Shown: piece by piece, positions 1 to 49,579 of the stretch | Layout: each line of letters begins with the position of its first letter | Numbering within the stretch: the stretch's first letter is position 1 | Assembly: GCA_018812265.1 (NCBI GenBank) | Contig: JAHJDG010000166.1 | Location: 1 to 49,579, forward strand | Origin: a bacterium | Lineage (GTDB): Bacteria > Electryoneota > RPQS01 | Direction: 5' to 3' | Length of the DNA stretch: 49,579 bases | Program-made: the position numbers and the translations under genes | The notes under the pieces: model-generated | Databases searched by the model: none | What the model was told of the DNA's origin: nothing | Seen by the model: the letters and a program-made list of their open reading frames with translations, nothing else

Positions 1-264
1 ATGAAGGGACTGCCGACGGATGAACCCGATGCGCCTTTTGCCTTTCTGTTGCAGTGCGAAGAACCCTACACGGCCGAGATGATCCGCCGGCGTCTGCTCG
101 AGTTCAACGTCGTCTGTGAAGCGGATGACCGGGATGGCGTGATTGCCTTGCCTTGTCACGCATCGCTTGCCCCGCGCCACGTGGAGTATATTTTCGGAGC
201 CTTCCGCGGAATGGTGAATCCCTGCTATACGTTTGTGAGAAAGGACCCGGCCGAAACCGAATGA
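1..264 (+). CDS. Possible 3' end of a DegT-like aminotransferase (start unresolved)
   Basis: This is an open frame from the first base of the window to a TGA that overlaps the ATG of the next gene (ATGA). The visible 87 residues end in a stretch reading IALPCHASLAPRHVEYIF. It resembles the C-terminal ALPxHxxLTxxxVxxI segment of DegT/DnrJ/EryC1/StrS PLP-dependent sugar aminotransferases, which amidate keto-sugar nucleotides. If so, the PLP-binding part lies upstream of the window. An in-frame ATG sits at base 1, so a short complete gene cannot be excluded. The translational overlap with the downstream epimerase supports membership in the sugar operon. The family call rests on one short motif and is tentative. 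Confidence 0.4.
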   Translation: MKGLPTDEPDAPFAFLLQCEEPYTAEMIRRRLLEFNVVCEADDRDGVIALPCHASLAPRHVEYIFGAFRGMVNPCYTFVRKDPAETE

Positions 265-1205
265 GTGTGGATCGCTTCCTGATCACCGGCGGAGCCGGTT
301 TTATCGGCTCCAATATTGCCGCCGAACTTGTGAAACGCGGCCACGATGTTGCCATCTTCGATAATTTTTCCACCGGCCGCCGCGAAAATCTCGAGAAAAT
401 CGAACGGGATATCGAGATCATTCCCGGCGACCTCCGCGATGCCGATGCCGTGAAGAAGGCGGCAACTGGCCGAACCTTCATTCTTCATCAAGCCGCGCTT
501 CCCAGCGTCTCGCGCTCCGTACAGGATCCCCTCGCGACCAACGAGGTCAACGTCGCGGGGACGTTGAACCTGCTTGTGGCGGCCCGCGATGTCGCCGTTC
601 GCCGCGTCGTGCTGGCGTCGTCGTCGTCCGTCTATGGAGACACGCCCAGTTTGCCGAAAGTGGAGACAATGCCGGTCCTGCCCATGTCTCCCTATGCCGT
701 GAGCAAACTGGCGGCGGAAAAGTACGCTGCGGCTTTTTTCAAAGTCTACGGACTGGAGACGGTGGCGTTGCGCTATTTCAACGTCTTCGGTCCCCGTCAG
801 GATCCGACGTCGCAGTACTCTGCCGTGATCCCCCGCTTCATCACGGCCATCATGCGCGGAGAACAACCGACCGTCTATGGCGACGGCCTGCAATCCCGGG
901 ACTTCACCTTTGTTGCCAATGTGATCGAGGCCAATCTCTTGGCCTGCCACTCGCCGAACGTCGCCGGAGAATTCTTCAATGTGGCGTGCGGGCAGCGCTT
1001 CACCTTGCTGGAATTGCTGACTGAGATTTGTCAAATCATGGACAAACGGATGGAACCGCGACACGAGGCAGCGCGACCCGGTGACGTGCGCCACTCCCTT
1101 GCCGACGTGTCGAAGCTTCGCGCGGCGACCGGCTACGAGGCGAAAATCGGATTTCGCGAAGGTCTTGAGCGAACCATTCAACATTTTATGGGAGCCTCTT
1201 CTTGA
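261..1205 (+). CDS. SDR-family UDP-sugar 4-epimerase (WbpP/GalE-like)
   Basis: The protein has 314 residues from the ATG at 261, which overlaps the preceding stop. It begins with the NAD-binding GGAGFIG Rossmann motif (residues 10-16). It has the SDR catalytic set: Ser around 121-123 (SSSSVYG), then Tyr145 and Lys149 in SPYAVSK. The segment FNVFGPRQDP followed by an AVIPRFI stretch is typical of UDP-N-acetylglucosamine/UDP-glucose 4-epimerases of the WbpP/TviC branch, which invert C4 of a UDP-hexose through a 4-keto intermediate. Many longer frames overlap it, but the start at 261 places the Rossmann motif where the family has it. It overlaps the next gene by 4 bases (TTGA), so the two are probably translationally coupled. 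The substrate cannot be fixed from sequence. Confidence 0.85.
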   Translation: MSVDRFLITGGAGFIGSNIAAELVKRGHDVAIFDNFSTGRRENLEKIERDIEIIPGDLRDADAVKKAATGRTFILHQAALPSVSRSVQDPLATNEVNVAGTLNLLVAARDVAVRRVVLASSSSVYGDTPSLPKVETMPVLPMSPYAVSKLAAEKYAAAFFKVYGLETVALRYFNVFGPRQDPTSQYSAVIPRFITAIMRGEQPTVYGDGLQSRDFTFVANVIEANLLACHSPNVAGEFFNVACGQRFTLLELLTEICQIMDKRMEPRHEAARPGDVRHSLADVSKLRAATGYEAKIGFREGLERTIQHFMGASS

Positions 1206-2311
1206 ACGTACCGATCTTGAATCTACCCGCCCAGTTCCAGAGTATCCGTGACGAGGTTCTGGCGGCCGTAACCGAAGTTTTTGAAACCCAATACTTCGTT
1301 CTGGGGCCGCGAGTGAAGGAACTGGAGACGAGGATGGCCGCCCTCGCCGGAATGCCTCATGGAGTTGGCGTTTCTTCGGGAACCGACGCCTTGATTCTCG
1401 CGCTGATGGCGGCCGGTATCTCGAACGGCGATGACGTCATCACGACTCCCTACTCGTTCTTCTCCAGCGTCAGCTGCATCATACGCGTCGGTGCGAAACC
1501 GGTCTTTGTGGACATAGATCCCGAAACGTACAATGCCGACGTCTCACGCTTGGAAAGTGTAATAACCGATCGAACCCGAGCCGCGATTCCGGTGCATCTG
1601 TTCGGCTTGGTCTGCGAGCCGGAACCGTGGCGAATAATCGCCGGAAAGCATGAACTCACCATCATCGAGGACGCTTGTCAGGCGGTGGGAGCCCGCCGGG
1701 ACGGATTCACGGCCGGCGGCATCGGCGACTTCGGCTGTTTCTCATTCTATCCGACCAAAAATCTCGGCGGCGCCGGCGACGGTGGAATGGTGCTCGTGCG
1801 CGATGAAAAGGCGGCACAACTCGTTCGCATGGACAGAGTCCACGGCGGACGGGATCGCTATCACCATGACCGCGTCGGAATCTGCGGCCGATTGGACGAG
1901 CTGCAGGCCGCCGTCTTGCTGGTGAAGATCAAGCATCTCGAAGAGTGGAACGAACAACGGCGGCGCTTGGCGCGGTTGTATGATAATCTGCTCGCGTCCA
2001 CTCCGGTCAATCTTCCCCGAGTGCCGCAGGACGCCTATCACACGTACCATCAGTACGTGATCCGCGCGCCGCGCCGGGATGAACTCCGCGACTTCCTGCG
2101 AAGCCGGGGAATCGGATGTGACGTGTACTATCCCGTTCCGCTGCATCTCCAGCCGTGCTTCGAGTTCCTCGGCTATCGGCAAGGTCAGTTTCCCGAGGCG
2201 GAAAAACTGGCGCTGGAGGCACTGGCCCTGCCTATGTATGCTGAACTCACAACGGAACAGGTGGAAACGGTCTGCCGTGCAATCACGGAGTTCTACGGTG
2301 CAGGTTGCTGA
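1202..2311 (+). CDS. DegT/DnrJ/EryC1/StrS family PLP-dependent sugar aminotransferase
   Basis: The protein has 369 residues from a TTG start that overlaps the stop of the epimerase. It shows the family landmarks in order: SSGTDAL near residues 58-64 (phosphate and substrate pocket), the EDACQ motif with Asp157 that pairs with the pyridine nitrogen, and SFYPTKNLGG with the Schiff-base Lys186. The C-terminal half has the GCDVYYPVPLHLQP segment and a closing ALPMYAELTTEQV helix. Such enzymes transfer an amino group from glutamate to a keto-sugar nucleotide. Together with the adjacent epimerases it indicates that an amino-sugar enters the surface glycan. The length fits the family. The TTG start is supported by the tight overlap and by the conserved N-terminal VPILNL. 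Confidence 0.92.
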   Translation: MNVPILNLPAQFQSIRDEVLAAVTEVFETQYFVLGPRVKELETRMAALAGMPHGVGVSSGTDALILALMAAGISNGDDVITTPYSFFSSVSCIIRVGAKPVFVDIDPETYNADVSRLESVITDRTRAAIPVHLFGLVCEPEPWRIIAGKHELTIIEDACQAVGARRDGFTAGGIGDFGCFSFYPTKNLGGAGDGGMVLVRDEKAAQLVRMDRVHGGRDRYHHDRVGICGRLDELQAAVLLVKIKHLEEWNEQRRRLARLYDNLLASTPVNLPRVPQDAYHTYHQYVIRAPRRDELRDFLRSRGIGCDVYYPVPLHLQPCFEFLGYRQGQFPEAEKLALEALALPMYAELTTEQVETVCRAITEFYGAGC

Positions 2312-2365
2312 ACACACTCACCGACTGATGAACGTTCCCCGGACTGTACCGTAGAGAAATGAGTC

Positions 2366-3799
2366 GTGATGACGCCCACGAACGAACAGTCCATTTGGGT
2401 TCGCGTGTTCTGCCAGATCACCGACGTGGTGATGATTGTGGTGGCATTCGTCACGTCGTTCGCCATGCGTTCGCAGATTCGTGCGGTCTTCTTTTTTGGT
2501 ACCGCGCAGACGGTGGACGATTACTACAATGTTATGATCGTGGCGGTGATCGTGTGGTGGCTGATCCTCGACGCGCAGAAGGCGTATTCCGAGACGCGAC
2601 GATTGACGCTTGCGCACGACATCAAGATCGTCTTCCGCACCAGCATTCTGGCTACAATGATCGTTCTCGGTTTGGCCTATATGCTGCGAGTCGAGACGCC
2701 TCCCCGAGCCGCCACCGGTTTGTTCGTTATTTTTGCGGTTTGTCTGCTGTCGTTGAATCGGGTCTTCTTTCGCTATCTTCGGGCTTTCCTTCGACAAGAA
2801 GGTGCGCTGGCGAAGACGATCCTCATTGTCGGGTCGGGACAGAAAGCCCAACGCTTTCTCACTTCGATCCGCCGCCATGCGGAATGGGGAGTGGACTTGA
2901 TCGGCTTCGTCGAGCACGAACCCGAGCGGATCGGTCTCGAGATTATGGGAGCCAAAGTGCTGGGCGGCCCGGAGGATTTGCCGCGAATCCTCCACGAACA
3001 CCCGATTCACGAAGTCGTGTTTGCCATTCCCAGCCGGCAGCTTGAATCGTGCACGGACATGCTTGCCCTCTGCGAACAAGAGGGCGTGAATACCGTCATT
3101 CTGTCGAATTTCTTCTCGGGACTGGTGGCGCAGGTGGAGACGGATATTCTCTATGATCAGCCCGTGCTCGTCTATCGAACGACGCACCACAAGGAGTGGC
3201 AGTTGTTTGTGAAGCGACTGTTCGACATCGCCTTCGCCGCGACATTTTTGATTCTGCTGTTTCCGCTGCTGGCCGCCATCGCGATCGCCATCAAGCTGGA
3301 TGACGGTGGGCCCATGTTCTATACGTGGAAAGTCGTGGGGCGTGACAAGCGGAATTTCCAGGGGTACAAGTTCCGGACGATGGTGGTGGATGCCGACAGG
3401 CTCAAAGAGAAACTGATGGCCAAGAATGAGATGAGCGGCATCGCTTTCAAAATGAAGCAGGACCCGCGCATCACGCGAGTCGGTCACTTTCTGCGCAAAT
3501 ACAGTCTGGACGAGCTGCCGCAACTGTGGAGCGTCTTGCTGGGTCAAATGTCCATCGTCGGACCGCGTCCGCCGCTGGAATCGGAGCTTCGACGATTCGA
3601 AAGCTGGCACCGGCGAAAACTCTCCGTCAAGCCGGGTTTGACCTGCCTGTGGCAAATCTCGGGTCGGAGTGCGATTACGGATTTTGATGAATGGATCAAG
3701 CTGGATCTCGCCTATATTGACAACTGGTCACTCTGGCTCGATTTCAAAATTCTGCTCAAGACAATCCCCGTCGTCCTGGTGGGACGGGGTGCTCAATGA
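2366..3799 (+). CDS. Polyprenyl-phosphate sugar-1-phosphate transferase (WbaP/CpsE-like initiating enzyme)
   Basis: The protein has 477 residues from GTG 2366; ATG 2369 is equally possible. The N-terminal third has several hydrophobic helices, followed by a CoA-binding-like Rossmann middle domain (VGSGQKAQRF). From about residue 282 comes the bacterial sugar-transferase domain: KRLFDIAF, then GPMFYTWKVVGRD, YKFRTMV near residue 335, LDELPQLW near 381, and MSIVGPRPP. The family moves a sugar-1-phosphate from a nucleotide sugar to undecaprenyl phosphate at the inner membrane, which is the committed first step of many O-antigens and capsules. Its location among nucleotide-sugar enzymes supports this. 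The sugar donor is unknown. The spacer before it is 54 bp with no clear terminator, so co-transcription is likely. Confidence 0.92.
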   Translation: MMTPTNEQSIWVRVFCQITDVVMIVVAFVTSFAMRSQIRAVFFFGTAQTVDDYYNVMIVAVIVWWLILDAQKAYSETRRLTLAHDIKIVFRTSILATMIVLGLAYMLRVETPPRAATGLFVIFAVCLLSLNRVFFRYLRAFLRQEGALAKTILIVGSGQKAQRFLTSIRRHAEWGVDLIGFVEHEPERIGLEIMGAKVLGGPEDLPRILHEHPIHEVVFAIPSRQLESCTDMLALCEQEGVNTVILSNFFSGLVAQVETDILYDQPVLVYRTTHHKEWQLFVKRLFDIAFAATFLILLFPLLAAIAIAIKLDDGGPMFYTWKVVGRDKRNFQGYKFRTMVVDADRLKEKLMAKNEMSGIAFKMKQDPRITRVGHFLRKYSLDELPQLWSVLLGQMSIVGPRPPLESELRRFESWHRRKLSVKPGLTCLWQISGRSAITDFDEWIKLDLAYIDNWSLWLDFKILLKTIPVVLVGRGAQ

Positions 3800-3820
3800 C
3801 GATTTCATAGGAAACTGGAC

Positions 3821-4948
3821 ATGCGTGTTCTGGTGACGGGCGGAGCCGGATTCATCGGTTCGCATACGGTGGACGCGCTGCTTGCCCGCGGGTGCGAAGT
3901 GACGATTCTCGACAGCCTCGAGAAACCGGTCCATCTCAAGGGCAAGCCGGACTATTTGCCGGCCAAGGCTCGCTTCATCGAGGGTGATGTTCGCCGGCGC
4001 GAGGATGTTCTTGCCGCACTGGACGGTGTTGAGGCCGTATTTCACTTTGCCGCCTATCAGGACTACCTTCCCAACTTCAGCAAATTTTTCCACGTCAACT
4101 CCGTCGGCACGGCGCTCATTTTCGAATTGATCGTAGAGAAGAAACTGCCCGTTAGGAAAGTAATCGTTGCGTCATCGCAAGCCGTTGCGGGCGAAGGCGT
4201 CTATGCGTCGGCGGCGGGTGAGTTCTTTCGTCCCGACATCCGGCCGCTTGCGCAACTGGAAGCGGGTGAATGGGAATTTCGCCATCCTGCCACCGGGGAA
4301 GTGTTGCAGTGGAAACCGACGCCGGAGACCCACGCCAATCCGCAGAATCAGTATGCGCTGTCGAAGTACTCGCAGGAACTGATGACGCTTGCCTTCGGCA
4401 AGCGCTACGAAATTCCATCGGTGGCGATGCGCTACTCTATCGTGCAGGGTCCGCGGCAGAGTTTTTACAACAGCTACTCCGGTGCCTGCCGGATCTTTTC
4501 GCTGAACTATTTTTTCGATCGCGCTCCCGTGATCTATGAAGACGGGATGCAGGTGCGCGACTTCGTGAATATCCAAGACGTAGTGCGGGCGAATCTGTTG
4601 GCGCTCGACGACGACCGAGCCAACTACGAGATGCTTAACGTGGGCGGGGGAACGGCTTACACCGTCCGCGATTTCTGCGACATCGTGGCTCGGGAGTTCG
4701 GACGCGCGGAGATCCCCCCGCGCATGTCGGGCTTGTTCCGCTTTGGAGACACTCGACATTCCATCTCGGATATCAGCAAGCTTCAACGGCTGGGATGGAC
4801 TCCCCGGGAGTCGCCGGCAGTGTCCGTTCATCAGTACCGCGAATATCTGGAACAACAAACCGACATTGAAGACATCATGGAGTTCGCGGAGAAAAACATG
4901 CGCTCGATGAACGTCGTCCGCGCCGCGCGAAAGGTGGTGCAGTCGTGA
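3821..4948 (+). CDS. NAD-dependent epimerase/dehydratase, dTDP-rhamnose 4-epimerase-like
   Basis: The 375-residue SDR protein starts with MRVLVTGGAGFIGSH. The catalytic Tyr178 and Lys182 lie in QYALSKYSQEL, with ASSQAV upstream as the serine-bearing strand. The run RYSIVQGPRQSF and the EDGMQVRDFVNIQDVVRAN segment are reminiscent of dTDP-L-rhamnose 4-epimerase-like proteins, which convert dTDP-rhamnose to dTDP-6-deoxy-talose. That assignment is from remembered family patterns and is weaker than the SDR call. The protein is longer than the neighbouring 311- to 314-residue epimerases; part of the extra length is an insert before the catalytic tyrosine (residues about 130-170). The stop overlaps the GTG start of the next epimerase. 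Confidence 0.85.
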   Translation: MRVLVTGGAGFIGSHTVDALLARGCEVTILDSLEKPVHLKGKPDYLPAKARFIEGDVRRREDVLAALDGVEAVFHFAAYQDYLPNFSKFFHVNSVGTALIFELIVEKKLPVRKVIVASSQAVAGEGVYASAAGEFFRPDIRPLAQLEAGEWEFRHPATGEVLQWKPTPETHANPQNQYALSKYSQELMTLAFGKRYEIPSVAMRYSIVQGPRQSFYNSYSGACRIFSLNYFFDRAPVIYEDGMQVRDFVNIQDVVRANLLALDDDRANYEMLNVGGGTAYTVRDFCDIVAREFGRAEIPPRMSGLFRFGDTRHSISDISKLQRLGWTPRESPAVSVHQYREYLEQQTDIEDIMEFAEKNMRSMNVVRAARKVVQS

Positions 4949-5880
4949 GGATTCTTGTGACGGGCGGAGCGGGATTCATTGGTTCGCATGTCGCAGACGG
5001 TTTCATCGCCGACGGTCACGACGTCGCCGTTCTCGACGATCTCAGCACGGGATTCCGCCACAACGTGCCGGCCAAAGCGAGGTTCTACAAAGGCGATATC
5101 CGTGACCGCGATTTCGTACGAAAATCCTTTGCCGACTTCCGGCCTGATGTTGTGGACCACCACGCCGCCCAGATGGACGTTCGTCGTTCCCTCGACGATC
5201 CGCTCTTCGACGCCGAGTGCAACGTGCTCGGATCCTTGAACGTGATTCTCGAGGCGGTGCGCTGCGGCGCAGAACGCATGATCTACGCTTCGACGGGGGG
5301 GGCGGTCTACGGCGAGCCGGAGTTTCTGCCCGTTAATGAGCGGCATCCGCTTCGACCTGAGTGCGCTTACGGTATATCCAAGCATACCGTTGAGCATTAT
5401 CTGTTTCTGTATCGGATGCTCGAGGGACTTGACTATCTGGTCTTGCGCTATCCCAACGTATACGGTCCTCGTCAGAATCCGCATGGCGAAGCGGGCGTCA
5501 ACGCCATTTTCATCGGCCTCATGCTCGAAGAAAAGACTCCCGTCATCTTCGGTGATGGCGAGCAACTTCGCGATTACGTGTATATCTCGGACATTGTCGA
5601 GGCCAATCGGCTCGCTCTCACAAAGGGAGCGGGTGAGATATTGAATATTGGTTCGGGTGTGGGCCGATCCGTTAATGAGATATTTTCAACCCTCGCGGAA
5701 ATTCTGAATTTCAACAAGCCGCCTGAGCACGCGCCCGCCCGCCCGGGAGAGATCAAGCGAGTCTATCTCGACGCTGCGCGAGCTGGTCAGATTCTCGGCT
5801 GGAAACCTCGCGTTGCGTTTGAAGACGGTCTGCGCGAGACGGTCAAGTGGCATATGACGCAGCGTGAAGTGACGGCGTGA
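4945..5880 (+). CDS. UDP-glucose 4-epimerase-like SDR protein
   Basis: The protein has 311 residues from GTG 4945, overlapping the previous stop by four bases. It has GGAGFIGSH at residues 7-15, DDLSTG after the second strand (NAD ribose binding), ASTGGAVYGEP, and catalytic Tyr142/Lys146 in AYGISK. It also has RYPNVYGPRQNP, typical of GalE-like 4-epimerases of bacteria and archaea that accept UDP-glucose or UDP-GlcNAc. It is the third epimerase in a row, so each presumably has a distinct sugar. Its own stop overlaps the GTG of hddC (GTGA). Start choice rests on the Rossmann motif position and the overlap. Confidence 0.88.
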   Translation: MRILVTGGAGFIGSHVADGFIADGHDVAVLDDLSTGFRHNVPAKARFYKGDIRDRDFVRKSFADFRPDVVDHHAAQMDVRRSLDDPLFDAECNVLGSLNVILEAVRCGAERMIYASTGGAVYGEPEFLPVNERHPLRPECAYGISKHTVEHYLFLYRMLEGLDYLVLRYPNVYGPRQNPHGEAGVNAIFIGLMLEEKTPVIFGDGEQLRDYVYISDIVEANRLALTKGAGEILNIGSGVGRSVNEIFSTLAEILNFNKPPEHAPARPGEIKRVYLDAARAGQILGWKPRVAFEDGLRETVKWHMTQREVTA

Positions 5881-6578
5881 AGGCAATCCTGCTCGCAGCC
5901 GGACTGGGAACCCGGCTCGGTTCTCTGACCAACAAGACTCCGAAGTGCCTGTTGCCGATCGGCGGAGTTCCGCTTCTGGGGCACTGGCTGCGGCTTCTCG
6001 AGCAATGCGGAGTGAGCGAGGCCCTGGTAAACCTCCATCATCATGCCGACTCGGTTCGTGATTATCTGTCCACGGTGAAAACAACCGTTCACGTAACCAC
6101 TTTTTTCGAGCCGGAACTTCTCGGCAGCGCCGGAACGATACGTGCGGTGTGGGATTTCGTGGCGAGCGAAGAGGATTTTTTCATCATCTACGCGGACAAT
6201 CTCGCCATCCTTGACCTCGCCCGTCTGTGGGCGTTCCACGAACGGATGAAGCAGCCGCTTCTTTCGGCGGTGGCGTATCCGACCGATGAACCCCGGCGCT
6301 GCGGTATTCTCGAACTGGCGGACGACGGGCGTGTGGTCAGTTTTGAAGAGAAGCCCGAGTGTCCCCGCAGCAACTCCGCCAACGCCGGAATTCACGTTGC
6401 CAACGGAAAACTGTGGGAGTGGCTTCCCGAGACGACGCCCGCCGACTTTGGATTCCACGTTCTTCCGCGCCTCGTCGGCCGGATGTACGGATACGTAACA
6501 GACGAATATATTCAGGATATCGGCACGCCGGAATCGTACGTACGCGCACAGCAAGCCTGGGAAACGCGAGAACACTGA
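5877..6578 (+). CDS. hddC: D-glycero-alpha-D-manno-heptose 1-phosphate guanylyltransferase
   Basis: The 233-residue nucleotidyltransferase has the pyrophosphorylase signature LAAGLGTRLGSLT followed by TPKCLLPIGG (residues about 5-30) and a metal-binding IIYADN near residue 103. Sugar-1-phosphate nucleotidyltransferases of this size exist for several sugars. The direct junction with an HddA-type kinase and a GmhA-type isomerase points to HddC, which makes GDP-D-glycero-alpha-D-manno-heptose from the heptose-1-phosphate and GTP. The start is a GTG inside the stop of the upstream epimerase. The next gene begins immediately after its TGA with no gap. The base specificity (GTP) is inferred from context. 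Confidence 0.78.
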   Translation: MKAILLAAGLGTRLGSLTNKTPKCLLPIGGVPLLGHWLRLLEQCGVSEALVNLHHHADSVRDYLSTVKTTVHVTTFFEPELLGSAGTIRAVWDFVASEEDFFIIYADNLAILDLARLWAFHERMKQPLLSAVAYPTDEPRRCGILELADDGRVVSFEEKPECPRSNSANAGIHVANGKLWEWLPETTPADFGFHVLPRLVGRMYGYVTDEYIQDIGTPESYVRAQQAWETREH

Positions 6579-7568
6579 ATGGTTATTTCACAGACGCCCC
6601 TGCGAATCAGCTTTGCCGGGGGCGGCTCCGACCTGTCGGAATTCTACCGCGACGGCGCCGGACAGGTTATTTCGAGCGCGATTGACAAATACATCTTTGT
6701 CATCATCAAAGAGCGGTTCGACAATAACATCGTCCTCAACTACTCGAGCAAGGAAATCGTCGAGGACGTGTCCGAGATCAAACACGAACTGATCCGCGAA
6801 GCCATGATCATGACCGGGATGCGTCGCGGAGTGGAGATCTCGACGCTGGCCGACATTCCGTCCGAGGGCAGCGGTCTCGGCTCGTCGTCGTCGCTCATTG
6901 TCGGTCTTCTGAATGCGATGTATATGTATCAGGGCCGGCAGGTGACGGCTGAGCGACTGGCGGAAGAAGCGTGTGAAATCGAAATCGAGCGCTGCGGACG
7001 GCCGATCGGAAAGCAGGATCAATACATCGCCGCCTTCGGCGGTCTTCGCACGTTCGAGTTTCACCCTGACGGCACGGTGACGAACCAGCTGGTGGAGCTG
7101 CCCGCACGCGCATTGTGGCAGTTCGGCAGCAGTCTCATGCTCTTCTACACTTATCGGACGCGGAATTCGGCGGAAATTCTCACCGAGCAGAAAAAAGTGA
7201 CTCGCGATCGCCGGAAGATAATTGAGGGCATGTTGCCGCTGGTCGGAAAAATCCAGGACGCGCTGCTCGCTCGCCGTTTCGATGACGTGGGCTACGCTCT
7301 GCACGAGGGCTGGATGCTGAAACGCAAGATGGCGTCCCGCATCAGTGATTCGCAGATAGATGAACTCTATGATCGCGCGCTGAAATCCGGCGCGTTGGGC
7401 GGCAAAATCGCCGGTGCCGGCGGCGGTGGTTTCCTGCTGCTGTATGTACCGCCGGTTCATCAGGAGCGTGTCCGCTCGGTAATGTCCGATTTGTTCGAAC
7501 TGACCTTCTTGCCGGAACGGGACGGAAGCAAGGTAATCTTCAATCTCCGACGATACTCTTTCAAGTGA
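6579..7568 (+). CDS. hddA: D-glycero-alpha-D-manno-heptose 7-phosphate kinase (GHMP kinase)
   Basis: The protein has 329 residues. It opens with the substrate-binding TPLRISFAGGGSDL, carries the GHMP ATP-binding motif SEGSGLGSSSSL near residue 100, and ends with the GHMP motif 3 region GKIAGAGGGGFLLL. This pattern and length match HddA, which phosphorylates C1 of D-glycero-alpha-D-manno-heptose 7-phosphate. Its neighbours are hddC immediately upstream (no gap) and gmhA two bases downstream. These make a compact heptose-activation unit. The dephosphorylating step between HddA and HddC (GmhB) is not encoded in the window. Confidence 0.86.
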   Translation: MVISQTPLRISFAGGGSDLSEFYRDGAGQVISSAIDKYIFVIIKERFDNNIVLNYSSKEIVEDVSEIKHELIREAMIMTGMRRGVEISTLADIPSEGSGLGSSSSLIVGLLNAMYMYQGRQVTAERLAEEACEIEIERCGRPIGKQDQYIAAFGGLRTFEFHPDGTVTNQLVELPARALWQFGSSLMLFYTYRTRNSAEILTEQKKVTRDRRKIIEGMLPLVGKIQDALLARRFDDVGYALHEGWMLKRKMASRISDSQIDELYDRALKSGALGGKIAGAGGGGFLLLYVPPVHQERVRSVMSDLFELTFLPERDGSKVIFNLRRYSFK

Positions 7569-7569
7569 C

Positions 7570-8160
7570 ATGAATGAACGACGCCGACATATCTACGCCT
7601 ATCTGAATACGCTGAAGAGTGTGCTGGATTCCTTGCCCGTTGACGCCATTGAGCGGGTTCTTGACGTACTCGAAAAAGCATATCGGGCGGATAAAACCAT
7701 TTTTATCTGCGGCAACGGCGGCTCTGCCGCGACCGCCAGTCATTGGACGTGCGATTTCGCCAAAGGCACGGTTGCGCCCGGGGCGAAACGGCTGCGGATG
7801 ATTTGCCTGAACGACAGCGTGACGACGCTCACCGCCTACGCCAACGACGTGAGCTACGATCAGGTCTTCGCCGAGCCGCTGCGCACCTTCGCAAAAGCTG
7901 GTGATGCCATCGTCTTGCTGACCGCCTCGGGCAATTCGCCGAGTATTCTCGAAGCGGCCCGCGCGGCTCGGGAGCTCGGCGTTACTTCCATCGGTTTGAT
8001 CGGATTCGGCGGCGGAAAGCTGGCGTCGCTGGTGGATCATGCCGTGATTGTGCCTTGCCGCGAATATGGCCCGGTGGAAGACCTGCACATGATTCTCGAT
8101 CACGTCATCAGCCTTCACCTGCGGGCGATCATCGCCGGCGGGCAAGGTACTTGCGAATAA
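7570..8160 (+). CDS. gmhA: Phosphoheptose isomerase-like SIS-domain protein
   Basis: The 196-residue single-SIS-domain protein has the sugar-phosphate loop ICGNGGSAATASH (residues about 46-58) and TASGNSPSILEA near residue 120. GmhA converts sedoheptulose 7-phosphate to D-glycero-D-manno-heptose 7-phosphate, the substrate for HddA encoded just upstream. Against E. coli GmhA (recalled zinc ligands H61, E65, Q172, H180), the matching positions here appear to be His58, Asp62, Glu170 and His178. Two ligands therefore look substituted, by acidic groups that could still bind metal. The ATG sits one base after the hddA stop. The role rests on fold plus context. Confidence 0.8.
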   Translation: MNERRRHIYAYLNTLKSVLDSLPVDAIERVLDVLEKAYRADKTIFICGNGGSAATASHWTCDFAKGTVAPGAKRLRMICLNDSVTTLTAYANDVSYDQVFAEPLRTFAKAGDAIVLLTASGNSPSILEAARAARELGVTSIGLIGFGGGKLASLVDHAVIVPCREYGPVEDLHMILDHVISLHLRAIIAGGQGTCE

Positions 8161-8210
8161 CTTCTGATTCCAGCGATTTCCCTCCCAGCAACTTGGTACG
8201 AGCCTAAACC

Positions 8211-9512
8211 ATGAAACTTTGTGTCATCGGCACGTGCTACGTAGGACTCGTCACGGGGACGTGTCTTGCGGAGACCGGCCACGACGTCGTATGCGTTGAC
8301 ATTGACCGCGTGAAAATCGAATCTCTGAAGCGCGGCGAGATTCCCATTTATGAACCGGGACTGCAAGAGATATTAGTCCGCAATATCGAGAAAGGACGAC
8401 TGCATTTCTCGACGGATCTGCCGGCGGTTATGGATCAGGCGGAGATTCTGATGATCGCCGTGGGAACTCCTCCCAGTGAAGATGGATCAGCCGACCTGTC
8501 GCATGTTCTGGCCGTTGCCGAGACGATCGGACGGCATCTGAAAAGCTACAAGATCGTCGTAAACAAGTCCACCGTACCCGTTGGATCGGGCGACTTGGTG
8601 CGTAAAAGGATTGCGTCGCTGACGAGTCAGGAATTCGATGTGGTCTCCAATCCCGAGTTTCTGAAAGAAGGCGATGCCGTCAACGACTTCATGAAACCCG
8701 ACCGCATCGTTCTCGGTTTGCAGAGTGAGCGCGCGGAAGAGGCGATGAAGCGCCTCTACGCTCCTTTCCAGCGAACGGGACATCGTATTATTGTCATGGA
8801 CGTGCGCTCGGCGGAGCTGACGAAATATGCCGCCAACGCACTCCTGGCGACCAAGATATCCTTCATGAACGAGATGGCGAATCTCTGCGAAGTGCTGGGT
8901 GCGGACGTCACGTCGGTAAGATATGGAGTCGGGTCCGATCCGCGAATCGGTTCGCAATTCCTGTTTCCGGGCGTCGGTTTCGGCGGATCCTGCTTCCCCA
9001 AGGACGTCACCGCACTGTCCCGAATGGGCGACGAGGCGGGAGTTCCGCTGCGAATCCTTCATGCCGTGACGGAAGTGAATGACCGACAGCGGCTGCGTCT
9101 GGTTGACAAAGTCGTGAAACGTTTCGGCGAGAACCTGAGCGGACGGACCTTTGCCCTATGGGGACTCGCGTTCAAACCGCGGACGGATGACATGCGCGAA
9201 GCTCCATCCATTTATACGGTGGATGCGCTCGTGAAGCGAGGCGCCGGCGTTCGCGGTTATGATCCGGCGGCTATGAAGGAAGCCAAAGGAGTAATGGGCA
9301 ATAAGATTCGACTGTACGACGACGGCTACAGCCTGCTCGACGGTGCGGACGCGTTGCTCATCCTCACCGAGTGGCAGGAGTTCCGCGATCCGGACTTTGC
9401 GAGTATCAAGAAACGACTGAAGAATCCACTGATCTTCGACGGGAGGAATCTGTTCGAGCCGGAGGACATGCGCGCAGCCGGATTCGAGTATCACTGCATC
9501 GGCAGGTCATAG
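8211..9512 (+). CDS. ugd: UDP-glucose 6-dehydrogenase
   Basis: The protein has 433 residues. An N-terminal NAD-binding start (CVIGTCYVGLVTGTCLAE) is followed by the central dimerisation domain with AELTKYAANALLATKISFMNE, and the catalytic Cys261 in GVGFGGSCFPKD. The C-terminal UDP-binding domain has FALWGLAFKPRTDDMREAPS. The enzyme oxidises UDP-glucose twice to UDP-glucuronate, a precursor of acidic capsule and O-antigen sugars. In the usual GxGYVG motif the first glycine pair reads GTCYVG, a common variant. A 50-bp gap separates it from gmhA, and its stop abuts the ATG of the lipoprotein gene. GDP-mannose dehydrogenase is a relative, but the C-terminal features and context favour Ugd. Confidence 0.93.
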   Translation: MKLCVIGTCYVGLVTGTCLAETGHDVVCVDIDRVKIESLKRGEIPIYEPGLQEILVRNIEKGRLHFSTDLPAVMDQAEILMIAVGTPPSEDGSADLSHVLAVAETIGRHLKSYKIVVNKSTVPVGSGDLVRKRIASLTSQEFDVVSNPEFLKEGDAVNDFMKPDRIVLGLQSERAEEAMKRLYAPFQRTGHRIIVMDVRSAELTKYAANALLATKISFMNEMANLCEVLGADVTSVRYGVGSDPRIGSQFLFPGVGFGGSCFPKDVTALSRMGDEAGVPLRILHAVTEVNDRQRLRLVDKVVKRFGENLSGRTFALWGLAFKPRTDDMREAPSIYTVDALVKRGAGVRGYDPAAMKEAKGVMGNKIRLYDDGYSLLDGADALLILTEWQEFRDPDFASIKKRLKNPLIFDGRNLFEPEDMRAAGFEYHCIGRS

Positions 9513-11183
9513 ATGGGGAAATCGCGCGGCACTCGTTGGACGCGACGGGCAATCCCGATGGTTATCTCGACGCTCATCCTGTCGTGTGCGAAGGTCGGAG
9601 TGCCGCCCGGCGGACCGGAAGACAAAACGGGTCCGACGATTGTTTCGCATTTTCCCGAGAGCGATGCGATCAATGCGCCTCGCCGCATGATCGCCCGGCT
9701 TGAATTTTCCGAGCCGGTGAATCGTCCATCGGTGGAAGCGGCGCTGTTTCTGTCTCCCGATCCCCGGCAGCGATTGCGCTATCGTTGGAGCGGCCGCACT
9801 CTGGAATTGATTTATCTCGACTCACTGGACGCCGACCGTACCTACGTGATCAGCGTGGGAAGTCAAGCGAAAGACGAGCGCGGAAATCCTTGTGGTACGA
9901 CGTACACCATCGCCTTCTCGACGGGTCAACAAATTGACCGGGGCAGCATCCGCGGTTGGATCGAAGGACTGGAAACGCCGCAAGCCGTGTCCTTGTGGGC
10001 CTATCGAATCGAGAGCGAAGCAAGCGTTGATCCGATACGACAAACCGCGGAGTACGGTGTGCAAGCCGACCGCGACGGCGGATTCCGCTTCGAGTATCTC
10101 AAGAACGGCAGCTATCGGGTTTTCGCCATCCACGACCGCAACCGCGATGGATTGTGGACACCGCCCGCAGAACCGGTGGGAGTCCCGCCGTGGGACGTGA
10201 CGGTGAGCGAAATGAGCGTTCCCTGGATCTCATTGCGACTTGCCCAGCAGGACACGATTGCTGCTCTCATTCGCTCCTCGCGTGCGGTGAACGACAGGCT
10301 CGTTGACGTTCGGATGAATCGTCCGATCTCAACTCTCGCCGGCTGGTTTGTCGGACCGATGAAGGATACGATTGCCGTGCTGGATGCCTATGCCGACTCG
10401 GCCGGTGCCGACGAGTGGCACGTCTTTCCGGAACGGCGGTTGACCGAAGGGGATTGGCGGATCATTGCCGCGGGAGAAGACGTCTTCGGAAGCTTCTGGC
10501 AGGACGTGGATACATTCGAGGTTCGAGCGAGAGCGGACACGTCACGACCGCGAATCTATCGCATGGTACCCGCACCGCGCAGCCGCGCTCGCCTTACTCC
10601 CGAGAAAATCGCAATCGAGTTCACCGAACCGATTGAACTCGATCCGGAATTCGCCGCGATGAGTACGTTTGTCATCGGTGATTCGGACACCGTTGTCACG
10701 GAGTTCGTCCGTTCCGCGCCCCGCATGTTGGATATCGTTCCGGATCAATTGCTGCCGGAAGGCACGGGCTGCCGCATCTTCCTGTGGGCGTCCTCGATTC
10801 TCGATTTGTCAGGAAATGCGGTCGGCGACACTACGATTGCCTTCGATTTCTCGATTTGGCCCGCCGACAGCCTCGGCATGCTTGTCGGAAAGGTCGTGGA
10901 CGTGGATAGCGGACGGTTCGCAGTCTACATCACCGCGGTTCGTGATCGAATGCCAACAGCCGCCACGGAGACTTCGGCGGGAGCGGAGTTCCGCATCGAG
11001 CGTCTTCCGGCGATCCAGTACGTACTTGAAGCGTTCCATGATCGCGATTACGACGGCAAATTCTCCTACGGTTCGGTTCGTCCGTTCGTGTTTTCCGAGC
11101 CGTTCTGGATTTCCTCGGATACGGTTTTGGTTCGCGCCCGATGGGAGTCTGAAACACAAATCAAATGGCCTTCCACGCAATAG
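9513..11183 (+). CDS. Ig-like domain lipoprotein
   Basis: The 556-residue protein starts directly at the ugd stop. It has a positively charged N-terminus, a hydrophobic helix and a lipobox LILSC with Cys26 as the probable lipidated residue. It is followed by PPGGPEDKTGPTIV, an opening common in Bacteroidota lipoproteins with a bacterial Ig-like (Big_5/SbsA-type) domain. Residues about 40-140 fit that first Ig domain (FSEPVNRPSVEAAL, ending IAFSTG). A carboxypeptidase-regulatory-like beta domain follows near residues 150-230 (GGFRFEYLKNGSYRVFAIHDRNRDG), and a second Ig-like repeat starts near 355 (IEFTEPIELD). A second such carboxypeptidase-like segment closes it (YVLEAFHDRDYDGKFSYG). It is probably an envelope protein; its exact role in the glycan locus is unknown. 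Confidence 0.8.
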   Translation: MGKSRGTRWTRRAIPMVISTLILSCAKVGVPPGGPEDKTGPTIVSHFPESDAINAPRRMIARLEFSEPVNRPSVEAALFLSPDPRQRLRYRWSGRTLELIYLDSLDADRTYVISVGSQAKDERGNPCGTTYTIAFSTGQQIDRGSIRGWIEGLETPQAVSLWAYRIESEASVDPIRQTAEYGVQADRDGGFRFEYLKNGSYRVFAIHDRNRDGLWTPPAEPVGVPPWDVTVSEMSVPWISLRLAQQDTIAALIRSSRAVNDRLVDVRMNRPISTLAGWFVGPMKDTIAVLDAYADSAGADEWHVFPERRLTEGDWRIIAAGEDVFGSFWQDVDTFEVRARADTSRPRIYRMVPAPRSRARLTPEKIAIEFTEPIELDPEFAAMSTFVIGDSDTVVTEFVRSAPRMLDIVPDQLLPEGTGCRIFLWASSILDLSGNAVGDTTIAFDFSIWPADSLGMLVGKVVDVDSGRFAVYITAVRDRMPTAATETSAGAEFRIERLPAIQYVLEAFHDRDYDGKFSYGSVRPFVFSEPFWISSDTVLVRARWESETQIKWPSTQ

Positions 11184-11193
11184 CGACAAGATA

Positions 11194-12264
11194 ATGCTTC
11201 ATTCCGTTATCATGGCCGGCGGCGTGGGCGCGAGATTCTGGCCCATCAGCCGCCGCCAACGCCCCAAACAACTTCTCGATCTGCTCGGTGAAGGCTCGCT
11301 GATCGAGCAAACCCTCTCGCGGATCGAGCCGCTGGTAGCGCCGGAACGACGTTGGATCGTCACCAGTCCTTCGCAAGCGGGTCTGATCCACGAGATGGTT
11401 CCATCCCTGTCCGCCAGCCGGTTCATCCTTGAACCAATGGGAAAAAATACGGCGCCGGCCATCGGTCTCTCGGCCGTACATTTGCTTCGGCAGGATCCCG
11501 ACGCGGTCATGCTGGTGCTTCCCGCCGATCACCGAATCTCGGAGGTGGAGAAGTTCCGTGAGTGTTTGATGACGGCGGTCGAAATGGTATCGAACTCGGA
11601 TCGCTTGGCCACGTTGGGAATCGAACCCACTCGTCCCGAGACAGGTTATGGCTACATCCAGATAGATCGCGCCGCCGGAGCGATTTCTTCCGGCGTATGG
11701 CGAGTGAAAACGTTTGCCGAGAAACCGAATCCCACCGCGGCAAAACTATTCCTCGAGAGCGGTGAGTTTCTCTGGAACAGCGGAATCTTCGTGTGGCGGG
11801 CCGATGTGATCCTGCGTCAACTCGCCGAGCATCAGCCCAAATGGTACAGCGGACTTCAGGAAATCGCCGGGGTCATCGGCACTCCCGATGAGGAAGAGAT
11901 GGCGCGCCACGTGTTTGCCGCACTGAAAGGTATTTCCATTGACTATGCCGTCATGGAGCACGCGCCGCAGGTCATCGTAGTGCAGGGAACTTTCGGATGG
12001 AGTGACGTCGGAAGCTGGGATGAGATTTGGCGATTGCTGCAGCAGGATAAGGACGGAAATGCAAGCCGGGGAACGGCGCGCCTTGTGCAATCGAAAAACA
12101 ACCTTGTGCTCGCCCGCGAGCGATTGATCGCGCTGGTCGGTGTGGAGGACATGATCGTGGTGGATGCCGGCGACGCGATCTTGATTTGCCCGCGCAGCGA
12201 ATCACAGCGCGTTCGCGCTCTGGTAGATGAGCTCGAGAAATCGTCCGAGGATTCCTACCTGTAA
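11194..12264 (+). CDS. manC: Mannose-1-phosphate guanylyltransferase
   Basis: The protein has 356 residues from ATG 11194, ten bases after the lipoprotein stop. A longer frame exists upstream but it overlaps the lipoprotein gene. Motifs seen are IMAGGVGARFWPISR with RPKQLL (nucleotide loop), VLPADH (metal binding), FAEKPN with the sugar-phosphate lysine, WNSGIFVW, DYAVMEH and FGWSDVGSW. The enzyme makes GDP-mannose from mannose-1-phosphate and GTP. It is the short monofunctional form, without the C-terminal phosphomannose-isomerase cupin of longer ManC/AlgA proteins. GDP-mannose fits the adjacent surface-sugar genes. Its TAA shares an A with the next ATG (TAATG). Confidence 0.93.
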   Translation: MLHSVIMAGGVGARFWPISRRQRPKQLLDLLGEGSLIEQTLSRIEPLVAPERRWIVTSPSQAGLIHEMVPSLSASRFILEPMGKNTAPAIGLSAVHLLRQDPDAVMLVLPADHRISEVEKFRECLMTAVEMVSNSDRLATLGIEPTRPETGYGYIQIDRAAGAISSGVWRVKTFAEKPNPTAAKLFLESGEFLWNSGIFVWRADVILRQLAEHQPKWYSGLQEIAGVIGTPDEEEMARHVFAALKGISIDYAVMEHAPQVIVVQGTFGWSDVGSWDEIWRLLQQDKDGNASRGTARLVQSKNNLVLARERLIALVGVEDMIVVDAGDAILICPRSESQRVRALVDELEKSSEDSYL

Positions 12265-12587
12265 TGGCCATGAAACGCGATAAACTCGTTCAACATTTGG
12301 CCGATGCCGCGCGCAAGCTCGGATTGACGGTGCGCACGGAGGAAGGCAATTTCCAGGGCGGTCAGTGTCAGGTGGACGACGAGCGTTTGGTAATCCTGAA
12401 CCGTCGCATGACGATGGATGAGCGCGCCGAGCTGCTGGCCGCGGTTTTAGCCACCGAACCACTTGATGACGTCTACCTGCTTCCGGAAGTGCGCGGTTAC
12501 ATTGAAAAGTTCGCGTCATCGGCTTCGGAAGAAACCGATGACGACGCGCACGAACTTCGCTCAAGCCACGATCAGGGAAATGAGTAG
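12264..12587 (+). CDS. Small protein of unknown function between manC and meaB
   Basis: The 107-residue soluble protein starts at the ATG that shares a base with the manC stop. It has no signal peptide or membrane helix. The core reads GGQCQVDDERLVILNRRMTMDERAELLAAVL, followed by an acidic tail with few predicted structured residues. I have an impression of similar short proteins with a GGxCxVxGxxxxILN(K/R)R pattern in related bacteria, but cannot name a family. It overlaps the meaB start by eight bases, so both are probably translated from one message. Codon use is like its neighbours and the frame is tightly packed, so it is likely a real gene. Confidence 0.7.
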   Translation: MAMKRDKLVQHLADAARKLGLTVRTEEGNFQGGQCQVDDERLVILNRRMTMDERAELLAAVLATEPLDDVYLLPEVRGYIEKFASSASEETDDDAHELRSSHDQGNE

Positions 12588-13518
12588 CGGACGGGAAGCG
12601 GCCGATCGGGTGGAAGAGATGCTGCGTGGATCGCGCGTGGCTCTGGCAAGAGTACTCTCGCAAATCGAAAACCGTCCACGCTCCGTGGACGGTTTGCTGA
12701 AACCGCTGGCCGGTCGCATCGGCCGTGCCGTTCGCATCGGCTTCACCGGACCTCCGGGCGCGGGAAAAAGCACTCTCGTAACGGCGTACGCCCGCTTGCT
12801 GCGGGAGTGCGATCAACGAATCGGAGTGCTGGCTGTAGACCCCACCAGCCCATTCTCGGGCGGCGCGCTGCTCGGAGATCGCGTGCGGATGAGTGCTCTC
12901 GCCTCGGACGAAAATATTTTCGTCCGTTCACTGGCAACTCGCGGTGGATTGGGAGGACTTGCCGAAGCCGCCGGTGACATGGCCGACGTTTTCGATGCGG
13001 TAGGGTACGATACGGTGATTTTCGAGACGGTGGGAGTGGGGCAGTCGGAGCTCGAAGTGGCGCAACATGCCGATTGCACGGTGGTGGTGCTCGTTCCCGA
13101 ATCGGGCGATTCCATTCAAGGTATGAAAGCGGGACTCATGGAAATCGCCGACGTGTTCGTTTTGAATAAGGCGGATCGCGAGGGAGCCGACCGCTTCGCC
13201 TCCGAGCTAAGAGCGGCTATGCATCTGAAAGATTGGGGAGCATGGACGCCGCCCGTGGTGAAGACCGTGGCGGTGAAGGGGGAGGGTATTGCCGAGTTCC
13301 ATGACCACGTTTCCCGCTACCTGAGTCATCTCCGCGAAACAGGTCTGCTCGCGAAACGTCGCGCGGCTCGCATCCGCCGTCGTTGCCAACGGCTCGTCGA
13401 ACACCGACTGCTGACGGATTTCTGGAACGACGAACGGAGGGCGGCGTTGGAATCCGGCATTCGCGACTTGAAATCCCCCTATGAGATCAGCAGTGAATTA
13501 CTGAAGCGGGACGACTAA
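12580..13518 (+). CDS. meaB: MeaB/ArgK-family G3E GTPase (methylmalonyl-CoA mutase chaperone)
   Basis: The protein has 312 residues from ATG 12580, overlapping the previous gene by eight bases; ATG 12538 in the same frame would add 14 residues. The P-loop is FTGPPGAGKST, followed by LAVDPTSPFSGGALLGDRVRM, the switch-like SLATRGGLGGL, FETVGVGQSE and NKADREGADR. MeaB protects and reloads adenosylcobalamin in methylmalonyl-CoA mutase. The mutase subunits are not in this window, which is unusual but not rare for the family. The gene is convergent with rlmN and the two stop codons overlap (positions 13515-13518), leaving no room for a terminator between them. Confidence 0.9.
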   Translation: MSSGREAADRVEEMLRGSRVALARVLSQIENRPRSVDGLLKPLAGRIGRAVRIGFTGPPGAGKSTLVTAYARLLRECDQRIGVLAVDPTSPFSGGALLGDRVRMSALASDENIFVRSLATRGGLGGLAEAAGDMADVFDAVGYDTVIFETVGVGQSELEVAQHADCTVVVLVPESGDSIQGMKAGLMEIADVFVLNKADREGADRFASELRAAMHLKDWGAWTPPVVKTVAVKGEGIAEFHDHVSRYLSHLRETGLLAKRRAARIRRRCQRLVEHRLLTDFWNDERRAALESGIRDLKSPYEISSELLKRDD

Positions 13519-14588
13519 TCGTCCGTATCAAGCGTTCTTCTTTGAGTGCTTGAGGGGCGAATCGGTTCCTGAGCGAAGAGCATTCCGCAGGCCGCGCTGT
13601 TCTCGACGCCGCGACTTTCTCGCAGCGTGCAGCGAATCCCTTCCTGCCTGAGCCAATCCAGGAACCGGGCAATCGCATTATCGGAAGAGGGCTGCAAGTC
13701 GCTCCCCGTCGGATGCAGTCGAATTAGATTCACTTTGACGGGAATATTGCGCAGCAGTGTTTTCAGGTTCGTAGCGTCTTCGCGTCGGTCGTTGAGACCC
13801 GCGATCATGATATACTCGAATGTCACGTGATAGCGAGTGACGTGAGCGAGCCGCCGTAGCGACTTCATCAGATCGTCCAGCGGATAGGCTCTCGCGACCG
13901 GCATGATGCTCGCGCGTCGTTCGTCGGTGGTGGCATGAAGAGAAATGGCGAGCTTGGCGGGCGGATCATCGCTGCACCACCTCTCGATCATCGGAGTGAT
14001 TCCAACGGTTGAGACCGTGATCCGCGAGCGGGAGATGGCGATCCCTTTGGGATCCGACAACAGGTGAAGCGCTTTCACGACGTTGTCGTAGTTGTGCAAG
14101 GGTTCGCCCATTCCCATGAGCACCACGTTGGTGAGTCGCGCGCCGGTCAGTCGTTCCACCTCGATGACCTGATCCACGATTTCGCCCGCCGTGAGATTGC
14201 GATAGAATCCCATCTTGCCCGTCGCGCAAAAAGCGCAACCTAGCGCACAACCGACCTGGCTGGATATGCAAACCGTGTTGCCGGGGCTGTCGGGCAGATA
14301 CACCGACTCGATCCGCAGCCCGTCGCTCATTTCGAGAAGCAATTTCCTCGCGCCGTCGGGAGCGGTAGTATCCCGCACTAGTGAGAGGCGGTCCAGTGAG
14401 GCGGCGGCATCAAGTCTCCGGCGCAACGGCTCGGGCAGATCGGTCATTTCCTCAAATGACCTTGCCCGCCTCCCGTAGATCCAGAGATAGAGCTGCCGAC
14501 CCCGGTAGGACGGCTCGCCCAGCGCCACAGCGAAACTTTCCAGTTCGGCGCGAGTTAAACCCAGTAAGGATGTTTTCGTCGAAGTCAT
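13515..14588 (-). CDS. rlmN: 23S rRNA (adenine2503-C2)-methyltransferase
   Basis: The radical-SAM enzyme has 357 residues with the CxxxCxxC cluster motif at Cys114, Cys118 and Cys121 (VGCALGCAFCATG). The second catalytic cysteine is Cys333 in NSAACGM. Other landmarks are YRGRQLYLWIY near the N-terminus and NVVLMGMGEPLHNYDNV. It methylates C2 of A2503 in 23S rRNA and also A37 of some tRNAs. I chose ATG 14588 because a promoter-like pair (14625-14653) would start transcription near 14618, downstream of the longer possible start at 14645. It is transcribed against meaB and divergently from the MoxR gene. Confidence 0.93.
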   Translation of the reverse strand: MTSTKTSLLGLTRAELESFAVALGEPSYRGRQLYLWIYGRRARSFEEMTDLPEPLRRRLDAAASLDRLSLVRDTTAPDGARKLLLEMSDGLRIESVYLPDSPGNTVCISSQVGCALGCAFCATGKMGFYRNLTAGEIVDQVIEVERLTGARLTNVVLMGMGEPLHNYDNVVKALHLLSDPKGIAISRSRITVSTVGITPMIERWCSDDPPAKLAISLHATTDERRASIMPVARAYPLDDLMKSLRRLAHVTRYHVTFEYIMIAGLNDRREDATNLKTLLRNIPVKVNLIRLHPTGSDLQPSSDNAIARFLDWLRQEGIRCTLRESRGVENSAACGMLFAQEPIRPSSTQRRTLDTDD

Positions 14589-14624
14589 AGTCGGATCGGG
14601 GTGGCATAGACAAGCCACCCGTAT

Positions 14625-14653
14625 AATATACCAACACCTCGGCAATCGTGCAA
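14625..14653 (-). promoter_or_regulatory. Putative sigma70 promoter of rlmN
   Basis: On the minus strand a TTGCAC box (14648-14653) is separated by exactly 17 bases from TATATT (14625-14630). The expected start of transcription is near 14618, about 30 bases upstream of the rlmN ATG. A 7-bp hairpin (GGGTGGC/GCCACCC, 14599-14620) would lie at the 5' end of the leader. Confidence 0.55.
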
Positions 14654-14674
14654 CCGTTGTGAAAAGGAGAAGGA

Positions 14675-15664
<990 letters not shown>

Positions 15665-15672
15665 GCATCGAA

Positions 15673-16578
15673 TTGAATCCGACAGTTTCCAGTCCTGCCG
15701 ATCTTCTCCGCCCCGAGTTCGTCTCGCGCCTCAAGAACATGCAGCTCCGCGCGCGGCTGGTGGTGGAAGGTTTCATGGTCGGGCTTCACAAATCGCCCTA
15801 CCACGGATTCTCCGTCGAGTTCGCCGAGCATCGTCCCTATATGCCGGGCGATTCGCTCCGCAACCTCGACTGGAAGGTCTATGCCAAGACCGACCGCTTC
15901 TACGTCAAGCAGTATGAGGAGGAGACCAACCTCAAGGCCTATCTTCTGCTCGACGTCTCCAACTCGATGAATTTCGGCACGACCGGTCTGACCAAGTTTC
16001 AGTACTCCACCTACCTTGCCGCGGCCCTGTCGTTCCTCATGATTCAGCAGCGCGACGCCGTCGGTTTATGCACCTACGATACCGGCATCCGCTCCTATCT
16101 GCCGCCCCGCAGCGTCCGAACCTATCTGAACGTGCTCCTCTCCGAAATGGAGCGCACTCAGCCGTCCAGCCGAACCGACATCGGCCGAAATCTCCATGCG
16201 GTGGCTGATCGCATCACCCGCCGCGGGCTCGTCATCGTGCTGTCGGATCTGTTGGACGATCCTACCGCGATTCTGTCTGGTCTCAAGCACTTCCGGCACG
16301 AAGGCCATGAGATGCTGGTCTTTCACGTCCTCGATCCCCGAGAACTGGATTTTGCCTACAGCGGCGACGTTCGGTTCCGCGATCTGGAGACCGAAGAAGA
16401 AATGCCAACCCACCCGTGGCATCTCCGCAAGGAGTATCGGCAACTGGTGGCCGGCTTCGTCGGGGAGCTGACACGCGGCTGCCGTGAACATCGTATTGAC
16501 TACCATCTGCTCAATACACAGACCTCGTTTGACGAAGCTCTCGTGCGTTTCCTGACCAAGCGACGACGTCTTCGCTGA
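15673..16578 (+). CDS. DUF58 domain protein, MoxR partner
   Basis: The protein has 301 residues from TTG 15673, eight bases after the MoxR stop. It has the DUF58 core SVEFAEHRPYMPGDSLRNLDWKVYAKTD, then LLLDVSNSMNFG. The latter gives a DxSxS metal-ion-dependent-adhesion-site motif (Asp94, Ser96, Ser98) of a von Willebrand A-like fold. The family is found beside MoxR ATPases and is thought to serve in assembly or stress processes at the envelope. No signal peptide or membrane helix is visible. The TTG start lacks an obvious Shine-Dalgarno, but no better start exists before the conserved domain. Confidence 0.88.
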   Translation: MNPTVSSPADLLRPEFVSRLKNMQLRARLVVEGFMVGLHKSPYHGFSVEFAEHRPYMPGDSLRNLDWKVYAKTDRFYVKQYEEETNLKAYLLLDVSNSMNFGTTGLTKFQYSTYLAAALSFLMIQQRDAVGLCTYDTGIRSYLPPRSVRTYLNVLLSEMERTQPSSRTDIGRNLHAVADRITRRGLVIVLSDLLDDPTAILSGLKHFRHEGHEMLVFHVLDPRELDFAYSGDVRFRDLETEEEMPTHPWHLRKEYRQLVAGFVGELTRGCREHRIDYHLLNTQTSFDEALVRFLTKRRRLR

Positions 16579-16599
16579 AGAAACTCAACCGGCACATTG

Positions 16600-16632
16600 A
16601 ATTCCCCCGTTCACTCGACGGGGGAATTTTTT
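16600..16632 (+). terminator. Rho-independent terminator after the MoxR-DUF58 operon
   Basis: A perfect 11-bp stem (16600-16610 with 16618-16628, arms AATTCCCCCGT and ACGGGGGAATT) has a 7-base loop and runs into six T residues. It lies 21 bases after the DUF58 stop. Confidence 0.9.
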
Positions 16633-16784
16633 ACCCGTTTAAACTCTCTGTTACGGCCTTACGGAGCTGAGCCATCTGTCAGTTACCTCAGAAATTACAA
16701 CGAATAGGAAAGAGACTCGGGCTGCAAACAGCCTTGCAGCGGTTTGTTCATAAGCTCGGCACATTGCTTGCTTAACGTTATAAC

Positions 16785-16810
16785 ACGGACTATGTCCGTA
16801 TGTGTATAGT
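16785..16810 (+). promoter_or_regulatory. Palindrome and -10-like box upstream of the XRE gene (possible operator)
   Basis: The 15-base sequence ACGGACTATGTCCGT (16785-16799) is a perfect inverted repeat with a 3-base centre. A TATAGT box follows at 16805-16810, about 28 bases before the XRE ATG. No good -35 element is apparent. A palindrome at this spot is typical of self-regulated small XRE repressors, but binding is inferred. Confidence 0.4.
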
Positions 16811-16837
16811 CGTTCAAAGAAGACAAGGTAGTCCATC

Positions 16838-17083
16838 ATGACCTCATCCCTCACTCGGACCTACGTACGCCGTGCACAGCTCGAACGAAATGAGTTCGAC
16901 AACGAACGGATCCGCCGTCTCCGCCAGGAACTCAACATGACCCAGGAGAGCTTCGCCCACGAAATCGGCGTTACCTTTGCAACGGTGAATCGCTGGGAGA
17001 ACGGACGCACCACGCCGAACAAGGTTGCCCAGAAGGTTCTGCTGCTGCTCGAGAAGAAGCTGCGGAAGATGAAAAACACCTGA
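16838..17083 (+). CDS. Small XRE-family helix-turn-helix regulator
   Basis: The protein has 81 residues. The HTH_3 domain spans about residues 24-78: RIRRLRQELNMTQESFAHEIGVTFATVNRWENGRTTPNKVAQ. The recognition helix reads FATVNRWENGR, close to a widespread subfamily of stand-alone XRE proteins. There is no sensor or second domain, so it is likely a simple DNA-binding repressor. It is a single-gene unit: a strong terminator lies before it and a GC-rich hairpin after it. No toxin gene is adjacent on either side, so an antitoxin role is not supported. The 15-bp palindrome upstream is a plausible target for self-control. Confidence 0.88.
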   Translation: MTSSLTRTYVRRAQLERNEFDNERIRRLRQELNMTQESFAHEIGVTFATVNRWENGRTTPNKVAQKVLLLLEKKLRKMKNT

Positions 17084-17111
17084 GAACTTCTGCCGTAAAG
17101 CCAAAGAAGAA

Positions 17112-17139
17112 GGGCCGGCGCCTCAGCCGGCACCGGCCC
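17112..17139. other. GC-rich hairpin between convergent small genes
   Basis: GGGCCGG (17112-17118) and CCGGCCC (17133-17139) can pair; an inner GCCGGC/GCCGGC pairing is an alternative. It has no T tract on either strand. It may help end transcription of the XRE gene and of the 85-residue gene on the other strand. Confidence 0.4.
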
Positions 17140-17166
17140 AGAGTAGCTTGCGTAGATCAGCGCGTT

Positions 17167-17424
17167 TCAGTCGGCACGCTTAATATCAAGCATCTTGCAG
17201 AGCTTCTCGAGTTCCTGCTCCGCGCCCTCTTCAAGGTCCTTCGAGTCGGCGTAGTCCCGTAGCTGCTTGGCGAGAAGCTCGATTCCGGTGGTGATGAAGC
17301 TCATCGCCTTCGGATCGGCGCCACGTTCCGCCAAGATCTGCGCGGACTTCCCAAGCATGGTCATGGCCAGACTGTAAGTCAGGAAGATCCGGCTGTTTTC
17401 CATAGTTTCTTCAAAGTTGGGCAT
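17167..17424 (-). CDS. Unrecognised 85-residue helical protein
   Basis: This is a small acidic, probably all-helical protein with no signal peptide. It opens MPNFEETMENSRIFL, then a mid helix (LAERGADPKAM), and ends in an amphipathic acidic helix (EEGAEQELEKLC). A good Shine-Dalgarno (AAGGAGT) lies about five bases upstream of the ATG on the minus strand, and codon use is GC-rich at third positions. These two points make it a likely real gene. I do not recognise the family and no neighbour suggests a function. It faces the XRE gene across the hairpin at 17112-17139. Confidence 0.65.
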   Translation of the reverse strand: MPNFEETMENSRIFLTYSLAMTMLGKSAQILAERGADPKAMSFITTGIELLAKQLRDYADSKDLEEGAEQELEKLCKMLDIKRAD

Positions 17425-17965
17425 GCGACACTCCTTGGCTTATCATACGATCAGTTGGTGCATTTGAACCGATTGGCTCTCAAGCACTTGGCGATACAAC
17501 CGTCGGGCTAAGAACCGTAGTAAATATAGTCAACCTACCGCGACTGCGCAAGGGACGCTCGCTCCTTTTCGCAGCCTTTCGGAGCCACAATCATGCGTGC
17601 GAAGGAGCCTGAGTTCGACCAGTGGACCGACCAGAACCACATGCCATATGTGCCCGGCATGGGACGCGAAAGCCAAAAGTTATCAAGCCCTCCGGCCCTG
17701 CCCAAGCGCTTGAACTTGTTATGGCACGGCATCCTCAGGTTTCTGGGTCTTTCCGAGGAACGTGGGTCAGCATCCCGTCGTCAGATGCCCACGACGCTTC
17801 TTTAAGCCTCTCTTGAACTTCCCGTTTTCCCTCCTCTCAGACGGCACCTGAGCCGTTCGCGGCTGTCTGCGTACTCCCCTCCGCAACCTTCTGCATATCT
17901 GTTCCCTCACACATACTGCACTTGACCCTTTCCCCGCCGAACGCTATCTTGGATCAATATCCACT
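17425..17965. other. 541-bp spacer upstream of folC
   Basis: It holds the upstream region of the 85-residue gene, a possible small gene (17593-17805, listed separately) and a weak structured segment. There, CAGACGGC (17838-17845) can pair with GCTGTCTG (17862-17869) using one G-T wobble. No clear promoter or terminator for folC was found. Confidence 0.5.
17593..17805 (+). CDS. Possible small protein (70 residues)
   Basis: The reading frame starts at an ATG eight bases after GGAG (17581-17584) and ends in TAA. The first half shows the GC-rich third-position use of nearby genes, and the protein opens MRAKEPEFDQWTDQNHMPY, which looks soluble and ordinary in composition. No family is recognised. 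Overlapping frames exist on both strands, so this may be chance. Conservation in a relative would decide. Confidence 0.35.
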   Translation: MRAKEPEFDQWTDQNHMPYVPGMGRESQKLSSPPALPKRLNLLWHGILRFLGLSEERGSASRRQMPTTLL

Positions 17966-19282
17966 TTGTTGGCAAAGCACGTGCGATTCCCCGATCTCGA
18001 TTCTGTAGAGAACCATCTTAACTCGCTCATTAACTATGAGCACGCCTTTCCGTTGGGCGGCCCGCGCGATCGTCCCAAGCTCGATCCGACTCTGCAGGCA
18101 GTCGAGCGGTTGAGCCTGTCGCTCAGCCTTCCCGGCTGCGTTCATATCGCGGGTACGAAAGGCAAAGGTTCGGTCGTCTGTTTCCTTGAAGGTCTGCTGA
18201 CGCCGGACGCCCCGGTTCTTTCCTTCACCAGCCCTCACCTGACCTCCTTTACTGAGCGCCTCCGTTACGGTGGAAAGCCGCTCGCCCCCGATCTCTGGCA
18301 ACGCGGTTTCGAGGAGATTGTTCCCGCTTTCGCGGAGGAACCGGCCATCCGTTTGACCTACTTCGAGACAACGTGGGTAATGTTCCTGTGGGCCGCGCGA
18401 GCGCTAAACACCGCGGTCAACCTTGTCGAGGCCGGACTCGGTGGGAAGTGGGATGCCACCAACGTCCTCACGAATACGATGGCGGTTCTGACCTCGGTGG
18501 ACTACGACCACACCGACGTTCTTGGCGATACTCTGACCGAGATCGCCGCGGATAAGGCGGGAATCATCAAAGAAAAGTCTCAGGTCATCATCGGCCGTCA
18601 ACCGGACGAAGCCCTCCGCGTATTCCGCTCGGTAGCCGATTCCATGACGGCACACGCCTGCATTTTTGGCGACGAGTTCTCGTGGACAGAAGAATCGGCG
18701 GATCGTTTTCAATACCAAGACGCGCAGGGAACCATCGGCGGTCTTTCCCTGAATGCGCCCGGACTCCACCAGCGAGATAACGCCGCCGTCGCTCTCCGCG
18801 TAGCTCGACTTCTTCGTCCTGAACTTTCGGAGAGCGAGATCCGCACTCGTCTCGCCGCCTGCACTGTCCCGGCTCGACAACAGCTTCTTCCCGGCGCTCC
18901 CGAAATTCTCATAGATGTCGCCCATAATCCCGTTTCGTTTCGCGCGCTCGCCGAAACCATTCGTCAGCGGTTCTCCGAACGGCGAATCCTCATGGTCTTC
19001 GGCATGATGCGGAACAAAGACGCCACCGCTTCGCTCAGTGCTTTGAAGGGACTGGTGCGGGACGTCGTTCCGGTCGAGCTCAACAGCCCGCGCAGCGCGA
19101 AGCAAGCGGATTTGCGCGAGATCGCGGAATCCCTCGGAATGAATGTCGTTTGCCCGCCGTCGCTTGAAGATGCTTTCCGAATGCTTCACGAACGCGATAA
19201 ACACAATCTCGGCCTGGTGGCCGGTTCTTTTTATCTGGCCGGGGATTATCTGCTCTGGAGACGCCGTGCCGGAATTGCCTGA
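17966..19282 (+). CDS. folC: Dihydrofolate synthase/folylpolyglutamate synthase
   Basis: The Mur-ligase-family protein has 438 residues. The ATP loop is HIAGTKGKGSV (residues 60-70), followed by FTSPHLTSFTERL, LVEAGLGGKWDATNV, and TSVDYDHTDVLGDT with the metal-binding His. KAGIIK contains the lysine carbamylated in the family, and IDVAHNP lies in the C-terminal domain. It adds glutamate to dihydropteroate and folates, an essential step of folate metabolism in the cytoplasm. The start is TTG 17966 or TTG 17969; GTG 17981 is also possible, and no strong ribosome site is seen. Its last 17 bases overlap mutM in another frame. Confidence 0.92.
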   Translation: MLAKHVRFPDLDSVENHLNSLINYEHAFPLGGPRDRPKLDPTLQAVERLSLSLSLPGCVHIAGTKGKGSVVCFLEGLLTPDAPVLSFTSPHLTSFTERLRYGGKPLAPDLWQRGFEEIVPAFAEEPAIRLTYFETTWVMFLWAARALNTAVNLVEAGLGGKWDATNVLTNTMAVLTSVDYDHTDVLGDTLTEIAADKAGIIKEKSQVIIGRQPDEALRVFRSVADSMTAHACIFGDEFSWTEESADRFQYQDAQGTIGGLSLNAPGLHQRDNAAVALRVARLLRPELSESEIRTRLAACTVPARQQLLPGAPEILIDVAHNPVSFRALAETIRQRFSERRILMVFGMMRNKDATASLSALKGLVRDVVPVELNSPRSAKQADLREIAESLGMNVVCPPSLEDAFRMLHERDKHNLGLVAGSFYLAGDYLLWRRRAGIA

Positions 19283-20090
19283 AGTCGAAACCACCGTCCG
19301 GCAGATTCGACCATGCTTGCTTGGCAGGACGATTCACCGGGCTCGTTTCTCAGTCCCCCGGCAGCTTCTTCCCCAGACTCCGAGAACGATCGCCCGTACG
19401 ATCAGTGGTCAAACGATTCGCGACGTCCGGCGTCGCGGCAAGTTCATTCTGCTCGATCTTGATAGCGGAACGTTGCTCATTCATCTCCGCATGACCGGAC
19501 GGCTGTATATTCGGCTGGTGCAGAAAAAAGCGAACGACTACGAACGCGCATGGTTCGAGCTGAATGATGGTACCAACGTTCTGGTATTTCGAGATCCCCG
19601 AACTCTGGGTGTGATCAGATTCTATCCCGAAGGCTCGGAGATTAAATCCCTGACCGACTTGGGCTGGGAGCCTCTTCAAGATTTTATATCCGTGGAGATG
19701 GTGAAGGCTGCATTGGCGCGGCGTACGATTGCGATCAAGCCGCTATTGCTCGATCAGAGCGTCTGGGCGGGCATCGGCAACATCTATGCGTCGGAAGCGC
19801 TGTGGGAAGCCCGTATTGATCCGCGTCGCAACGCTTCGCGTTTGACCAAACCTCAGATTGCCCGCCTTATCAAAGCGATACCGATGGTCCTCCGTCGCGC
19901 ACTCGGCAAAGGCGGAACGACTCTGCGCGACTTCGCAAGTCCCGATGGACTACCCGGTTCCTATCAACGCGAGTTCCGGGTATATGATCGGGAAGGAGAA
20001 CCGTGTCTGCGCTGCCATCGCCCGATTCGCCGGATCGTTCAAGCCCAACGTTCCACCTACTTCTGCTCGGATTGTCAAAAACGGAGTTGA
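19266..20090 (+). CDS. mutM: Formamidopyrimidine-DNA glycosylase (Fpg)
   Basis: The protein has 274 residues from GTG 19266, chosen because the mature protein must begin PELPEVETT, with the N-terminal proline as nucleophile and Glu3 as acid. A GGAG lies six bases upstream, inside folC. Other landmarks are RRRGKFILLDL with the conserved lysine, HLRMTGRL, QSVWAGIGNIYASEALW (the H2TH segment) and a C-terminal zinc finger with Cys247, Cys250, Cys267 and Cys270. The enzyme excises 8-oxoguanine and formamidopyrimidines and nicks the strand. It is probably co-translated with folC. Confidence 0.95.
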   Translation: MPELPEVETTVRQIRPCLLGRTIHRARFSVPRQLLPQTPRTIARTISGQTIRDVRRRGKFILLDLDSGTLLIHLRMTGRLYIRLVQKKANDYERAWFELNDGTNVLVFRDPRTLGVIRFYPEGSEIKSLTDLGWEPLQDFISVEMVKAALARRTIAIKPLLLDQSVWAGIGNIYASEALWEARIDPRRNASRLTKPQIARLIKAIPMVLRRALGKGGTTLRDFASPDGLPGSYQREFRVYDREGEPCLRCHRPIRRIVQAQRSTYFCSDCQKRS

Positions 20091-20106
20091 GTCCAACTAC
20101 ACAGTG

Positions 20107-20140
20107 AAAAGAGAGGCGAGACCGTTTGGCCTCGCCTCTC
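20107..20140 (-). terminator. Terminator of the metallopeptidase operon
   Basis: A perfect 10-bp stem GAGAGGCGAG/CTCGCCTCTC (20111-20120 with 20131-20140) is followed on the minus strand by four T residues (20107-20110). It sits just past the stop of the 986-residue gene and may also serve mutM in the other direction. Confidence 0.8.
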
Positions 20141-20162
20141 CACGTGTCCGCGTGATGTGAAG

Positions 20163-23123
20163 CTATCGAATGAACTGTAGCTTGATCGGCCGACTCTGTC
20201 CTCCGTCCCATCGAATCTGTGCGAAATACGTTCCTGAAGCCGTGCTCGGCGACCACGATGCCTTGCCGACGGATTCCGATAAGCGGCGCGATTCGACGGC
20301 GCGCCCCATCAGATCGAAGATCACCAGCTCTCCACCGAGCGCCGACGGCAACGCATACTCAATCGTCGTCTGGCCGTTGAACGGATTGGGATAGGCCGGA
20401 CCGATGGATACCGCGTTGGGCAACGCTCGCGTCTCGGTCTGTGGCTCATCCACCGGAAGCACGTCCGCCGCCCACGCGAACAGCCGGTCCATCAGACCCG
20501 CCATATCCGTGGAACCCGCTCCCATTCCCGAAACCGCTTCGATCCCGAATCCGAACAGAAGTCCCCGTCCGTTTGCGAACTCCACCGCGGCGATGGGGCC
20601 GGTGCCGCTGCGGCCATAGGTGGCAATTCCCCGGCTCGATCCGAACGGCAGGAAGGACGTTTCTTCCGTCTGATTTGCCGCTCCGTCTGTTCCCGTCACC
20701 AGAAACCACTCACCGGGCTGAAGCGGAGCGGACGAAGCCGTCACCGCAAAACTCACCAGATTCTCGGATTCGATATCCACCTGCAGGACGTTGCGACCGA
20801 AGTCCGTTTGGGTGAGCTCATCGGCAATGTTCTGTCCCGACAGCACCACCCGATTCTCCTGGGTGATGTAGTCGGCGAGTAGCGCCTGATCCTGAGCCGT
20901 AATGATGTTGCCTTGCGAGTTTCCCGAAAGCCAGATGACCAAACCCGGCTGCGGCAACAGCGACATCGAGAGGGATTCACCGGAACTCAGATCGGCCTGG
21001 TCGTAGATCCGATCTTGAGCACGCAGTGCCCGGCTTACGAAATTCTCGACTTCGGTCACGGGATCGTCGCGCACAATCAGCAGATGGGGTGTTCCCGTCG
21101 TGAACTCGAATGAATGCTCAAACGTCGCACTGCCGCCATTCGCCGAGATGCTGATCGTAACAACGGCCCAGTGATCCACCGCGCCGTTGTGGACGTGAAT
21201 CAGGACGGGAACCGGCGAGAAGGTTTCCTGCGGACCAAGCTCGGCTACCGTTTGAACTCCATTCTCAATCGTAAGACTCGCGTCGTCCGAGTGCACGGTG
21301 ACCTGCACGTTCGTAGCCGGTGGCGGAAAGAGCACGACGTCGTTCCGCACCGTGAAAACCAGCTCGATGGTTTCCGCCCCTTCGATGAAACGGTCTCCGT
21401 CACCGACACTGGCGCCTCGCCCGTCGGCGTAGTAGCTGAAGTCTTCGATCGCGAAATGAGGATCATCGCCCGGCCCGATCCCGTGCCGACCAAAGGCCGC
21501 ATAAATCACCGTGGCATGAGGGGTACCGTTGCTTAGATCCCCGTCATCATCGTCCTCTTCAAGCACGGCGATCAAGTAGTCAAGAAACGTTTCCGCCAGA
21601 GCATAGCGCGCAAAATGAGCGAGATCATCCGTCACCTCTGCTCCGAGAGTCTGCCGCATCTCCCATAGTGCCGCCGAGATGAACTGACTATCATAGTGAA
21701 CTTCGCCAAACCAGTTTCGCGGATAGACCAGGTTGTTGTTCAGGTTCCGGAACCAACTGTTGAATACACCTTGAATCCACTCGGCCATGTAGGGATCGCC
21801 GTTGATGGTCGCCGCAATGTAATCCGACCACGCTTCGTTGAGCGCTCCCGGCTGATCAATGTACGGCAATGTGCCCGGCGGATAGATGCCGTCGGTCACG
21901 CCGTGCGTGTATTCATGATAGATCACGTCGCTGAACATGGCGAAGTTGTGGTTCAGCCCGCCGGAGCCGTAATATGTGCCGTAGCCGTTCCAGAACGCGT
22001 TGTCGTAGGCGTGTCCGTAGTTGGCTACCGCTGGCAGCGGATAATCCAACGCATCGAAATCCGGATCCAAGACTTTGTACCAGTCGTGAATGAACGTCGT
22101 GTGATAGAACAGGTTGAGTTCGGGTTCGGCGGCGTATTGGGTAGTCCACTCCCAGGCGAGCGGAGCGAACGGCGCGGTCAATGACAGGGTCATGAGCCCG
22201 TTAGGTCCGTCATCGTTCTGAGCATAGACGTACGGCCCGCGAAGCTCCGCCTGAAGTTCGGCGGCGCTTCCCGCTTCCCGTGAAAATTCTCCGTTTGCAG
22301 TCGTCGTAACCGGAGTCCCGTTGATTGTGACCGTCGCGTGAGCGTGAGGGGCAATCTGAAAATCGCTGAAATCGTAGGGTTGCCGGTAGGGTCCCCGTAC
22401 CGTTCCCGAAACCACGTCCGTCTGAATTCCCGGCCAGTCGCGAATGATCTCGCCCGTGACCGCATCCACGATTCCTTCCCGGCGTTCATCCGCCATCGGG
22501 CCCGCAACTCGAATCCAATAGACGGGCCGCAGAACGCGAGCCGCCACGTCCGGATACCACGCCGAGAAAGACTGCTCCGCATCATTTTCCCACACCGTAT
22601 AATCCGCTTCCATCGCCAGAGTCGTGGCGGCCGCATCCATTCCCAGCAGATGGGAATCTACGATTGGCCAGTCGTCATGAGTGCGCAGACTCCACCTCAT
22701 GAGTTGTCCGCGACGATTTAAAACGATATCCGCCCGCCCGGATAGGACCGGCAAACCCAATCGCAGCTCGCGGAAGAACGCCCGGCTCAGTTGGCGACTT
22801 ACATGTATGCTGGCAAGCTCGAACTCGGTATGAGTCCCCGTCGCCGATACAACTTGCGCCAGCGCAGCCTGAGCGTTTCCACCCGGCACGTCCACCGGCG
22901 GGCCGAATCCCAAGACGGGCGCGGTGAGGATGGGTGAATGCAGGATCGTCCAATCCGCAAACTCAGTCTGATCGAGTCGTGCATCGGTCTGCTTCTGAGA
23001 TAGCCCTTCAAGTTGAGCTTCCGCCGGCCATGAGCCGGCCGAAGCCGTCACACTGAGGAATATCACCAGCAGTACGGACAACAAACTCACCCCGCCGGTT
23101 TTCCACTTGCGTTCCGAAATCAT
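20163..23123 (-). CDS. Secreted zinc metallopeptidase with T9SS-type sorting domain
   Basis: The protein has 986 residues with a signal peptide (hydrophobic SLLSVLLVIFLSVTASA, cleavage near residue 29). A propeptide-like region is followed by a gluzincin catalytic domain: HEYTH with His403, Glu404 and His407, and the third ligand Glu430 in GALNEAWSDYIA. The HExxH to Glu spacing and sequence suit thermolysin/fungalysin-type (M4/M36) peptidases. After it come beta-rich repeats, then a module (about 700-900) shared with the 893-residue protein at 34212-36893. The C-terminal type-A sorting domain has YPNPFNGQTTIEYALP. It is probably exported and anchored or released by a type IX-like system. It has a good Shine-Dalgarno (AAAGGAG) and lies 22 bp after the beta-barrel gene. 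Confidence 0.9.
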   Translation of the reverse strand: MISERKWKTGGVSLLSVLLVIFLSVTASAGSWPAEAQLEGLSQKQTDARLDQTEFADWTILHSPILTAPVLGFGPPVDVPGGNAQAALAQVVSATGTHTEFELASIHVSRQLSRAFFRELRLGLPVLSGRADIVLNRRGQLMRWSLRTHDDWPIVDSHLLGMDAAATTLAMEADYTVWENDAEQSFSAWYPDVAARVLRPVYWIRVAGPMADERREGIVDAVTGEIIRDWPGIQTDVVSGTVRGPYRQPYDFSDFQIAPHAHATVTINGTPVTTTANGEFSREAGSAAELQAELRGPYVYAQNDDGPNGLMTLSLTAPFAPLAWEWTTQYAAEPELNLFYHTTFIHDWYKVLDPDFDALDYPLPAVANYGHAYDNAFWNGYGTYYGSGGLNHNFAMFSDVIYHEYTHGVTDGIYPPGTLPYIDQPGALNEAWSDYIAATINGDPYMAEWIQGVFNSWFRNLNNNLVYPRNWFGEVHYDSQFISAALWEMRQTLGAEVTDDLAHFARYALAETFLDYLIAVLEEDDDDGDLSNGTPHATVIYAAFGRHGIGPGDDPHFAIEDFSYYADGRGASVGDGDRFIEGAETIELVFTVRNDVVLFPPPATNVQVTVHSDDASLTIENGVQTVAELGPQETFSPVPVLIHVHNGAVDHWAVVTISISANGGSATFEHSFEFTTGTPHLLIVRDDPVTEVENFVSRALRAQDRIYDQADLSSGESLSMSLLPQPGLVIWLSGNSQGNIITAQDQALLADYITQENRVVLSGQNIADELTQTDFGRNVLQVDIESENLVSFAVTASSAPLQPGEWFLVTGTDGAANQTEETSFLPFGSSRGIATYGRSGTGPIAAVEFANGRGLLFGFGIEAVSGMGAGSTDMAGLMDRLFAWAADVLPVDEPQTETRALPNAVSIGPAYPNPFNGQTTIEYALPSALGGELVIFDLMGRAVESRRLSESVGKASWSPSTASGTYFAQIRWDGGQSRPIKLQFIR

Positions 23124-23145
23124 CTATGCTCCTTTCAACCGATGT

Positions 23146-23928
23146 CTACATGTAGAGGAAGACCGCAACCCGGAACGTGTCGGCGGAACGATCAAGGCTG
23201 CTTGTGGATATGTCGGTTTCCGAATCAATATCCCGCTTGCGGGAATATTGTGAATGCCGCCACTCGATCCGGTAGCCAATCCCATTGCTTCCCCATTTGA
23301 CTCCCAATCCATAGTTTATGAGATTCCAGTCCCGCTGATTGTCGGTCAGAATCACCGAGCCGACCGGTACGTCGCGCGCGCTGCCGCCCCCGACCAAGAT
23401 AAACGGAACCATCCCCTGCCACTGAACCGGATGGACAAGGGCATTCAGCGTAACCTGATAGCCAACTCCATAGTCTTTCCACACGGGATCCGAACGTCCC
23501 GAAAATGGGATGGTTACGTCGGCATCTACCTCGAATCCGGCTTCACGGGCGACCGACATCCCGTAGTAGGCCGACAGCACTACAACTCCCCGCCGGGTAA
23601 ATCCGGTTCCCGACCAGCTCTGAACGGAGCCGCCTCCCCCGATTTCCCACCGGAACGCGAACGGTGCGTATGAAATCCGGTCCGAATCTGCCCGGGTAGG
23701 CTCGACAAACCAGATGCTCTGTACTTCATCACGCGAATACACCTGTAAAGGGGGAGTGAGAACTCCACGAAGCTCCCAGTCCGTTGTGAAGACAGCGGAT
23801 GTATCCTGCCGTAACACGGCACATTTTACGACTCTCCCGCTTCGCAGGCGGACATAGTCCTGAGCCTCTGAGGGCAGGCTGATGATGAGTAAGGCCAAGC
23901 ACGTGCCGAGGATTCCTGCGCCTCTCAT
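23146..23928 (-). CDS. Probable outer-membrane beta-barrel protein
   Basis: The protein has 260 residues from ATG 23928, which follows a strong AAGGAGGG site; a longer frame from 23985 is less likely. A signal peptide (ILGTCLALLIISLPSEA) precedes a short soluble stretch. From about residue 95 there are alternating aromatic/glycine strands (FRWEIGGGGSVQSW, VVVLSAYYGM, YGVGYQVTLNALVHP, VPFILVGGGSA, INYGLGVKWG, GYRIEWRHSQYS) ending FRVAVFLYM. This is the pattern of a small beta-barrel of the OmpA/OMP_b-brl type. It forms an operon with the downstream metallopeptidase. Function is unknown; it could be a porin-like or accessory envelope protein. Confidence 0.7.
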   Translation of the reverse strand: MRGAGILGTCLALLIISLPSEAQDYVRLRSGRVVKCAVLRQDTSAVFTTDWELRGVLTPPLQVYSRDEVQSIWFVEPTRADSDRISYAPFAFRWEIGGGGSVQSWSGTGFTRRGVVVLSAYYGMSVAREAGFEVDADVTIPFSGRSDPVWKDYGVGYQVTLNALVHPVQWQGMVPFILVGGGSARDVPVGSVILTDNQRDWNLINYGLGVKWGSNGIGYRIEWRHSQYSRKRDIDSETDISTSSLDRSADTFRVAVFLYM

Positions 23929-24349
23929 GGTCCCTCCTTCGGTTGATTCCGCACTATCTCTATCTAAAGTTACGAAAATCTCCAATGAAGAGCCAGCACA
24001 CCCAGACGACCGCCAACGGATGCATCAGAGAAGGAGGCTCGGTCCGCTTGTCCTGCCGGAGATTCGCGATCTGCCGGTGGCCTCCGCAAGCGATTTTCCG
24101 AATTCCCAGTCCGTTTGCCAGCTTTCGTGACCCAACATACTTCAAAGCGAGTTCGAAAATCGTGATTTCGCCGGGAAACCGCGCTTGAATTAGGCCATAT
24201 GTTGATGTATATTTGCAAATAGCAAAGAGCAAATCATTTACTCACCAATCTGACCGATAGTCGGTACAGTGTGGACGACCTGCCGGTCTGTTTTGAGTGC
24301 CATTGAGGCTGAGGATCGAAGAGAGCCAAGTACCCGCTGAGGAAACCAC
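23929..24349. other. 421-bp spacer between divergent genes
   Basis: It separates the beta-barrel gene (minus) from the SMC-like ATPase gene (plus). A promoter-like pair for the latter lies at 24185-24213, followed by three GCAAA words within 24214-24234. No gene with a credible start and codon use was found here. Confidence 0.5.
24185..24213 (+). promoter_or_regulatory. Putative promoter of the SMC-like ATPase gene
   Basis: TTGAAT (24185-24190) and TATATT (24208-24213) are spaced by 17 bases. The start of transcription would be about 130 bases upstream of the GTG at 24350. Confidence 0.4.
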
Positions 24350-27300
24350 GTGAAGCTTCTACGCGTCGCCGTCGGACCCCACCCCCACGTATCCCTGCTT
24401 TTTCCAACTGCCCAGCAGCAAACGATGTATGAACCGCTTGTCGTCGTAGGTCCCAATGGATCCGGCAAGTCGCTCTTGGTCATGGGTTTGCTGGCGGCTC
24501 TGGCCGATGATGCCAATCGCCCCAAATGGCTTGACGCCCTGCGGGAAGGCGGCTTGGGCGAAGTGGAAGTGGTCTATGCCGTCGGGGATGACATCATTCG
24601 CTTCGTACGCCACCTGACCACGGATAATGCTACGACCAATCTGGAACGTTTGATCGAGTTCCCTACGGGAGGCAATGGCCGGCCGCAGCCCCACTCGATC
24701 AAGCTCCCCAACGAAGTTGCCGGGGAAATGGAGGTCTTCCGAACCAGTCGGCTGTTTCCGCTCGTGCACGTTCTCCTCGGCGGCAGGGCCATGCTTCCCG
24801 CCGATTCGATCCTTCGTGAAGCGGCCGTCGAGGTGGTCTGTTCCTCCGTTGACACCGAGCTGGCAGGGTGGCTCGCCCGCGAACGGCAGCTAACCGGTGA
24901 CGCCGAAAGCGCGGGCAGTCTGGCGGCGAGTCTTTCTGAAGTCGAAGCCGCCGAGCGGGAACTCCATCGCGTCGAGGCGTTGTGGCAAGTTTTGGAGCGG
25001 GATCAAGACCGCCGAAAGGAACTTGAGGGCCAGCTCGCGCAAACTCGCAATGAACGGAAGGTGTTGGTAGCCGAAGCCGAGGAAGTCGCCCAGCTTTGCG
25101 CTCTATCCGAGCGCGCCCGGCGGCTCGAGACGTGGCTGAGTGAAATTGAACGTGACAGCGAAAAGGTCGCCGAGCTTCGCCGTCGGCATTCCGAATTGCA
25201 GACGCGACTCGACGTGCTCGAAGCGAAGTTCCGGGGCGCGCCCGAAAACCTCCCGGACTTGCTCGACGAGTACGAAAGGTGCCGCGCCCGCGAGTCGGAA
25301 CTCGCTGACCGATTGAAATCTCTGACCGGCAATCGCGAGACTCAGAAAACGCGTCTTGAACAAGTCCGCTTGGAACTGGCACGGCTGGAATCGCCGCGTG
25401 ACGTGACGGCCGAGTTGGAGACCGCGCGGGAAGAAGCCGCCCGTCTGAACAACGAGCTTACCGAGCTTCTGCGCGGCCGTATCGAACTCGTCCGCAAACG
25501 GGAAGGCGCTCACCAGCGGTTGCAGCAGGAATTCGCTCCCTTCCTCGAGCTTGAAGGGCCCGCCCGCAAAGCGCTCGATGAGCTGGTCACTCTCGATCCG
25601 GCGCAACTGGTCGAGTCCGCCGTTCCACAGCCGGATTCCGCAACTCGCCAACGCGAAATTCGTGGCGAGGAGATCCGTGCGCATCTCCGCGATCGGTATG
25701 CGGGTTTCGAGAATCTGCCGGATCAGACCGCCGAGCGCCTGCGGGATCTCTTTCAAGCGCGCGCCGCCGTCTTTTCCTTTACCGCCGACCTTGAAGCCAT
25801 TGTGAGGCAACGCGAAGAACTCCGACGAAAAGTGCGTCCGTGGCTGGGTGCAGTGGGAGCGATGGTTACGGGAGGAGTCGGATTCGCGCTCGGCACCTAT
25901 CTCTCCGGCTGGGAAGTCGGGATCATCCTCGCGTTGGCGGCGAGTGGCGTGACCCTGCTCGGACTGCGATCCGTGCAGCGACGCGTCGAAGCGGATCTGG
26001 AATCCGTAGCGCAGGCGGAAGCGATGCTCCGCCAGAGGATTGCCGCCGCCGGCGACAAAGTCGCGCGACTGGAACGGGTACTTGCGCCGCTCGCGGAAAT
26101 CACAACCCTCGAGGGAGCCTTGGCCCGGCTGGCGGAGCATCAGAGGTATCGAGCCGAGCTGGATGGAATCGCCTTCGACGCGGATCTGCATGGAACGACC
26201 CACACCCATCCGCTCAGCCCGACGCTCCGGAGGATTCTTGAACACCTACCGCCCGAACTGTCGGACACACCTTTGAAAGTCATCCGCAAACTGTACGAGT
26301 CCTATCTTCAACTGGCGAAAAGCGCTCGTGAACTCGATGATCGGTGGGAGCGATACAGCGACGGCGGCTCGCACGTGCTGCAGATCCGCGAGTTGGAAGA
26401 CCAAGTTTCCCGTTTGAATCGAAAGCAGAGTGAACTGACCGAAAGATCGCAACGGGCACGTGAGCTGTTCGAGTCCCGCAAGGCGGCTCTCGCATCCGAA
26501 GCCGATGAACTTGCGCGGGCGGTCTCCCGCGATGCGAGCGCTGCCGTGGCCTCGGAACTCGAACAGACCACCGGGCGGATCGCCGAACTCGATCAACTGA
26601 CCGGAGCACTACTCTCGAAAGCCGATGCCGCGATCCTTCGGGAAGAGTGGCGGGAACGCGAAACCTTGAGAACCAAACTTCGCGAAGTCCGCAACGAACT
26701 CTCCGTGGGACAGAGTCACGATGAACTGCGCGCTCGCGAAGGCTTGCTCCGGGAAGAAGCGGCCGAGGCCCGACAGAAACTCAGCGCCCGCGATCCCTTG
26801 TATCTGCATCAGGGCAACACCGCCGAGTATTCCGCCAAGTATCAAGTCCAGCGGCGCACCCTTCAGGAGGCCATTGAGTCCTGCAATCAACGCGAATCCG
26901 CCGCGCAACGGGAACGCGATGCCATTGACACCGACAGCCGGATCGCCGCCCTGGCCGAGGAACCCGACCTTAAGGAACTGCGTCGCTTGCTCGCCGAGCA
27001 CAAGTTGCGCGTCGAGGAAATCCAACGGGATCTCACCACCACCCGTGAATTGGTCGCTTCGATTCGGTCCGAACGCGAGCAGAGAGTTCGCAACATCGGA
27101 TCCGAATTGCAGGAGAACATGGACCGAATCGTTTGCGAACTGACGGAAAAACGTTTCCGGTCGGTGCGCATCCAAGAGGGAGAGTGGATCGCCGCGGCGG
27201 GGGATGGTCAGCCGCGCCGGCTCACGTCGCTCTCCGACGGCACGCAGGATATTCTCCTGCTCGCCGCCCGGCTCGGAATTCTGTTCACCCTGAAGGGAAG

Positions 27301-27496
27301 TGACGAGGACCCGGTGGTCTGGGACGAGGCGCTGTGGCGACTCGATGAAGATCATCTCGAACGCATGAAGAAAATCCTGAGCCGGCTGAGTGCGGATCGT
27401 CAGGTGATTTTGCTCACGCGCCAGTCCGAATTCGAAAGCTGGGGGCCGTCCGTCCGCATCGGCGAAGAAAGCAGGAAGGGCGCTCGCCGCACATAA
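24350..27496 (+). CDS. SMC/YhaN-like ATPase with a membrane hairpin
   Basis: The protein has 1048 residues from GTG 24350, preceded by a GAGGAA ribosome site. Walker A is VVGPNGSGKS (residues 32-41). Two long coiled-coil blocks follow, and between them at about 497-540 lies a pair of hydrophobic helices (LGAVGAMVTGGVGFALGTYL and VGIILALAASGVTLLGL). The C-terminal half-site has an ABC-type signature LSDGTQDILLLAARL (about 960-975) and a Walker B PVVWDEALWRLDEDH near 990. This layout recalls the YhaN family of SbcC/Rad50-like ATPases, where a membrane hairpin replaces the hinge. It has no YhaO/SbcD nuclease partner nearby. It may act on DNA or the membrane; its function is not known from sequence. 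Confidence 0.8.
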   Translation: MKLLRVAVGPHPHVSLLFPTAQQQTMYEPLVVVGPNGSGKSLLVMGLLAALADDANRPKWLDALREGGLGEVEVVYAVGDDIIRFVRHLTTDNATTNLERLIEFPTGGNGRPQPHSIKLPNEVAGEMEVFRTSRLFPLVHVLLGGRAMLPADSILREAAVEVVCSSVDTELAGWLARERQLTGDAESAGSLAASLSEVEAAERELHRVEALWQVLERDQDRRKELEGQLAQTRNERKVLVAEAEEVAQLCALSERARRLETWLSEIERDSEKVAELRRRHSELQTRLDVLEAKFRGAPENLPDLLDEYERCRARESELADRLKSLTGNRETQKTRLEQVRLELARLESPRDVTAELETAREEAARLNNELTELLRGRIELVRKREGAHQRLQQEFAPFLELEGPARKALDELVTLDPAQLVESAVPQPDSATRQREIRGEEIRAHLRDRYAGFENLPDQTAERLRDLFQARAAVFSFTADLEAIVRQREELRRKVRPWLGAVGAMVTGGVGFALGTYLSGWEVGIILALAASGVTLLGLRSVQRRVEADLESVAQAEAMLRQRIAAAGDKVARLERVLAPLAEITTLEGALARLAEHQRYRAELDGIAFDADLHGTTHTHPLSPTLRRILEHLPPELSDTPLKVIRKLYESYLQLAKSARELDDRWERYSDGGSHVLQIRELEDQVSRLNRKQSELTERSQRARELFESRKAALASEADELARAVSRDASAAVASELEQTTGRIAELDQLTGALLSKADAAILREEWRERETLRTKLREVRNELSVGQSHDELRAREGLLREEAAEARQKLSARDPLYLHQGNTAEYSAKYQVQRRTLQEAIESCNQRESAAQRERDAIDTDSRIAALAEEPDLKELRRLLAEHKLRVEEIQRDLTTTRELVASIRSEREQRVRNIGSELQENMDRIVCELTEKRFRSVRIQEGEWIAAAGDGQPRRLTSLSDGTQDILLLAARLGILFTLKGSDEDPVVWDEALWRLDEDHLERMKKILSRLSADRQVILLTRQSEFESWGPSVRIGEESRKGARRT

Positions 27497-27519
27497 AGAC
27501 ATGCGCTACTGAAGCTGGA

Positions 27520-27550
27520 GAAGCCGCTCGACCGATAGTCGAGCGGCTTC
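27520..27550. terminator. Hairpin between convergent genes
   Basis: A perfect 13-bp stem GAAGCCGCTCGAC/GTCGAGCGGCTTC (27520-27532 with 27538-27550) has a 5-base loop. It lies 23 bases after the ATPase gene and 30 bases from the PrpD gene end. The T tracts are weak, but it could serve both strands. Confidence 0.7.
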
Positions 27551-27580
27551 TTCATGTACGGAACTCTTTTTATTCTTCGA

Positions 27581-28957
27581 CTATCCGATGTCGCATCGCG
27601 TCGCGGTCATCAGTTCACCGATAGCGCCGATTTTTTCGAGGTGGAATACCTTGTCGCGCAACGACGCTCTCGCCTTGTCGGAGAGCTTATCCTCGGTCAG
27701 ACCGAGAACTTTCCGGTCAACCTCCTCGTCCGTCATCGGGGAACGCGGATCGCCCTTCGGCCAGTCGAGATGTTTCGTGAGCTTTTTCCCGTCCGTGAGC
27801 GTGATCGTCACGTTGCACGGCTGCACCTTCGGAAATTGCTTTTCAAACGTCGGTTCCGCGCGAACCTTGATCTTCGGCAGCGTCTCCCGAATCTGGGGAT
27901 GGAAGAGATACTCTTCCTCGAAGATATCCGTCGTTACGCGTCGCAGTACGATCGCCGCCGCCAGACAGTAGGGCAGCGAATGATCGGCGGTCTCGCGGGT
28001 GGTGGGGTTGTACTTGGACGGATCGGACAGAATATCGGCGGCCTTGCTGAGCGTATCAATGTCCACCTGTACGATCTGATCGGGCGACAGATCGTTCTCC
28101 ATGACAAGCTGCAGCACTCCCGAGATCGGGGCGTGGGTCAGCGCTTCGGTGGGAAACGCTTTCATGCCGCACTGCAGAACCTGCCAGCTCTGTCCCAGTC
28201 CGTCGGTAAACCGTCCCAGATCCCATTCCGGTCCCAGGCACTGCATCAGCCCTTCTTTTCCGTCAATTACGTGGGCCGGTCCGTGATAGCCCTTTTCCGC
28301 AAGCATTGCCGCGATCACGCCGCTCTGGGTCGCCATCGGATCTACGGTGTTTTTCATCATCGTCAGCTTGCCCGCCGTCACGCAACCCAGGGTCATGGAG
28401 TGCGAAGCCGAGATGCCCATCGCATGGGTCAGTTGCTCCGCGTTCAGCCCCATCATCTTTCCCGCCACCAGCGGCGATACGAAGGCGGTCAGCGACGCGT
28501 GATGCCACTTGCGCTCGCGAATCCCCGGAACCGCGGCCTGACAAAACCGCATTTCGAATTCGTAGGCCAGAGCGATGCCGAGAATCAAGTCCTTTCCCGT
28601 CTTATTCCGGGCTTCGCCGACGCTCAGCGCGGCGGGAATAATGTCCGAGGGATGACTCGGGTCTTGATTCCAGTAGATGTCGTTGTAATCGAGGGCTCGA
28701 ATGAGCAGCGCGTTCACCAGACTGGTGTGGGCCGCCGGAGCGCGCTCTCCGGTTCCGATCACCGTGGATTCCTGGGGACCGCCCAAGTCGCGCATGAACT
28801 CGCGCATCATCGAAGCGTCCCGCGTGTTCAGGCCGCCGTACGCGCAGCCTAGCGAATCCCACAGGAATCTCTTCACCTCGTAGATCGCTTCCGCCGACAA
28901 ATCCGCGTATTTTACGCGGGCCGTGAAATCCGCCAGTTGCTCCGCAAGGGTTGCCAA
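27581..28957 (-). CDS. MmgE/PrpD family protein
   Basis: The protein has 458 residues from TTG 28957, chosen because AGGAGG sits four bases upstream and the family domain starts at once (TLAEQLADFTARV). Landmarks are VKRFLWDSLGCAYGGL, NALLIRALDYNDIYW and HPSDIIPAALSVGEA in the all-helical N-domain, and HHASLTAFVSPLVAGKMMGL. The C-terminal small domain contains TADHSLPYCLAAAIVL. The family includes 2-methylcitrate dehydratase (PrpD), cis-aconitate decarboxylase and uncharacterised members; PrpD itself works in propionate breakdown. No prpB/prpC genes are nearby, so the substrate is open. It follows the membrane methyltransferase-like gene by eight bases, implying an operon. Confidence 0.88.
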   Translation of the reverse strand: MATLAEQLADFTARVKYADLSAEAIYEVKRFLWDSLGCAYGGLNTRDASMMREFMRDLGGPQESTVIGTGERAPAAHTSLVNALLIRALDYNDIYWNQDPSHPSDIIPAALSVGEARNKTGKDLILGIALAYEFEMRFCQAAVPGIRERKWHHASLTAFVSPLVAGKMMGLNAEQLTHAMGISASHSMTLGCVTAGKLTMMKNTVDPMATQSGVIAAMLAEKGYHGPAHVIDGKEGLMQCLGPEWDLGRFTDGLGQSWQVLQCGMKAFPTEALTHAPISGVLQLVMENDLSPDQIVQVDIDTLSKAADILSDPSKYNPTTRETADHSLPYCLAAAIVLRRVTTDIFEEEYLFHPQIRETLPKIKVRAEPTFEKQFPKVQPCNVTITLTDGKKLTKHLDWPKGDPRSPMTDEEVDRKVLGLTEDKLSDKARASLRDKVFHLEKIGAIGELMTATRCDIG

Positions 28958-28965
28958 GTTGCCTC

Positions 28966-29607
28966 CTATGGCGTGAATTGTCTGAAGAAAAGTATTTCCA
29001 AATCCGCTTTCGTGATAAAGGCCAGAATCGCCAGGAGTCCGACGAGTAATGTGCCGCTCTCCGCGCGCAGCGCCGCCAGAAGTCTCACGCTCCCGCGCGT
29101 CTTCAGATAGCAATCGGGATGCAGCATCCGGCTCCACGAAAACCAGCGCGGGACGATGTGGCAATAATCTTCATAGGTCTTCCCGTACAGATGCCGGAGG
29201 GTCTCCTCTTCCCATTCGATGACCAGAGCCAGAACGAGCAATCCGCCAATCAGAGTTACCAGCACAAACCACGGCATCCGCGACATCATCGCAATTCCCA
29301 GTGCAATCGCCGCTTCGCCGAGATAGGCCGGATTGCGCGAGATCGCATAGGGTCCGTTGGTGATGAGTCCGTGGGAGCGACCGGGATCGTGCGCCTCGCG
29401 GTGACTGATAAACGTGGAACACACGATCCGCAGCAGCGTGCCGAAGAGAATGCCGGCGGCGCCGGCAACCATCATGAAGTTTCCTCGGCCGGCCGGCCAC
29501 ACTCGAACATCGAAAAAGAGTCCAATCGCCAGGAGAGGAACCAGTCCCCAGCCGCGATGACGATGGAGCCACTCGCCTAAAATTCGCCGGTGATCAGTGG
29601 TGAACAC
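28966..29607 (-). CDS. Isoprenylcysteine carboxyl methyltransferase-like membrane protein
   Basis: The 213-residue integral membrane protein has about four or five hydrophobic helices. It carries the ICMT/phospholipid-methyltransferase signature HGLITNGPYAISRNPAYLGE, then EWEEETLRHLYGKTYEDYCHIVPRW with the conserved acidic and Tyr residues that help bind SAM. Bacterial members methylate small lipids or unknown membrane substrates; protein prenylation is not expected here. It is the first gene of a two-gene unit with the MmgE/PrpD gene. The start ATG at 29607 has no strong ribosome site, and a later start is possible. Confidence 0.85.
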   Translation of the reverse strand: MFTTDHRRILGEWLHRHRGWGLVPLLAIGLFFDVRVWPAGRGNFMMVAGAAGILFGTLLRIVCSTFISHREAHDPGRSHGLITNGPYAISRNPAYLGEAAIALGIAMMSRMPWFVLVTLIGGLLVLALVIEWEEETLRHLYGKTYEDYCHIVPRWFSWSRMLHPDCYLKTRGSVRLLAALRAESGTLLVGLLAILAFITKADLEILFFRQFTP

Positions 29608-30278
29608 GCTTCGGTCTCGTGCTGCTCTGGTGATGAAAACGAATCAAAGAGTGGATTCGGATCGTTGTGTGAGACGCGCAACGGAAGGAATTATGCCTTC
29701 CTTGCCTCCCACTTGCGGCAAAAGGACGCGCCGATGCCCCGGTTTTCAATATTGATAATCCTCGTCCATGCGGTCGAATTCTTGCGGATTGCAACTATGC
29801 ACGACCATTCGGATCGGAACACCGTGAATCCCTTTGCCGATTCACGGTTTGCTCCCAACCGGGAGGGTGAACACGCCGCCCTAAAAGGCTGTAGGAGCCG
29901 CTTGTCCTATGATTAAGCCGGTGATCCCTCGACGTTCGTCCGTTAGAAGTGATGTGCTATCGCCAAGCGCACAGTAGAATGGATTGTCTGTGTGCCCATA
30001 CGTAGCATTTGCGATAGTGCGCCGTGTAAGACGCTGTTGCCACTCAACAACGTTACGTATGTTGTCGTCCGTTGGCGCAATCCGGTCTCGGTTTTGCTTA
30101 GTCTCTGGTGGCGGCGGACGAAAGCGACCCGGTTGTTTGCGGGCGCAATGTCAAGCTCCGCCCGCCGCATGGAATGGGCGACAACGCCCCATAGGATAGT
30201 CAGAAAGTCCCGAAGCACCGGGATGTACGAGAAAAGACAGCGGATGAAAGAGATCAGCCACAGGAAGGAAGTCAGACC
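29608..30278. other. 671-bp spacer between divergent units
   Basis: It contains one clear structure: ACCGTGAATC (29821-29830) and GATTCACGGT (29839-29848), a perfect 10-bp stem with an 8-base loop and only three T residues after it. Frames of up to about 150 codons cross the region on both strands but have no recognisable domain or good ribosome site. I see no RNA gene or mobile element. Confidence 0.5.
29821..29848. other. Perfect 10-bp inverted repeat, role unclear
   Basis: The arms ACCGTGAATC and GATTCACGGT flank an 8-base loop CCTTTGCC. It could be a weak terminator on the plus strand, though no gene is established just upstream, or a binding or structural site. Confidence 0.4.
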
Positions 30279-31076
30279 GTGATTCGAATCAACTCCCAAC
30301 CGCAGGACCCCCACGCGAAGCCCGCCACGAAACCACCGGAGGACGTGCAGGGGCAGGATCTCCAGATGGTTGATCTGGCCTTCCTGGGGTCTCTGATCCC
30401 GGGGATCGTGCACAACCTCGCCACGCCCATGTCGGGAGTGCTGGGGGCGACTCAGCTACTGGAAAACCGAATCGCCAGCCTGGTGGAGTCCGTCCGAAGC
30501 ATTCAGGATTTGGACGATGACCGGCGAACCGAGCTGCTGAACCTTTCCGACCGCAACCGCGCCAGCGTGGATATCCTCGCCCGTAACGCACGTCATCTGG
30601 CCGACATCCTTCAGGTCGTGGTTCAGCGTCTGACCCGTAGCAGTGCGGCAACCAAAGGGTCTTATTGTCTCAACGAGCTTCTGCAGAACGAACTACATTT
30701 CCTGGAAGCCAACCTGACCTTCAAGCACAAGGTGAAAAAACAGGTGTCGCTCGCCCCCAACCTCCCGGCGGCGAAATGCGTCTATGCGCACGTGGTGGGC
30801 GTCATAGATGAATTCGTCACCTGCGTCCTGGGGATCCACGACTCGAATCAGGGGCCGCTCGAGATGGAGTTCGCGACGGAGAGCGCGGATTCACACGTGT
30901 GCTTGAACCTGACGGCGAGATTTGCTCCCCGTAATCCCGTCGAGTCGCTTGCGGGAACCATGTTCGAGGTTCATTTGACTCGGCTCGATGCGGACGGCTG
31001 GGACGTGGACTGGGACAACGCCGGCGGGAATCAACGACTGCGTCTGTGTTGTCCGCTCGGGCAGGCTAAGGCTTGA
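30279..31076 (+). CDS. Histidine-kinase-like DHp protein without an ATP-binding domain
   Basis: The protein has 265 residues from GTG 30279, with AGGAAGGAA upstream. Residues about 34-60 read LAFLGSLIPGIVHNLATPMSGVLGATQLLE. This is an H-box of the two-component kinase dimerisation domain with His45 as the likely phosphorylated residue. A second helix with a leucine pattern follows at about 85-115. The C-terminal half, where a HATPase domain would be, lacks the N-box asparagine, the DxGxG box and the G2 loop. It therefore may be a phosphotransferase like Spo0B or ChpT, which keep only the fold. No sensor domain, signal peptide or response regulator is adjacent. Function is inferred. Confidence 0.7.
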   Translation: MIRINSQPQDPHAKPATKPPEDVQGQDLQMVDLAFLGSLIPGIVHNLATPMSGVLGATQLLENRIASLVESVRSIQDLDDDRRTELLNLSDRNRASVDILARNARHLADILQVVVQRLTRSSAATKGSYCLNELLQNELHFLEANLTFKHKVKKQVSLAPNLPAAKCVYAHVVGVIDEFVTCVLGIHDSNQGPLEMEFATESADSHVCLNLTARFAPRNPVESLAGTMFEVHLTRLDADGWDVDWDNAGGNQRLRLCCPLGQAKA

Positions 31077-31127
31077 TTCCGTCGCAATCTTTCCGTACCT
31101 TGAGGTGATCGGATTCCGACCACCGCA

Positions 31128-31155
31128 ACCATCGAGACCTGCGGGTCTCGATGGT
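31128..31155 (+). terminator. Terminator-like hairpin after the DHp protein gene
   Basis: A perfect 12-bp stem ACCATCGAGACC/GGTCTCGATGGT (31128-31139 with 31144-31155) closes on the tetraloop TGCG. It starts 52 bases after the stop. The following GTTTC is only weakly T-rich. Confidence 0.65.
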
Positions 31156-31214
31156 GTTTCGGGGTGTTCGGTGCAATTGACATCAACGACGATCCGTCAT
31201 TCCCCCGCGACGCT

Positions 31215-32087
31215 ATGCCCGAGATTCCGCGTTCCTGTTTCGCCCACGCCCGCTCGCTCTCGCTCGAGACCGAGCTGGCCCTGGAAGCCGCTCGCCGCGG
31301 CGGAGAAGTCTTGCGATCCCACTGGATGCGACTTCAGAGTGACCAGATTCGTGAGAAGGGCAAAGGAGATCTCGTCACGTCAGCCGATCTGGCGGCGGAA
31401 GAAGAGATCACTTCGTTTCTGCGACGCGAAACTCCCGAGGCGGCCGTCATTTCCGAGGAAGGGACCAACTACGGAGGATCGCAACACGTCTGGTACGTGG
31501 ATCCCCTCGACGGCACCACCAATTTCGTTCAGCAATTCCCCGTCTTCGCCGTCAGCATCGCGTTCGTGGAGTCCCCCGCAACGTCGGGCGATCAGGTGAA
31601 AAGTGGCGTCGTCTACAATCCCGTCAGTGGCGAAATATTCTATGCCGCTCGCGGTCGCGGAAGTTACTTGAAAGAGTCTCGTCTCACCGGCTCACCCAAG
31701 AATCACTTGGGCGACGCGGTCGTCGCAACGGGTTTCCCGCGCCGGTACCATACCGAGCTCGCCGCCTATTTGCGGGAGTTCGATCAGATCTTCCGGCAGT
31801 GCCGCGCCGTCCGCCGGGCCGGTGCCGCCGCTCTGGATCTTTGCTGGACGGCTCAGGGTATCTTCGACGCCTTCTGGGAGCATCACCTTTCGCCGTGGGA
31901 CATCGCGGCGGGAGCGCTCATCGTCGAAGAGACCGGCGGAATCTGTACCGATTTCGAGGGATCCCGCGACTTCATTCAGCGTGGCGATATCCTCGGCGCC
32001 AATCCCGCGCTACATCGCGCCTTGCTGGATATTATCCGAACTCAACGTTCCGGAGTCTCCACCGACGCGTCTGCCGCTCCCGATTGA
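31215..32087 (+). CDS. suhB: Inositol monophosphatase family enzyme
   Basis: The protein has 290 residues from ATG 31215; GTG 31164 is an in-frame alternative that adds 17 residues just past the terminator hairpin. Metal-binding motifs are ISEEGT with the first glutamate, WYVDPLDGTTNF, and the C-terminal SPWDIAAGALIVEETGG. The family dephosphorylates inositol-1-phosphate or related sugar phosphates such as histidinol phosphate and fructose-1,6-bisphosphate. The exact substrate cannot be read here. SuhB is the common bacterial name, used loosely. It appears to be a single-gene unit flanked by hairpins on both sides. Confidence 0.9.
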   Translation: MPEIPRSCFAHARSLSLETELALEAARRGGEVLRSHWMRLQSDQIREKGKGDLVTSADLAAEEEITSFLRRETPEAAVISEEGTNYGGSQHVWYVDPLDGTTNFVQQFPVFAVSIAFVESPATSGDQVKSGVVYNPVSGEIFYAARGRGSYLKESRLTGSPKNHLGDAVVATGFPRRYHTELAAYLREFDQIFRQCRAVRRAGAAALDLCWTAQGIFDAFWEHHLSPWDIAAGALIVEETGGICTDFEGSRDFIQRGDILGANPALHRALLDIIRTQRSGVSTDASAAPD

Positions 32088-32112
32088 CGCTGAAATCTTG
32101 TTCCTCTATGTC

Positions 32113-32140
32113 GAAGCCATTCGCGGAAGCGAATGGCTTC
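32113..32140. terminator. Bidirectional hairpin terminator
   Basis: A perfect 12-bp stem GAAGCCATTCGC/GCGAATGGCTTC (32113-32124 with 32129-32140) has a GGAA loop. It lies 25 bases after the phosphatase stop and 19 bases beyond the stop of the FnIII-like gene on the other strand. Confidence 0.75.
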
Positions 32141-32159
32141 TTGTCGGAGTGGCGGCAGG

Positions 32160-32810
32160 CTACTCGAGCGGCCAGATCACCTCTTCGGTGAAGCCGGTTT
32201 CATGCGAGACGCGCAAGGTCATGGGTTGGTGAGGCTCGGACGGCGGATCGAATTCGTAGATGCCCGGTTGCAGAACGTCGTCCACCAGCGCCTTTCCGGG
32301 CGGAGTCAAGACGTCGAGCTTGGTTCGGCCGGCTTCCCGAACATAGAGCGCAATTCGTTCGCCCGGAATGATGGAAGCCGGTGCGAGCTCGCGACGATCT
32401 CGCTCATGACCCTGCGTCAGCGGCGTCGCCGTAATCACAACGGGGAAAACCGATTCTGTCCGCTGGCCCACGGCCGCCAGTTTGTAGAAGTAGCTGACTC
32501 CGGGACGCGCTGATGCGTCTTGATAACTGTATTCCACGTCGCTGGCGGCGGAATGCGAGCCGATTTCCGCGAGCACCGCAAAATTGCCCACCTCCTCGTA
32601 TCCGCGATAGAGGCGAAATCCCAGAATCGTCGGCGACTGCCGGTCGAGCGTCCAGTTCAACCGCACGCCGTTTCCGCTGGTCGCGCGGGCGGTGAATACC
32701 GAGAGCACCGACGAAAGCTCGGGAACGTCGTCGAACTCAGCGGGCGCAGCGGGCGATTGCCCGGCCATCACGAAGGTCAGAACCAAAACACCAAATAGAA
32801 GTCGAATCAT
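32160..32810 (-). CDS. Secreted FnIII-like protein
   Basis: The protein has 216 residues with a clear signal peptide (LLFGVLVLTFVMAGQSPA) and a strong GGAGGGAGT ribosome site one base before the ATG. After a short linker, residues about 38-130 form a fibronectin type III-like beta domain. Its strands read VRLNWTLD, GFRLYRGYE and GVSYFYKLAAV, ending in VITATPL. The C-terminal 85 residues look like a second small beta domain of the kind found before sorting signals (IALYVREAGRTKLDVLTPPGKAL). No sorting motif is present. It is probably exported and lies 24 bp after the UMF1 transporter gene in one operon. Its role is unknown. Confidence 0.75.
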   Translation of the reverse strand: MIRLLFGVLVLTFVMAGQSPAAPAEFDDVPELSSVLSVFTARATSGNGVRLNWTLDRQSPTILGFRLYRGYEEVGNFAVLAEIGSHSAASDVEYSYQDASARPGVSYFYKLAAVGQRTESVFPVVITATPLTQGHERDRRELAPASIIPGERIALYVREAGRTKLDVLTPPGKALVDDVLQPGIYEFDPPSEPHQPMTLRVSHETGFTEEVIWPLE

Positions 32811-32834
32811 ACTCCCTCCCGCCGCGTGCGGCTG

Positions 32835-34205
32835 TCAATCCTGTGGAAATTCATGAGCGGCGCGATCCATGCGAACTTGCTCAAAACTCAGTGCCTCGAC
32901 CCGGCCTTTCTCTTCCTTGACGATCAGCAGCATGAGGAAGCCTCCTCCGAACAGAACCAGCAAGGAAAGAATGCCTTCCCGCAAACTGCCCGTCAACAGA
33001 ACGGCCAAGCCGAAGATCAGCGGGCCGACGGCGCCCGCGAATTTGCCGGAAATCCCGAAAAAGCTGAAGAACTCCGCCGATCTCCCGGGCGGAATCAAGG
33101 TTGCCTGCAAGGAGCGCGACGCCGCCTGCGATCCTCCCATGACCAGACCGGTGATGACTCCCAGAATCCAAAACTCGCGCACCGCATCGCCGAACGTTCC
33201 GAGTTTCCACGCCCATACCACCACCACCAGCCATCCGATCAGTGACGCCAAAATCGCCCGCCGTCCGCCGATCCGGTCCACCAGCCATCCGAAAAACAGC
33301 GAACCGAAAAAGCCTACGAACTGAATCACCAGAAAAAATACGATCAGATCGCTGCTCGAAAACGCCAGTTCCTGATTGGCGAAGATCGCGGCCATGACGA
33401 TAATCGTCTCGATGCCGTCATTGTAGAGCAGGAACGCGATGAAATACTTCGTGAGATTGGGCAGGTCGCGAAGCCGGCGAAAAATCTCCCCCAGCGAACC
33501 GAATGCCGCCCGCAAGTTTTGTCCGATCCTTCTCTTAATCTTTCCCTTTGCGGTGGGAACGTAGCGGAAGATCGGAATCGCGAACACCACCCACCAGATC
33601 GCCACCGAAACGAAGCAATGCTGAACGCCGAAAAATCCTTCCGGCAATCCGAGCAGTCCGGGATAGCGGAGCATGATCAGATTCACGCCGAGCAGAAGTC
33701 CGCCGCCGATATACCCCCACGCCCATCCCAGACCGGACACCTTGCCGTAGTCCTCGGGATCCGCCACGTCATAGAGCATCGCGTTATAGAACACGTTGCC
33801 GCCCGCGAAACCGATCTGCGCCACCACGAACAGAATCCCCCCCCACAGCCATTCGCCCTTGTCCACCGTGTACAGCAGCGCGGTCGAAACGACTCCCAGC
33901 CCCAGATGCAATCCGAGCATGCGCTTCTTCAGACCGGAAAGATCACTGAATGCCGCCAGAATCGGTGACGTCAACGCGATCAGAATCATGCTCGCCGCCA
34001 TGAACAGCGTGAACATCGTCGCCCCCGGCACGCGCGTCCCCCACAGCATCGTCCCTTCGCTTCCGCCCGCGACGGTTCCGGCGTAGTAGGCGTTGAAGAC
34101 CACGGCCAGAATCGTCGTGGCGAAGGCTGAGTTCGCGAAATCGTAGGTCGCCCACGCCCACACCTGACCGGGATTCCGACGGCGAAACCGGAAAAGACTC
34201 CGCAC
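32835..34205 (-). CDS. UMF1/Atg22-type MFS transporter
   Basis: The protein has 456 residues with about twelve hydrophobic helices. The N-terminal motif VWAWATYDFANSAFATTI is diagnostic of the UMF1 family of the major facilitator superfamily (the Atg22 relatives in yeast export amino acids from the vacuole). Other matches are SPILAAFSDLSGLKKRML, a loop with DG-type turns, and GSQAASRSLQATLIPPGRSAEFFSFFGISGKFAG in the C-terminal half, both typical. Bacterial substrates are largely unknown. The GTG start at 34205 has only a weak ribosome site, but lies six bases from the stop of the upstream gene, so coupling is probable. Confidence 0.88.
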   Translation of the reverse strand: MRSLFRFRRRNPGQVWAWATYDFANSAFATTILAVVFNAYYAGTVAGGSEGTMLWGTRVPGATMFTLFMAASMILIALTSPILAAFSDLSGLKKRMLGLHLGLGVVSTALLYTVDKGEWLWGGILFVVAQIGFAGGNVFYNAMLYDVADPEDYGKVSGLGWAWGYIGGGLLLGVNLIMLRYPGLLGLPEGFFGVQHCFVSVAIWWVVFAIPIFRYVPTAKGKIKRRIGQNLRAAFGSLGEIFRRLRDLPNLTKYFIAFLLYNDGIETIIVMAAIFANQELAFSSSDLIVFFLVIQFVGFFGSLFFGWLVDRIGGRRAILASLIGWLVVVVWAWKLGTFGDAVREFWILGVITGLVMGGSQAASRSLQATLIPPGRSAEFFSFFGISGKFAGAVGPLIFGLAVLLTGSLREGILSLLVLFGGGFLMLLIVKEEKGRVEALSFEQVRMDRAAHEFPQD

Positions 34206-34211
34206 GAGAGC

Positions 34212-36893
34212 CTACCGTACCAGATGTAACGTCTTGGCCATCGAACCCGAACTTCCCTCCAGCCGATACACGTATACTCCGCTTGTCAGAGGAGTTCCCG
34301 CGTCGTTCCTGCCGTTAAAGAGGATCGTCATCTCCGATCCGGTGCCACGGCCCGCATACAGCGTTCGCACTTCCTGACCGAGTAGATTGTACACGCGTAA
34401 AGTGGTTACCGTATTCTGCGGAGCGACAAACCGGATTGCGGTCGTCGGATTGAAGGGATTGGGATAGTTTTGTTCAAGCGTGAGAGAAAGAGGGATGAAC
34501 GGCGACTCCGAGACAAACGAGATCGAATCCCCGAACCACGCAAAGAATCGAGCCAGCAGATCATCGCGCGTGTCCGTGTTCCCGACTCCCGAAACGCCTT
34601 CCAGACCGAAACTCAAGAACACGAATCGCCCCGTGCTGTACTCTCCGGCCACTCCGCAGACTGCCGCCGAGTCACCGGAATAGTGGAAGATGGTCTGTCC
34701 GTCTCCGATAACATACACGGAAGCCGGACTGTTCTGGTTCTGCGCGCCCTGCGATCCGATCAGATACGCTTCCACGCCGTCGGTAATGGGATTGCCTGCA
34801 TAGCCGTAGAATCGCCGCTGCTCCGTGTTCGGCGCTCGCAGCGAGCAGGCGAGTACATCGCTCAGGAAAGACGAACCGGACCCCAAATCGTCCGCGATAT
34901 CCTGGCCGGTCAGGAGCAGATGTCCGCCCTCGTTCAGATACGAACTCAGAACAGCTTGCTCGCGGAAGTCCAGCGTGGAGATCGAATCGTTGCCGGTGAA
35001 CCAGATGACCGTGGGCACATTGAAGATATCCGGTGCACCAGCCGCCGCGCAGTCCCACCAGCGAATGCGCAGATCGAAACTGTCCAGAGAAGAAAGATAA
35101 AAGGATTCGAACACATCTCCGTTATCGTCATCCACCAGCACCACGTCGGCAAACGGAATCACGAAGTCCACAGTCTGAGGTATCGTTCCCGGAGCCAGCT
35201 CGATCCTCCGCTCCGTGAGCATGAGCGGAGTAGGCGGGATCACGCGAATGGTGTTCATGCCCGCCATTAGTTTCCGGCTTCCGTTCGTATAGAGACTATC
35301 GGTGGTCTGTTCGACGAAAGTCCAGGCCGAGTCGGGATAGCCCTCGTGATAGAACTCCACGCGCACCGGAAACGGTGGAGGAACCGGTTCCTCGGTGGTG
35401 ATCGCACCCTCCACGTTCACGCCGCGCCGGATATCGAACGCCACCGTGATCGTGTCGTTGGCCGGATTTTCATCTCCCGTTGCGAACACCGAAAGTTGGA
35501 GGGGTGAGACCGGTGGTAGAGTCTCGTTATCCGGCAAGACCCAAAGCCGCGCGAACGACAGGACGGAGTCCGATCCCGCCTCCAGCTCCACCGCCATCGA
35601 ATCGAGGAAAGTCTGTCCCGATACGCGAGTGCGGATCGTCAGCGGCATCTGACTGGCGTTGAGGATTCGCGCCGCCACGATCAGCGAGTCTCCCGCCAGA
35701 TAGGGAAGAGTGGAAATCGGCGAAACGTACCCCACCGCAATCGCATCTACCACCGGCAGAGCATCAATGATCCGCTCCATTCCCATCCAACCCATGTACG
35801 CGCTGACCCACGAATGATCGTTGGTGACGGGATAGTTTCTTCCGGGAGGAATTCCACCGTCGTGGTCCGTGTCCAGTCCGATCAGCGAATCGGTGATGTA
35901 TACGGCGTTCCCCCAGTAGAGCGAATCCTGCGTAATCTGAAAGCACACGTGCTGCGCGTTGCAGTACCACGTGTTGAAGGCGTGGTTCCATGTTCCGACC
36001 GGCTGCCAGACGTCGAGCAGCGGCCCGTATTGCGTGAGCCATACCCGTCCGCTGTCGGGATACTCGCGGAACAGGCTTTCGCAGACTCCCCATAGAGCCG
36101 TTCCGCCGCACAGCGCCCACGTCTCGTTCTGATAGAGACGCTGCGGATTTGACTCAAACCATGTACGTAGACGGCGTGCTTCGTTGAGTGCGAACTGCCG
36201 CCAGTCGGCGCGGCCGCGATAGAGCGTGTGCGGATACAGCCCGCCGATTCCCAGACCTTGCGCGCACGGATTGAGTTGGCCGAGTCCCGTGCTGTTGGGA
36301 TCGTAGTCGAGCGGATGACCTACCACCCACAGCGCGCAACTGTCCGCATACCACGTCCATGTGGTATCATTGTAGGCTTGGCGGTAGATGCGTTCGGCCT
36401 CGAAACCCCAGCCGCAGTTGTGGATCGCATAATAGCCGCCGCCTTCGCGCCACGCCGGAAATCGCTGGCAGTAGCCTTGCGCGAGGCGGATCCGCGGCCC
36501 GTAGCTGGCCGTGTCTCCCGTCCACACCGCATATTGCGACCAGACTCGAATCGCTTCCTGTGTGTTGTCGGTTTCGATGATGCCGGCATCGCTGCCGCTC
36601 TCACCCTCGATCATTCCGCCACGATTCGCTCCCGTCTCCGTGTATTGCATGGACACGAGGAAATCGCACAGCAACCGATAGTGCGCGAAGTAGGCGATCT
36701 CATCCAGTGATGCGCGCTGATCGCGCGGGCGAATGAATCTTGGCTCACCGGCGGCTCCACTCCGCGCGAACTCCTCGGCTATTTGCTCGGGAGTCCAATA
36801 CGGCGTGGCCAGAGCGGTGGCTGCGATGAACATACCAAACACCAGTGCAGCCCACCGGAAAAATGAAAGTAGAGAAGTTGTTCCTGCCATCAT
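34212..36893 (-). CDS. Large secreted protein with T9SS-type sorting domain
   Basis: The protein has 893 residues from ATG 36893; a second ATG follows at 36890. A signal peptide (LVFGMFIAATALA) precedes a region of about 350 residues with repeated Trp/Tyr-rich helical segments (GGGYYAIHNCGWGFEAERIYRQAYN, TWYADSCALWVVGHP, NHAFNTWYCNAQHVCFQ). It has the look of an alpha/alpha-toroid enzyme, perhaps a polysaccharide-degrading or epimerase-like domain, but I cannot name it. Beta domains follow, then a module at about 600-780 shared with the 986-residue metallopeptidase. The sorting domain at the end reads QNYPNPFNPTTAIRF. It sits 26 bases after the broken epimerase gene. Confidence 0.8.
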   Translation of the reverse strand: MMAGTTSLLSFFRWAALVFGMFIAATALATPYWTPEQIAEEFARSGAAGEPRFIRPRDQRASLDEIAYFAHYRLLCDFLVSMQYTETGANRGGMIEGESGSDAGIIETDNTQEAIRVWSQYAVWTGDTASYGPRIRLAQGYCQRFPAWREGGGYYAIHNCGWGFEAERIYRQAYNDTTWTWYADSCALWVVGHPLDYDPNSTGLGQLNPCAQGLGIGGLYPHTLYRGRADWRQFALNEARRLRTWFESNPQRLYQNETWALCGGTALWGVCESLFREYPDSGRVWLTQYGPLLDVWQPVGTWNHAFNTWYCNAQHVCFQITQDSLYWGNAVYITDSLIGLDTDHDGGIPPGRNYPVTNDHSWVSAYMGWMGMERIIDALPVVDAIAVGYVSPISTLPYLAGDSLIVAARILNASQMPLTIRTRVSGQTFLDSMAVELEAGSDSVLSFARLWVLPDNETLPPVSPLQLSVFATGDENPANDTITVAFDIRRGVNVEGAITTEEPVPPPFPVRVEFYHEGYPDSAWTFVEQTTDSLYTNGSRKLMAGMNTIRVIPPTPLMLTERRIELAPGTIPQTVDFVIPFADVVLVDDDNGDVFESFYLSSLDSFDLRIRWWDCAAAGAPDIFNVPTVIWFTGNDSISTLDFREQAVLSSYLNEGGHLLLTGQDIADDLGSGSSFLSDVLACSLRAPNTEQRRFYGYAGNPITDGVEAYLIGSQGAQNQNSPASVYVIGDGQTIFHYSGDSAAVCGVAGEYSTGRFVFLSFGLEGVSGVGNTDTRDDLLARFFAWFGDSISFVSESPFIPLSLTLEQNYPNPFNPTTAIRFVAPQNTVTTLRVYNLLGQEVRTLYAGRGTGSEMTILFNGRNDAGTPLTSGVYVYRLEGSSGSMAKTLHLVR

Positions 36894-36919
36894 ATTCCCG
36901 AATCAACACCTCAAGAAGA

Positions 36920-37962
36920 TCACATGAACTTCTTGAAGAACTTGAGGATTCCCTGATTCCACGCGATGCGATGCGTGATTCCCGTTCCTTGAGCGATTTC
37001 GTGTTTGTGATCGAGATACCACTGATAGCTGCGGATCAAGGCGTCGGCGTTGGAATACTGCGGCTTCCAACCCAGCACTTTCTGAGCCTTCTCGATGGAA
37101 ACGAAGCTGTCCTGATCCGCCGTTCCGTACACCCACTTGTAGAGCGGCGACAGTCCCAGAGCTTCAAACAGCCGCAGCGCGAGCTTGACCGGCCCCGCCG
37201 GAGTTCGCCACGGCCGCGCACCATTGCCCGCGTAGTCGCACATCGCCTTCATGTCCTCGCGCACGGTCATGAACTCGGCCGCGCCGACGTTGAAGGTGTC
37301 GTTGGCGATTTTAGCGTCCAGCGTCGAAGCCAGATAGATCGCATCGGCCAGGTCGTCCACTTCAAGAAGCTGATAGCGGTTTTTCCCGTTGCCGATCATG
37401 GGAATCCGTTTTCCGCTTTCCACCCAATCGTAGAGAATCTGGAACACGCCCAAGCGGTGAGTACCGATAAACGTCTTGGGGCGAATGACCGGAACGCAGA
37501 ATGTGTCGCTCCGGTAACGTTCGCAGATCCGCTCCGCTTCAATCTTGCTTTCGCCGTACGGGCCTACTCCTTCCATGAGGTCGCTCTCGAAGAGCGGATG
37601 ATGGTCGGGGATTCCATAGACGGCGGTGGAGGAGACGAACACCACTCGCTTAATGCCCGTCTCCAGAGCCGCGTCGAGAACATTCTGGGTTCCGGCTACG
37701 TTGATGGCGAAAATATCTTCCGGCTTCCACAGCGGCAGCGCCGCCGCGCCGTGGACGATCACGTCCGGTTGTGTTCCTTGAGAATCCGGGTCAATCCCGT
37801 CCGGTCCCGCACGTCATGCTGAATGAAGACGGTCCCCGCCGGGTATTCGGATTCTTCAAACGGTGCAATGTCGGTTAATACGAGGTTCCATCCCTTCTGA
37901 TGGAACCAAAGTGCGGTGTGCAGGCCGAGAAATCCGGCGCCGCCGGTGATCAGTGCTTTCAA
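36920..37962 (-). pseudogene. NAD-dependent epimerase gene split by a one-base frameshift
   Basis: Two frames on the minus strand together read as one SDR epimerase of about 347 residues. The first, from TTG 37962 (GGGAGGTGG upstream), begins MKALITGGAGFLGLH and ends at a TGA at 37759-37761. The second continues in another frame with VIVHGAAALPLW, STAVYG, the catalytic Tyr/Lys pair in GPYGESK, and IRPKTFIGTHRLG. Adding one G on the plus strand in the GG run at 37767-37768 restores the expected KEHNPDVIVHGAAA. The deletion may be a sequencing error in a short homopolymer or a real inactivation. The intact product would be an NAD(P)-binding nucleotide-sugar modifying enzyme. Confidence 0.85.
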
Positions 37963-38260
37963 TTCAGGCCACCTCCCGGCAGGCTCCTCGGCCCTGTCAA
38001 TGTGCTTATCATGCCTCGTCAGTTCCTTTTTGTCGTCTCTTGCGAAATTCAGTAAAAACCATTTCCTGATGGCTCGACCCTATTCAACGAGCCCACGTAA
38101 TATTCTTAATATTTACAAATAATTGGACATCATCGGCTAAAACCGGTTGCCTTGAAAGAAGCCGGAGCGATCAGACGGTATGGAGCAAACTAAGATACCA
38201 ATCACACACTGAACTATCAAGCCCTTGAGACCGAATCCGATGAGAGACAGAGGCCTTTGT
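37963..38260. other. Spacer between the epimerase and purF
   Basis: This AT-richer stretch between divergent units holds a possible 6-bp stem GGCTCG/CGAGCC (38071-38093) and an AT run near 38099-38120 that could serve as a promoter up-element. No confident minus-strand promoter was identified; the purF promoter begins at 38261. Confidence 0.45.
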
Positions 38261-38289
38261 TTGACATTAATAGGTGTTCAGGGTATATT
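38261..38289 (+). promoter_or_regulatory. Strong sigma70 promoter of purF
   Basis: A perfect TTGACA (38261-38266) and TATATT (38284-38289) are spaced by exactly 17 bases. Transcription is expected to begin near 38296, only about 23 bases before the likely start codon of purF. No purine-regulator (PurR) or riboswitch site was recognised. Confidence 0.8.
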
Positions 38290-38305
38290 ACTTTGTTCTA
38301 CTTAT

Positions 38306-38311
38306 AAGGAG
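38306..38311 (+). promoter_or_regulatory. Shine-Dalgarno of purF deciding an AUC start
   Basis: AAGGAG is followed by a 7-base spacer and then ATC at 38319 in the purF frame. The nearest standard in-frame start, GTG 38274, lies inside the promoter spacer, upstream of the expected transcript. See the purF entry. Confidence 0.75.
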
Positions 38312-38318
38312 ACCCGCC

Positions 38319-39770
38319 ATCAGACACGCGGATCGTCCGCACGACCACTGCGGAATCATGGGTGTTTTCGGTCACCCCCACGCCGCCGAGCTTACCTACC
38401 TCGGCCTGTTTGCCCTCCAGCACCGTGGGCAGGAGTCAGCGGGGATTGTATCCTCCGACGGCTCTTCGCTGCACGCCGTGCGGGGGATGGGGCTGGTGGC
38501 TGACGTGTTCAATGACCAGCAGAAGTTCCAGCACTTGGCCGGAAACCGTTCCATCGGCCATGTTCGCTATTCCACGACCGGGGGATCCGTTGCCGGAAAC
38601 GTGCAGCCGCTTGTCGTCCGCACTAAGGACGGCCCGCTGGCGGTGGCTCACAACGGAAATCTGGTCAATGCTCGCGCCCTTCGTGTCGCTCTCGAAAGCG
38701 AGGGAGCGATCTTCCAGACCGATTCGGATAGCGAGATATTCGTTCACTTGATCTCCCGCTCCCGCGAGGCCACTCTGGCGGGACGGATCGCCGCCGCGCT
38801 CAGTCAGGTGCAGGGAGCCTACTCGCTGCTGTTCCTGACCAAAGAAGAAATGGTGATCGTCCGCGATCCGCACGGCTTCCGGCCGCTCTGCCTCGGCGGG
38901 AAAGGCGACGCCATCGTGGCGGCCTCCGAGACCTGCGCTCTCGATCTGACCGAAGCAACCTATGTTCGAGAAATTGAGCCCGGCGAGATCGTGACCGTCA
39001 GTGCGCGCGGGATTGATTCCACCACCTTCGCTGCGCCCTCGCTCCACATGTGCGTCTTCGAGCTGATCTACTTCGCCCGCCCCGACAGCCAGATCTTCGG
39101 TGGCAGTGTGGATCGCGCCCGCCGCAAACTCGGCAAGATTCTCGCCGAGGAAGCTCCCGCCGAGGCCGATATCGTGATCGCCGTCCCCGATTCCTCGAAC
39201 ACGTCGGCCTTGGGCTACGCGCGGGCCGGCGGACTTAAGTTCGAGCTTGGTCTCATCCGCAATCACTACATCGGCCGTACGTTCATCAATCCCTCACAGT
39301 TCATGCGCTCGTTCAACGCCCGCGTGAAATACAATCCCGTGGTGGGCGTGCTCAAGGACAAGCGGGTGGTGATCGTCGAGGACTCCATAGTTCGCGGCAC
39401 CACGCTCAAGAAACTCGTTGCGCTGCTCCGCCGTGTGGGCGTCAAGGAGATCCACGTCCGTGTCGCCTCGCCGCCGATTCAGTACCCGTGCTTCTACGGC
39501 ATGGATTTCCCCACCCGCAACGAACTCATCGCCGCCTGGAATTCCCCCGAGCAGATCCGCGAATATCTCGGTGTTGATTCGCTGAAGTATCTCTCCGTCG
39601 AGGGAATGCTGGCCGCCACCTATACCGATCCCGGCCATTTCTGCACTGCCTGTTTCACCGGTGAATATCCGGTGCCGCTTTCCGACGATCAAAGCGAATC
39701 GCTCTTCCAATACAGTGAAAAAGAGTGGGCCCGCGCCGAGCTCGAACGCGTCCTGAAGTCGTTCGAGTAG
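38319..39770 (+). CDS. purF: Amidophosphoribosyltransferase (unusual AUC start)
   Basis: The protein has 483 residues if started at ATC 38319. It makes 5-phosphoribosylamine from PRPP and glutamine, the first step of purine synthesis. An N-terminal propeptide (RHADRPHDH) precedes the glutaminase nucleophile Cys11 in HCGIMGVFG, close to the 11-residue propeptide of B. subtilis PurF. Further marks are LGLFALQHRGQESAGI and the PRPP loop VVIVEDSIVRGTT. Cysteines in LHMCVFELIYF, YPCFYGMD and CTACF match the [4Fe-4S] form. No ATG, GTG or TTG start is possible between the promoter and the catalytic cysteine, so either AUC is used or the sequence should read ATG. pgsA follows 17 bases later. Confidence 0.9.
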   Translation: MRHADRPHDHCGIMGVFGHPHAAELTYLGLFALQHRGQESAGIVSSDGSSLHAVRGMGLVADVFNDQQKFQHLAGNRSIGHVRYSTTGGSVAGNVQPLVVRTKDGPLAVAHNGNLVNARALRVALESEGAIFQTDSDSEIFVHLISRSREATLAGRIAAALSQVQGAYSLLFLTKEEMVIVRDPHGFRPLCLGGKGDAIVAASETCALDLTEATYVREIEPGEIVTVSARGIDSTTFAAPSLHMCVFELIYFARPDSQIFGGSVDRARRKLGKILAEEAPAEADIVIAVPDSSNTSALGYARAGGLKFELGLIRNHYIGRTFINPSQFMRSFNARVKYNPVVGVLKDKRVVIVEDSIVRGTTLKKLVALLRRVGVKEIHVRVASPPIQYPCFYGMDFPTRNELIAAWNSPEQIREYLGVDSLKYLSVEGMLAATYTDPGHFCTACFTGEYPVPLSDDQSESLFQYSEKEWARAELERVLKSFE

Positions 39771-39787
39771 TTCCTTCCCTCGCCATC

Positions 39788-40420
39788 GTGAGAATCCGTA
39801 CTCCGATCAACATCCCTCCATCGTCCGGCGAATGCACGGATCGCTTCTGGACGGCCGCCAACTGCATCAGCTTGGGCCGGCTGTTGCTGCTCGTCCCGTT
39901 GTTCGTGTTTCTGCGGATGGGCGAGCGCGGGAATGGCAATCTGTGGGCTTTGGCGGTGATGGGAATCGCGCTGATCTCCGACATGCTGGACGGAATGGTG
40001 GCGCGCTGGCTCAAGCGGGAATCGGTGTGGGGACGGGTGTTGGATCCGATTGCCGACAAGGTCTGGATCGCGGGGCTGGCTCTGTTTCTGGCTCTACCGT
40101 GGCGGGAGCATCCGCTGCCGGTCGGATTTCTGGCTTTGGTTCTGGCGCGGGACGTGGCGATTGTGGTGCTGGCCGCCTATGCATACGGGCGGACGGGGGT
40201 GGTGATGAAATCCAACTGGGCGGGCAAAATCGCCATGACCTTCACGGCCTTCACGCTGATCGTCTATACCATCTATTGCCACTGGATACCTGTCCCGCTG
40301 ATCTGGCTGCGGCCGGTGAACGTGATGTGGTTCACGGTGATTCTGCTGGTGCTGTCGGGGATTGTCTATTCCTATCGTTTCCAAAGACTTCTCGCCGCTC
40401 ATGCGGAAAATAAAAAGTGA
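39788..40420 (+). CDS. pgsA: CDP-alcohol phosphatidyltransferase (PgsA-like)
   Basis: The protein has 210 residues from GTG 39788, 17 bases after purF. The family motif DGxxAR(x8)GxxxD(x3)D is exact in DMLDGMVARWLKRESVWGRVLDPIADK, and about five hydrophobic helices surround it. The nearest function is CDP-diacylglycerol-glycerol-3-phosphate phosphatidyltransferase, which makes phosphatidylglycerol phosphate at the inner membrane. Other alcohols (inositol, serine) use the same motif, so the acceptor is inferred. No good ribosome site is visible before GTG 39788, and the true start is uncertain. The stretch after the stop is intergenic. Confidence 0.85.
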   Translation: MRIRTPINIPPSSGECTDRFWTAANCISLGRLLLLVPLFVFLRMGERGNGNLWALAVMGIALISDMLDGMVARWLKRESVWGRVLDPIADKVWIAGLALFLALPWREHPLPVGFLALVLARDVAIVVLAAYAYGRTGVVMKSNWAGKIAMTFTAFTLIVYTIYCHWIPVPLIWLRPVNVMWFTVILLVLSGIVYSYRFQRLLAAHAENKK

Positions 40421-40777
40421 CCAAACGAACTCGGCAACCTGAAGAAAATTAAAAACTTCAAACTACAAACTTGAAAGAAAAACGGGAACTCGGAATGTGA
40501 AGGAAAAGGGCTGGGGGCAGGGGGGATGGAAAGAGGGATTGCGGAAGTTATCCACAATATATGAACAATTGTTCAGAAAGTCAAGGGGGGTGTAAAAGCG
40601 ATTGAGATTTGATATTTAAAGGTATGGGGGACAGGGAGGGATGATGAGAGGCGGGTGCGAGAAGCGTGAATCAGGGGGGAAGGACAGCGCCGTATTGCCG
40701 TCAAGGCAAATGCTATCTTGATGGGGCGATGGTCAACAAGATGCATAAAGGAAAAAGTTATATCAGGGAAATAGTGA
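40421..40777. other. 357-bp purine-rich spacer with G-runs, DnaA-box match and palindrome
   Basis: The plus strand is strongly purine-rich. Clusters of G-runs (40508-40537 and 40626-40655) could form G-quadruplexes. Between them are the perfect DnaA-box word TTATCCACA (40548-40556) and a 14-bp palindrome TGAACAATTGTTCA (40562-40575). A short inverted repeat TTGCC/GGCAA lies at 40695-40709. No reading frame or promoter stands out. Only one DnaA box is present, so a replication origin is not supported by this alone. Confidence 0.5.
40548..40556 (+). promoter_or_regulatory. DnaA-box consensus match
   Basis: TTATCCACA matches the E. coli-type DnaA box exactly. A single 9-base match can occur by chance in a genome, but here it lies six bases from a 14-bp palindrome. 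Binding is unproven. Confidence 0.35.
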
Positions 40778-41845
40778 GTGCAAATGCAAACACTAGTGAA
40801 TTATATTTGGATTGCCCTTAACAGTCCATGGATCAGTCTTTGTGGATTGATCATAGGACTACTTGGGTTACTGCTTTTTCTTCGCTCCAAGAGAGACAAA
40901 CGTCCATGCTTTGCCCAGCGAAGCACAAATATCCTGACGGACCTGAAAAGCTCATTTGGCGCAATCGAGGTCACCTATGAATCACAACCCATCCAGAGTT
41001 TTACCAGCACACGCATTGCATTCTGGAACGAGGGGCGTGAAACCATCAATCGTGCTGACATACCTTCAGGGGCTCCCATTACTATTCGTGTAGGTGAAGG
41101 CCATCGGATACTTGAGGTGAAGACGGTCTTCAGAGTCGAAGAAGCGAATCAGATGGATATTCACATATCGGATAGCGAAGCGCGCCAGGCGGCAATATCA
41201 TTTGAATATCTTGACCAGGACCAAGGTGGAGTTGTGGAAATACTTCACACGGGAACATCGGATTCAGACATATCAATATCGGGCTTGGTCAAGGGAACCC
41301 GCCTCAGGAAAAGAGTGCTCGCTGACGAGTTAGATCTAAGCATCGGCCGAATTTGCCTCCGGTCGGGGAAGGCAGCCCTCGTGGTGTCGCTTCTGTTTAC
41401 GCTAGTCTTGTTAGTGGCTGCGTGGCCAATTTGGAGGCAAACGCCACAAGATTCACATGTCTTTGCAGACATAGACTCGACTTGGGCACAGATAGTAATC
41501 GGATTTGATACATCGGCAGAACAAATAAAACATATCGCCCAAATTCAGGCGCATCTTTTTAAGATTTCATCGTTGGACTCGCTGTCTGAGGTTTCATCGT
41601 TGGACTCGTTATATGCTTGCCAAATATCCAATTCTGCCGCACTTGCCACTCATGCTCGGACTGTGGCAAAAGGTTTTAGGGAACTTGCACGAACTGAAGA
41701 GAATTCAAACGCGGCCTGGAGACAGATTCGACACAATAGGCAGATGTTGCGATATTTTGTGATAATATTTTTCATCTTTGCCTGGATACCAGTTCTTGTT
41801 GGCATAAGGCGTAGTTCGCCAAGGGAATTTAACGCATATTTCTAA
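40778..41845 (+). CDS. AT-richer membrane protein of unknown function
   Basis: The protein has about 355 residues from GTG 40778 or ATG 40784 (a weak CAGGGA ribosome site). Three hydrophobic segments are seen: about 18-35, 197-217 and 327-345. Between the first and second lies a soluble region with TSTRIAFWNEGRETINRADIPSGAPI, a beta-sheet pattern I associate with uncharacterised membrane proteins carried on mobile or defence-type islands, though I cannot name a family. The third-position composition is visibly more AT-rich than the surrounding genes. It stands alone between a purine-rich spacer and a hairpin-rich spacer. This suggests recent gain by transfer. No operon partner is visible. Confidence 0.75.
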   Translation: MQMQTLVNYIWIALNSPWISLCGLIIGLLGLLLFLRSKRDKRPCFAQRSTNILTDLKSSFGAIEVTYESQPIQSFTSTRIAFWNEGRETINRADIPSGAPITIRVGEGHRILEVKTVFRVEEANQMDIHISDSEARQAAISFEYLDQDQGGVVEILHTGTSDSDISISGLVKGTRLRKRVLADELDLSIGRICLRSGKAALVVSLLFTLVLLVAAWPIWRQTPQDSHVFADIDSTWAQIVIGFDTSAEQIKHIAQIQAHLFKISSLDSLSEVSSLDSLYACQISNSAALATHARTVAKGFRELARTEENSNAAWRQIRHNRQMLRYFVIIFFIFAWIPVLVGIRRSSPREFNAYF

Positions 41846-42153
41846 ATTAGCTCTTTAACAAGCATTGTAATAAATAGCGTTGCCGTGAAGAGAACAAGAG
41901 AAATTGGGCCTAAACATCGTGATGTGACGGATTTTATCTTGGCGCGGTGTCCAGAATGACAATGGGGGAGATTCCGGCCGGGTTGCGCGCAGGATCGAGG
42001 TTCTTTCATTTTCATGTGTCGGCGCTTAACCCGGTTCGGCGAGGAAGGTAGTGGATACGCCATTGCCGGTCAGGAGACCGACAACAGCGGAAGATAGCGT
42101 AAGGGAGAAATTCCGGCAGGGATGCAATCCCCGCTCGGCGAGCGAGGTTTTCG

Positions 42154-42173
42154 GGCACGCGAGGACGCGTGCC
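42154..42173. repeat. Perfect inverted repeat (8-bp stem)
   Basis: GGCACGCG (42154-42161) and CGCGTGCC (42166-42173) flank the loop AGGA. It is one of several hairpins in the spacer before cysS. Confidence 0.75.
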
Positions 42174-42187
42174 TCGGCGGGAAGTGT

Positions 42188-42207
42188 GGGCACGGCATGC
42201 CGTGCCC
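42188..42207. repeat. 20-bp perfect palindrome
   Basis: GGGCACGGCATGCCGTGCCC is identical on both strands. It lies 14 bases after the hairpin at 42154-42173, which also carries GGCAC/GTGCC ends. The pair looks like a REP-type module. Confidence 0.8.
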
Positions 42208-42265
42208 CTCCGAGAAGAGAAAGACGGATACAATAAGGACACAATGAATTGTGTCGCTACAAGAT

Positions 42266-42444
42266 GGGCGCGATAAATCGGCCCCTACAATACGGGCGAG
42301 GCAATCGGCCCCTACGGGCAAACTGCCGTTTGCATCTACAACGGGCGCGATAAATCGGCCCCTACAATGCGGGCGAGGCAATCGGCCCCTACGGGCAAAC
42401 TGCCGTTTGCATCTACAATGGGCGCGATAAATCGGCCCCTACGA
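42266..42444. repeat. 77-bp tandem repeat, two copies plus a partial third
   Basis: Copies begin at 42266, 42343 and 42420 with an exact 77-bp period. The first two differ at only two positions (27 and 77 of the unit). The third stops after about 24 bases. Each unit contains two nested variants of the word ATCGGCCCCTAC preceded by GGGCG, and a perfect hairpin GCAAAC/GTTTGC. It ends 20 bases upstream of the cysS start. Confidence 0.9.
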
Positions 42445-42464
42445 TAAGGATGTTTTTCTGAATT

Positions 42465-43871
42465 ATGTCACTTCGATTTTTCAACACGCTGACGAGGCAG
42501 GTCGAGGAGTTTGTTCCCAGAGACGCTGGGAAAGTGGCAATGTACACGTGCGGGCCGACGGTGTACAACCGCGCGCACATCGGGAACTTCCGGACGTTTC
42601 TCTTTTCCGATATGGTGCGGCGGTATTTCCGCTATCGCGGACAGCAGGTGACGGCGGTGATGAACATCACGGACATTGACGACCGCACCATCAAGGGCGC
42701 GCAGCAGGAAGGCGTACCGATGAGCGAGTTCACCGAGCGCTACACGAAGATTTTCCTCGACGACTGCGCGAAGCTGAATATCCGTCCCGCCGACGTCAAT
42801 CCGAAAGCGACCGAGCATATTCCGGAAATGGTGGAGATCGTGAAGCGGCTGGCCGAAAAGGGAATCGCCTACGAGTCGGAAGGCTCGTGGTACTTCCGCG
42901 TGAACGCGTTTCCCGCCTACGGGGAATTCGCGCGGCTGGATACGGAGGGAATGCGGCAGGTAGAGCGGGTGGCGGCGGACGAGTATCGCAAGCAGGATTC
43001 GCGTGATTTCGCGCTCTGGAAAGCGTGGGAAGCGGAGGACGGCGAGGTCTTCTGGGAGACGGATCTGGGCAAGGGCCGCCCCGGCTGGCATCTCGAATGC
43101 TCGGCCATGTCGCTTAAGTATCTCGGAGAAGACTTCGACATTCACCTCGGCGGAGTGGATCTGATCTTTCCGCACCATCAGAACGAGATCGCACAGACCG
43201 AAGCCGCCACCGGGCAGAGGCTCGCGCGCTACTGGATGCACAGCGAGTTTCTGATGATCGAAGCCGACAAGATGTCCAAATCGCTGGGCAACTTCTACAC
43301 GCTGGGGGACGTTCTCGATCAAGGCTGGCAGCCGCGCGAGATCCGCTTCGCGCTGATGAGCACTCACTACCGCCAGCAACTCAACTTCACCTATTCGCTT
43401 CTTGAACAGGCCCGCAACGCGCTCGACCGCCTTGATTGCTGCATTCAGAATCTCCGCCACTCGGAAGGGCAGGGCGGGGAGGAGGCGGTGCGGGAACTGA
43501 CTGAACGGCATGAGAGTCAATTTCAGGCCGCGCTGGACGACGATTTCAACTATTCAGAAGCGCTGGCCGCGGTGTTTGGCTTCATACGGGAGGTAAACAT
43601 CCTGTGCACGGGTGGCAAGATCGGTCCGACCGAAGCCGAGCTGGTTCTGTCCGCCATACGGCGATTTGACGACGTCCTGGGATTCGTGGACGTGGACCGG
43701 GCTTTGGCCGGGGAGTCGGATGAGGAGATCGAGGCGCTGGTTTGTGCCCGTTCGGAGGCGCGGGCGGCCCGCGATTGGGCAGAGGCCGACCGGATCCGCA
43801 AACTCCTGGCCGAGCGGAATATCGTGGTCGAGGACCGGTCGGGGGGGAGTATTTGGAGGCGGAAGCAGTAG
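42465..43871 (+). CDS. cysS: Cysteinyl-tRNA synthetase
   Basis: The class-I synthetase has 468 residues. The HIGH-type motif lies in TCGPTVYNRAHIGNFR near residue 28-43, with the zinc-binding cysteine at its start. The second zinc ligand cysteine is in GWHLECSAM, then IHLGGVDLIFPHHQNEIAQ supplies His and Glu ligands. The KMSKS loop reads DKMSKSLGN. It charges tRNA-Cys in the cytoplasm. AAGGA upstream is a loose ribosome site ten or more bases from the ATG. The 77-bp repeat ends immediately before it. The gene precedes the tRNA-tuf unit but a separate promoter lies between them. Confidence 0.97.
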   Translation: MSLRFFNTLTRQVEEFVPRDAGKVAMYTCGPTVYNRAHIGNFRTFLFSDMVRRYFRYRGQQVTAVMNITDIDDRTIKGAQQEGVPMSEFTERYTKIFLDDCAKLNIRPADVNPKATEHIPEMVEIVKRLAEKGIAYESEGSWYFRVNAFPAYGEFARLDTEGMRQVERVAADEYRKQDSRDFALWKAWEAEDGEVFWETDLGKGRPGWHLECSAMSLKYLGEDFDIHLGGVDLIFPHHQNEIAQTEAATGQRLARYWMHSEFLMIEADKMSKSLGNFYTLGDVLDQGWQPREIRFALMSTHYRQQLNFTYSLLEQARNALDRLDCCIQNLRHSEGQGGEEAVRELTERHESQFQAALDDDFNYSEALAAVFGFIREVNILCTGGKIGPTEAELVLSAIRRFDDVLGFVDVDRALAGESDEEIEALVCARSEARAARDWAEADRIRKLLAERNIVVEDRSGGSIWRRKQ

Positions 43872-43944
43872 AGGCTTGCGAGGCTGAGTTGTGGCAGATG
43901 TGACAAGATGTTGAATATAAAGGACAAGAGTGGTGGATAAGCAC

Positions 43945-43973
43945 TTGACAAGTATTGTGCCAGTCGTTAACTT
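43945..43973 (+). promoter_or_regulatory. Putative promoter of the tRNA-tuf operon
   Basis: A perfect TTGACA (43945-43950) stands 17 bases before TAACTT (43968-43973), a weak -10 of the TAnnnT type. Transcription would start near 43980, about 28 bases before tRNA-Thr. Confidence 0.5.
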
Positions 43974-44007
43974 AGGGTCTTGACTTTTCATGAGGTCAAG
44001 TCACGCC

Positions 44008-44080
44008 GCTGGCGTAGCTCAACTGGTAGAGCAGTTGATTTGTAATCAACCGGTTGCGGGTTCAAGTCCTGTCGCCAGCT
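44008..44080 (+). tRNA. tRNA-Thr (anticodon TGT)
   Basis: The 73-base cloverleaf has acceptor GCTGGCG/CGCCAGC. Anticodon TGT (44041-44043) sits in loop TTTGTAA, so it reads ACA threonine codons. The T arm has GGTTCAAGTCC. The 3' CCA is not encoded (the sequence continues CTG). It corresponds in order to E. coli thrU. Confidence 0.97.
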
Positions 44081-44126
44081 CTGAGCGTTCGCTGTCAGAA
44101 CGTTTGTCCGCCGGCGGAGGCATTGA

Positions 44127-44209
44127 GGTGGCGTGCCCGAGTGGCTAAAGGGGGCAGACTGTAAATCTGCTGGCAGACGCCTACGGTGGTTCGAATCCAT
44201 CCGCCACCA
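44127..44209 (+). tRNA. tRNA-Tyr (anticodon GTA)
   Basis: The 83-base class II tRNA has a long variable arm and acceptor GGTGGCG/CGCCACC. Anticodon GTA (44161-44163) lies in loop CTGTAAA, and the T arm has GGTTCGAATCC. CCA is not encoded. It matches the position of E. coli tyrU. Confidence 0.97.
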
Positions 44210-44251
44210 CCGGAGATCCCTCTGAAGGGACGGTGAACATACTGTGAATTC

Positions 44252-44303
44252 GAGCCTTGCGATGACACTCTGGATGGACTGGTCATCAAAGGGGGCTCTT
44301 TTT
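44252..44303 (+). terminator. Terminator-like structure inside the tRNA operon (possible attenuator)
   Basis: An outer GAGCC/GGCTC (44252-44256 with 44294-44298) encloses an inner GATGAC/GTCATC stem (44261-44266 with 44282-44287). Five T residues follow at once and another T run a few bases later. It lies between tRNA-Tyr and tRNA-Gly. Confidence 0.45.
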
Positions 44304-44317
44304 CGCGCTTTTTTCAT

Positions 44318-44393
44318 GCGGGCGTAGCTCAGTTGGTAGAGCATCAGCCTTCCAAGCTGAGGGTCGCGGGTTCGAGTCTCGTCGCCCGCTCCA
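44318..44393 (+). tRNA. tRNA-Gly (anticodon TCC)
   Basis: The 76 bases include an encoded CCA. The acceptor is GCGGGCG/CGCCCGC. Anticodon TCC (44351-44353) in loop CTTCCAA reads GGA, with GGTTCGAGTC in the T arm. It matches the position of E. coli glyT. Confidence 0.97.
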
Positions 44394-44428
44394 AGGACCG
44401 TCAGGTATAGTCGTTTGCCAGAGATTCT

Positions 44429-44501
<73 letters not shown>

Positions 44502-44570
44502 CGACTCCCGATTTTGCGATCAAGTGTTTGAAATAGGAAAGCAGGCCATTTCTGAGGAGGATCATCAAGC

Positions 44571-45761
44571 ATGGCTAAGGCCAAGTTTGAGCGCACCAAG
44601 CCCCACGTGAACATCGGAACGATCGGCCACGTGGATCACGGCAAGACCACGCTCACGGCGGCGATCACCCAGGTGCTGTCCCTGAAAGGACTCGCCCAGG
44701 CGAAGAAATTCGAAGACATTGACAACGCGCCTGAAGAGAAGGCACGCGGGGTCACGATCAACGTCCACCACGCCGAATACGAGACCGAGAAGCGCCACTA
44801 CGCGCACGTGGACTGTCCCGGCCACGCCGACTACATCAAGAATATGGTCACCGGCGCAGCTCAGATGGACGGCGCGATTTTGGTGGTGTCGGCGGCCGAC
44901 GGTCCCATGCCCCAGACGCGCGAGCACGTGCTCTTGGCCCGTCAAGTAAACGTACCGGCGCTGGTCGTCTTCCTGAACAAGGTGGATCAGGTGGATGATC
45001 CGGAACTTTTGGAGCTAGTGGAAGTCGAGGTTCGCGACCTGCTGACCAAGTACAATTTCCCCGGCGACGAGATTCCCGTCATCCGTGGTTCGGCATTGGA
45101 AGCCTTGTCGGCTCCGACCGACGCCAAGAAAACGGAATGCATCACCCAGCTCATGGAAGCGGTGGATGGTTACATTCCCGAGCCGGTGCGGGCGACCGAC
45201 AAGCCGTTTTTGATGCCGGTCGAGGACGTATTCTCGATCACCGGCCGCGGCACGGTGGGCACCGGTCGTATTGAACGGGGCGTCGTGAAGGTCGGACAGG
45301 AAGTGGAGATCGTCGGACTGGGCGCTCACAAGAAGACCGTGGTGACCGGAGTGGAGATGTTCCGCAAGCTGCTTGACGACGGTCAGGCCGGCGACAATGT
45401 GGGTCTCCTGATGCGCGGCGTGGACAAGGAGGAAATCGAACGCGGCATGGTGGTGGTGACTCCGGGTTCGATCAAGCCTCACATGAAGTTCGAAGCTCAG
45501 GTGTACGTTTTGTCCAAGGAAGAGGGCGGACGCCATACTCCGTTTTTCAACGGCTATCGTCCGCAGTTCTTCTTCCGTACGACCGACGTGACCGGTTCGA
45601 TCAAGATGCCGGAAGGCGTGGAAATGGTCATGCCCGGCGATAACATCGTCATGACCGTGGAATTGATTACCGACGTGGCGATGGACGAAGGACTGCGCTT
45701 CGCGATTCGCGAAGGCGGCCGCACGGTCGGCGCCGGCGCCGTTACGAAAATTCTCGAGTAG
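44571..45761 (+). CDS. tuf: Elongation factor Tu
   Basis: The protein has 396 residues with a strong GAGGAGG ribosome site. The G1 loop is GHVDHGKT, followed by RGVTIN (effector region), DCPGHADY (G3), NKVD (G4) and SAL (G5). The beta-barrel domains have [13 protein letters not shown] and the C-terminal [10 protein letters not shown]. It delivers aminoacyl-tRNA to the ribosome. It is encoded after the four tRNA genes, as in the classic tufB operon, and is followed by tRNA-Trp and secE. The near-universal ARGITIN reads ARGVTIN here, a conservative change. Confidence 0.99.
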
Positions 45762-45784
45762 GCCGGAACCACGGCAAAGGATTT

Positions 45785-45804
45785 GGCTCGGCGGGAGCCG
45801 AGCC
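45785..45804. repeat. Hairpin between tuf and tRNA-Trp
   Basis: GGCTCGGC (45785-45792) and GCCGAGCC (45797-45804) pair perfectly around GGGA. It has no T tract, so it is not a normal terminator. It shares CTCGGCGGGA with the spacer before cysS (42174-42183). Confidence 0.65.
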
Positions 45805-45806
45805 AT

Positions 45807-45881
45807 ACGGCCGTAGCTCAATGGTAGAGTCCCGGTCTCCAAAACCGGTTGTTGGGGGTTCGAGTCCCTCCGGCCGTGCCA
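45807..45881 (+). tRNA. tRNA-Trp (anticodon CCA)
   Basis: The 75 bases include an encoded CCA end. The acceptor is ACGGCCG/CGGCCGT, and anticodon CCA (45839-45841) sits in loop CTCCAAA. It lies between tuf and secE, a common bacterial arrangement. Confidence 0.97.
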
Positions 45882-45906
45882 CAAGCCCGTTTCTCCCGAG
45901 ACAGAG

Positions 45907-46089
45907 ATGTTCAAGAAGTTGATCAATTACCTTAGCCTGGTTCGCGCGGAAATGGCCAAAGTGACGTGGCCGACCCGAAGCGAGATGATGGAATCAGCGC
46001 GCATTATCCTGGTTCTGTCGTTTGTGATTGCGGCGGCCGTATTTGCGGTGGACCGGCTGCTGTCTCTGGCTCTGGAGTTCATTCTGTAG
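45907..46089 (+). CDS. secE: Preprotein translocase subunit SecE
   Basis: The 60-residue protein has the short single-helix form. It begins MFKKLINYLSLVRAEMAKVTWPTRSE, with the conserved amphipathic helix and KVTWPTR motif, followed by one membrane helix (IILVLSFVIAAAVFAV). It is a core part of the SecYEG export channel in the inner membrane. It lies 25 bases after tRNA-Trp. nusG normally follows directly but here a methyltransferase gene intervenes. Confidence 0.96.
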   Translation: MFKKLINYLSLVRAEMAKVTWPTRSEMMESARIILVLSFVIAAAVFAVDRLLSLALEFIL

Positions 46090-46105
46090 GCGCGGTCTGG
46101 AGCAG

Positions 46106-47002
46106 GTGCAATTCGAGACCATCGTTTGTCCGGTCTGCGGTTCGGCGGATTATCGGCATGAACTGGAAGTCCGGGACCGGTTCGAGACGATTGTCGGGCA
46201 TCTGTACACGATCGTGCGCTGCACGGCGTGTCGCCTCCTGTACCTGAATCCGAGGCCTGATGCGGCCTCGGTCAGCGCATTCTACGGCGCGGAGGAGTAC
46301 GATCCGTTTCTGAGCAGCGGATCGCGGGTTTCCGCCTTCACGAGGCTCTACAGGTTCGTGCGGCGGTTCACCGTTCGCCGCAAAGCCTGGCGAGTGTCGA
46401 ACGGGCTTCCGCGGGGTGCGCGTTGTCTGGACGTGGGATGTGCAACCGGCGAGTTTGTGGCGGAGCTTCGGCGACGCGGTTTCGACGCCTGCGGAGTCGA
46501 GCCCAGCCCGATGGCCGCCGAACACGCGCGGAGTACCTACGGTTTGACCGTATGGACGGGTACGGTGACTGACGTGCCGGACTCGGCGGGACCTTTTGAT
46601 CTGATCACGCTTTGGCACGTTCTGGAACACTTACACGATTTGCGGGGAAATCTGGAGCGGATGCGGTCGCTGCTGAAGGAGGGGGGCCGACTGGCGATAG
46701 CCGTACCGAATCCTTCTTCAAGTGACGCTCGGGCATACGGTGCGAAGTGGGTGGCATGGGACACGCCCCGCCATCTCTACCACTTCGAGCCGACCGTGAT
46801 GACTGACCTCCTAATCCGGGCGGGTTTTCACGCGCGGCGACACGGGGCGGTCGCGTTCGACGCTTTCTATCACAGTTTGCTCTCGGAATCGGGAGGAGCG
46901 ATTCGCCTGTTGCGAGCCGGAATGCGCGGCGGGTGGAGCTTCTTCTGCGGGAGTTTCGGGGGCGCGGGATCATCCGAATTGTACATTGCCGAGAAAAGGT
47001 AG
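46106..47002 (+). CDS. SAM-dependent methyltransferase with N-terminal zinc ribbon
   Basis: The protein has 298 residues from GTG 46106; the ribosome site GGAG is only three bases upstream, so the start is uncertain. The N-terminus has a zinc-ribbon-like pair CPVCG and CTAC about 30 residues apart (YTIVRCTACRLLYLNPRP). A class-I methyltransferase domain follows, with motif I LDVGCATGEFVAEL, then GVEPSP and FDLITLWHVLEHLHD (motif II region). Such proteins often methylate sugars or small metabolites during glycan or lipid synthesis. Here it lies inside the secE-nusG interval of the core operon, and is probably co-transcribed with it. The substrate is unknown. Confidence 0.82.
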   Translation: MQFETIVCPVCGSADYRHELEVRDRFETIVGHLYTIVRCTACRLLYLNPRPDAASVSAFYGAEEYDPFLSSGSRVSAFTRLYRFVRRFTVRRKAWRVSNGLPRGARCLDVGCATGEFVAELRRRGFDACGVEPSPMAAEHARSTYGLTVWTGTVTDVPDSAGPFDLITLWHVLEHLHDLRGNLERMRSLLKEGGRLAIAVPNPSSSDARAYGAKWVAWDTPRHLYHFEPTVMTDLLIRAGFHARRHGAVAFDAFYHSLLSESGGAIRLLRAGMRGGWSFFCGSFGGAGSSELYIAEKR

Positions 47003-47014
47003 CTCATAGCCATC

Positions 47015-47587
47015 GTGTTTTCCACCACCGATATCGCCCCTGCCGAAGGGGAGCTTGCTTGGTACGTGATCCACGTCTTCACCGGACAGGAAGAGAAGAT
47101 CCGCTCGTTCCTGCTCGAGGAAGTGAAGCGTCTGAAACTCGAGGATCAGGTCACGCAGGTGCTGATTCCGAAGGAAGACGTGGTGGAGATGCGGGACGGG
47201 AAGAAGAAGACCAAGACGCGGGTGTTTTTTCCCGGCTATATGCTGGTGGAGATGACGATCAACAAGGCGACCGAGCATCTGATCATGAACACGCCGCAGG
47301 TCATCAATTTCGTCGGACCGAAGAACCGGCCGCAGCCGCTGCGGAAGTCGGAAGTGGACCGCATTCTCGGACACGCGGACCGGGCCAGCGGAGCGGAGGT
47401 GGTGGAGGTTCCGTTCGTGGTCGGCGACAGCATCAAGGTGATTGACGGCCCGTTTAAGGATTTTACGGGAGTCGTGCGGGACATCAACATCGAGAAGCAC
47501 AAGGTCAAGGTGATGGTTTCGATCTTCGGTCGTTCGACGCCGATCGAGCTCGATTTTTTACAGGTATCCACCGATCTCTCGACGTAG
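47015..47587 (+). CDS. nusG: Transcription termination/antitermination factor NusG
   Basis: The protein has 190 residues from GTG 47015, 12 bases after the methyltransferase stop. The NGN domain has WYVIHVFTGQEEKI and VFFPGYMLVEM, and the C-terminal KOW domain has VGDSIKVIDGPFKDFTGVVRDI. It binds RNA polymerase and Rho or ribosomal protein S10. An N-terminal extension of about 14 residues precedes the NGN fold. The gene is in the normal order before rplK. Confidence 0.96.
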   Translation: MFSTTDIAPAEGELAWYVIHVFTGQEEKIRSFLLEEVKRLKLEDQVTQVLIPKEDVVEMRDGKKKTKTRVFFPGYMLVEMTINKATEHLIMNTPQVINFVGPKNRPQPLRKSEVDRILGHADRASGAEVVEVPFVVGDSIKVIDGPFKDFTGVVRDINIEKHKVKVMVSIFGRSTPIELDFLQVSTDLST

Positions 47588-47647
47588 TACGAATCGGCCG
47601 CGCGCCGCTTGAAATCAAATTAACTCTGAAATTCGCAGCGATAAACT

Positions 47648-48073
47648 ATGGCAAAGAAGATCACCGGCTACATCAAGCTTCAATTGTCCGCCGGTAAGGC
47701 CACTCCCGCTCCGCCGGTTGGACCGGCGCTCGGGCAGAAGCAAGTCAACATCATGGACTTCTGCAAGCAGTTCAATGCACGGACCGAGAAAGACGCGGGC
47801 ATGATTATTCCCGTCCTGATTACGGTGTATCAGGACAAGAGTTTTTCCTTTATTACCAAAAGCCCGCCCGCTTCGGTGTTGCTCATCAAGGCCGCCGCGG
47901 TCGAGAAGGGTTCGGGAGTTCCGAACCGAACGAAAGTCGGTACGGTGACTCCCGCACAAGTTCGGCAGATCGCTGAATTGAAGATGAAGGATCTGAACGC
48001 CAACGACGTCGAGAACGCCATGCGGATGGTCGAGGGCACGGCGCGTTCGATGGGGATTACCGTTCAGGAATAA
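47648..48073 (+). CDS. rplK: 50S ribosomal protein L11
   Basis: The 141-residue protein has the usual L11 landmarks: [22 protein letters not shown], then [10 protein letters not shown], and a C-terminal RNA-binding domain with [21 protein letters not shown]. It forms the stalk base of the 50S subunit near the GTPase centre. It stands 60 bases after nusG. Confidence 0.99.
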
Positions 48074-48081
48074 CACACACT

Positions 48082-48113
48082 GCTGGGAGGCCGCGAAGGC
48101 CGCCGGGACCAGC
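48082..48113 (+). promoter_or_regulatory. Candidate L1-binding RNA element before rplA
   Basis: In the rplK-rplA gap, GCTGG (48082-48086) pairs with CCAGC (48109-48113), and an inner GGCC/GGCC stem (48089-48101) has an asymmetric internal loop. The TGGGAG and GGGACCAG shape resembles L1 autoregulatory sites found at this place in other bacteria. This is by recall, not alignment. Confidence 0.45.
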
Positions 48114-48127
48114 GTGGAGGAAAACTT

Positions 48128-48823
48128 GTGAGTGGTTCGAAGCGCATTCGCGCCAACAGGAAACTGACGGATCGGCGGCAGGAGCTCACGCTTGCCGAGG
48201 GAGTGGAGCTCCTCAAGAAGACCGCGCCCGCCAAGTTCAATGAGACGGTGGAAATTTCGATTCGCCTCGGTGTGGATCCCAAGAAGGCCGATCAAATCGT
48301 ACGCGGCACCGTGACTCTCCCCCACGGGACGGGCAAGACGGTCCGCGTTTGTGCCATCACGAAGAGCAAGCACAGCGAGGCGGAGGAAGCCGGTGCCGAC
48401 GTGGTCGGTTTCGAGGACGTGCTCGAGAAGATCAAGGGCGGCTGGACCGACACCGACGTGGTCGTCGCCACGCCCGACGCCATGGCCGAACTTGGGAAGC
48501 TCGGCAAGATTCTCGGTCCGCGCGGACTCATGCCCAATCCCAAGTCGGGCACGGTGACTCAGAACATCGGCCAGGCCATTAAAGAGGTCAAGGCGGGCAA
48601 GACCGAATTCCGCGTGGACAAGTACGGGATTCTGCATCTCGGCGTGGGCAAGCTCTCGTTCTCGACCCGACAGCTGGAGGAGAATTTGGCGGAGTTTTTC
48701 CGCAACGTGATGCGTCATAAGCCGGCCACCGCCAAAGGGCAATACGTCAAGAGTGTCTTTCTGACCTCGACCATGGGACCGGGAATCCGGCTCGCGCGTT
48801 CGGTCGTCGAGTCGGCGAAATAA
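48128..48823 (+). CDS. rplA: 50S ribosomal protein L1
   Basis: The protein has 231 residues from GTG 48128, with GGAGG upstream. It has the family pattern: NETVEISIRLGVDPKKADQ, TVTLPHGTGK, the GxVVGFED segment, and LGPRGLMPNPKSGTVT, which is near-universal. It binds 23S rRNA at the L1 stalk and can repress its own operon by binding mRNA. It follows the candidate L1 site. Confidence 0.99.
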   Translation: MSGSKRIRANRKLTDRRQELTLAEGVELLKKTAPAKFNETVEISIRLGVDPKKADQIVRGTVTLPHGTGKTVRVCAITKSKHSEAEEAGADVVGFEDVLEKIKGGWTDTDVVVATPDAMAELGKLGKILGPRGLMPNPKSGTVTQNIGQAIKEVKAGKTEFRVDKYGILHLGVGKLSFSTRQLEENLAEFFRNVMRHKPATAKGQYVKSVFLTSTMGPGIRLARSVVESAK

Positions 48824-48838
48824 TCGTCTTCGAGAACG

Positions 48839-48868
48839 GCGCTTCCGATTCACAATGCGCGGAAGCGC
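48839..48868 (+). promoter_or_regulatory. Hairpin in the rplJ leader (possible L10 site)
   Basis: GCGCTTCCG (48839-48847) pairs perfectly with CGGAAGCGC (48860-48868) around a 12-base loop, 16 bases before the rplJ start. L10 leaders occur here in many bacteria, but the diagnostic kink-turn was not verified. It may instead be a simple hairpin. Confidence 0.35.
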
Positions 48869-48884
48869 GAAAGAGATAGGATCA

Positions 48885-49433
48885 ATGGAAACGGATACGA
48901 TCAAGAGGCTGCCGAAACCCAAGAAGGCTGAGGCGGTACGCAGCCTGACCGAAAAAGTGGTGCGGGCGCGGGGGATTTTCTTCACGGACTTCCGCGGCCT
49001 GACCGTGGCGGAAATGACCGAGCTGCGTCGTCAGTGTCATCAGAACGACGTAGAGTATTTGGTCTGCAAGAACACGTTCTCGCGCATGGTCCTTCGGGAC
49101 AACGGCTATGCCGAGGCCCTGCCGTACCTCGACGGCCCGACCGGGTTGGCCTTCGGCTACGCGGATCCGGCCGCTCCGGCGAAAATTCTTTGGGACTATT
49201 CCTCCAAGAACGAGAAGCTCGTCATCAAGGGCGGCGTGTTTGAAGGCAAGGCCATTACGCCCCAAGACGTGAAGTCCATCAAGGACCTTCCCAGTCGCGA
49301 CGTGGCCATGGCAATGCTGATTGGCGCCATCTTCGGACCCGTGCAGGGATTCCACGGAGTGCTGTCCGGTGTGTTGCGCGACTTCGTTTCGGTGATGGAT
49401 CAAATCATCGAGAAGAAGAAGGCCGCCGCCTGA
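48885..49433 (+). CDS. rplJ: 50S ribosomal protein L10
   Basis: The protein has 182 residues from ATG 48885; ATG 48855 in the same frame lies inside the leader hairpin and is less likely. It has FTDFRGLTVAEMTELRRQ, NTFSRMVL, and a C-terminal helix ending KKKAAA that recruits L7/L12. L10 carries the stalk dimers. The order rplJ-rplL follows. Confidence 0.98.
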   Translation: METDTIKRLPKPKKAEAVRSLTEKVVRARGIFFTDFRGLTVAEMTELRRQCHQNDVEYLVCKNTFSRMVLRDNGYAEALPYLDGPTGLAFGYADPAAPAKILWDYSSKNEKLVIKGGVFEGKAITPQDVKSIKDLPSRDVAMAMLIGAIFGPVQGFHGVLSGVLRDFVSVMDQIIEKKKAAA

Positions 49434-49485
49434 TGCAGGATTGAGTGCGGACAAAAAACACAAATTACCATAGACGGAGAAACCC

Positions 49486-49579
49486 GTGAACCAGATTATC
49501 GAAGCCATCGAGAAGATGACGGTCATGGAACTCGTGGAGCTGAAGAAGGCTCTCGAGGAGAAATTCGGCGTGACCGCCG
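49486..49579 (+). CDS. rplL: 50S ribosomal protein L7/L12 (5' part)
   Basis: It starts at GTG 49486, with GGAG six bases upstream, and runs off the window end. The 31 visible residues read NQIIEAIEKMTVMELVELKK and then ALEEKFGV, the N-terminal dimerisation domain that binds L10. The rest, including the C-terminal factor-binding domain, is beyond the window. Confidence 0.95.
   Translation, partial: MNQIIEAIEKMTVMELVELKKALEEKFGVTA

Follow-up and report, generated by a model that had tools for sequence, protein, structure and literature searches.

The gene and its surroundings

The window, the whole stretch of 49,579 nucleotides that was analysed, carries on its forward strand an ORF of 265 aa (30279..31076). 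Its product is an ATP-less histidine-kinase-like protein and is predicted to be a histidine phosphotransferase. The ORF opens with a GTG start at 30279 and closes with TGA at 31076, and a Shine-Dalgarno-like AGGAAGGA (30262..30269, + strand) lies ahead of the start. The GC content by codon position (0.67/0.40/0.74) is coding-like. Orthologues were searched in 61 genomes, namely the source genome and 60 relatives, and the terms order and phylum are used here for the kinship groups as assigned. Eleven orthologues were found in 11 further genomes of the order, with identities of 29-64% to the window protein. The orthologue of G004 has a TAG stop a few residues early, and the conserved part is free of stops in all orthologues. 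Therefore, the ORF is not a chance frame. No membrane segment was seen in the protein on inspection by eye.

An inositol-monophosphatase (SuhB-like) gene, suhB (31215..32087, + strand), is the next gene downstream on the same strand in 12/12 loci. Its start was picked by homology, and an in-frame GTG is present at 31164. The next most constant neighbour clusters appear in 8 of the 12 loci, overlapping antisense frames being left aside. Outside the order, no family match was found near suhB in 18 fetched loci with flanks of up to 1.5 kb. A promoter-like TTGATT-N17-TACCTT (31073..31101, + strand) overlaps the stop codon of the gene. The pattern TTGxxx-N17-TA[TC][CT][TGC]T is found in 11 of the 12 orthologous loci, where it covers or borders the stop codon; it was picked after inspection, and 2000 letter shuffles gave a mean of 0.04 and a maximum of 2. 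A perfect 12-bp inverted repeat with a 4-nt loop follows between the gene and suhB (31128..31155, + strand). This hairpin has no T run. Hairpins with a T run and the same GTCTCG 3' arm stand ahead of suhB in four other genomes (G001, G003, G008, and G009). With the standard scan, no promoter and no terminator was called between the gene and suhB in the window. The simple reading of an operon with suhB was rejected because of the promoter-like element in 11/12 loci and the T-run hairpins in four. The element at 31073..31101 may instead drive suhB. Given its position on the stop codon and the hairpins before suhB, the adjacency of the two genes may reflect a suhB promoter lying inside the end of the gene. 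The promoter-like element and the hairpin (31073-31155) could also form an attenuator or a very short RNA.

The preliminary description of this DNA had pointed out that the gene does not adjoin a response regulator. The same was seen for the orthologues. In-house HMMs (E<=1e-3) were run on all 49.6 kb of the window and on neighbourhoods of 5.6-20 kb for the 11 orthologues, and they returned no other REC, HisKA, or HATPase match. Some other features of the window were recorded. A cluster of tRNA-Thr, Tyr, Gly, and Thr genes, an elongation factor Tu gene (recognised by eye), and a tRNA-Trp gene follow each other at 44008-45881. The GC content dips to 0.49 at 40001-42000 against a background of 0.56-0.61, and the dip covers an ORF (40778-41845) in which hydrophobic stretches were seen by eye. 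The protein encoded at 34212-36893 has a type IX secretion sorting tail. Elsewhere in the source genome there is a REC-PglZ regulator (C45:1873-3459, L219), which we take to be PorX-like.

The kinase core and its lost ATP site

Alignment and the predicted model together confirmed the protein as a histidine-kinase core, composed of a DHp hairpin and a CA-like fold, that lacks an ATP site. In the pattern comparison, the N, G1, F, and G2 boxes were found in 0/12 family members, as opposed to 21/21 sister kinases. The sister kinases compared are ten REC-PAS kinases and 11 orphan kinases, and all boxes are present in 10/10 and 11/11, respectively. The preliminary description had read the protein in the same way from one sequence, with a clear DHp motif around His45 and a C-terminal half devoid of N, G1, and G2 boxes; both statements are now borne out by all 12 members.

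The HisKA-type H box holds His45 (codon 30411..30413, + strand) in the motif HN[LM][AS]TP, and H45, N46, T49, and P50 are invariant in 12/12 family members. There are 26 invariant residues among the 12 sequences, which include G37, P41, G42, S52, G53, G56, Q59, E62, R64, H150, E178, and T200 in addition to those of the box. The face that follows the histidine is highly conserved in all members. The sole Pfam match of the window protein is HisKA at residues 38-110, with a score of 20.9 bits under the cut-off of 26.9, and the HisKA profile is matched by all 12 members at E<=10. In NCBIfam, the window protein has no match near the cut-off. A DHp helical hairpin is predicted by the AlphaFold model and the alignment at residues 23-121 (30345..30641, + strand), and in the family it exceeds that of the sister kinases by about 26 residues. 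The Asn at H+1 was considered as a sign of kinase loss and ruled out; it carries no weight, being present in the 21 sister kinases as well.

The AlphaFold model was built on 12 sequences and has a pLDDT of 77.5 and a pTM of 0.62. It is composed of two long helices (residues 23-74 and 80-121) and an alpha/beta domain from about residue 124 to 262. The latter corresponds to a predicted degenerate CA (Bergerat-type) domain (30648..31064, + strand) without the G1, F, and G2 boxes or an ATP lid. A HATPase-like fold of the C-terminal half had been proposed as a check, and the predicted domain does align with the CA domain of NtrB (1r62) with a Z score of 15.6 and 2.3 A over 126 residues. Many other kinase CA domains also align with it. 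The second check had been the search for a conserved ATP lid by alignment. No lid was found, and the whole segment from G1 through F to G2, including the lid, is absent in 12/12 members. According to the alignment and the model, the N box is replaced by a helix at residues 169-186 (30783..30836, + strand). The first Asn of this box has become Glu178 in 12/12 members, and the position of the second is variable, with Asn in none of the 12. No Pfam HATPase_c match was obtained at E<=10 in any member, in a search where the HMMER filters lose most matches above about 0.1.

The arrangement of the DHp and CA parts in the model is uncertain because most whole-length structural matches have a large rmsd. 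The likeness to Spo0B and ChpT suggested in the preliminary description is supported on the ChpT side, since ChpT (4fpp) appeared at Foldseek rank 45 (E 1e-8) among the best 50 matches listed. DivL (4q20) is also among the structural matches. The absence of Spo0B among the best 50 Foldseek matches listed, and of both ChpT and Spo0B among the best 50 VIA structure matches listed, carries no weight. A profile search of the sequences of solved structures gave nothing convincing; its best match (E 0.12) was an unrelated protein.

Distribution and descent

Orthologues are present in 12/13 genomes of the order and in 0/26 other genomes of the phylum. The alignment profile scored 330.6-376.2 bits in the 12 genomes of the order and did not exceed 84.9 bits in the 26 others. 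A threshold of E 1e-12 is passed in 27/39 genomes because full kinases match the profile too. Open frames with lengths of 381 to 2533 aa hold the weaker matches listed. Of those from outside the order, L013 and L014 were opened, and both contain the N, G1, and G2 boxes. A pattern-based scan with one genome per species retrieved 14 relatives: seven weaker matches and seven orthologues, the latter on contigs equal in length to those of orthologues counted above. All of the seven orthologue records are metagenome-assembled genomes, and their labels include candidate division KSB1 and Calditrichaeota. The only genome of the order without the gene is G006, which is 88% complete. Neighbouring suhB is also missing there (E<=1e-20), and therefore an assembly gap is the probable cause. 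The presence of orthologues in 12/13 genomes argues for a retained function, and the conservation of the gene beside suhB throughout the order points to a core regulatory role in this lineage.

A maximum-likelihood tree of 57 rows placed the 12 family members inside a 100/98 clade of the order's own kinases. The other members of this clade are REC-PAS-HisKA-HATPase kinases and orphan PAS-type kinases of about 550 aa from the same order. The family branches off on a long stem (2.52 changes per column), and its exact sister within the clade is ambiguous. The tree comprises 17 of the 18 proteins of the source genome with paired HisKA and HATPase matches, taken genome-wide with in-house profiles. 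Kinase C126:2168-5002 was omitted because its segment appeared ill-defined, as were the kinases of this genome without the HisKA and HATPase pair. In addition, 20 kinases from other genomes were chosen by matching the window protein, and eight proteins of a second ATP-less family, described below, are in the tree; six of these eight were used in alignment A2. From this placement, the most likely origin of the protein is a PAS-type kinase of its own order, through duplication and then loss of the ATP site. Neither Spo0B nor ChpT is in the tree; from the placement inside the order's kinases and the lack of a Spo0B or HPTransfase profile match in 12/12 members, we infer an origin separate from both.

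Another group of proteins was noted in Thermodesulfobacteriota (L164-L167, e.g. L164:5965-6564). They have about 200 aa, an HN box followed by EANLxFKHKVKK, and no N, G1, or G2 patterns. In 4/4 loci they sit between a recR-like gene (by eye) and a gene of about 345 aa, which is dprA by Pfam in the two loci scanned. By their sequences, they are apparently another ATP-less derivative of kinases.

Function, candidate partners and known systems

The best explanation of these results is that the protein is a soluble, presumably dimeric histidine phosphotransferase of a phosphorelay, derived from a kinase. We assign it a probability of about 0.72. The gene of a PAS-type kinase of the order would have been duplicated, its ATP lid deleted, and its N box left to decay. 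In the presumed dimer, the DHp hairpins of the two subunits would assemble into a four-helix bundle. His45 would take the phosphate from the aspartate of one receiver and pass it to another receiver, and the ATP-less CA-like domain would serve in docking or stability rather than in catalysis. Since His45 and the DHp face are strictly conserved and there is no ATP site, the likely source of the phosphate is a phosphorylated receiver.

The foremost rival is that the protein works mainly as a response-regulator phosphatase. Using the DHp face and Thr49, it would drain a receiver of phosphate, the role initially suggested for PhyP as a phosphatase of PhyR (PMC5898713). According to the relevant passages of PMC3510030, HisKA proteins require Thr or Asn at H+4 for phosphatase activity and an acidic residue at H+1 for kinase activity, and Thr does occupy H+4 in 12/12 family members. 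However, the same Thr is found in sister kinases with an intact ATP site and the box 'HNINTPL'. Moreover, His45 is as invariant as Thr49, yet the exchange of His to Ala is described as modestly reducing the phosphatase activity of CrdS; in PleC, unlike CrdS, it abolished the activity (PMC3510030). We consider a phosphatase unlikely.

A pseudokinase scaffold or allosteric partner of the DivL type is quite improbable. It would bind a sister kinase or a phosphorylated receiver and carry no phosphate itself. The protein does retain the fold of the sister kinases and much of their DHp surface, and DivL is found among the structural matches as mentioned above. Against this, the His box with His45 is conserved in 12/12 members, and the longer DHp hairpin makes mixed dimers with the sister kinases less likely. 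That the protein remains a kinase that depends on ATP and binds it in a highly unusual site is scarcely credible: the CA-like fold is retained, but all four boxes and the lid segment are gone in 12/12 members. Phosphotransfer is favoured over these readings. Phosphotransfer itself and the branched phosphorelay proposed in the preliminary description are what we infer for the protein.

A search for an orphan hybrid kinase and response regulator had been suggested as a check, and the source genome (G000) contains hybrid kinases and orphan response regulators. It has 49 receiver, 26 HisKA (the window protein included), and 26 HATPase matches, with five proteins carrying a receiver C-terminal to the kinase core and many orphan receivers. 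A gene group was found in ten genomes, in which the gene of a REC-pseudoDHp-REC protein is followed by a REC-PAS kinase of the 100/98 clade. In 8/10 groups, a second ATP-less kinase-like protein precedes the REC-pseudoDHp-REC gene; it is a contig-end fragment in G006 and was not recognised in the group of G011. The group of the source genome (C106:23973-25031 and C229:3-2467; L224 and L205) is split by a contig end, where the two contigs overlap exactly by 20 bases. The other loci are L258-L264, L267, and L269. In the central DHp of the REC-pseudoDHp-REC protein, Asp replaces His in 10/10 aligned sequences that cover it. This protein is present at E<=1e-30 in 12/13 genomes of the order and 2/26 others. 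The second ATP-less protein was recognised by sequence in six genomes and the G006 fragment, and by position and H-box motif in G007 and G010. Its model has the DHp-CA plan (pLDDT 74.8) and aligns with the SrrAB kinase (6paj; Z 13.6, 4.5 A, 192 residues) and with DivL (4q20; Z 13.0, 5.0 A, 198 residues).

An orphan MerR-REC regulator (C158:19631-20227, L225) is 76-93% identical in ten other genomes of the order. It is thus present in 11/13 and missing from G005 (80% complete) and G003 (56% complete). Among the matches listed at E<=1e-20 for the 26 other genomes, none extends into the MerR part. A control orphan receiver, C203, is found in 12/13 genomes of the order with 54-77% identity and is less conserved than MerR-REC. 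Outside the order, C203 has matches of 31-43% identity only, which end by residue 139 of 160. The phyletic profile of this control is nearly identical, and MerR-REC was not singled out as a partner by that means. The hybrid kinase C183 was rejected as an order-specific partner because its relatives are found at E<=1e-60 in 34/39 genomes. The gene group of the second ATP-less protein, REC-pseudoDHp-REC, and REC-PAS kinase, together with the orphan MerR-REC, are the candidate partners. We put forward, tentatively and with considerable doubt, an order-wide core phosphorelay of degenerate kinases with MerR-REC as its output, which would be an independent analogue of the Spo0 and CckA-ChpT-CtrA relays. 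Its parts would be the window phosphotransferase, the second ATP-less protein (in most members examined), the REC-pseudoDHp(Asp)-REC hub, the REC-PAS kinase, and MerR-REC.

Phosphotransferases of pseudo-histidine-kinase origin are treated as a recognised class in the relevant part of PMC9981736. ChpT of Caulobacter (4fpp) is described in PMC3433190 as a phosphotransferase that shares the plan of class I kinases, a DHp hairpin with the phospho-His and a Bergerat-type domain without a working lid. The same account gives its ATP lid as substituted by extra helical turns, with no autokinase activity, whereas the lid segment of the window family is missing. The window family also differs from ChpT in that it falls within the kinases of its own order and has a DHp hairpin longer than that of its sister kinases. 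HPTransfase (PF10090), the Pfam family of ChpT, has no match at E<=10 in 12/12 members, and the window locus is not among the four matches of the source genome in an HPTransfase search at E<=0.1. Pfam holds Spo0B models, and none of the 12 members matches the Spo0B family at E<=10; the box of the window family is of the HisKA type, HN[LM][AS]TP. Spo0B of Bacillus is likewise kinase-derived, and its four-helix bundle is made from two subunits (as cited in PMC3433190 and PMC5898713). A classical HPt protein is not indicated either, as no Pfam HPt match was found and the model is a hairpin with an alpha/beta domain rather than a monomeric four-helix bundle. PhyT belongs to HisKA_2, which has no Pfam match in 12/12 family members. 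In the general stress response of alphaproteobacteria, PhyT/PhyP is a degenerated kinase that carries phosphate between receivers; the phosphate goes from SdrG to PhyR by way of PhyT, for which descent from a degenerated kinase is considered probable, as described in PMC5898713. PhyP is membrane-anchored with an HRxxN motif in that description, in contrast to the HN[LM][AS]TP motif and the lack of a membrane segment (by eye) in the window family.

In the open-licence literature, no such protein was found for this lineage, where searching by lineage name was too broad to count. The kind of protein is known. By sequence, the family appears to have its own origin and an extended DHp hairpin, and it stands outside the named families by Pfam. 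The kinase-derived phosphotransferases named in the cited papers are few, namely Spo0B, ChpT, and PhyT. Spo0B acts in sporulation and ChpT in the cell cycle. By the tree, the closest relatives of the window family are the REC-PAS and the orphan ~550-aa PAS kinases of the order, which share with it a segment like 'LNELLxxELxFLEAxLxFKHxVxK'. The 21 that were compared keep the N, G1, F, and G2 boxes, and the two that were scanned have PAS domains. Because the genomes that carry the family also retain intact kinases from its clade, the passage from kinase to phosphotransferase can be traced and tested here at the level of single residues.

Follow-up and report, generated by a model that had tools for sequence, protein, structure and literature searches.

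Where does translation of purF begin when no usable canonical start codon precedes its catalytic residue? The gene lies on the forward strand of the window (the whole stretch of 49,579 nucleotides analysed here) at 38319-39770. Its product is an amidophosphoribosyltransferase of the Bacillus subtilis type, which, at 513 bits, clears the 350-bit cutoff of the equivalog TIGR01134 and has a short propeptide followed by an N-terminal nucleophile cysteine. In an alignment with the mature enzymes 1ao0 and 1gph this residue, Cys11 (codon TGC, 38349-38351), falls on their residue 1. The reading frame is open from a GTG at 38274-38276, just behind an in-frame TAG (38271-38273), to the stop codon at 39768-39770. 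As the preliminary description of this DNA had claimed, and as direct reading bears out, that GTG is the sole in-frame ATG, GTG or TTG between the TAG and Cys11, and it falls inside the promoter spacer, 5′ of the predicted transcript. A start at the next ATG (38358) would lose the cysteine, since this ATG already lies 3′ of the cysteine codon. Gene callers limited to ATG, GTG and TTG would give PurF a false N-terminus or lose the catalytic cysteine. Also encoded in the window, on the reverse strand (34212-36893), is an 893-aa protein whose C-terminal stretch, NYPNPFNPTT...LVR, resembles by eye a domain that serves secretion or sorting in Bacteroidetes-like bacteria.

An ATC at 38319-38321 is the candidate start, and as such it is strongly supported by comparison of sequences. 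A −35 element TTGACA (38261-38266) and a −10 element TATATT (38284-38289) are separated by a spacer of 17 bases, as had been claimed, and transcription is predicted to start near 38296, the seventh base after the −10 element, which would give a 5′ leader of about 23 nt (38296-38318). The leader contains a Shine-Dalgarno (SD) sequence, TAAGGAG (38305-38311). Seven bases separate its AAGGAG (38306-38311) from the ATC, which is in frame with purF and opens a ten-residue propeptide (38319-38348) before Cys11, in agreement with the coordinates given earlier. A hairpin or riboswitch in the leader was considered and dropped: the leaders of the five species with ATC fold into unremarkable structures (z 0 to 1.5), and an Rfam search of the promoter and purF start gave no match.

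The class sample comprised 13 species; purF is present in 12 of them, and all 12 start regions were examined. TTGACA and TATATT are present without mismatch in all 12, the spacer being 17 bases except in G003, where it is 18. In 1.17 Mb of sequence from the family, TTGACA and TATATT were found 13 times at a spacing of 17 and never at spacings of 10-16 or 18-25. The promoter in the window is thus not a chance match, and the housekeeping promoters of this family have as their consensus TTGACA-17-TATATT, with TATATT in place of TATAAT.

Is the ATC itself more than a coincidence? In five species, from four genera, an ATC stands exactly ten codons before the catalytic cysteine, behind AAGGAG or GGAGG. 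These are G000 (the genome of the window) and G001, which form one genus, and G009, G008 and G002, which belong to three further genera; their PurF proteins are 71-88% identical. The preliminary description had proposed aligning the purF 5′ regions of relatives. In this alignment none has ATG at the codon concerned and four have ATC, a recurrence which implies that the ATC of the window is not due to chance. The same description had left a choice between a non-AUG start and a C/G error that hides an ATG, and only the former has stood. A single C/G difference would indeed give an ordinary ATG, but the four other species carry ATC in separate assemblies (compared as assemblies, not reads), so that five assemblies would need to share an assembly or sequencing error in the same codon; such an error is excluded in practice, its probability being vanishingly small. 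Across codons −10 to 0 of the five species, only the ATC and the cysteine codon TGC are fully identical; no codon from −9 to −1 has more than two bases in common. An ordinary isoleucine codon would hardly be expected to stay so fully conserved in a fast-evolving propeptide. A scan of genome contigs gave PurF matches of at most 59% identity, none of them evidently of this class.

Could translation instead begin at the GTG at 38274, or at some other upstream codon, on a longer transcript? GTG is a standard start, and the frame open from it is 498 aa long, but this codon sits between the −35 and −10 elements, lacks an SD sequence and is not matched by a GTG in G001 or G009. In G009 an in-frame TAA TAG adjoins the GGAGG, and from there to the cysteine there is no ATG, GTG, TTG or CTG, which implies that translation must begin inside the propeptide. 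The upstream ATG of G002 lies in the promoter spacer and the only such codon in G008, a TTG, lies in the −35 element, both 5′ of the predicted transcript; G002 purF lacks even the ATG that follows the cysteine. An upstream start is therefore very unlikely. No canonical start able to serve was found in any purF of the ATC group, and the same near-cognate codon occupies the same position in several species.

The SD sequences of these genes are unusually strong. The predicted SD/anti-SD duplexes of the five ATC purF genes have energies of −8.2 (in the window), −11.8, −10.2, −9.5 and −9.5 kcal/mol. For 428 conserved genes of the family the median is −4.6 kcal/mol, with 15% at or below −8, and the comparison is conservative because this background takes the best canonical start among several candidates per gene. 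The ATG-starting purF genes range from 0 to −7.4 kcal/mol. The 16S tail CCTCCT is present in five class genomes; the pattern was not found in G000.

Starts at ATG are found in five other members of the family (G003, G004, G005, G007 and G010) and in two of the sister family (G011 and G012), where the same promoter is accompanied by a weaker SD sequence or by almost no leader. In G003 the ATG lies two codons 5′ of the ATC position, the SD sequence is weak and the leader is built differently; in G004 the ATG is at codon −7. For G005, G007 and G010 (loci L010, L011 and L009, respectively) the ATG lies only 9-10 bases past the −10 element; the predicted leader is about 3-4 nt, and the purF mRNA would be almost leaderless under the same promoter. 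The class thus holds a natural series in which the promoter stays constant and the start varies from AUC with a strong SD sequence, through AUG with an SD sequence, to an almost leaderless AUG. In the PurF tree G000, G001, G009 and G008 fall together (support 85/88), with G002 elsewhere and G003 beside them. On this tree, in which the nodes placing G002 and G003 are weak, the start codon would need two changes, either one origin and one loss or two origins. The ATG of G003, a species within or next to the ATC group, implies that the AUC is not indispensable.

These relatives bear on a further explanation, in which translation does start at the AUC but selection hardly acts on this codon: it would be a relic of a start site that migrated from an almost leaderless AUG, and would be tolerated thanks to the strong promoter and SD sequence. 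The ATG of G003 and the AUGs close behind the −10 element in G005, G007 and G010, under the same promoter, are in keeping with this explanation, as the start site evidently shifts across the class. An ATG is one base away and a GTG two, yet the ATC has stayed unchanged in five species whose neighbouring codons are saturated, and we consider near-neutrality unlikely.

Nor is AUC a general start codon in this lineage. Among 519 ORFs conserved between genomes, in 1.17 Mb of G000, G008 and G002, a screen for a strong SD sequence before a non-canonical codon, where no canonical SD-led start is present, gave no enrichment of ATC, with four cases against 1-8 for other codons. Two of the four are purF and the rest look like chance, leaving purF alone convincing among the 519; the screen did not list the purF of G002, so its result is a lower bound. 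This lack of broad use argues against an additional GAU-anticodon initiator tRNA that would read AUC efficiently and so remove any throttle. Such a pairing has some basis in vitro, where IF3 favours AUC read by GAU according to PMC10158994, but the sole initiator-like tRNA among the 30 typed loci of G000 has the anticodon CAU, and no GAU initiator was found among these loci, with 12 further matches not all typed. The chance of such a tRNA is, in our view, negligible. Other tRNA genes on the forward strand of the window form a cluster of ordinary arrangement (44008-45878), in which Thr, Tyr, Gly and Thr tRNAs are followed by an ORF starting MAKAKF, probably EF-Tu, and then by tRNA-Trp.

We conclude that the AUC at 38319 is very probably the purF start, read by the CAU initiator with the aid of a strong SD sequence, and that its presumed inefficiency probably acts as a brake on the enzyme of the committed step in purine synthesis. 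The consensus housekeeping promoter would supply an mRNA with its short leader, on which the ordinary initiator would be positioned by the SD sequence. With AUC opposite CAU, the third codon position is mismatched (C-C), and initiation should as a result be inefficient and subject to IF3 rejection; the strong SD sequence would compensate for this and hold the register. According to PMC10158994, weak pairing at the third base is excluded by IF3 in vitro; one assay yielded no product when AUC was combined with UAU or AAU anticodons, and the combination of AUU with CAU showed a reduction. The behaviour of AUC with CAU would be an extrapolation from these other pairs. A systematic study in E. coli, as cited in PMC13068326, found that ATC works as a start at a reduced rate, and the ATC start of Listeria rnhC is experimental (PMC13068326). 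In S. aureus, conserved non-canonical starts with extended SD sequences lower initiation, and the effect of the start codon of ccpN varies with the medium (PMC13009471). Given the reduced initiation of non-canonical starts, the IF3 data and the rate for ATC, the purF start is most plausibly a throttle for which the SD sequence compensates. The earlier suggestion that the AUC limits the level of PurF fits both the known behaviour of AUC and the unusual strength of the SD sequence. What the sequences show directly is the promoter, the SD sequence, the lack of canonical starts and the conservation of the AUC in four genera; we infer its use in the cell, its low efficiency, its dependence on IF3 and the reason for its selection. 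If this is true, purine synthesis would be throttled at its committed step through a start codon.

IF3 is itself encoded in this lineage, and a non-AUG start of its gene, infC, is usual in bacteria. For most species of the class infC has no canonical SD-led start, and at the infC loci of ten class genomes (L117-L126) the start is apparently non-AUG in nine. It is apparently ATC in G008 and probably so in G000 and G001, three genomes in which purF and infC would be alike in this respect. It is CTG in G007 and G010, and apparently ACG, behind GGAGG or AGGAG, in G004, G006, G009 and G011; G002 has TTG ATG. ACG is unusual as a start and would be unusually weak, and one literature search gave no report that could be tied to it. 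A tentative and rather doubtful extension would be that purF and infC, both lacking AUG, form a start-codon regulon of the class, in which IF3 activity or the free-ribosome pool sets purine synthesis in trans and so ties the supply of nucleotides to the capacity for translation.

Only a handful of bacterial genes are known to have fixed near-cognate starts. The start of infC is AUU in E. coli and Listeria and AUA in S. aureus. The purF start would share with it a near-cognate codon, conserved across species and open to discrimination by IF3, but infC is IF3's own gene and is autoregulated, whereas purF is metabolic. The pcnB gene of E. coli, with an AUU start (Binns and Masters 2002, as cited in PMC13009471), would be a parallel as a chromosomal gene whose expression an inefficient start codon keeps low, although its codon differs and its product is a poly(A) polymerase. 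The ccpN (AUA) and cvfC1 (AUU) genes of S. aureus likewise combine a conserved non-canonical start with an extended SD sequence; they are other genes with other codons, and their lowered initiation is experimental (PMC13009471), whereas that of purF is predicted from sequence. The same codon is used by rnhC of Listeria monocytogenes, whose ATC start is fixed in the species and experimentally confirmed (PMC13068326), in another gene. A literature search of open papers found no report of an AUC start of purF. Fixed near-cognate starts are thus already known, from infC, pcnB, ccpN, cvfC1 and rnhC; an AUC start of purF that extends over four genera is new.
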